Origin: Planctomycetaceae bacterium
GTDB lineage: Bacteria > Planctomycetota > Planctomycetia > Pirellulales > Pirellulaceae
Direction of reading: 5' to 3'
Assembly (NCBI GenBank): GCA_007127095.1
Contig: SKZY01000240.1
Coordinates: forward strand, 1 to 32,216
Length of the DNA: 32,216 bases
Below, in pieces: positions 1 through 32,216 of this stretch (position 1 is the stretch's first letter; the number at the start of each line of letters is the position of its first letter). The position numbers and the translations under genes are program-made. The notes beneath the pieces were generated by a model, which worked only from the letters and a program-made list of their open reading frames with translations, had not been told where the DNA came from and made no database searches.

Positions 1-34
1 GCCCCGGGTGTCGAATAGCCCCGGGCGTCGAAGC
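1..34. repeat. Two copies of a degenerate 17-bp tandem repeat at the window edge
   Basis: Bases 1-17 and 18-34 are two consecutive 17-mers that both begin GCCCCGGG and share GTCGAA, with 14 of 17 positions equal. The array may continue to the left of the window, which I cannot see. It lies upstream of serS and outside any gene I can support. It could be the edge of an intergenic repeat or the end of an upstream gene. Confidence 0.4.
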
Positions 35-147
35 AGCGATTGTTGGGGTCGGGATCGCTCGCTCCCTTGATGGACAGGCCGGCGGATGCGTACTAACCTT
101 GCCGGCTGCAATTACGCCGCACGACGCCCCACCAGCTTTCCGTCACG
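35..147 (+). other. Leader region of serS
   Basis: No gene is supported in this short stretch. A weak promoter-like pair on the + strand is TTGATG (67-72), 18 bp, TACTAA (91-96), which would give a leader of roughly 45 bases for serS. I see no clear Shine-Dalgarno motif directly before the ATG at 148. Confidence 0.25.
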
Positions 148-1437
148 ATGTTAGACCGCAAGTTCATTCTCAATCATCTCGACGCCGTTAAAGAAAACTG
201 TCGCCGCCGCGGCGTCGACTGTGATCTCGATCGTTTCGTTGAACTCGAAACCAGGCGAACCGAATGCCTGCAACAGGCCCAGGAACTCAACCGCCAAGCG
301 AATGAAGTCAGTCAATCGATCGGCAAGGCTACCGATGACGCCGATCGCCAGGCTCGCATCGCCCGTGGACGCGAGCTGCGGGCTGAGAAGGATGCGGCTC
401 AAAAGGCCCACGACGAAATCGAAGCCGAACTCGCTGAACTGATCAAGCAGATCCCGAATCAGACCCATCCCGATGTGCCCTCCGGCGGTGAAGATGATGC
501 GGTCGAGATCGGACGTGGCCGCGCCCCGCTGCCGACGTTCGACTTCGAAGCTCGCGACCATCTCGAAATCGGTCGGCTGCATGACCTGTTCGACTTCGAA
601 GCCGGCGCCCGTGTCGCCGGGGCCGGCTTTTATTTCCTTAAGAACGCCGCGGTGCGGCTCGACCTGGCCCTGCAACACTTCGCGATCACGTTCCTGTCCG
701 AACGGGGCTTTACTCCGGTCACGACCCCCGACCTGGCGCTGACCGAAATCCTTCACGGCACCGGGTTCAACCCCCGCGGCCCCGAGACGCAGATCTACAG
801 CATCGAGAACTCGCAGCTCAATCTTGTCGCCACCGCCGAGATCACGCTCGGTGGTATGCTCGCCGGACAAACGATCGACGACCAGCAACTACCGATCCGC
901 TTGTGCGGCCTGAGTCACTGCTTCCGCACCGAAGCCGGGGCCGCCGGCAGAGCCTCGAAAGGACTTTACCGGGTTCACCAATTCACGAAGGTGGAGATGT
1001 TCGCCTTCGCTCCCCCCGAGCAGAGCGACGCGATTCACGAACAGATGCGGACGCTGGAATGTGAACTGTTCGACGCGCTCGGCATCCCTTACCGAGTCAT
1101 CGATACCGCGGCGGGCGATCTCGGCGGCCCGGCCTACCGCAAGTACGACCTCGAAGCATGGATGCCGGGCCGCGGAGAAGCGGGAGAGTGGGGCGAGGTT
1201 ACCAGCACCAGCAATTGCACCGACTACCAAGCTCGCCGACTCAACATCCGCGGCAAAACGGCGGGGCAAAAAGGGACCTGGTTCGTTCACACGCTGAACG
1301 GAACCGCGATCGCCACCGGTCGGGCGATGATCGCGATTTTGGAAAATTACCAAAATGTCGACGGTAGCCTGACAGTCCCCGAAGTCCTTCGGCCGCTGAT
1401 GGGTACCGACCTGTTGGTGCCCCCAACCGTCACTTAG
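148..1437 (+). CDS. serS: Seryl-tRNA synthetase
   Basis: This cytoplasmic class II aminoacyl-tRNA synthetase charges tRNA-Ser with serine, using ATP. At 429 residues it has the usual family length. Residues about 1-110 form the N-terminal arm, with a long Glu/Ala/Gln/Arg-rich helical hairpin that contacts the tRNA. The catalytic core follows: a [12 protein letters not shown] segment near residue 230, class II motif 2 around FRTEAGAAG (about residue 259) continuing to [10 protein letters not shown], and motif 3 in [19 protein letters not shown] (about residues 384-403). The motif 3 arginine is present. The ATG at 148 gives the standard N-terminus (MLDRKFI), although no clear ribosome binding site precedes it. 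The gene stands alone on its strand and its TAG overlaps the stop codon of the convergent decarboxylase gene. Confidence 0.98.
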
Positions 1438-2405
1438 CTGTAATTGGGGGTCGGCGGCCGGTAGTCGGCCAAGCGGATCGATTGAAACCACTCGATCGTC
1501 TTGGCCAGCCCCTCGCGGAGTGAAACCTGCGGTTCCCAGCCGAGCCGCTCACGGGCGAGCGTGATATCGGGTTGCCGCCTCGTGGGGTCATCCGGCGGCA
1601 ACGGTTTCCGGACCAGTTCGGAACTCGAACCCGACAATTCGATCACCAATTCGGCCAATTGCCGGATCGTGAACTCGCCCTGATTACCGATGTTGACCGG
1701 GCCGATGAAATCGTCTGGCCCATTCATCATTGCCAAAATCGCGTCGACCAAATCGTCGCGATAGCAAAACGATCGCGTCTGATCTCCTTCGCCAAAGATC
1801 GTAATCGGCTCGCCACCGATCGCCTGACGGATGAAGTTGGAAACCACCCGACCGTCGTAGGGGTGCATCCGCGGGCCGTAGGTATTGAAAATCCGCACGA
1901 TCCGAACGTCGACCCGGTTGGAGCGGTGATAATCCATGAACAACGTCTCGGCGACCCGTTTTCCCTCGTCGTAACAGGCGCGTGGGCCGATTGGGTTGAC
2001 CGAGCCACGGTAGCTCTCCGGCTGAGGATGAACCTCAGGGTCGCCGTAGATTTCGCTGGTACTGGCTTGCAAAATCCTCGCCCCACAGCGTTTGGCGATT
2101 CCCAGCATGTTGATCGACCCGAGCACCGACGTTTTGATCGTCTTGATCGGGTTGTACTGATAGTGCCCCGGTGCCGCCGGACAAGCCATGTTGTAGATCT
2201 GGTCGACCTCGAGATGGATCGGCAGCGTGATGTCATGCCGGATCAACTCGAAATTCGGAAAATCGAGCAGGTGCGAAACGTTCGTTTTCTGACTGGTGAA
2301 AAAGTTATCCAAACAGATCACGTCATGGCCTTCGTCGACCAATCGTTCGCAGATATGCGATCCGAGAAAGCCGGCTCCGCCAGTAACAAGTATACGTTTG
2401 ATCAT
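1434..2405 (-). CDS. UDP-glucuronic acid decarboxylase (UDP-xylose synthase), extended SDR family
   Basis: This NAD-dependent enzyme converts UDP-glucuronate to UDP-xylose, a nucleotide sugar used for polysaccharides or glycosylation, in the cytoplasm. The 323-residue protein starts [17 protein letters not shown], with the Rossmann GxxGxxG at residues 9-15. It has the catalytic Thr/Ser in ASTSEIYG (about 115-121), YxxxK as Y145-DEG-K149, and the sugar-binding [10 protein letters not shown] (171-180). [15 protein letters not shown] and the later [10 protein letters not shown] are typical of the UXS subfamily rather than of dTDP-glucose dehydratases. I chose the ATG at 2405 because the fold begins there; the frame stays open to 2468, but those 21 residues resemble no family N-terminus. 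No clear Shine-Dalgarno precedes it. No other polysaccharide genes are adjacent. Confidence 0.94.
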
Positions 2406-2467
2406 TAAAATCGATGGGTTAAGGGGCGCGGAAACGTCTCGTCGCTGGTCGCCGACGTCTCCGCTCA

Positions 2468-2497
2468 TTGATCACCGGTAGTCGGCGTGAGTATAGT
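2468..2497 (+). promoter_or_regulatory. Predicted sigma70-like promoter for the pterin synthase gene
   Basis: TTGATC at 2468-2473 and TATAGT at 2492-2497 are separated by 18 bp. They match the -35 consensus at 4 of 6 positions and the -10 consensus at 5 of 6. Transcription would begin near 2505, leaving a leader of about 58 bases before the ATG at 2563. This is prediction from sequence only. Confidence 0.4.
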
Positions 2498-2562
2498 CCA
2501 AACGCGTTCTTCAACGCCGGCCCACGGTCGTCCCCTCCTTCCCGAAGCGCAGCGTACAAACC

Positions 2563-3066
2563 ATGACCAGCGAACCTCGCCCGGCAAATTATCGGGTCGA
2601 AGTCACTAAAGAAGCGTTCAGCTTCGCAGCGGCCCACTTTATTACCTTTGCCGGCGATATTTGCGAGCGGATTCACGGCCACAATTACGGCGTGCGGGTG
2701 ACCGTTGAAGGGCCGCTGGACGAAAACCGTTACGTCGTCGACTTCATCGCCCTCCGCGATGCCGTACTCGAGATCACATCGGAACTCGACCATCACGTGT
2801 TGCTGCCGAGCGAACATGCCGAAATCGTCGTCACCGCGGACGAGCGGGAAACGACGGCCCGATTTCGTGACCGCCGCTGGGTCTTTCCGAACGAGGATTG
2901 CGTGTTGTTACCGGTGATCAATACGACCGCCGAAGCGATCGCCCGCGTGATTTTGCAGCGAATTCGCGAACGGACCGCTGACAAGTTCTCTAGCGGTATC
3001 GAATGGATCGAAGTCGGCGTCGACGAGAATCACGGCCAGTGGGGGGTCTGCCGGATGCCGTGGTGA
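2563..3066 (+). CDS. 6-pyruvoyltetrahydropterin synthase / 6-carboxytetrahydropterin synthase (QueD) family protein
   Basis: Members of this family act on 7,8-dihydroneopterin triphosphate, making either 6-carboxytetrahydropterin (queuosine/7-deazapurine pathway) or 6-pyruvoyltetrahydropterin. The 167-residue protein has the zinc ligands His25 (AAHF), His38 and His40 (HGHNY), a Cys34 four residues before the HGH where the catalytic Cys of QueD lies, the Asp76-His77 pair in ELDHHVLL, and a Glu at about 155 near the C-terminus. It is longer than E. coli QueD (about 120 residues), mainly through an insert at about 85-117. No queC, queE or folE gene is nearby, so the exact product cannot be assigned from context. 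It is divergent from the decarboxylase gene, with a promoter-like site in between. Confidence 0.9.
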   Translation: MTSEPRPANYRVEVTKEAFSFAAAHFITFAGDICERIHGHNYGVRVTVEGPLDENRYVVDFIALRDAVLEITSELDHHVLLPSEHAEIVVTADERETTARFRDRRWVFPNEDCVLLPVINTTAEAIARVILQRIRERTADKFSSGIEWIEVGVDENHGQWGVCRMPW

Positions 3067-3323
3067 TCGCGGCCGGCGGCAAATTTGGGCTGACCGGATT
3101 ATTTTCTGGAATCGTCAAAGTTTACCAGCTCGACAGACGATCTAACTTCCGGGCGACGAAACCGCGCTACCCGTTGGGAAGCGTCGGTTTCGGACGTGGG
3201 GGGGGCTCCACAATCGACCCTAGATCGTCTTTCTGATCTTGCGCGACTGTCGGTCACGTTCGTGGCCGGCGATCGGGCTACTTACGACGAACGACGATCG
3301 GGGACTGCCACGGAAGTCCTCGG
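3067..3323 (+). other. Intergenic region before the TolC-like gene
   Basis: No gene is supported here and I find no convincing promoter pair. It contains a run of eight G at 3198-3205, about 120 bases before the TolC-like start. GGAAG at about 3312-3316 lies 7 bases before the ATG at 3324 and is a plausible ribosome binding site. Confidence 0.4.
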
Positions 3324-5750
3324 ATGAATCCAATTTTATTCAAGTCAGCCGCTTACCTGCAGTTATTGGTCACGCTCCTGATGGCAACCGGTTGCGCCAC
3401 GACGCAACCGTTCTTTGCCAATGAGTCTCCCGATCTGCAGCACTATCTCGGCGCCGCCACGCGGGTCGAGTATCCCGACGTTGCGACCGACAGCTTGGCC
3501 GAAACGACCGAGTGCCTGCCGCCGCTGACCTTGAGCAACCACGAGTACGGTGAGTACTGGGATCTGGAGTTGGAGGAGTGCGTTTCGATCGCACTTCAGA
3601 ACGCGAAGTACTTCTTCACCACCAGCGGGACAGCCGAAATTCGCCAGAACGTGGCGGCCCAGTTTTCCAGCGGGACCTCCGAACAGTTCGGCAGCATCTA
3701 CGACGTCGCGGTTCAGCAAAGCACGACCCAGTCGATCCCGTTGACGCTCGACGGGCAAGGCAATCGCCTGCTGCCTCGAGGCGTTTTGCGGGCCAACCAG
3801 ATCGGTGGCGTCGAGGATGCGTTGGCCGAGTTCGATGCCCAAGCGAGCAGTTTCGTCAGTTGGTCGAATACCGACCGTCCACGAAACAACGGCATCAACG
3901 TTTTTAACCCTCCCATTTTTCAGTCCGACGATCTGACGCAGCAGTCTGCGATCAGCAAACGGCTCGCTACCGGCGGTGTGGCGACGTTGCGCCAGCAGAC
4001 GATTTACTCCCGAAACAATGTCACGACGGACGGCCAGCAGGCGAGGTTTTTCCCCAGCGACTGGTCGGCGGTCATCGAAGCCCAGGTGCAGCACCCCTTG
4101 ATGCGGAACCGCGGTACGCTGATCAATCGCATTCCGGTCGTGCTGGCGAGTCTGAATGAAGACGTCGCGATCACCGAGTTCGAGGTCCAGATCCGTAACC
4201 TGGTACGTGATGTCGAGGTCGCTTACTGGGATCTGTACGTCGCCTACCGTAACGTCGCCACAACGATGGTCGGGCGGAACAGTTCGCAGGCGACCGCGCA
4301 ATTCGCACGTTTGAATCTCGAAGGTGGGACCGGCACCAAGCAGGACTTGGCCCAGGCGACCGAGCAGTACTATCAGTTCAAAGGTCAGCTCGAATCGGCA
4401 CTGGCCGGCTCGAACCTTCCCGGCGCCGATCGACTGGGCGTCTACGGGTCCGAGCGGGCACTGCGAGAAAAGATGGGATTAGCCCCGACAGACGGACGAT
4501 TGATTCGGCCGGTGACCGAACCGACGATTGCACGGGTCGAGTTCGACTGGGACCAAACCGTCGCCCAATCGCTTTATCTGACCGCAGAATTGCGACGGAC
4601 CAAGACTCGGATCAAGCAGAACGAATTGGAACTGATCACGGCAAAGAACCAGATCCTGCCGGAGGTGAACCTGTCGCTGCTGTACCGCTGGGTCGGCGTC
4701 GGCGATGAACTCGGCTATGGATCCGGCGCCGGGCCCCGCTTCCCCAACGTAGGTTCGACGGCGTTGGGCGAACTGACCAGCGGAGATTTTCAGGAAGCGG
4801 CGATCCGGCTCGATATCCAACCGACCTCGATCGGTGCCCGACGCGAACTGGCACGGATTCGCAATGCGCAACTCCGACTGGCTCGCGAACGTTCGTTCCT
4901 GCAGGACCAGGAACGGGCTCACGTCAGCCAATTGAGCGACGCTACGGCCAAGATGTCGACTCACTATCAACTGGTGCAGACCAATGCCCAACGCTGGCAA
5001 GCCTCCGAACAGGAAGTGCAGGCTCGACTCGCCGAGTACAAGGGAGGCCGTACTCCGGTCAACGTCGTCCTGCAGAGCCAACTGCGGCGAGCCCAAGCCC
5101 AAATCGACTACTATCGATCGCTGGCCGAATACAACAAATCGATCAACTTCGTACATTACCTGAAGGGGACGCTGCTGCATCACAACAGCATCGACATCGC
5201 CGAGGGGCCGTGGCACAGCAAAGCCTACTGGGATGCCTTGGAACGGGCTCGCGAACGGAGTGCCGGTCGCAAGTGGCAGTACGGGGTGTCGCGACCGGGC
5301 GTCGTCCGTGAGGGCGAAATCAACGCTCCCGAGTCGGCTGTCCGTGACCGCAGCCGCGGCAGTGTCGGGGATCTCGATGCGACCGGTAGCGGATTGGGGA
5401 CGACGTTGCCGCCCGAGCCACAATTATGGGATTCCGACAACGAACTCGGTGGCCCGCTGGGGATCGACGACTCCCACGGTAAGTCGTCCAACCGCGATTC
5501 GATCTCGGTCGACGATGTGCCGCTGAGCCGACTCGCACCGCCCGCCGACCTCATGCGGGTCAAGCCGCTCGCCGCCGGCAACCCACCACAGGTCCGCAAA
5601 ACCGAACCACCGACCAAGCTGATGAATCATCAACAGCCGGTATCGGGCAACGATATCGACAACCGCTCGATCGGTTCGGGGGTGATGGTCGGCGACGACG
5701 GGGCTCCGTTACCGGTCCGCAAGAAACCGTCCTGGCAGCCAACGAATTGA
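3324..5750 (+). CDS. TolC family outer-membrane efflux lipoprotein with a long C-terminal tail
   Basis: TolC-type proteins are trimeric outer-membrane channels whose helical tunnel crosses the periplasm and docks to inner-membrane pumps. The 808-residue product begins with a lipoprotein signal: a hydrophobic stretch LLVTLLMATGC places the acylated Cys at residue 24. Two TolC repeats follow, with QHPLMRNRGTLINRIPVVLA at about residues 255-275, then long Gln/Ala/Glu-rich helices (VEVAYWDLYVAYRNV; later REALRIRNAQLRLA-like helices) up to about residue 625. The remaining roughly 180 residues are Pro/Asp/Ser/Arg-rich and look disordered; ordinary TolC proteins of about 450-500 residues lack them. 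The ATG at 3324 is supported by GGAAG 7 bases upstream. No adaptor (HlyD-type) or pump gene is adjacent, so the substrate is unknown. The stop lies 16 bases from the end of the convergent AlkD-like gene. Confidence 0.92.
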   Translation: MNPILFKSAAYLQLLVTLLMATGCATTQPFFANESPDLQHYLGAATRVEYPDVATDSLAETTECLPPLTLSNHEYGEYWDLELEECVSIALQNAKYFFTTSGTAEIRQNVAAQFSSGTSEQFGSIYDVAVQQSTTQSIPLTLDGQGNRLLPRGVLRANQIGGVEDALAEFDAQASSFVSWSNTDRPRNNGINVFNPPIFQSDDLTQQSAISKRLATGGVATLRQQTIYSRNNVTTDGQQARFFPSDWSAVIEAQVQHPLMRNRGTLINRIPVVLASLNEDVAITEFEVQIRNLVRDVEVAYWDLYVAYRNVATTMVGRNSSQATAQFARLNLEGGTGTKQDLAQATEQYYQFKGQLESALAGSNLPGADRLGVYGSERALREKMGLAPTDGRLIRPVTEPTIARVEFDWDQTVAQSLYLTAELRRTKTRIKQNELELITAKNQILPEVNLSLLYRWVGVGDELGYGSGAGPRFPNVGSTALGELTSGDFQEAAIRLDIQPTSIGARRELARIRNAQLRLARERSFLQDQERAHVSQLSDATAKMSTHYQLVQTNAQRWQASEQEVQARLAEYKGGRTPVNVVLQSQLRRAQAQIDYYRSLAEYNKSINFVHYLKGTLLHHNSIDIAEGPWHSKAYWDALERARERSAGRKWQYGVSRPGVVREGEINAPESAVRDRSRGSVGDLDATGSGLGTTLPPEPQLWDSDNELGGPLGIDDSHGKSSNRDSISVDDVPLSRLAPPADLMRVKPLAAGNPPQVRKTEPPTKLMNHQQPVSGNDIDNRSIGSGVMVGDDGAPLPVRKKPSWQPTN

Positions 5751-5766
5751 GAATCGAACGCGACAC

Positions 5767-6438
5767 TTAAGCTTGCCGACGAACCATTTCGTTGATCCAA
5801 AGCGGAGCGAACGGAGAGGTGCACCCCTTGGAAACCGGAAAGTCGCGATAGATCCCCAGCTTTTCACCAATCGCGATGGCGCGATCGCGATGCTGGGGGT
5901 TGTGGATTCCGATTCCGGCCAGGCAAACGTTCATTGTCCATTGCACCTCGGGAGCGGCCGACGCCATTTCGGATTCGATCCGATCGAGCAACTCCGCTGG
6001 ATCGATCCCGTCGGGTTGCTTGGCGATCCGCTCCGCCGTCAGTTCCCATCCGGCACGAGCCGCCCATCGGTCATCATCCTGCATCCACTGCCGACGAAGC
6101 GATTCCTTGTCAGGATGTTTTTTGACCACGTAAGCCGTGAGCCAATCTGCGACCTGCACAAACGTGACGGACCTCACCATTCGATCGACGTCGTTCATCG
6201 CGAGTTGGGCGGGATCGATTAGTAGGACCGCCAACAGCCGGGCGTCGATATTCCCGCTTTCCCAGAGGGCGTTGGCCAACGGCAGGTCGACTTTGATTTT
6301 CGCAGCAAGCTTTCGGATATCACCCAGCTTGACGCCAAACTGTTGTTCCTTGGCGCCGTTCTTTTGCCGTTGCTGACACACCTTGTCGTTGCCGAGAGAC
6401 TCGAGTTGTGTGAGCGTCTGTTGAAGGTTCATTGGCAT
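5767..6438 (-). CDS. DNA alkylation repair protein, AlkD-like HEAT-repeat family
   Basis: AlkD-type proteins are compact HEAT-like-repeat DNA glycosylases that remove positively charged alkylated bases. The 223-residue protein fits the family pattern: an N-terminal segment with FGVKLGDIRKLAAKIKVD (about 34-51), then helical repeats including ALWESGNIDARLLAVLLIDP, VADWLTAYVVKKHP and DRWAARAGWELTAERIAK, ending GCTSPFAPLWINEMV. It belongs to the branch with GN-x-DARLLA rather than that of Bacillus AlkD, and I could not confirm the catalytic Trp/Asp/Arg set by eye, so glycosylase activity is inferred. AGGGAG lies 10 bases before the ATG at 6438. The gene is 72 bases downstream of the giant membrane protein gene on the same strand and could be read from the same transcript. 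Confidence 0.85.
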   Translation of the reverse strand: MPMNLQQTLTQLESLGNDKVCQQRQKNGAKEQQFGVKLGDIRKLAAKIKVDLPLANALWESGNIDARLLAVLLIDPAQLAMNDVDRMVRSVTFVQVADWLTAYVVKKHPDKESLRRQWMQDDDRWAARAGWELTAERIAKQPDGIDPAELLDRIESEMASAAPEVQWTMNVCLAGIGIHNPQHRDRAIAIGEKLGIYRDFPVSKGCTSPFAPLWINEMVRRQA

Positions 6439-6510
6439 GGTTGTATGACTCCCTGGGGGGCAGAAACGGGGGAATCGAGTTGCGATCCGTCGGCTGGCAC
6501 GGGCGACCGG

Positions 6511-9500
6511 CTAACGGACGCCCGATCGATCGGTAAACGATCGCTCAACGCCGCGTCGCAGCCCGGCGGCGGGCCGCGGGGCGAGCAACGGCACCGCGGC
6601 GGCGACCGCGCAAATCGCGATCGCGACCGGTGTCGGCGCGACGACCAACGAGGTAAGTCCGACGACGAACAGCCACACCGCAGGGTGCGAGAGCGGGCGT
6701 ACCAGGTGGTGCCTGAATCGCCACGCCAACCAACATCCGCCGCCAGCCATCACCACGGCGATCAAGAGTTCGATCGCGGTCGCCACCTTTTCTGTCCGCG
6801 ATCGACCATGCAACTCGGGCAATTCGCGGGCGGCACCGGCGTACGTCGCCACCAGACCGACCGTCCAATCACTCGAGGCCGATACGGAAAGCGGCGGGTC
6901 GTCGTCGGATCGGACTTCGCTTCCCGCCACCCGGCGAACGTATTGTCGCCATTGCCGTCCCAGCAATTCCCAACTCGCGGCGGTGTCGTCGTCAAATCGG
7001 ATATCCAACGGACCACCGGGGCGTCCGCCAATCGCTTCACCACTCTCGGTCAGGTCGATCTCCGAATCGGTTCCATCGAGCAACGCCTGCCAAGCTGTTC
7101 CTTGCCCGTTCGGCTTCACGGCTTCACGACGCAGCGCGTTCATCCACCCGTCCCAGGGGCGGAGCCAGGAAACCAGCTCGTCTTGCGGTCGGTCGGTGGC
7201 CCCGCTGATCGACGCTTCGGTCACTTCGATCACCGATTCGGCCAATGACAACCATCGATCTTTCGGTGAGGAAGTCTGCCACCCGATATCGGCATCCGAC
7301 CCGATCGACCACGCCCGATCGGGCGTCCCACTGGCTCGATAGATCGTCAGCCAGGTCCGCTGGGACTCGATGCCGACCAAGGTTGGTAGCCCGGTGGGCT
7401 GTCCCGACTCACGTTGAAACCGACAGAGCAGCACCAACGGCTGCGCCAATCGGCTGAGAGCCAAGGTGACATCGAGCGTTTCTGGCACCCGGTTCTTCGC
7501 GACAGCGATCGGCTGGCCGGCATTCCAACCGGCGATCGGATCACAGCCCGGTGGGATCTGGAGCGAAACTGCGGTGGCGTCTCCCGGTTCGAGATCCCAA
7601 CGGATGATCGCCAACCACTCATCGTTTCCCTGAGGGAAGAGCCGGATATCGGTCGCGGTCGCCCGGGGCAGAATGCCATCGGGGCGAGACGGTTGCAGTT
7701 GAACCGCGGCGCCGGCATTCAGCGATCGAAAGACGAGTTGCTCCTCTGCCGACGGGTCGCCCGCGACGTCTTCGGCGGCCGCGGGTGACCGTTCCTGGTC
7801 GGCCAATTCCGCTGGCAACCGATCGGCGACGGCTGACAAGGTGTTCCACACCAACGGCCTTCCCGCCACCGATCGAGGGACGACCAAGAAGGAGCGGACC
7901 GAGGCCGCGCCGAGCAGTCGGACCGAGGGGACTTCGAGTGACGAATCGGTTTCTGATATCCGCATCCCTTGGATCCGAAGCTTTGCCTCGCCGTCGCTAC
8001 GCGACTCGGCATCGGGACGGATACGGATGATCCGCGACGTCTGATCGACACCGGGCTGGCTCGACCAAGCCTCGGCCGGTTCGACGCTCACTTGGTCGTC
8101 CCAGGCGGTCGGCAGTTCGACATTGATGTCATCCAGCAACGGCTGCCGTTGGCCGTCTGCCCCGAGCGACTCGATATGAAACAGCACATCGACCATCCAA
8201 CGCGACTTATGCCAACGGATCGCGGTCCGCTGGGTCACTTCCAACCGCGTCATCAACGGTTCGACGCGAAAACTGCCGCCCAGAACGGCCGACTCCGCCA
8301 GCGACGGTTCGAGCCGCCAATCCCAACACGGGATCCAGCCGCCTAACAACTGATCGGCGACGTTCAGTGGTGAAGTTTGAAATTCGGCTAGCCCCGGCGG
8401 CTGCAGCTGTTCGACTCGCAGTGACCGGTCTCGCGTCAAACTATAACTTCCGGATGCTTCGGTGATCGGATCGACACGAATTCGTGGCGGATTAAAGGCC
8501 TGCCCAAACGACAGCGGCTGACGTGCGTTGACCCGCAGCCGAATCGTCTCGGCTCCGGTCGGCTCACCGAGCAGCAGTTCCCAAGCCCCGTCGGATTCGG
8601 TCGGCTCGCCCGCCACCGGGCTACCGTTGATCGTGATTTCACGGGCATCCAACCGAGCTGGCATCACCAATCGCAACGGTCCCACGGATCGCTCCCCACG
8701 GCGGATCACGGCCTCATAGGAAAGCAGCATCTCGCCCTGCCGGACGTGTAAGTGATGTGATTCCTGAAGGCTCCAGCGACGCACCGGAGACGCGGTCAGT
8801 TCGAATCGAGGCAGACGACTCGCCGCCCGAATCACATCCTGGGCGATCCCCCGGTATCCTTGCCAGGCGGTCACAAACGCATCGACTTGGTCGGCCGATT
8901 CGATCGATTCTGGATCACCCAACGTCGAGAGCCGGAAACCGTCGCTCGCCTGCAGTGCGATCAATGCCTCGGACGTTGCCGCCGACCCGGCCGAAATCAC
9001 CTCGGGTATGACCAGGGTCGGGCCGGCGTTGTCGCCCGTCACCGCTGGCGTCGCCAGGTCCCAGAGCAGACGGATCGGCTCTTCGGTTTCACGCCGCGAC
9101 CGGATCGTCAACAATTGGCGTTGTGCCGAAACGATCTCGTGCGAGCGGATCGACCAGTCGGTCGAAGTCAGCCGCGGCTGTTGGTCCCCAAGCACCACGA
9201 TCGGTACTTCGATCCCGCCACGAATCGACTCGATGGCCGGCTCCACCTCACACTCGACCTGATAGCGTTTGGGACCAGCATGGATCCAATAGCGACGTGC
9301 CTCGATCCCCGGAATGCCACGGTTTCCCTGACGGAGCATGACGAGCAATTCGAGCGAGTTGACTGCGCCTAGATCGGCTGATAGTCGGCCCGCTTCGGGC
9401 TTGGAGAGCACTTGTCCGATCGCCCCCCGGAGGTCGAACCGTTGCACTGCGGCCGTGCTGTCGACGACCAACGAAGCGGTAGCCACAGCCGGGATCGTCA

Positions 9501-12500
9501 TCGCGATTCGTCGTTGTTGTCGCTCGGGCGACTCGACGTCTGTCGCCAACCGCAGCAGCAAAGCGGCCGAGTCGGTCGGCGGCAGCGAGATCCGAATCCC
9601 TGACTGCTCCGCTGACGTCCACCGCAGCGGTTTGGCCTCGCCGCCTGGCAACCACTGAACCGAACGGACGTCCTGAGGCCGGATCGGTAAAAAAATCTCG
9701 GATCGCCGGCTGAGATTCGAAAGCGAATAACGGATCTCCCACTCGGCCGCCGGCATCCCCGATTCGGTCATGCCATCCAAACGTAAACGATAAACCGCCG
9801 ATGTGATCAAGGGTGGCGCAACCGATAATCGCTTATCCCGAAACAGTTCGTTGAAGAATCGCTGCGAGATATAAACTTTATCACCGACCAAGGTGCCCTC
9901 GGCCGTGGTCGGAACCAACACCATTGGTCGGTCGGTCCGTTCGGACTTTGCGGAACGATTCCCCTGATCGACACGTTCAGCGGGATTCTGCCCCCACGCC
10001 GTGCCGCCTCCGACGATGACGACTCCCAACCCTAACCCGACGACGCCCCGTTTCGCCACCGAGCGGGCCGAAGCGGCGACCGAAGTCTTGCCGCCCAGTG
10101 GCGTCGGAGGACCTCCGGTCGGGCCGCCCTCTGCCAGACCACGAAACGGACGCAAGCCGCTCGCGGCGAGTGTCGTGCCGATCAACCCACCCGAGGCGAG
10201 TGGCAGGCTGACCGCCGCCACCCAACTGACCCAGCCATCCGCCAGCCAGGGTACGAATCCCAACGAAATCGCGAAACCGATACCGACCAGGACGGGGTGA
10301 CATGGTGCGGCCCACCAGGCGATCGCGAATGTCAAAAAACCGACGATCGAACCGAGCGACAGCCACAACGAGCGATCCACCAGCCAGAACGACCGGGGGA
10401 CCAATGGATCGAGTGAATGGAGACGCGGGTCGGAAGCCAGCAGCGAATCGCTGGGCGGTGCAACCCGATCCGAAGTAGTCGCCAAGATCTGGTCGAATGC
10501 TCGACTCAATCCGGTGCCCCAATCGTCGAAGGTCGGGCTGGCGATCAACACATCGGTAGCGGCCATCACTTGCCAATGTCGATCCAAAATGACTGCCGAG
10601 GTTGAGATCCGCGGAGGTGACCAATTCCGCAGCGCGGCCGTACCCGCGACGGGGCGCGCCCAGCGGATCGTGACCCAGCTCCGCCCGCCTGCGGCCTCGA
10701 AGAGCTCGTCCGTCGCGGCGGAATCGGCGGAACGCTCCTTGACGACAACCCTCCCCGGACCCGCGTCGTGGGGGAAATCGGCACCGTTTGAGTCGGTCAC
10801 ACCCACCAATCGCAGATCGGTATCGTGCTCGATTACCAAGTCGGCGCCGCTGTCGAGGCTGTAGGTCGCCGTGATCCAGTCGCCGCCGCTGGAAGCGATG
10901 CACTGAACCGTCTCACGCCACACCACCGGTACCGCTGCCGGCGGATCGGCCATTGCGACCTCGACCCAACTCGTGCCCGAAGAATCGTATCGCAACGTGA
11001 CATCGCCGACTTGAACCGGCTCGCGGACGCCAGCGGCGGAACCGTCCGCCGTGATCGGAGGCACTCGAAGTACTCCTTCGCCGAAACCGACGAGTTGGAG
11101 CGAACGCGGTACCAAGACCCGAGCCGAACGCGAGTTGGCACCGAAGACGCTCGGCAACTCAACACGTACCGGAGACTTCAGCGGATATTCGCGGCGACCG
11201 ACCAAAACGACCGATCTTGACCCGGTCCGCTCGAGCTCTAAGTCCCAGATTTCACGTCTCACCGTGGCCTCACCGACCGCTACATCGGTCGGCGTGACAC
11301 TCAATCGCCGCGCCCGGATTAACCGTCGGGTCGGCGATTCGCCGGCGTCGACCGACCACTCGATGTCGGGACGATCGCCGGCCTCGAACTCGACGCGTAC
11401 CTGGTCCAGGTCGCTCGATCCTGAATCGCAACGGATCACATGGGTTTCGCGGAGTCGGTCGTCGGCGACCGTCAAAGAGAGCCGGCTGTCCACGTTGAAA
11501 GCCGCCGCGGGACGAAAACTTCGCAACGAACCGACGCGGCCGTGGCTGATGTCCAACAACATCGACTCGGCCGCCGCGTCACCGAGCAGCCGCCGCTGCG
11601 TCGGCGTCAACCGATCGACATCGATCCGTGTCCCCGAGAGCGACGCGTCGGCCAACCAGCGAAACCCCGGTGGTGGTGAGACCGAGGCGGCGAATCGGGT
11701 GCGGGCGTTCGCTACTCGCCCGAAAGCGGTCGCGGGATAACGCGCGAAATCGCCGTCCACCCTCAACGGACGATAGCCGGTAGCACGAACCGCTACGGTC
11801 CCCTCGTCGATCTCCTCCGACGCGGGCCACAGCGTCACCTCTCGAGAACTGACAAAGTCGGCAGGGACTTCGATGGCACGACCACTGCGAGGCAATGTCA
11901 CGCTTTCGAGAATCCAGCCCTGATCGAACCTCAAGACGATCGGACTTGGGCCCTGGCTGGGCAACCGAACGACGCTGTTGAGGATCGCGCGATAGCGAGA
12001 TTCGGTGGCGGACAACCGGACGATCGATTCGGCGAACGGCTGACCCGACTCCGAGACCACGCGGACCAGTGGCGCCCGATCGCCCCAAGGGCCACCGATC
12101 CGATAGGTCAAACGTCGGTCATCCGTTTCTGCCGGTGACAGGTATTGCCAACCTGCGGGTAGGTCGAGTCGCAACAGATTCAATCGCGAGTCGATCATGA
12201 GCTTCGACTGCAACTGCCCTCCGAGCAAGATCGAATCGGATTGCCGCGGCACGATCCAAGGGAGTGCGCCGGCGACCCCATCGCTACCCCAAGACGCCTC
12301 ACCGCCGATCGTGATCGTGACCGGCGATCCGCTCGGCGCTTCAGCAGACTCAGCGTCGATTCGAATCAAGCGGCCATCGGTTGCGGAAGATTCCGTCCAA
12401 CGCGTTGCCGATCCGCCGACGGCAACCGAAGTCACCCGCCCCTCGCTGATCCGAAATTCCGGCAACGTCCCATCCTCAGACGGGTCGCTCACCAACCTCG

Positions 12501-13443
12501 CCGTGAATCGGATCACGGCCGGGTTTAATTCGTAGAGCAACGATGCTTGGCGAATCACGGCCGTCGCATCCGCTCCACCGGTGGCTCCCTTAATCGCTCG
12601 CAAGCGAAGCCGAGATAGTCCACCGCTGTCGATCCGATACCACGACGTTCCCCGCCCGGGATCCTGAGCCTCCGGAGGAGGGTTCGACAGCCGTTCGACG
12701 ACGCCATCGAGAGACACCAAGCGGACTCCGGCGGGCACCTCGATCAACCACCGCGACTGACCGGCGGCCGGAATCGCCAAATCGAAACCGATCTCGCGAT
12801 CCCGTTCCTCGCCCGCTGCGGTCCAGGACAAGGCTAACTTCGTATCGCCCCGAACCGGCACCGAAACCATTCCCTCGGGATCGGTCTCGATCGGCAGTGC
12901 ATCGGACCGTAGCCCCGCCATCGTCCCCGACGAAAATCCAGAAGCCCCGATCGCCAATCCCAACCGACCCAACTTCAGTCGTGTCGGTGAGTCGTCCTGA
13001 TGGGAGATCTCCCAGGTCGTTTGATTCGAAACCAGTGACGAGTCGATCAATTTTGCGATATAGACCGCCCGCGTGAGTTGAGGTTGGGCGAACGGCGACA
13101 ACGAACCACTGCCGAACGACTTCAGACGCTCATCGAGCTGCCCGGCGGCGACCGGTCGAAACGTGTCAGGGACCAGGCCCGCAGCCTGGCCTTGAAAGAA
13201 GTAGATCGGCCGTAACCGGGAAAACGACTCCGGCAACCTCGGTGTGACCCGATCGGCTGATAAATCGCTTTCGCTGCTTACCGACTCCGTCTCCGCTTCC
13301 GCTTCCTCCCGATTCGCAGAGGTCTCATCGCTGCGGGCCGGCAAAGCCCAACCCGCGATCAGCAGTACGAACAGCAACAGTCGGCCGGCATCACGATGGG
13401 GCGATCTGGTCACCGTAAATCGGTCGCGGCGGTATGCGTTCAT
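6511..13443 (-). CDS. Giant exported membrane-anchored protein, apparent fusion of two modules; function unknown
   Basis: I recognise no family for this 2,310-residue protein. Residues about 20-38 form a signal peptide (RLLLFVLLIAGWALPARS). Residues about 40-1015 are rich in beta-type alternating sequence with no clear motifs. Three hydrophobic segments follow (about 1019-1046, 1051-1068, 1071-1095). After a Gly/Pro linker, residues 1131-1151 look like a second signal peptide (KRG, then Gly/Val-rich, ending TAWGQ). A second beta-rich part (about 1155-2215) ends in another hydrophobic cluster (about 2220-2240 and 2255-2288). The layout suggests two ancestral genes fused end to end, each resembling the protein encoded just upstream. 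The ATG at 13443 overlaps that gene's stop as ATGA, implying translational coupling. The frame is open further up to 13785, but that part lies inside the upstream gene. The bulk is predicted to be periplasmic. Confidence 0.88.
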   Translation of the reverse strand: MNAYRRDRFTVTRSPHRDAGRLLLFVLLIAGWALPARSDETSANREEAEAETESVSSESDLSADRVTPRLPESFSRLRPIYFFQGQAAGLVPDTFRPVAAGQLDERLKSFGSGSLSPFAQPQLTRAVYIAKLIDSSLVSNQTTWEISHQDDSPTRLKLGRLGLAIGASGFSSGTMAGLRSDALPIETDPEGMVSVPVRGDTKLALSWTAAGEERDREIGFDLAIPAAGQSRWLIEVPAGVRLVSLDGVVERLSNPPPEAQDPGRGTSWYRIDSGGLSRLRLRAIKGATGGADATAVIRQASLLYELNPAVIRFTARLVSDPSEDGTLPEFRISEGRVTSVAVGGSATRWTESSATDGRLIRIDAESAEAPSGSPVTITIGGEASWGSDGVAGALPWIVPRQSDSILLGGQLQSKLMIDSRLNLLRLDLPAGWQYLSPAETDDRRLTYRIGGPWGDRAPLVRVVSESGQPFAESIVRLSATESRYRAILNSVVRLPSQGPSPIVLRFDQGWILESVTLPRSGRAIEVPADFVSSREVTLWPASEEIDEGTVAVRATGYRPLRVDGDFARYPATAFGRVANARTRFAASVSPPPGFRWLADASLSGTRIDVDRLTPTQRRLLGDAAAESMLLDISHGRVGSLRSFRPAAAFNVDSRLSLTVADDRLRETHVIRCDSGSSDLDQVRVEFEAGDRPDIEWSVDAGESPTRRLIRARRLSVTPTDVAVGEATVRREIWDLELERTGSRSVVLVGRREYPLKSPVRVELPSVFGANSRSARVLVPRSLQLVGFGEGVLRVPPITADGSAAGVREPVQVGDVTLRYDSSGTSWVEVAMADPPAAVPVVWRETVQCIASSGGDWITATYSLDSGADLVIEHDTDLRLVGVTDSNGADFPHDAGPGRVVVKERSADSAATDELFEAAGGRSWVTIRWARPVAGTAALRNWSPPRISTSAVILDRHWQVMAATDVLIASPTFDDWGTGLSRAFDQILATTSDRVAPPSDSLLASDPRLHSLDPLVPRSFWLVDRSLWLSLGSIVGFLTFAIAWWAAPCHPVLVGIGFAISLGFVPWLADGWVSWVAAVSLPLASGGLIGTTLAASGLRPFRGLAEGGPTGGPPTPLGGKTSVAASARSVAKRGVVGLGLGVVIVGGGTAWGQNPAERVDQGNRSAKSERTDRPMVLVPTTAEGTLVGDKVYISQRFFNELFRDKRLSVAPPLITSAVYRLRLDGMTESGMPAAEWEIRYSLSNLSRRSEIFLPIRPQDVRSVQWLPGGEAKPLRWTSAEQSGIRISLPPTDSAALLLRLATDVESPERQQRRIAMTIPAVATASLVVDSTAAVQRFDLRGAIGQVLSKPEAGRLSADLGAVNSLELLVMLRQGNRGIPGIEARRYWIHAGPKRYQVECEVEPAIESIRGGIEVPIVVLGDQQPRLTSTDWSIRSHEIVSAQRQLLTIRSRRETEEPIRLLWDLATPAVTGDNAGPTLVIPEVISAGSAATSEALIALQASDGFRLSTLGDPESIESADQVDAFVTAWQGYRGIAQDVIRAASRLPRFELTASPVRRWSLQESHHLHVRQGEMLLSYEAVIRRGERSVGPLRLVMPARLDAREITINGSPVAGEPTESDGAWELLLGEPTGAETIRLRVNARQPLSFGQAFNPPRIRVDPITEASGSYSLTRDRSLRVEQLQPPGLAEFQTSPLNVADQLLGGWIPCWDWRLEPSLAESAVLGGSFRVEPLMTRLEVTQRTAIRWHKSRWMVDVLFHIESLGADGQRQPLLDDINVELPTAWDDQVSVEPAEAWSSQPGVDQTSRIIRIRPDAESRSDGEAKLRIQGMRISETDSSLEVPSVRLLGAASVRSFLVVPRSVAGRPLVWNTLSAVADRLPAELADQERSPAAAEDVAGDPSAEEQLVFRSLNAGAAVQLQPSRPDGILPRATATDIRLFPQGNDEWLAIIRWDLEPGDATAVSLQIPPGCDPIAGWNAGQPIAVAKNRVPETLDVTLALSRLAQPLVLLCRFQRESGQPTGLPTLVGIESQRTWLTIYRASGTPDRAWSIGSDADIGWQTSSPKDRWLSLAESVIEVTEASISGATDRPQDELVSWLRPWDGWMNALRREAVKPNGQGTAWQALLDGTDSEIDLTESGEAIGGRPGGPLDIRFDDDTAASWELLGRQWRQYVRRVAGSEVRSDDDPPLSVSASSDWTVGLVATYAGAARELPELHGRSRTEKVATAIELLIAVVMAGGGCWLAWRFRHHLVRPLSHPAVWLFVVGLTSLVVAPTPVAIAICAVAAAVPLLAPRPAAGLRRGVERSFTDRSGVR
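9991..10053 (-). other. Internal signal-peptide-like segment inside the 2,310-residue giant
   Basis: The codons for residues about 1131-1151 encode Lys-Arg-Gly followed by a Gly/Val/Leu-rich hydrophobic run and TAWGQ, a typical signal-peptidase-like ending. The codon for residue 1129 is GTG, so a vestigial internal start is conceivable, though I see no Shine-Dalgarno before it. Its place between a membrane cluster and a fresh beta-rich domain fits a fusion junction. Confidence 0.5.
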
Positions 13444-16400
13444 CTGGCCTCCGTCGATCCGTGCGTGGGCGCTTCCAAGGCGACCGCAGCCGAGCCCGAG
13501 TAAGCCGACGAGCGGACCGACGAACGTTCTAGCGAGTCGCCGCCGGTGGTCAGCACCCGTGCCGGACGCCGCGGTGCGAGTAGATATCCTACGGCGGCCA
13601 TCACCGCCACCATCGTCATTGCGACCAACATCACCTGGCCCGCCAAGACCGCGGCGTCGGGCAGCAAAGACGTCATCCCCGCCAGCAGGATAGCACCCAC
13701 GACAGCCAGCAGAGGATGTCGCAGTACCGGGAAATAACTCAACAACGAACTGACGACCAAAACCGTCGAGCCGACGATCAGCCAAATCATCAGTCGTGAC
13801 ATCGTGATCACCTGTAGGTCGGTCGGATCGATGCCGACGAACAGATAGCGGTTGCCCAGCGGGAGACGAGATTCACCGCCCCCACCGGCCCATTCGGTCA
13901 AATCGGCGGTCGATTGCCGCGGCTGACGGTACAGCCGCCATCGGTCGAACAACCACTGCATCGCCTGGGCGGTCGTCGGCGACGACCAGATCAGGTGGTC
14001 ATCCCGCGGCGTCAGCACCTCCCAGAAAAACCGCTCCGTAACCGTCGGCAACCCCAACAACGGCCGGATCTGCTCGATCCCCATCGCCGCTTCCCGGTCG
14101 GCGTAAAGCTGCAGGACGACGACATGATTTCCGGCAGTTCCGAGTTGTACCGAACAGGCGTCGTCGTCCTCGCGGAGCACTTCGGCGTCCTGGCCATCGA
14201 CCGTCGCCACCACCCTTGCCGCCATGGCGGCCGGTGACAGCGGTAGTCGCAACGTCTCGCCGCCGTATACCGTGGCGACCAATTGATCGCTCTGTCGTTG
14301 TCGACTGACCGAGGTCCGCAACACCGCTCGCCGAACCACGGCTTGATCGAGCTCTTGATCGACTCGCCGGAGTCGCAGCGGAAGTTCCGCAGGTGGGAGC
14401 GTTGCCAAAATCAGTTCGTCGGTCCAGCGGCCCTGCGAATCACGGGCGCTGAGTTCGACCGCCGACTGACCGCTGAAGCGGACCAACATCGCGCCTCGTA
14501 GGGTCAATTCGCCAACGTCGGGACGAGGCAGGATGCAGCCGGCCAGCCGATAGGTGCGATCGGATCGCGTCGCGTCGCCCCAGGCTGACGGCAGGTCCCG
14601 TTCTCGCCGAAAACGGATTTTATGCGGCCCGACCGAAAGACCATCGCTGAAGATGCTGTACTCTCCGTCTGCATTCGCACGCAAAATCGCCGCAGCATCA
14701 TCAACCGTAACCGTCCAAAACGGGATCGCCCCGAGCTGATGGATCGGATCGCCGTCGAGGGTCGCCGCCTCGGTATTCCGTTCGGCTTCGTCACCCTCCG
14801 CATCGCTAGGATCGGCTGCGGCTTCGATCGGCGTTTCTCCCCAGACGACCGGCAATCTCCCTCGTAGACCGCTGCGGGGATAGACCGTCCATTCGATCGA
14901 TTCAACCAATCGCCCCTGCTGGATCGAAAAATGCGCTTCGGCAGCCAGCGAAACCCCGGGTCGCTCGGTCACCAAGAAGCCAGCCAAACGGGGCGATTGC
15001 GAGATGTCGGGAAGCGCGTATCGGCTTTCATAGGCCGACTCGCCACGACGGCCCCCACCGAGTCCGGCTAATGGCGAGGCGATCGAGGACGCCGTGGTCT
15101 CGGACGTGTCGGCGCTGCTCGGAGCCGCGTCCGCGGCTGACGAAGGCTGCACCCGGAGGTTCTCACCGATTCCCTGCGAAGCCGTCAAATCGGCTATGAA
15201 CCGAAAGTCGGCTTGAGCGGAAACGGTCAACGAGGAAGCCGCACCACCGATCAACTCGGGGTCGCCAGCGACCCGTGGCATGTCGAACTCGACGCGGTCT
15301 TGGTCCTCGCCCAACGGGCTGACCAGGACGATCTCGATCTGATCGTTCTCACCACCGTTCGGTAGGCTGGCCAAATCGATCTCCAGCAGACTGCCGGTTT
15401 GATCCGCGTCAGCGGGCAGGTTCGTGCCGCCGACGGCCAAACTCTGCAGATTCCAGGTCCCGATGTCGATCGGCAATATCCGCGAATCGGGAACCCCGCC
15501 GCTCGTTTTTAGCAACAGTCGCAGTGACGCCAAAGTGTCGTAAAACGTAAGTCGATAATCACCTTCGACCCGCAAACGCTTGGCCCGTGCCGACAACCAG
15601 ACCGGCAACTCGAACGGGACCCGGTCGAACCGGAACCGATAGCTGCGGCCCGTCAAGGCATCGGCGTCGGTCTGATCCCAAAGGCTGTTGACCCAGGGCC
15701 GTGGCTCCCACCGCAACCGGTATTCGCGCGGGACGCGGATCTCGATCTCCCCTGATTGTTCGATCGCGTCATCGACCGCTACCGGGCGAATGATCACCCT
15801 ACCACCCGGTCGTCCTTCCTCGCTCCGCAACTGAGTCGCCACAGCGATCTCGGTCCGGGAATCGCCACGGTCGCCGACCGGCACAACACGGATCACCCGC
15901 CCACCGGCGTCGTCGTCCGTCGCGGCAGTGACACGGTCGGAATCCAAAGGGTCGGCAACCTCGAAGGGGGTCCCGCCGCGGACCACTGGTTGCTGCAGCA
16001 ACGGTGCCGTATCGGGCAGCCGAAGCGAAAACGCTGACAGGTCGCCACGGCCGCTCCGCACCGAGATCTCGTGTGCCACGATCGGGGAATTGTCGGCTTG
16101 CTGCCAGTCGACCATGATCCGCGACTCGCTCTCCAACACCGGGCGGTCATCGATCACCGGCAATTGGGCGCCGAACCGGACGCTGAACTTGCCGCCTCCA
16201 CCGTCGACCGTCACGGCGGTCGCATTTTGGCCCGGATCGGTCGCCAATACCTCGTCGCCGCGGCCCAGGATCGTCGCCGATACGTCGGCCGATGGAATCT
16301 CCAATTCCACATGACTGGGCGCTTCCGGCAATCGAAAGTCGATCGATGTGCTCGGGGCCGGGGTGACCCGTGAGACGACCTGCATCGAGACCACGACCGA

Positions 16401-16994
16401 TCGTCGAATATCACTGGTCAAGTGAACCACATGCCCTTCCTGAGCACCGCCCAGGTCGACCCGGTAACTGTCAATCCCCGAGACCTCAGCCGGCCCGGTG
16501 CGATGAAAATTGTCCATCCGCATCGGTACCGTTACCCAGCGTCCGCCGGTCGGTTCCAGGTCGATGCGAACCGTGACCGTCAGCTCCGCCGACGTCTCCG
16601 CTACCCTCCCACGGACCTCCACCGTTTCAATCGTATAAAGTGGCTTGGGGCGTTCATTCCCCTCCTTTAGCGATAACAGTTCATCCAATTTCTCGAACGT
16701 CATCCCGGGTACGATCACAGGATTTCCGGCCTCGTCGAGGAACAGGAAAGCCTTCGGATTGACCTCACGCGAATCCCCGTTGCCCGGCTGCCCAGCAGAC
16801 TCGGCCGATTGGGTTGCCTCCGTTCCGTTCGCCGTGGACTGGCCGACGCCGAGCATATCACTCGGGGGGAGCGTCCCCGGTGGTTGCCCGAATGCCGGGT
16901 CGACAATCGTCGACCCCAAGGCGATGACCAAGCAGAACCCCGTCAGCATTCGTGACAGCGCCCTAGCCGGAGAGAAATGAGATCGCAGGGCCAC
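13440..16994 (-). CDS. Large exported membrane-anchored protein, single-module relative of the downstream giant; function unknown
   Basis: This 1,184-residue protein is not one I recognise. An Arg-containing N-terminus and hydrophobic stretch (about 15-36, ending DPAFGQ) form a signal peptide. Residues about 100-1050 are beta-rich exported sequence with an Ala/Ser-rich low-complexity linker near 617-645. The C-terminus holds about three membrane helices (about 1067-1090, 1094-1110, 1114-1140) and a short Ser/Arg tail. Features shared with the downstream giant include LDELL at about 103-107, WEVLTP ... SSPT at about 991-1007, and a His-Pro pair at 1093-1094 before a membrane helix. The start is GTG at 16994; an ATG at residue 16 has AGGGCG upstream but would lose the basic part of the signal peptide. 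It follows the 236-residue gene after a 177-base gap holding a weak promoter-like site. Confidence 0.88.
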   Translation of the reverse strand: MALRSHFSPARALSRMLTGFCLVIALGSTIVDPAFGQPPGTLPPSDMLGVGQSTANGTEATQSAESAGQPGNGDSREVNPKAFLFLDEAGNPVIVPGMTFEKLDELLSLKEGNERPKPLYTIETVEVRGRVAETSAELTVTVRIDLEPTGGRWVTVPMRMDNFHRTGPAEVSGIDSYRVDLGGAQEGHVVHLTSDIRRSVVVSMQVVSRVTPAPSTSIDFRLPEAPSHVELEIPSADVSATILGRGDEVLATDPGQNATAVTVDGGGGKFSVRFGAQLPVIDDRPVLESESRIMVDWQQADNSPIVAHEISVRSGRGDLSAFSLRLPDTAPLLQQPVVRGGTPFEVADPLDSDRVTAATDDDAGGRVIRVVPVGDRGDSRTEIAVATQLRSEEGRPGGRVIIRPVAVDDAIEQSGEIEIRVPREYRLRWEPRPWVNSLWDQTDADALTGRSYRFRFDRVPFELPVWLSARAKRLRVEGDYRLTFYDTLASLRLLLKTSGGVPDSRILPIDIGTWNLQSLAVGGTNLPADADQTGSLLEIDLASLPNGGENDQIEIVLVSPLGEDQDRVEFDMPRVAGDPELIGGAASSLTVSAQADFRFIADLTASQGIGENLRVQPSSAADAAPSSADTSETTASSIASPLAGLGGGRRGESAYESRYALPDISQSPRLAGFLVTERPGVSLAAEAHFSIQQGRLVESIEWTVYPRSGLRGRLPVVWGETPIEAAADPSDAEGDEAERNTEAATLDGDPIHQLGAIPFWTVTVDDAAAILRANADGEYSIFSDGLSVGPHKIRFRRERDLPSAWGDATRSDRTYRLAGCILPRPDVGELTLRGAMLVRFSGQSAVELSARDSQGRWTDELILATLPPAELPLRLRRVDQELDQAVVRRAVLRTSVSRQRQSDQLVATVYGGETLRLPLSPAAMAARVVATVDGQDAEVLREDDDACSVQLGTAGNHVVVLQLYADREAAMGIEQIRPLLGLPTVTERFFWEVLTPRDDHLIWSSPTTAQAMQWLFDRWRLYRQPRQSTADLTEWAGGGGESRLPLGNRYLFVGIDPTDLQVITMSRLMIWLIVGSTVLVVSSLLSYFPVLRHPLLAVVGAILLAGMTSLLPDAAVLAGQVMLVAMTMVAVMAAVGYLLAPRRPARVLTTGGDSLERSSVRSSAYSGSAAVALEAPTHGSTEAR

Positions 16995-17051
16995 GAGCGA
17001 AAACCCGTTCGATAATTGAAGGGAATCGAAGACTAGAAATGAATGCCTCTC

Positions 17052-17079
17052 ATTCTACGCCAATCGCCCAGACCTTAAA
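17052..17079 (-). promoter_or_regulatory. Weak promoter-like site before the two giant membrane protein genes
   Basis: On the minus strand TTTAAG (17079-17074) and TAGAAT (17057-17052) are separated by 16 bp. The -10 matches the consensus at 5 of 6 positions but the -35 at only 3. It lies in the 177-base gap before the GTG at 16994 and could give the giant pair its own transcript. The remainder of the gap shows no supported gene. Confidence 0.25.
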
Positions 17080-17171
17080 GCGATTCCCGATCGTCACGAT
17101 CCGAACGGCCCGGAATCGACTGCCAACAGCCGCATAACCGAAACGATCGGTGCTACCGTCGAGCATTGCCA

Positions 17172-17882
17172 TCAACTGCTCAGCGGCAGCGGCCGGTTGA
17201 GCAACTGCGCCGAAATCCCGTCGGCAACTTTCCGGGAAATCATCCCGTTGGACCAAACCCACCAAGGACGCACTCGACGGATCACCCCTTTTTCCAGAAA
17301 CTCGCCGAAAAAACGGACTCGCCCCGAATCGTGGATCGATTCGGTCTTCAGCGACCGTCGATCGCATCCGTCACAGAGCAGGCTGGTGGCGATACTCGGG
17401 CCGAGCGACGTCAGATCGTCCGCGGCGTGCAGCCAGATCGCCGTCGGCTCGCTGGATAACACCTTCCAATCGACGGACCCCCAACGGGGATGACCCGGGT
17501 GTCCCGATCCGACCTCCAGGTCGACCTCCGGTTGGCTTTCCAACAGAGACGTATTGAGCGAGATCTGTGACTCCACGACCAACCGCTGCTCATCGGCTTC
17601 GATCGCCGTCAAAACGAGTTCGATCCCGATCGGGTGATCCTGGCTGTTCGCCAAATTGACGTGCAGCGCATCACCACGAATAAAGCTCTCGACACGATCC
17701 GGCAACGAGATCCCAGGAAGTACAAATCGAGTCGAGGACGCGACCAAGTCGTCGCGACAAACCAACATTCGGACCTCGTCTCGCGCGGTTCCCCGTCGGA
17801 CACCTCGCTCGCCTGAGGCGAGCACTAACTTCCAACCGTTGGTGCGAAACTCGGCCAGACCCGGTTCAGGGTTTTCCCACAT
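17172..17882 (-). CDS. Conserved-looking soluble protein of unknown function
   Basis: I do not recognise this 236-residue protein. It has no signal peptide or membrane segment, so it is probably cytoplasmic. Visible features are an acidic, beta-rich first half, a CDGC pair at about residue 170, a basic-aromatic stretch FLEKGVIRRVRPWWVW near the C-terminus, and the ending LNRPLPLSS. The ATG at 17882 directly follows a TTG that could also initiate. The frame is open back to the TAG of the surface protein gene, 72 bases upstream, but no better start exists in between. It lies between the surface protein gene and the giant membrane protein genes on the same strand, so co-expression with them is likely. 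Another frame continues past its stop to 17050, but I see no good evidence for a frameshift. Confidence 0.7.
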   Translation of the reverse strand: MWENPEPGLAEFRTNGWKLVLASGERGVRRGTARDEVRMLVCRDDLVASSTRFVLPGISLPDRVESFIRGDALHVNLANSQDHPIGIELVLTAIEADEQRLVVESQISLNTSLLESQPEVDLEVGSGHPGHPRWGSVDWKVLSSEPTAIWLHAADDLTSLGPSIATSLLCDGCDRRSLKTESIHDSGRVRFFGEFLEKGVIRRVRPWWVWSNGMISRKVADGISAQLLNRPLPLSS

Positions 17883-17957
17883 CAATGCGGCTTTCTCGAC
17901 AGTGGTTGATTCGCAAGCGGGACGACCTCCCGCTCCCGAATCGTAACCGAAGTCGAG

Positions 17958-20900
17958 CTATTTCCAAAGCTCCGCCACATCACCCGCCAGCAGCGACAAC
18001 AGCGCATCGTCGTCGTCGTCACCGTCAGGGACGACCGCCGGCCCGGGCAATTCCGTCGGCTCGCCTGCCCCCGGACCTTCTCCCTCGGCATCACCATCGA
18101 AATCCGCAACGTGCCGCTTGGCGAGTAACTCGTTGAGCGCCGCGTAAGAATCGACCCGCACGATCCCGTCAGCGTTGGGCGTCAAGGCCGACAATTGCTC
18201 CATGTCGAGCGGAACTTCACCCCGGCGAGCCTTGGTGATGTGATTGATCACCATCAGGGCATCCAACGGCGTCACTACACCGTCGCCATTGACGTCGAAG
18301 AATTTTCGAACACCGTTCGCCGCCGCTTCTCCTTCAGCCGAATTCGACGATCGCAAACGGCTGATGTGGTTGATTACCAGCAGGGCATCCATCGGCGTCA
18401 CCAAGCCGTCGCCGTTGACATCGGCGGGCAAAATCCCATTCTGCAACCGCTCACCCTCGCCCGACCCACCACCGATAGTGACGGTCGTGACGTTGTAGCG
18501 GATCCGCGACACAGGCACCGCATCGGCCGGTTCGAACAACAGGGTATCGCGGAACGGCAACGCGTCGGCAGGGCTGCTGACCAGTCGCAATTCCCCACTG
18601 CCGATCGCATCGAAGAACAGGGTCGCCACCAGCACCGGTTGACCCGTCAGGGCCGGGTTGGGCGGCTGATTATTCGGATTGACGTTGGTCAGGAACGAAC
18701 CGAACTCATCGATGATACCGGGCCGATCGGCGACACCGAAGGCCCCGATTACCCCATACTCAGGTCCGAAAATCACGTCGAAATCGAATCCCCCGGGAAT
18801 CGTGTTCGACGGCATCACCAGGTCGGCATCGTAAAGGATATCCGCGAAGGCCGCGAAGACACCCAAGGGGCTGGCCGCCAGCGGCGATCGCAGGTCCTGA
18901 ACGATCATCTGGACCCCGAAGCGGGACCCGGTATTGACCCGCTCGATCGGATTTCCGTTGCCGTCGACTACCTGCAACGAGATGTCGACATCAAACGGCT
19001 TGTTGCCGACTGGGGCGGTATTCTGGGCTTCGATCGGGTCGCCGACAAACAAGGTCACTTCGGCGGTACTCCGAACCCCATCCGCCGTGACGATCCCGTA
19101 GGTGAAGCTGTCAAAACGATTCACTACCGAGTTGTCAGGCGTGTAGGCGATGAACCCATTGTCGATCGTAGCGACCCCCACGTTGGGCTGAGTCACCAGG
19201 AAGAACTCCGAAATCTCACCGGTCGGACCGAGCAGGTCATTGCTCAGGACGTCCAAGCGAGCGGTCGATCCACCACGGATCGGGTTGCCGAGCGAATCGC
19301 GACCGTCAGGAAACGCGTCATCGATCGCCGACGTAAACTCCATACCCGAAGGCGTGATCACCAACTCGGAAATCCCCAGCCGCAACTCGTTGACGGCTAA
19401 TGCCGTCATCCGATTGAAAACCGTCGTCTCGTTGATCGGGTCGTCAGCCGGATTGGCCGCGAAGACCGCGATCCCCGGAGCGATCGCCTGGAACCGGACC
19501 GAGAACAGCTCGATCGGACCTTCGTCTTCGGTCGGCGGTGTCAGACTGACACGCTGGGACCCAGCTTCGTCGATCACACCCGGCGTCGATGCGTCACCAC
19601 TCTGCAAGCCCGTCGCACCGCTCTGGAACTGATTCCCGAACCGGATGTCGAACCCGAGTGGATTGAGTGCATCGGGGAATACCGCTACCAATTCGTCGGT
19701 GTAGAGCAGGTCAAGAAAGGCGGAGAAAACCGCAGACCGGTTGAGCGGACTCCTCACATCCTCAACCGTTACGCGGGCCAAGAACTCATCACCCGCTTGC
19801 ACATTCGTGATCGGTTGATTGTTGACGACATCGAAAAACTCGATCTCAAACCCGACGACATCGTCAAGCCGAGCCCCCGGCAGAAGATTGACCGTCGCCG
19901 TCGCCGAGCTGATGTTTCCGGCCGCGTCGCTGATCGTGTAGATGAACTCTTCGGTGCCAGCGAAACCAGGTCGCGGCGTGTAGCGAACCGATTGATTGCC
20001 ACCGGCGAGCGATGTCGTGCCACCCTGCGACCCGGGCGTCACCGAAATGATCGTCAAGCCGCCGAAACTGCTCGGTAGGTCGTTGTCCAACACATTCAGC
20101 GCAATGTTGTTCGAGCCTTGAGCGACTTCGAAGGTGTCGTCCAACGCGATCGGTACATCACTTTGGAAGGTCACGTTGACCGTCACCGTGGCGGTTACCG
20201 ACGGACCGACCTCGGGAGTCACCGTGTAGGTGAATCGATCCTGACCGACAAAGCCCGTCGGCGGGGTGTAGAACACCATCCGGCGATCGGGTGAAATCGT
20301 TACCTGGCCGCGGGTCGAGAACGCGAAACGGTCGACATTCGTAATCGATAACCGATTCTCAGGCGTCTCAAAGTCGTTCGCCAAAACGTCGATCGGATTG
20401 GCCGAACTGTTGCGGGATACCGTCGCCTGATCATCGTTGGCGACATTGGCCTGAGGTTGCACGGTGAAGCGATGGTCCTCAACCTCGCCGCTGGCGGCGA
20501 AACCGCCGATTCCCAAGCCCGGCGTCAGACTGTAACGCCAACGCGTGAACAGGTTACCCGGATCGACACCTGTCGGCACCGCGATCTCAACCTGGTTCGT
20601 GCCGGCGGGCAGCACCACGTCACGCAAAACCTGCTCACCGGGCCCCGTGAATGTCCCGTCCTGGTTGAAGTCGAACCAAGCTTGCAGATATCCGGTTTGC
20701 CCGGTGGTGTTGTTGATCACAACCTCGAACGTCGCTGTCGCGCCGGGAGCCAACGGCGTCAACAACCGGACGCCGTCATCGTTGTCGGCATCTGCCAGCG
20801 GTGACGGTTGACCGTCAGGCTCCGCATCGACCTGGAGCCCTAAGCTCAATCCGTCGATAATGCCATGCCGCGGGCCATCGCTGGCCAGCAGCGTGCGGTA

Positions 20901-23075
20901 ACTGTCGGGCGCATCGCCGAAATCCAAGAAGGGACGATTGCCGAAATCGAGCCCGACCGGCGGGTTGATCCCGTCGTAATTGACTGTGTAGAAGCCGCCG
21001 GCAGGAGCGGTGGCCTGAAATCCTGCTCCGACAACCTGGCGAACCTGGTAGGTCCCGGCCGGAAGACCCTGAAAATTGAGTGTGTAATTTCCGTTGGCGT
21101 CGGTCACGGCGCGTGGTTCGCCGATGTCGACTCGGCCGTCTCTGTCGAGGTCGATGTAGACCACGGAGCCGGCGATGCCGGCTTCACCCGGGTCGGCAAA
21201 GCCATTGCCGTTGACGTCCGCAAACTTGCGGCCGGTGAACTCGGTCGAAGGCCGATTGATCCCGAAATCGACATTACTGGCGCCACCGCTGACTGTTCGC
21301 GAAGCGGGGGTGGTGGCGATGAAGCCGTCCGGCAAAACGACCGATATGCGATTGTTGCCGGACGCTACCGGAAGGCTGTAAGAACCGTTCGCCGCCGTCG
21401 TGGTCGAGATCTCGCCGGGATCAAGCACCCCGTTTCCATTGGCATCGACGAATACGGTAATCCCGCCAAGCCCCGGCTCGCCGGTGGCAGCCCGATTACC
21501 GTCACGATTGACGTCATTGAAGACCGTACCGGTCAGGTTCGTCCCCCGAGTCCCTGTCGCCAACCCCCAAGCCAAACTCGCGGTGACCCGCTGAAATCCG
21601 CGTAATCCCTCGATCGGGTTGAACCGGTCGGCCTCGGGGAAGCCGGTCCGACGACCCCGCTGATTGCGGAAAATCCCTTCGGGGAAGGCGGCCGTGACGT
21701 CCAGTTCGTAATCGTCGATCAATTCGACGTTGGCGTCGATGAGCGAGGGAATATTGCCGGCGCGGTCGGTATGCCAGATGCCGAAACTGTGCGCCAATTC
21801 GTGGGAAATCGTCAGCGCGATCCCCTGCGCGGCAATCTGCAAGCGATTCGCCGAAAACTCGTCAAAATCGATATCCAACGCGTCCTGACCGACCGCATCG
21901 AGCAGCGTCAGCACGAAACCGCTGGGGTCGAAGTTGCCGACGTCGATCGATTGGGCGATGCCGTAGAGGCCTTCGTCGAAAAACACATCCTCCGCGGTGC
22001 CGCCGACGAAGACTCGGGTCGTGAAGGGGTCGTTGAAGGAGGGCGACGCGTGATCGCGACTGTTCAGAATCCGGACCCCAAATTCACCCGGAACACCGCT
22101 CTCGTTGAAATTCCCGTTGCCACCGGTCAGCGGCATCCAGTGATTGAAGTGGTAATCGACCCGATCGAGAATGTCGTCGATCAGGGTGTTGAAAATCCCT
22201 TCGTTCTCAGGTGTTAAGACGATCGGTAAGTCGTCAAAGCCGAGACTGTTGAGAGATTCGACCAGACTCGGGATCTGTATCGTCCCCGGGACCGGTTCGT
22301 CCAATTGCGCAAATGCCGGGAACAACGAGGTCGGGAAGATCCCGCCGTCAAAATCGAGGAAAATCGTCTGCTGGGTACCGATCGGCGCGCTTTCCATCAC
22401 CGGGCGATAAACCCGCAAGCCGAGCGTGTAGGCGGTGCTCGCAAAACCGCCCTGATTGCCGGGGCCACCGCCAGCGACACGAATATAATAAGTGCCGTCT
22501 TGAGGGACGATCTGCGCCGCCACGGCATTGCCGAGCGTTTGCAGTGGTGATGTGGCCGGGTAGCCGGCGATCTCTCCCATGTTTTGGGTCGTGCCGAACC
22601 ACTGCTGGCCGTTCGAGTAGAGTACATCGATGCGGCCGGCCGCACCGGTCCCGGCGACATCCAGGATATCGCCCGCACGCAGATTGACCCGATAAAAGTC
22701 GATGTCCTCAAACTGGGTGCCGTTGATCGGTCCGGTCTGTAACTGCGGCAAATTGCCGCGGACGTCGATCGTATGCTGCTGGCCCTGCCCGGTCCCGAGC
22801 GGCAGAAACTCAGCCGTTTGCAGCGTATCGTTCAGCCCTCGACCGGTGGCTGCCTCCCGCTCTTGAAACTGGAACGCGGTCACACTGCCGACGTTCCGCG
22901 GCGCGACGTTGTCGATCACGCCGAACTCGTTATTGAATCCGGGACCGCCCGAGCCGATCGCGGCCGCCAATAATTGGCGACTCTCCAGATTTTCCATCGT
23001 TAAACGACGGTTGCGTGGACCTGCTGAGACTCGGCGGTGGGGCCGTGACTTGGTTTGCGGGGTGCCTCGATTCAC
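17958..23075 (-). CDS. Giant multidomain surface protein: LEPR-XLL N-terminus, metzincin motif, SdrD-B-like, GEVED, cadherin-like, cohesin-like and dockerin segments
   Basis: This is a predicted exported protein of 1,705 residues. A basic N-terminus ends in NLESRQLLAA (about 29-38), the planctomycete LEPR-XLL motif, in place of a classical signal peptide. Next come a PPC-like beta domain (about 85-222), a region with HELAHSFGIWH (about 425-435), which is the full HExxHxxGxxH zinc motif of metzincin proteases, two SdrD-B-like segments rich in DxNxDGxxDPGE (about 510-710), a GEVED-like domain (about 716-872), cadherin-like VLxND segments (about 878-1065, another about 1253-1345), two cohesin-like repeats (about 1074-1240 and 1360-1535) and two dockerin calcium loops (about 1552-1613). 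The tail is acidic. GTG at 23075 is preferred over TTG at 23081 because GGAA lies 8 bases before it; a later ATG at 22997 would remove the basic residues. It is first in the 6.5-23 kb block. Protease activity is inferred from the motif only. Confidence 0.9.
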   Translation of the reverse strand: MNRGTPQTKSRPHRRVSAGPRNRRLTMENLESRQLLAAAIGSGGPGFNNEFGVIDNVAPRNVGSVTAFQFQEREAATGRGLNDTLQTAEFLPLGTGQGQQHTIDVRGNLPQLQTGPINGTQFEDIDFYRVNLRAGDILDVAGTGAAGRIDVLYSNGQQWFGTTQNMGEIAGYPATSPLQTLGNAVAAQIVPQDGTYYIRVAGGGPGNQGGFASTAYTLGLRVYRPVMESAPIGTQQTIFLDFDGGIFPTSLFPAFAQLDEPVPGTIQIPSLVESLNSLGFDDLPIVLTPENEGIFNTLIDDILDRVDYHFNHWMPLTGGNGNFNESGVPGEFGVRILNSRDHASPSFNDPFTTRVFVGGTAEDVFFDEGLYGIAQSIDVGNFDPSGFVLTLLDAVGQDALDIDFDEFSANRLQIAAQGIALTISHELAHSFGIWHTDRAGNIPSLIDANVELIDDYELDVTAAFPEGIFRNQRGRRTGFPEADRFNPIEGLRGFQRVTASLAWGLATGTRGTNLTGTVFNDVNRDGNRAATGEPGLGGITVFVDANGNGVLDPGEISTTTAANGSYSLPVASGNNRISVVLPDGFIATTPASRTVSGGASNVDFGINRPSTEFTGRKFADVNGNGFADPGEAGIAGSVVYIDLDRDGRVDIGEPRAVTDANGNYTLNFQGLPAGTYQVRQVVGAGFQATAPAGGFYTVNYDGINPPVGLDFGNRPFLDFGDAPDSYRTLLASDGPRHGIIDGLSLGLQVDAEPDGQPSPLADADNDDGVRLLTPLAPGATATFEVVINNTTGQTGYLQAWFDFNQDGTFTGPGEQVLRDVVLPAGTNQVEIAVPTGVDPGNLFTRWRYSLTPGLGIGGFAASGEVEDHRFTVQPQANVANDDQATVSRNSSANPIDVLANDFETPENRLSITNVDRFAFSTRGQVTISPDRRMVFYTPPTGFVGQDRFTYTVTPEVGPSVTATVTVNVTFQSDVPIALDDTFEVAQGSNNIALNVLDNDLPSSFGGLTIISVTPGSQGGTTSLAGGNQSVRYTPRPGFAGTEEFIYTISDAAGNISSATATVNLLPGARLDDVVGFEIEFFDVVNNQPITNVQAGDEFLARVTVEDVRSPLNRSAVFSAFLDLLYTDELVAVFPDALNPLGFDIRFGNQFQSGATGLQSGDASTPGVIDEAGSQRVSLTPPTEDEGPIELFSVRFQAIAPGIAVFAANPADDPINETTVFNRMTALAVNELRLGISELVITPSGMEFTSAIDDAFPDGRDSLGNPIRGGSTARLDVLSNDLLGPTGEISEFFLVTQPNVGVATIDNGFIAYTPDNSVVNRFDSFTYGIVTADGVRSTAEVTLFVGDPIEAQNTAPVGNKPFDVDISLQVVDGNGNPIERVNTGSRFGVQMIVQDLRSPLAASPLGVFAAFADILYDADLVMPSNTIPGGFDFDVIFGPEYGVIGAFGVADRPGIIDEFGSFLTNVNPNNQPPNPALTGQPVLVATLFFDAIGSGELRLVSSPADALPFRDTLLFEPADAVPVSRIRYNVTTVTIGGGSGEGERLQNGILPADVNGDGLVTPMDALLVINHISRLRSSNSAEGEAAANGVRKFFDVNGDGVVTPLDALMVINHITKARRGEVPLDMEQLSALTPNADGIVRVDSYAALNELLAKRHVADFDGDAEGEGPGAGEPTELPGPAVVPDGDDDDDALLSLLAGDVAELWK
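18235..18422 (-). repeat. Duplicated dockerin-coding repeat, two copies of about 62 bp
   Basis: Bases 18361-18422 and 18235-18296 match at about 84% of positions by eye. They encode the two calcium-loop repeats DVNGDGLVTPMDALLVINHI and DVNGDGVVTPLDALMVINHI near the C-terminus of the giant surface protein. The high DNA identity suggests recent duplication or gene conversion between the halves. Confidence 0.75.
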
Positions 23076-23274
23076 GATCAATATTCCGAAAGGGCCAGCG
23101 GTCGATAGCGCAATGAGAAAAGCGGTAGGGCGTTCGTCTTCACCTCGTGACGTCGGGCCAGCTCCGACTCCCCCTCGTCACGCACGTCGACCGGCCGCCT
23201 GATCTGACCACGTTTAGCGGTCACAGGCTGACAAGTCTCGGTAATTTACGATGTTTTGATGATAGACGTCGTCG

Positions 23275-23302
23275 ATTCTAGTTGGACGGATACCCCTGTC
23301 AA
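23275..23302 (-). promoter_or_regulatory. Strong predicted sigma70-type promoter of the surface protein block
   Basis: On the minus strand a perfect -35 TTGACA (23302-23297) is followed after 16 bp by TAGAAT (23280-23275), a 5 of 6 match to the -10. Transcription would start near 23268 and give a leader of about 190 bases. It is the best promoter match I found in the window and points at the four-gene block ending at 6511. Confidence 0.6.
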
Positions 23303-23401
23303 CGAAACGCCCTTCTTAGGACGCGCAGTCGTGAATTAAGTTCCCACGGTCGCGGTCCACCCGGAGCGGATTCCGGTAAACGTCTCGTCGATGTGAACGC
23401 G

Positions 23402-23428
23402 GAAAGCCGGGGACAAGCCCCGGCTTTC
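23402..23428. terminator. Perfect 11-bp hairpin downstream of the BBP7-type gene
   Basis: The arms GAAAGCCGGGG (23402-23412) and CCCCGGCTTTC (23418-23428) pair perfectly around a 5-base loop. The T-rich side (GCCTTTT) follows on the + strand, whereas the gene that ends nearby, at 23470, is on the minus strand. It may act as a U-tract-less terminator or RNA 3' stabiliser for that gene, or as a bidirectional barrier shielding the surface protein promoter. Confidence 0.6.
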
Positions 23429-23469
23429 GCCTTTTCTCTGCTGTTGCTATCGGCTCTGCGGGCCCGAAA

Positions 23470-24963
23470 CTACCAGACGTATTCCAGACCGAGCGAAAAC
23501 CCACTAACCGTTAAAGACCGAGTCTCGATCGACGAGACCGCCAAAGGTCCCGGGTTCCCACTCAGGTTGGATAGGGCGACGGCATCGGCGAGCGACGTGT
23601 CGAACCCGTGACCGATCTCGTCGACGTGCAGCACATAGCACTGCCCCTTGAGCGTCCACGAGTGGCTCAGCCGATACAATACCGTCGCTTCCAACTCCGA
23701 CATCCATGCCGTCCGGCTGATATGGTCCGCCAACGTGTCGGCACCCGACGAGGCCAATGAGGATGCCGATACACTCGAATAGCGGTTGATCCGATTGCCC
23801 ATTGGCCCCCCCTTCGCCCCGAATCCGAGGTTGACGCCGGGGATCACGTTCCACCACAGGTCGCCGCCGATCTGTGCCCCGACCATCTCGTTCTGCATGC
23901 CGTTGCCGAAGTTAAAAAAGCCGGTGTCGCCGCTGGCCGCATACTCGAATCCGCTGTCGAAGCGGAGATACCGAATGCCGCCGAGCCAAGACCCTTGAAA
24001 CCGGCCGTAAGGTCCGACGGTCCGGCGACGATAATTGACTTCACCACTGTGCAGCGATGCCGTGGTCGAAGCCGACTGCAGGTTCGAGCGGTCCGAATCG
24101 TCGAAGCCCGGATTGGTCGGACCGCCCGGGTTTTGACCGAAGTCCGAGAGGAACGAGAAGAGGTCGCCGTCGCCGCTCACCGAAGCCGAATCCTTCCATT
24201 GGTTACCTCCCAAGTAGGTCACTTCGATGTTCCCGCCAGGCCCGACGATGAACGCTCCCGAGATTCGTCCACCGGCTCGCATGCTGTTGTCATCCCCGCT
24301 GTTGGCTAACAGCACCGGGGTGCCGTCGACCCCGCGAGTGGTCAGGACTTGCGATCCCGAACCACCACCGAGTTCCAGGAACATCACGTCGAAGGAGAGG
24401 TCAAACCAACGCTGGGCCGACAAGCCGGCGTCGCCATAAGGGAGCAAGCCACGCAACGCCCCGAGAACGTAGCCGCGACCGACCGATTGACAGATGCCGC
24501 AACCGTCGCCTCGACAGAACAGGCACAATCGGTGCAGGCCGCAACCTCCACCGCCCAGCAGCCTCGACCCACAACCCCCAGGTCCACAGCCGCATCCTTC
24601 CGGCCCACAGGCCCCAAGACCATTGGCACCTGGACCACAGCCGTAGGGACCGCAGTTGCCGTCACAACCGCCGTAGGGCGACTCGCATCCGTAGCCGGCT
24701 GGCGGCATCCCGCCGGTCAGTCTCGAGCCGATCGGCCCGTTGCCGAAAAAGCCGGCCTGCTCGACGGCCTGAAAATAGGCGTCGGGATTCGGCATTCCTG
24801 CCGGGGCGACGAACCCGCTCGCCTCGTAATCGGGCTCGAAGTAGGCCTGTTGGACCGGGCCGGCTGCCAGCACCAGGTTTTGCCCAGTCATCATCCCGGT
24901 GACAGACACCAACGCGACCAGGCAGCCCCAGATTACCCGCGTAAAGTGCATTCGTTTGGTCAT
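23470..24963 (-). CDS. BBP7-type outer-membrane beta-barrel protein with Cys/Gly-rich segment
   Basis: BBP7 proteins are predicted outer-membrane barrels largely confined to planctomycetes; their roles are unknown. This 497-residue member starts with a signal peptide (hydrophobic about 10-33, ending LVLAAG). A Gly-rich region at about 90-160 contains 13 cysteines, ending in a CxxC-x4-CxxC arrangement at 147-158. From about residue 185 the sequence alternates as barrel strands (RWFDLSFDVMFLELGGG, GAFIVGPGGNIEVTYLGG, GIRYLRFDSGFEYAAS). It ends GFSLGLEYVW, the terminal aromatic expected of an outer-membrane barrel. The ATG at 24963 gives a normal signal peptide. It appears to be a single-gene unit between the surface protein promoter and recQ. 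Family assignment is by overall pattern, as I cannot run a profile. Confidence 0.82.
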   Translation of the reverse strand: MTKRMHFTRVIWGCLVALVSVTGMMTGQNLVLAAGPVQQAYFEPDYEASGFVAPAGMPNPDAYFQAVEQAGFFGNGPIGSRLTGGMPPAGYGCESPYGGCDGNCGPYGCGPGANGLGACGPEGCGCGPGGCGSRLLGGGGCGLHRLCLFCRGDGCGICQSVGRGYVLGALRGLLPYGDAGLSAQRWFDLSFDVMFLELGGGSGSQVLTTRGVDGTPVLLANSGDDNSMRAGGRISGAFIVGPGGNIEVTYLGGNQWKDSASVSGDGDLFSFLSDFGQNPGGPTNPGFDDSDRSNLQSASTTASLHSGEVNYRRRTVGPYGRFQGSWLGGIRYLRFDSGFEYAASGDTGFFNFGNGMQNEMVGAQIGGDLWWNVIPGVNLGFGAKGGPMGNRINRYSSVSASSLASSGADTLADHISRTAWMSELEATVLYRLSHSWTLKGQCYVLHVDEIGHGFDTSLADAVALSNLSGNPGPLAVSSIETRSLTVSGFSLGLEYVW

Positions 24964-25157
24964 GGCGTCGTCCAGAAATTCGTTTAGCGTCAGCTTGTTG
25001 GTCTGAGTGATCCGATCGCGAACCCGCCCCGAGAAGGCCTCGGTACCGCTGTGAGTGGTCGAGCCGCGCGGGCGAAATAATCGCTTCCGTCGGACTTATC
25101 GGCACAACAGGTACCCGGGGTTTGATGATTCCTGATAGTCGGACCAGGAAAACTTTG

Positions 25158-25180
25158 CCTGTTGTCGCGGCAACAGCAGG
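25158..25180 (-). terminator. Possible terminator after the RecQ-like gene
   Basis: On the minus strand CTGTTG, a 6-base loop and CAACAG form a stem just downstream of the RecQ-like stop at 25187, followed by GCAAAGTTTTCC with only a weak T run. It would separate recQ from the BBP7-type gene, whose leader lies in 24964-25157. Confidence 0.35.
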
Positions 25181-25186
25181 CGCGGA

Positions 25187-26620
25187 TCATTCCGCCAAAA
25201 AATACCGATTCAGATAAGCCTGACGATCACCCGTTTCACGGGCCAAGCCGACCAGGGCCTGCAACCGCTTTTGATCCCGCAACTTCTTTTCGCCCAGTTC
25301 GGTGTCGTCCAGGAAACGCCGGTCGAGCGGGCGCCGCAGTTCGAAGCATGCGGGTGGCCGCGGCCCGGCGACGACCCCGTAACGGTCGAGCATCGCGATC
25401 GCCGTCGCCAATCGGTGATCGTGGCGACTGAGCCGTTGCAAGCGGGCGTTCAGCCAATCTAAACCGAATGCCCGGCACTGCTCGCCCCGCTCGCTGAGGT
25501 AGTGATGCAGGGCCGAATAATAGGCCGCGTCGGGATTTCGCCAGGCGATAAACTGCATCTGCGTCATCAGATCGGCCTGGTCGTACAACCAGCGACAGAG
25601 ACTCGGCCGGCCGTCGCGGCCGGCTCGGCCGATTTCCTGATAGTACGATTCGACCGACCCTGGCGTCTCGGCGTGCATGATCACCCGAATGTCGCGTTTA
25701 TCGATCCCCATCCCGAAAGCGTTGGTCGCCAGGACGAGCGACGCTTCGTCGCTCATGAAAGCCTGCTGAATCTGACGACGCTGCTGGCGCGGGAGATCAC
25801 CGTGATAGCAGAGATGAGCCTTACAAGCCGTCCGCAATCGCTCGCTAAACGCCTCCAACGTTTTAATCAACGAGAAATAGATTATTACGCTGCCGTCGGC
25901 ATAATCGCGGTCGGCCAGCGTCCGTTCGATCCACTCCCATTTGTCGCTATCACCCCAGACCTCCCGGACATCGATCTGGAGATTGGGGCGATCGATTCCC
26001 TCGTGAAACCGCCGAACTTGTGAACTGTCCAGACCGAGTTGCGCGATGATGTCGCGCTGACAAGCGGGGGTCGCCGTCGCGGTGAGCGCCAATGTCGGCG
26101 GCCGCCCGAGACGCTCGCGGATTTCCGCCAACCGGGTGTAGTCGGGGCGAAAGTCGTGTCCCCATTCGCTGACGCAGTGGGCCTCATCGACCGCCAACAA
26201 TCGGACCCGGCGGGTCGCGATCGCTTCGCAAAAAGCCTCTTTGCGAAACCGTTCGGGGGTTACATAAAGAATCGCGAAATCGCCCCGAGCAATCGCTGCG
26301 TAACGCTCCAGTCGATCCTTGCGCGACAACGACGAATTGATGAAGGTTGCGTCGATTCCGCGACCGCGGAGCGAGTCGACCTGGTCCTGCATCAGCGCGA
26401 TCAACGGCGAGAGGACCAACACCAGATCGCCGGGCGCGGCGGTCACCGCTGGTAATTGATAGCAGAGCGACTTACCGCTGCCAGTCGGTGCGATCAATAA
26501 CGCGTGACCGCCATCGAGCAGGTGAGCGATCACCTCCGCCTGACAGCCTTGAAAAGTGGCAAAGCCGAAATGCCGTCGTAATGCCTGCTCCAGCCTCGGT
26601 AGCCCGCTCGGTTCACCCAT
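25187..26620 (-). CDS. RecQ-like ATP-dependent DNA helicase, short form without the zinc cluster
   Basis: RecQ helicases are 3'-5' superfamily 2 helicases acting in recombination and fork repair. The 477-residue protein has motif 0 (FATFQGCQAEVI), Walker A PTGSGKS (45-51), DEAH (145-148), the aromatic-rich loop WGHDFRPDY (153-161), TATAT motif III near 180, LATNAFGMGIDK (about 298-308) and motif VI QEIGRAGRDG (328-337). It differs from E. coli RecQ (about 610 residues) in lacking HRDC. After the helicase core, where the CxxCDxC zinc cluster is expected, there is only an isolated Cys (382), and the C-terminal part is short. It may therefore bind DNA differently. The ATG at 26620 follows cysE by 28 bases with GGAT upstream, so the two genes are probably cotranscribed. 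Confidence 0.92.
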   Translation of the reverse strand: MGEPSGLPRLEQALRRHFGFATFQGCQAEVIAHLLDGGHALLIAPTGSGKSLCYQLPAVTAAPGDLVLVLSPLIALMQDQVDSLRGRGIDATFINSSLSRKDRLERYAAIARGDFAILYVTPERFRKEAFCEAIATRRVRLLAVDEAHCVSEWGHDFRPDYTRLAEIRERLGRPPTLALTATATPACQRDIIAQLGLDSSQVRRFHEGIDRPNLQIDVREVWGDSDKWEWIERTLADRDYADGSVIIYFSLIKTLEAFSERLRTACKAHLCYHGDLPRQQRRQIQQAFMSDEASLVLATNAFGMGIDKRDIRVIMHAETPGSVESYYQEIGRAGRDGRPSLCRWLYDQADLMTQMQFIAWRNPDAAYYSALHHYLSERGEQCRAFGLDWLNARLQRLSRHDHRLATAIAMLDRYGVVAGPRPPACFELRRPLDRRFLDDTELGEKKLRDQKRLQALVGLARETGDRQAYLNRYFLAE

Positions 26621-26648
26621 GGCTATCCAATCGGTTCACCTGAGGCTG

Positions 26649-27623
26649 TCATATCTGAAAATTGAGTTCACCATCGAGTACTTCGGCGTCGCTGCTGGCA
26701 GAGCGGACCTTCAGTTGAGGCTTTTCGAGCGTCACCGTGGTCAGCGGTGAGACACTGCGGGTCACCCACACGCTCGACCCGATCACACTGTCGTGCCCGA
26801 TCACGGTCCGGCCACCCAACACGGTCGCGTTCGCATAGATCACGACCCGATCCTCGATCGTCGGATGCCGCTTGTGGCCGCGAACGAGATGCCCGTCGGC
26901 GTCGGTCGGAAAGCTCAGCGCGCCCAGCGTCACTCCCTGATAGACCTTCACATGGCGACCGATTTGGCAGGTCTCGCCGATCACCACGCCCGTGCCGTGG
27001 TCGATGAAGAAATATTCATCGATCTGGGCCCCGGGGTGGATGTCGATTCCGGTTTGCTTGTGCGCCCACTCGGTCATCATCCGAGGGATGAAAGGGACGC
27101 CGAGTTCGTGCAACAAGTGAGCGATCCGATAGACCGTCGTAGCGGCGAAACCGGGGTAGCAAAAGACGATTTCGTCAGTCGTCCGACAGGCCGGGTCGCC
27201 GTCGAAGGCCGCCCGGACGTCGGTGCCAAGCGTCTGCCGCAGGTCGGGAATCCGCTTGAGAAATTCGAGTGTCATCGCTTGCCCCTTGGCCTCGAAGTCG
27301 ACCTCGGACTCGCAATCACGATGCCTTTTGACGACCCGGTCCTCATGTCGCAACGCCCGACCGATCTGCGTCGTCAGTCGGTCGTGCAGCGAATCGACCA
27401 GACCGCCGACGTGGTACGTGATATTGCCACTGTGCAATCCGACGCGACGTCGGTATCCCGGATAAAGGATATCCTTGAGGTCCAACATCGCCTCGATCAC
27501 TTCTTCGTAACTCGGCAGCGGACAATGCCCCAAATGGTTCATGCCGTCATCGGGCGTGTACGTCGACACGATCCGTTCGGTCAATTCGGGTAATTGCCCT
27601 TTCAGGCGAAAGTCGGATGCCAC
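26649..27623 (-). CDS. cysE: Serine O-acetyltransferase
   Basis: This cytoplasmic enzyme transfers acetyl from acetyl-CoA to L-serine, the first committed step of cysteine synthesis. The 324-residue protein has an extended N-terminal helical domain (about 1-170) and a left-handed beta-helix of hexapeptide repeats: [47 protein letters not shown], then [20 protein letters not shown]. The His of DHGTG and the HPTI segment are catalytic and active-site elements of the family. The N-terminal region is longer than in E. coli CysE (273 residues) and resembles the EpsC type. The GTG at 27623 is preceded by GAGG with 7 bases spacing; the frame extends to a TTG at 27650 that lacks such a site and falls in the upstream terminator. 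It precedes the RecQ-like gene by 28 bases. Confidence 0.95.
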
Positions 27624-27648
27624 AATCGATCCTCGCTCTGGCTGGCAC

Positions 27649-27690
27649 AAAAACGTCGCGACCCTGGTTGATACCAGCCGCTGCCGCGAC
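27649..27690 (-). terminator. Intrinsic terminator of the Gly-rich lipoprotein gene
   Basis: Read on the minus strand, GTCGCG (27690-27685) pairs with CGCGAC (27660-27655), with an inner stem CTGGT/ACCAG, followed by G and five T (27653-27649). It begins 10 bases beyond the lipoprotein stop and ends shortly before the cysE start, so it should separate the two transcripts. Confidence 0.55.
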
Positions 27691-27699
27691 TGTCGATCA

Positions 27700-28158
27700 C
27701 TAACGCCCGATCGACGGTGGGTTGTCGAGCAGGAAGTCTCGCGGTCCCCGATGGGTGTAATACGGATAGGCGACCGCCCCGGTCGCCGGGCCCGGGTTGA
27801 TCACTTGACCACCGCCGTGAATACCTCCACCGCCCTGCATTCCGCCACCGCCCTGCATTCCGCCGCCGTGAATACCTCCACCGCCGTGCAGGCCGCCGCC
27901 ACGAATTCCACAATGTCCCGCCGTACCGCCTTGAGGGCAGAGGTGGCTGCTGTAATTGAGTCCGCCCTGCTGCCAACCGATCGGTCCCGGGACACAGCCG
28001 GTACGGCCGCAACCGCACGACGACAACTTCCCGAGCAGGCCGCCCGACGAATTGCAACCGCCGGAATGATTGCAGCCGCAGCGAGTATTGTGACGCAAGC
28101 AACCCGTCGTGCCGACAACCAGTACCGCGATTGACGCTATGTAAAGCCAACGATTCAT
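27700..28158 (-). CDS. Small Gly/Cys-rich lipoprotein of unknown function
   Basis: The 152-residue product starts [20 protein letters not shown], a clear lipoprotein signal with the acylated Cys at residue 20. The mature part has a Cys-rich head ([10 protein letters not shown] ... CGCGRTGC) and then a Gly-rich run of about 30 residues made of [11 protein letters not shown]-like units, followed by a short Tyr/Pro tail. The Gly-rich run carries His and Met residues that could bind metal, but this is only suggestive. AAGGA lies about 8 bases before the ATG at 28158. A promoter-like site and a hairpin precede it, and an intrinsic terminator follows it, so it is probably a single-gene unit. I recognise the type as a recurrent planctomycete exported protein but not its function. 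Confidence 0.8.
27811..27900 (-). repeat. Short tandem repeats coding the Gly-rich region of the lipoprotein
   Basis: A 23-base unit beginning CCGCCGTGAATACC (plus strand) occurs exactly twice, at 27812-27834 and 27863-27885, and CCGCCCTGCATT occurs at 27830-27841 and 27848-27859, an 18-base period. The repeats keep the reading frame, so copy-number change would shorten or lengthen the Gly/His/Met segment without a frameshift. Confidence 0.7.
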
Positions 28159-28185
28159 CGTCGATTCCTTCCGAACGAGCCCGGT

Positions 28186-28204
28186 CGCGAACGGTAGGTT
28201 CGCG
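28186..28204 (-). promoter_or_regulatory. Inverted repeat at the predicted 5' end of the lipoprotein mRNA
   Basis: CGCGAAC (28186-28192) and GTTCGCG (28198-28204) are perfect 7-base arms around a 5-base loop. They lie just after the predicted start of transcription near 28207, so the hairpin could protect the mRNA 5' end or be an operator. Confidence 0.4.
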
Positions 28205-28213
28205 CCCGAGTCA

Positions 28214-28241
28214 TTTCTATGTGTTGATAATCCATTGTCGA
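28214..28241 (-). promoter_or_regulatory. Predicted promoter of the Gly-rich lipoprotein gene
   Basis: On the minus strand TCGACA (28241-28236) and TAGAAA (28219-28214) are separated by 16 bp, matching the consensus at 5 of 6 and 4 of 6 positions. The spacing and the TAGAA core resemble the promoter-like site before the giant surface protein gene. Confidence 0.4.
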
Positions 28242-28636
28242 AGTCGATGCCGACGCACCACCGGACAAAGATCGTTTCGGACGGATTAATCGGTCGGATA
28301 TAACGAATCGTTACAACCCGGTACGAACTTTCGAAACCGACTCCGCATAAGCTGCCCGTGTTTCCTAGCTTGCCGGGATGCCACGGCCCGGTAGGACGCT
28401 GCCGGCCCCGACGAACCGCCCCGACCGTCCGTAACCACCGATCGACGAGGCAGAAAACGTCGGAATTCTCGGTGCCGGAGCGAAACCGGCCGAAAAAAAC
28501 GGCGAGCTGAAAAAAATCGGTGATCGAGCTGACCTAACGTGTCACTGCCGGTGGCGATGCTGGGGATGTCACGCGGCCGCCGGTCGACGTGGCGACCGTT
28601 TCAGTACCCCGCCCACTCGATCACGGAAGAGTTACC

Positions 28637-29020
28637 ATGGCCAAGTTTTATGTCACCTGCGGCTCGCGTCAGCTGGTCCTCGATGCCGATTCGCCTCGCG
28701 CCGCGGCGTTGGCGATGATCGACCGCAGACTCGGCGAACACCTCTGGATTTACGACGACGCCGGATTGAGCGAACAGGATCGTCGCGACCACTTGGTGAT
28801 CGAATCGCTGCTGCACCTGCCGACCGAAGTGATCGTCAGCGAGCGGGGGCCCGGCAGCCGCGAAGCCGGCAGCTTCGGCGTCCCCGACTTGATCGACGAG
28901 TGGGATCGACTGATGACCGCTGTCACCCGACTGTTCGCCGCCGCAGGCCTGAGTCCGCGGCGACGTCCCGCGGGCCCGGCAACGAACCGCCGCGGCGTCC
29001 GGGCGGCTAAAACCGGCTGA
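28637..29020 (+). CDS. Small soluble protein of unknown function
   Basis: I do not recognise a named family for this 127-residue protein. It starts [20 protein letters not shown] and has no signal peptide or membrane helix. The first 60 residues read as a compact alpha/beta fold ([24 protein letters not shown]). A segment [19 protein letters not shown] looks helical, and the tail of about 25 residues is Arg/Pro/Ala-rich and basic. The ATG at 28637 is chosen because GGAAGAG precedes it at a good distance; the frame is open back to 28589, but that extension is not convincing. The end overlaps the end of the convergent glcD-type gene by 14 bases. The basic tail might contact nucleic acid, which is speculation. 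Confidence 0.72.
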
Positions 29021-30443
29021 CCACCCCCGACTTTTCGAGCGGGTGCAGGCCGTACAGGCCGGTCGGCTCGCCTTCACCACTGGGAAACATCTTGCCGCGA
29101 TTGGCGAGCGTTTTGGGGTCCATCGCGTCCCGCAGCCGAGACATCGCGTCGAGACTCGCGGGATCGAACATTTCCGGCAGAAACGCCCGCTTTTCCAATC
29201 CCACACCATGCTCCCCAGTGATCGAACCGCCCAATTCGATGCACAACCGAACGATCTCCGCGGCGACCATTTCGGCTCGGTGCAAAGCCCCTTCGAGCCG
29301 ACCGTCGTACATGATCAACGGGTGCAGATTCCCATCGCCAGCGTGAAACACGTTAGCCACCGGTATCCCACTCCGCTGACTGATTTCGCTGATCCGTCGC
29401 AAGGCGAATCCGAGCCGGCGGCGGGGGACGACGCCATCCTGCACGATGAAGTCGGGGCTGAGTCGACCGACGGCCGAAAATACGCTCTTCCGACCGGTCC
29501 AAATCGCCGCCCGCTGCGCCGCGTCGGCGGCGACCTCGACCGCGGCTGCCCCGCTGACCCTGAGCAATTCATCGAGCAGTTCGCGTTCCGCCGCCACCGC
29601 TTCGGTCGATCCGTCGAGTTCGACGATCAGTACCGCCTCTGCCCCGGCCGGATAATGAGCCCCGACGCCCTCTTCGGCCGCTCGCATCGCCATCGCGTCC
29701 ATGATCTCCATCGCCGCCGGCAACAATCCGGCGGCGATGATCGCGGCGACCGCCTCACCCGCCTGCTCGACGCTGGCATAGCCGGCGAGTACGCAGTGAA
29801 ACGCCTCCGGCGGCGGGACTAAACGGACCGTGATCTCGGTCGCCACTCCCATCGTCCCCTCGCTGCCGCAAAACAGGCCCAGCACGTCCGGCCCTTCGCC
29901 CTCCAAGCTTTCGCCGCCCAATTCGACGACTTCGCCATCCGCCAGCACGACGCGACAACCGAGGATGTGGTTGGTGGTCATGCCGTACTTCAAGCAGTGC
30001 GCGCCGCCTGAATTGAAGGCCAGATTACCGCCGATCGAGCAGACCTGCATGCTGCTCGGGTCGGGCGCGTAATGCAGCCCGTGTTCCGCCGCTAACCGCA
30101 CCAATCGGGCATTGATCATCCCCGGTTCGACCACTGCCATGCGGGCTGCCGCATCGATCCGTAGACAGCGATTCATCCGATTCATGGCGATCACCAATCC
30201 GTCGGCGACAGGAACACTGCCACCCGACAAACTCGTACCACTGCCACGGGCCACCCACGGCATGTCGTGACGGTAACACCAGCGAACCGCCGCGATGATC
30301 TCCGCTTCGCTGACCGGCAACACCACCGCCCGCGGTACCGCCGACAGCGCGGTTACACCGTCGGACTCGAATACCTTCATCGGCCCCGCTGCGGTGATCA
30401 ATCGCTCGCCGAAAAGCTCGGATAACTCGTCGAGGTCAGGCAT
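29007..30443 (-). CDS. glcD: FAD-linked oxidase, glycolate oxidase subunit GlcD type
   Basis: GlcD-type flavoproteins oxidise 2-hydroxy acids such as glycolate or D-lactate. The 478-residue protein has the N-terminal PCMH-type FAD-binding domain (about 35-210) with [34 protein letters not shown] and [14 protein letters not shown]. The C-terminal FAD-oxidase domain follows (about 215-455), with [11 protein letters not shown] (about 366-376) and [15 protein letters not shown] (about 405-419), which carry the usual His and Glu residues. The ATG at 30443 directly follows a GTG that could also initiate. No glcE or glcF gene is adjacent, so it may act alone or with subunits encoded elsewhere; D-lactate dehydrogenase activity is an alternative. 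It begins 35 bases after the dCTP deaminase homologue on the same strand, so cotranscription is likely. Confidence 0.9.
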
Positions 30444-30478
30444 CACGAAAACCGCTCATGGATGGTTCGGTCGGGAAA

Positions 30479-31051
30479 TCAGGAACGGATCAGGTCTTCG
30501 AAACTCAATTCGAGTTGCTGATTCAACGAATCGCGTCCGAACTCGAGATACATCTGACTCGGTTCGATGTCGGTGCTGTCCTGGTACTTCCCGCCACCAT
30601 GATCGCCGAGTTCACCGCCCAATTGATGAAAGTAAATCTGGCAGGCTTGCATGGCGGGATAAATCTTGACCGGCTGCACGACAAACATTTCGAGCGTCCA
30701 GGTCCCTCGATAGCCGACCGCCCCGAGACTGCCGCCGGGACAGACGAAGAAACCGAGCCGAGCCAGCGAACTGCGGCCCTGGATCAGCGGGACATGCCGT
30801 GGCGATTCGATCCGCTCGACCGTCCGTCCCAAATAGAGCTGGCCCGGATGCAAAGTGATCCCCTCGGCCGGGATCTTCAGCCGGGCAAACCGGTTGGGGC
30901 AGGCGGAGTCGAGTACGACCTCTTCGTAAACCAATAACTCATCATGAAGCGATAGGTTGTAGCTGTTCGGATTCAGCCGCTGGGGATCGAAGGGATCGAT
31001 CAAAATCTCTTCGCCCTGCAAACGGCGGATTTCCTCGCCCGAGAGAATCAT
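30479..31051 (-). CDS. dcd: dCTP deaminase homologue with altered active-site loop
   Basis: dCTP deaminase converts dCTP to dUTP, supplying the dTMP pathway. The 190-residue length fits the family (about 190). MILSGEEIRR starts the fold; NPNSYNLSLHDEL follows. QGRSSLARLG (91-100) aligns with the E. coli segment holding Arg110, Ser111 and Arg115, and WTLEM supplies Glu121, equivalent to the catalytic Glu138. Between them the usual HVTA and DPG residues are replaced (VCPGGSLGAVGYRG): Ala124 becomes Gly and Asp128 becomes Ala, with no change in length. The protein could be a divergent deaminase or a related nucleotide-binding enzyme. The ATG at 31051 was chosen over upstream in-frame codons because the fold starts there. 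A promoter-like pair lies upstream, and glcD follows. Confidence 0.82.
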   Translation of the reverse strand: MILSGEEIRRLQGEEILIDPFDPQRLNPNSYNLSLHDELLVYEEVVLDSACPNRFARLKIPAEGITLHPGQLYLGRTVERIESPRHVPLIQGRSSLARLGFFVCPGGSLGAVGYRGTWTLEMFVVQPVKIYPAMQACQIYFHQLGGELGDHGGGKYQDSTDIEPSQMYLEFGRDSLNQQLELSFEDLIRS

Positions 31052-31095
31052 CTGGCGGCCGGTGGTTGAAAGGGGCGTTCGTGAAGGAATCGTGA

Positions 31096-31125
31096 ATTGT
31101 CGACCGCCCGGACGGTAGCTGTCAA
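31096..31125 (-). promoter_or_regulatory. Predicted promoter of dcd
   Basis: On the minus strand a perfect TTGACA (31125-31120) is followed after 18 bp by GACAAT (31101-31096), a 4 of 6 match to the -10. The leader would be about 40 bases. The rest of the divergent region up to 31274 shows no other clear signal apart from the ribosome binding site of the + strand gene. Confidence 0.4.
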
Positions 31126-31274
31126 CGACGTCGCCGTCGCGACGCCGCAGCGGATCAACCGAGTGCAACTCGATAATCCGGCCTCACCCGAAGGCAGCCG
31201 ACGGTCCGATCGGCTACATTGAAGGTCGGATGCGGTGATCACGAGTCAGCGATCGAGGGTAAAAAAAGGCAACC

Positions 31275-32027
31275 ATGGCCGGGATGGACGATCTGATCGA
31301 ATTGCCCGCTGATTTCGGGGGACTGGTCCGGTTGTTCCCGCTGCCCGACTTGGTGGTTTTCCCGCATGCCATGCAACCGCTGCATATCTTCGAGCCCCGT
31401 TACTGCGATCTGCTCGCCGAATCGTTGGCCAGCGACCGCTTGATCGCGATGGCGACGCTGCGGAAGTTCACCGCCGGCGAGTCTGCCGCGGCCACCGATC
31501 GCCAACGGATCCACCCCACGGTCTGCATCGGCAAAATCGTCTCGCACATCGAGACCGACGACGGCCGGCATAATGTGCTTTTGATCGGTGCCAAGCGGGC
31601 CCGGGTCCGCCGTGAATTGTCGACCAACCGGTCGTTCAGGATGGCGGAAGTCGAGTTGGCTGACGATGTTCATCCGCCAGCCTCAGGCGGCCAACTGGCG
31701 GAACTCAAACGCGAAGTGCTCGACGCCTTCGCCGCTGTGATCCCCGCCACCGCGACGGTGCATCAAAATTTGCACGAACTGATGGCCGGTCAGATGGGGC
31801 TGGGACCGATCACCGACATCATCGCTTACACCCTGCCGCTCGATACCGAATCGAAACTCCGATTGCTCGACCAACCCCACCTCGGGAAGCGAACTCGCCT
31901 GCTGATCCGTCTGCTGCGGGCCAACCAGGCTGCGACAGCGCCCGGCGGCGGGGCGCCGGCGGCATCCTCCCCTGCGGTCGGCCAAACGCCATCCAGGGCC
32001 TTTCCGCCGCCGTTCAGTATCAACTAA
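31275..32027 (+). CDS. Stand-alone Lon N-terminal (substrate-binding) domain protein
   Basis: The 250-residue protein consists of the N-terminal domain found in Lon protease, which binds unfolded substrates, but has no AAA+ or protease domain. It begins LIELPADFGGLVRLFPLPDLVVFPHAMQPLHIFEPRYCDLL, the typical Lon-N start with FPL-P-V-x-FP and FEPRY. A second conserved part is CIGKIVSHIETDDGRHNVLL, and ITDIIAYTLPLDTESKLRLL matches the helical end of the domain (about 165-205). The last 30 residues are Pro/Ala/Ser-rich and probably flexible. The ATG at 31275 has AAGG five bases upstream; a Met at residue 4 is an alternative. It could be a substrate adaptor or an unrelated binding module; no protease gene is adjacent. 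Confidence 0.9.
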   Translation: MAGMDDLIELPADFGGLVRLFPLPDLVVFPHAMQPLHIFEPRYCDLLAESLASDRLIAMATLRKFTAGESAAATDRQRIHPTVCIGKIVSHIETDDGRHNVLLIGAKRARVRRELSTNRSFRMAEVELADDVHPPASGGQLAELKREVLDAFAAVIPATATVHQNLHELMAGQMGLGPITDIIAYTLPLDTESKLRLLDQPHLGKRTRLLIRLLRANQAATAPGGGAPAASSPAVGQTPSRAFPPPFSIN

Positions 32028-32216
32028 CCGCGACGAGGTAATCGGTTCCGCCCGCTCGTCGGCCCGCACCGGTGGCGGTTGTCGCCGCTTGGCTGCCGGC
32101 TACCATAAGTTGCGATTCAGGCAGCGGACCGCCGGAGCGTCGGTTTTCGTTCGCCCGCCCTTCGATTCGCCCATCGTCGATTCGCTCTCCGCGTCCGACC
32201 TCCGTCATCCGACCCC
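32028..32216. other. Intergenic end of the window
   Basis: I see no supported gene, terminator or RNA in these 189 bases. A minus-strand open frame (32020-32208) has no family features, overlaps the end of the Lon-domain gene, and is most likely a shadow of high GC content. Confidence 0.4.

Follow-up and report, generated by a model that had tools for sequence, protein, structure and literature searches.

Two adjacent planctomycete genes encode three related modules that look like an undescribed part of the cell envelope

A stretch of 32,216 nucleotides of Planctomycetaceae DNA (contig SKZY01000240.1), here called the window, carries two large adjacent genes, and the question it raises is what their products are and what they might do. 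P1 (13440..16994) encodes 1184 residues and P2 (6511..13443) 2310 residues, as stated in an earlier note made from the sequence alone. P2 starts at an ATG at 13443, within an ATGA that overlaps the P1 stop by 4 bases; these genes and all features given below lie on the minus strand. The note proposed that P1 and the two halves of P2, here P2N and P2C, are copies of one unrecognised membrane module, and that they may form an envelope complex.

Three modules with one layout

All three modules run from a signal-like segment through about five tandem beta-domains to membrane helices at the C-terminus, in keeping with the common layout that the note described. P1 begins with a hydrophobic segment, judged by eye to be a signal peptide (residues 1-36, ...AFG/Q; 16887..16994), and a cap region with counterparts in P2N and P2C (residues 82-110, including LDELL; 16665..16751). 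Domain 1 (117-277; 16164..16646) is M1-N-like by VIA match and has P2C domain 1 as its best partner; domains 2 (about 287-469; 15588..16136) and 3 (about 474-605; 15180..15575) were recognised from self-profile repeats and the domain matrix; domain 4 (about 656-880; 14355..15029) was recognised from these and from the structure model, in which 723-756 is of low confidence; and domain 5 (883-1066; 13797..14348), again M1-N-like by VIA match, runs into a modelled three-helix membrane anchor (1067-1139; 13578..13796) with conserved R1092, P1112 and Q1120. P2 opens with a signal peptide, also judged by eye (1-38; 13330..13443), followed by the P2N five-domain array (about 115-985; 10489..13101), placed by profile homology to P1 and P2C, a cluster of three hydrophobic membrane helices (about 1025-1100; 10144..10371) and an internal signal-peptide-like segment with a candidate signal peptidase site (1130-1151, ...TAWG/Q; 9991..10056). 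P2C then comprises a five-domain array (P2 1208-2055; 7279..9822), a modelled helical insert preceding the anchor (P2 2060-2176; 6916..7266) and C-terminal membrane helices in which P2C P1150 is invariant (P2 2220-2287; 6583..6786).

The alignments held 55 of the 58 P1 sequences collected (A1; L086, L108 and L116 left out) and 51 of 53 P2N and P2C sequences (A2 and A3; L108 and L116 left out); the fused L064 and L099/L100, recovered later by profile, are in none of them. Profile-profile comparison of each module with the other two, which the note had suggested, found all three homologous: P1-P2N at 99.8% (E 8e-30, 941 columns), P1-P2C at 99.7% (2e-25, 795 columns) and P2N-P2C at 99.8% (1e-29, 778 columns). 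In a separate alignment the module pairs scored 99.0-99.5, and the ectodomains alone 98.5-99.5, whereas four reversed or shuffled whole-module comparisons, all involving P1, gave at most 2.6. The P1 self-profile revealed internal repeats at a shift of about 166 aa, and a matrix of the 15 domains of the three modules, with boundaries set by hand, formed one linked family. First domains paired best with first, third with third and fifth with fifth, whereas second and fourth domains paired best with third domains and not with their own position; among reversed-domain controls 1 of 225 comparisons reached 50 and 6 of 225 reached 20. With single-sequence BLAST no similarity was detectable beyond that of the P1 and P2N membrane clusters (28.7% over 87 aa, E 0.002), and this near silence is what one would expect if the resemblance were due to chance or to the composition of beta-rich protein. 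That reading is virtually impossible, being refuted by the gap between control profiles (2.6 or less) and real pairs (99.0 or more), by the 99.7-99.8 of the second alignment and by the domain matrix.

What carries the homology is the whole five-domain ectodomain, and not the short motifs that the note had listed as recurring at matching places. The motifs themselves stand where they were said to be (LDELL at 103 and WEVLTP at 991 of P1; LDERL at 103, WQVMAA at 957 and FNELF at 1197 of P2; His-Pro pairs at 1093 of P1 and at 1049 and 2253 of P2). When residues were mapped through the profile alignment, LDELL fell exactly on LDERL, W991 of P1 on W957 of P2N and W911 of P2C, and HP1093 of P1 on HP1049 of P2N; FNELF, on the other hand, was off by one, SSPT and ASPT were two residues out of register, and the P2C cluster with its His-Pro pair was not aligned. 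The aligned Trp is kept in 51/55 P1, 27/51 P2N and 41/51 P2C sequences. The motifs make weak family markers, the His being kept in 35/55 P1 (H1093), 4/51 P2N (H1049) and 14/51 P2C (H1133).

A known fold in modules without a curated family

Single-protein searches of Pfam, NCBIfam and PDB sequences with P1 and P2 gave nothing above the cut-offs, and no Pfam or NCBIfam family for the modules emerged when 38 module sequences (A5) were scanned at E 0.01. To that extent the earlier statement that the modules match no known family is correct. PF04597, PF17900, VIT, VWA, signalling and adhesion domains were all absent from the 38 members in the Pfam scan, and we found no open-access paper describing the P1/P2 system.

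The fold, by contrast, is a known one. AlphaFold (AF2) models of P1 and P2C, a check that the note had called for, had mean pLDDT values of 78.4 and 81.5; because pTM was only 0.39-0.48, they do not fix the inter-domain geometry. By Foldseek, both models found as their first PDB match an oligosaccharyltransferase-complex chain, which we take to be ribophorin I/OST1 (E 2.0e-8 for P1 and 5.3e-9 for P2C; probability 1.00 over about 430 columns, rmsd 11-18). P1 679-1067, two domains and the start of the membrane segment, matched that chain by VIA with Z 12.0 and rmsd 14.9 over 306 residues. Single domains matched M1-type domains by VIA, which has no power to exclude other folds: P1 117-277 matched aminopeptidase N and related chains (Z 11.1-11.5, rmsd 3.0-3.5), P1 883-1066 the M1 N-terminal domain (Z up to 13.0, rmsd 2.8, 139 aligned) and P2C 88-251 the same domain (Z up to 12.8), and a P1 domain matched TFIID chain 7edx_B, presumably TAF2 (Z 11.6). 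The P2N profile, which was searched against PDB sequences, found the LTA4 hydrolase N-terminal domain by sequence alone (E 4.7e-4), the sole match below 0.001 with any of the three profiles; the P1 profile gave that match at E 0.74, and it was absent with P2C. Also among the structural matches were GPI-transamidase chain T, which we assume to be PIG-T, for P1 only, ITIH1 (a VIT domain) for both models, and integrin alpha/alpha-2-macroglobulin-type chains for both at TM 0.07-0.17 and rmsd above 20. We conclude that the modules are predicted tandem arrays of beta-domains resembling the N-terminal domain of M1 aminopeptidases, by model for some domains and by sequence profile for the rest.

A tandem M1-N architecture is known from ribophorin I, and the present modules would extend it to a widespread bacterial system. 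Like ribophorin I/OST1 (PF04597), they seem to place tandem beta-domains ahead of a membrane segment; unlike it, they are bacterial, number three with about five domains each, end in a three-helix anchor and have no PF04597 match over the cut-off, and a link to glycosylation is not demonstrated. In 40 genomes PF04597 was never over the cut-off, and none of its three weak matches was on a P1/P2 contig. With the N-terminal domain of M1 aminopeptidase/LTA4 hydrolase (PF17900) they share the fold of the single domain, at Z 11-13 and an rmsd of about 3, but their domains stand in tandem, with neither a catalytic domain nor a conserved HEXXH, a motif found in 2/55 P1, 1/51 P2N and 0/51 P2C sequences. 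PF17900 was over the cut-off in 17 of the 40 genomes, never at a known P1/P2 place and not in G000; a 1174-aa frame of G100 with a weak match to it (E 0.2) proved on inspection not to be a module. PIG-T and ITIH1 are weaker likenesses, and no VIT family match occurs in the 38 members.

Columns at 90% identity or more in the P1, P2N and P2C alignments contain only P, W, G, F, L, Y, one Q and the start M, with no sign among them of a catalytic residue set. Enzymatic activity is still conceivable because some polar columns are conserved at 80% identity, namely E101, R901, R1023, N1048, R1067, R1092 and Q1120 of P1, R818 of P2N, and D60, R551 and Q881 of P2C.

Distribution, gene order and a possible cleavage of P2

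Profile searches, confined to Planctomycetota, matched P1 in 105/117 genomes of the order, 101/118 of the class and 48/149 phylum-wide. When 100 high-quality genomes were sampled from the order, 90 had P1. The family regions were the window and 60 others hand-chosen from 77 genomes with a P1 match, fragmentary matches being left out; loci L140-L159 and L179-L193 were hand-picked from match lists. In the gene-order survey that the note had recommended, P1-P2 adjacency held in 61/61 family loci and in all 20 others examined. The idea of a conserved planctomycete envelope system is borne out. In 48 of 60 non-fused family loci the last bases of P1 read NTGA, and the NTG within them is in frame with the following gene. 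The modules are three separate genes in L193, L179 and L180 and are fused into one gene in L064. A supposed fused P1-P2 frame in G182 was rejected, as a stop lies between, and L112 and L117 were not counted as split P2 genes, having frameshifts within P2. In a tree of 109 modules from 36 loci, with a second ('b') system assigned by hand and approximate P2 split points, modules mostly grouped by position across genomes. All 20 P1-type modules fell in one clade (support 0.993), and the position-sorting score was 20 against at most 6 in 200 permutations; the exceptions, placed outside their own group, were 3/20 P2C-type modules, with 6/16 and 4/16 in the second system.

An inositol monophosphatase gene precedes P1 in 33/81 loci, a P0004-type gene lies near it in 29-30/81 and an acetyltransferase gene in 13/81; no other neighbour cluster reaches 10/81. 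The P0004-type protein of the window (17172..17885; 237 aa, LEKGVIRR motif) is a possible companion; it has no Pfam match, and hhalign scores below 1 to the modules led us to reject it as a fourth relative. The neighbours in the 81 loci gave no functional pointer, and no mechanism follows from the inositol monophosphatase or the acetyltransferase. At single loci, a GT87 glycosyltransferase gene lies 76 bp upstream in L158, from the class, and a VWA/YfbK gene 4 bp upstream in L190.

A C-terminal membrane-helix cluster is present in every module, as the note said, with three hydrophobic segments in 55/58 P1 proteins and two in 3/58. The clusters of P1 and P2N align by profile (score 92.9), whereas that of P2C does not align with either (4.8 and 13.0), though its modelled helix layout is similar. 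P2 may be a polyprotein, because the segment preceding P2C looks like a signal peptide that could be cleaved. By motif counts, with signal sites judged by eye, [AG]Q ends occur in 36/53 internal segments, against 46/57 P1 N-terminal signals (p 0.13) and 50/178 P1 anchor-helix tails (p 3e-7); AxA taken by itself is a weaker discriminator, with 18/53 against 29/178 (p 0.01). It is nevertheless quite possible, somewhat short of an even chance, that P2 stays uncut as a single polytopic protein whose two arrays both lie in the periplasm, with a plain returning transmembrane helix between them, an alternative to the cleavage step and not to the scaffold discussed below. Three helices and one mid-protein give a consistent topology, the fused L064 retains the same segments, and several of the 53 picked segments resemble ordinary helices without a clear cleavage motif. 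Against an uncut P2 are the [AG]Q and AxA ends, about as frequent in the internal segment as in N-terminal signals, and the signal-like starts ending ...AQ in the separate-gene versions of L193 and L188.

A proposed periplasmic scaffold and its alternatives

P1 and P2 have the appearance of a structural envelope component not described before. Their architecture, tandem domains plus helices in three modules, is well supported; the scaffold function we infer. In the reading we prefer, to which we give slightly less than an even chance, P1 and P2 supply three paralogous, non-enzymatic envelope proteins that make an inner-membrane-anchored periplasmic scaffold of three arms. Sec would export each array, which would remain in the periplasm, held to the cytoplasmic membrane by the helices at its C-terminus. 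Coupled translation across the ATGA overlap would keep the amounts of P1 and P2 equal, and a cut at the internal signal-peptide-like segment would probably release P2N and P2C from each other. In the enlarged planctomycete periplasm the three arms would assemble into a hetero-oligomeric scaffold or tether that acts through binding and spacing, not through catalysis. The complex that the note suggested is something we infer from gene order, fusion and fission, and positional divergence. A bolder version, which we regard as rather unlikely, is a planctomycete-wide, ribophorin-I-like periplasmic skeleton that sets inner-membrane distance or curvature in the enlarged periplasm. Its three obligate paralogous arms, each with about five M1-N domains, would have begun as three genes and been progressively fused into signal-peptidase-cut polyproteins. 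The system bears on how planctomycetes build and shape that periplasm and the folded inner membrane. A large gene pair without a Pfam or NCBIfam name now has a predicted fold, topology and candidate cleavage site, and the predictions are open to test in genetically tractable species.

In the ER, ribophorin I and PIG-T hold clients or partners next to membrane machines, and the arrays could be similar accessories beside a translocon, glycosyltransferase or secretion machine. The first PDB match, shared by the two models, the VIA match reaching into the membrane segment, chain T among the P1 matches and the GT87 gene of L158 speak for such an accessory. We think it unlikely, given PF04597 over the cut-off in none of 40 genomes, a VIA rmsd near 15 over two domains and the lack of any neighbour cluster in at least 10/81 loci besides the three named. 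The last point, together with the absence of signalling domains from the 38 members in Pfam, also makes it very unlikely that the modules are sensors or receptors whose VIT/M1-N-like ectodomains pass a signal from the envelope by way of the helix cluster and a cytoplasmic tail, as the ITIH1 match, the VWA/YfbK gene of L190 and the conserved R1092, P1112 and Q1120 of the P1 anchor might suggest.

A place outside the cell, as a surface adhesin or S-layer component, would suit the integrin-alpha-like matches and the statement, in the accessible text of PMC5177795, that planctomycete giant genes encode mostly surface proteins or PKS/NRPS. P2, at more than 5 kb, is of that size class; the class is defined by gene size, and the same text names no such family. 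We consider this highly improbable, since each array is followed by membrane helices, which speaks for an anchor in the inner membrane, and the 38 members have no Pfam adhesion domain; the neighbouring P0003, unlike the modules, carries one.

Three related modules in two genes

As the earlier note had described, two large ORFs lie in the window, P1 (13440-16994, minus strand, 1184 aa) and P2 (2310 aa), the latter starting on the minus strand at the ATG at 13443 and overlapping the P1 stop. A 2424-aa frame for P2 was set aside, the longer reading being taken as a spurious 5' extension. To collect relatives, 100 genomes of the window's family were searched with P1 and P2, which matched 77 and 21 genomes, respectively; 60 regions were taken, and profiles were made from 55 sequences for P1 and 51 for the P2 halves, P2N and P2C. 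The proposal that P1, P2N and P2C are three copies of one module was borne out when each profile was compared with the other two, the scores being 99.8 per cent for P1-P2N (941 columns), 99.7 per cent for P1-P2C (795 columns) and 99.8 per cent for P2N-P2C (778 columns). The sole single-sequence BLAST match between modules was that of the P1 and P2N membrane clusters (E 0.002). With a second alignment (58 and 53 sequences) the modules scored 99.0-99.5 against one another and the ectodomains alone 98.5-99.5; reversed or shuffled controls, run in four comparisons each involving P1, gave 2.6 or less. The homology and architecture of the modules are well supported.

All of the sequence markers quoted in the note are present where it placed them, and their correspondence held in part. 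In the profile alignment LDELL/LDERL, W991/W957 and the His-Pro pairs HP1093/HP1049 are in register, but FNELF is out by one residue, SSPT/ASPT is out by two, and the P2C His-Pro pair lies beyond the alignment. The marker Trp is conserved in 51/55 P1 and 41/51 P2C sequences, with a lower count in P2N (27/51); the His-Pro histidine is found in 35/55, 4/51 and 14/51 P1, P2N and P2C sequences, respectively. The membrane anchors of P1 and P2N match by profile (92.9). The P2C anchor matches neither by profile (4.8 and 13.0), although a similar helix layout is predicted for it.

Fold, known families and possible role

Self-comparison of every module profile gave off-diagonal matches; in P1, residues 130-850 align with 296-1003 (97.8), a shift of ~166 residues. 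When each module was divided into five pieces, at boundaries that we set, the 15 resulting domains formed one connected family in a profile matrix. First, third and fifth domains had their best partners at their own positions, while second and fourth domains paired best with third domains. Among 225 comparisons with reversed domains, six reached 20 and one reached 50, the latter being P1 domain 3 against its own reverse.

AlphaFold models of P1 (pLDDT 78.4, pTM 0.39) and P2C (pLDDT 81.5, pTM 0.48) are chains of beta-domains with terminal helices. The top Foldseek matches were human oligosaccharyltransferase complex chains, 6s7t_E for P1 (E 2.0e-8) and 8b6l_O for P2C (E 5.3e-9). The models of P1 and P2C share the domain chain and the type of top match; P2N is joined to them by profile. 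We take 6s7t_E, 8b6l_O and the accompanying yeast chains, displayed by entry title alone, to be ribophorin I/Ost1. Lower-ranked matches of both models were integrin alpha, M1 peptidases and ITIH1, and the P1 model also matched GPI transamidase chain T, presumably PIG-T. With VIA-align, P1 117-277, P1 883-1066 and P2C 88-251 matched the non-catalytic N-terminal domain of M1 aminopeptidases (Z 11-13, rmsd ~3), and P2C 432-612 matched yeast oligosaccharyltransferase chain 7oci_A (Z 12.2, rmsd 3.7, 175 residues). By the profile matrix, the remaining domains would belong to the same M1 N-terminal type. The P2N profile matches LTA4 hydrolase by sequence (E 4.7e-4).

That the modules fall outside known families, as the note had suspected, agrees with a scan of 38 module sequences: Pfam listed four families, with a single member matching each (best E 0.0011-0.0076); that in the window's P1, the family for which a cut-off was given, fell below it, and NCBIfam listed none. 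In 40 genomes, Peptidase_M1_N exceeded its cut-off in 17, at places other than P1/P2, and Ribophorin_I in 0. The M1 zinc motif HEXXH is not conserved in the modules, and the columns that reach at least 90% conservation hold P, W, G, F, L, Y, a single Q and the start M, which together argue against an enzyme; the 80% level adds seven polar residues in P1, one in P2N and three in P2C. Our best inference, falling only just short of an even chance, is that P1/P2 form a three-armed periplasmic scaffold that is anchored in the inner membrane and is not an enzyme. The main rival, a ribophorin-like accessory role, is the one to which the top structural matches point and for which the family scan gave no counterpart; we consider it unlikely. 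Literature abstracts describe the planctomycete periplasm as enlarged. Giant genes are reported to be frequent in planctomycetes and to encode mostly surface proteins or PKS/NRPS (PMC5177795), and a Planctopirus limnophila TraDIS study counts 108 essential, phylum-specific proteins of unknown function (PMC10632474). The P1/P2 system was not mentioned in the available portions of PMC8567305, PMC4973528 and PMC10279528.

Distribution, gene order and module splits

The P1 profile matches 105/117 genomes of the order (90/100 of those of high quality), 101/118 of the class, a sample containing members of the order, and 48/149 phylum-wide, 8 of the 48 being from the window's own class; these samples contain some genomes used to build the profile. 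Among the named relatives (19 loci) are Rubripirellula obstinata, Roseimaritima sediminicola and Rhodopirellula MAGs. With copies of P2 that are broken by a frameshift or run off the contig counted along with intact ones, the gene-order survey placed P2 directly 3' of P1 in 61/61 family loci, one of them fused, and in 20/20 further loci picked from P1 matches outside the family or second copies. Of the 60 family loci without a fusion, 48 have a P1 that ends NTGA, with the NTG in the next gene's frame. Conservation and linkage of the pair are well supported. Twelve genomes carry a second, diverged P1-P2 pair beside the main one (second copies fetched as L140-L149, L151 and L155). At two loci, L112:8483-15704 and L117:8383-15038, the P2 homologue is broken by a frameshift, either an assembly error or real.

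The modules also occur as separate genes. Locus L193, from the same order, has three genes of 1670, 1506 and 1682 aa, best matching P1, P2N and P2C, respectively; L179 has three in that order (1128, 1237 and 1138 aa), and L180 likewise has three. Conversely, L064 holds all three modules in one 3448-aa frame that retains hydrophobic signal-like segments at each junction. A tree built from 109 modules places every one of the 20 P1-type modules in a single clade (support 0.993); the 20 P2N-type modules group with one intruder (0.94), and 17/20 P2C-type modules group (0.909). In the second system P1 is fully sorted (16/16, support 1.0), and the other two positions partly, at 10/16 (0.992) and 12/16 (0.669), with one intruder each. 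Scores in 200 within-genome position permutations were at most 7, versus the observed 20, 18, 17, 16, 8 and 10. This grouping by position suggests that the triplication is probably old and that the three positions are probably not interchangeable. Four modules, two single and one double, are found at L188:1597-16157; module 4 is sister to that locus's own module 2 (support 1.0), and the four-module version looks like a recent duplication.

The internal segment of P2 and neighboring genes

Ahead of P2C is a hydrophobic segment, residues 1130-1151, ending TAWG|Q. [AG]Q follows the picked internal segment in 36/53 P2 proteins, compared with 46/57 P1 N-terminal signals (Fisher p 0.13) and 50/178 P1 anchor helices (p 3e-7), and AxA occurs in 18/53, 17/57 and 29/178, respectively (p 0.01 versus helices). 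By eye, a few of the 53 picks resemble plain helices (L061, L083, L094 and L116). In L193 and L188 the separate-gene versions have signal-like starts ending in AQ. Because its internal segment has these signal-like endings, P2 may be cut by signal peptidase into P2N and P2C. It is also quite possible, though we lean somewhat against it, that P2 remains uncut, an alternative to the cleavage step and not to the scaffold.

An inositol monophosphatase gene precedes P1 in 33/81 loci, and a P0004-type protein is near P1 in 30/81, often on the opposite strand. P0004 itself (17172-17885, minus strand, 237 aa) has conserved MW, RG-DL and LEKGVIRR motifs and matched no Pfam family; neither neighbor gives a clear functional link. 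A possible partner lies upstream of P1 at L190:14200-17001 (minus strand), a VWA/YfbK_C protein of 934 aa within the retrieved region, with a 4-bp gap between its end and P1; at L158 a GT87 glycosyltransferase is upstream of P1. Upstream of P1/P2 in the window, P0003 (17958-23081, minus strand, 1707 aa) has the planctomycete export signal PF07595, SdrD_B, GEVED, Big_9/cadherin-like and dockerin I domains over cut-off, a PPC domain slightly under it, and a metallopeptidase-like motif, HELAHSFGIWH, at residue 427 (window ~21803); judged by its predicted domains, it is a surface-type multidomain protein. P0007 (23470-24963, minus strand, 497 aa), Gly/Cys-rich in its N-terminal part, gave no family above cut-off. 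A gene for a TolC-type outer membrane efflux protein (PF02321; 3324-5750, plus strand, 808 aa) is convergent with the P2 end, with a DNA-alkylation-repair gene between them.
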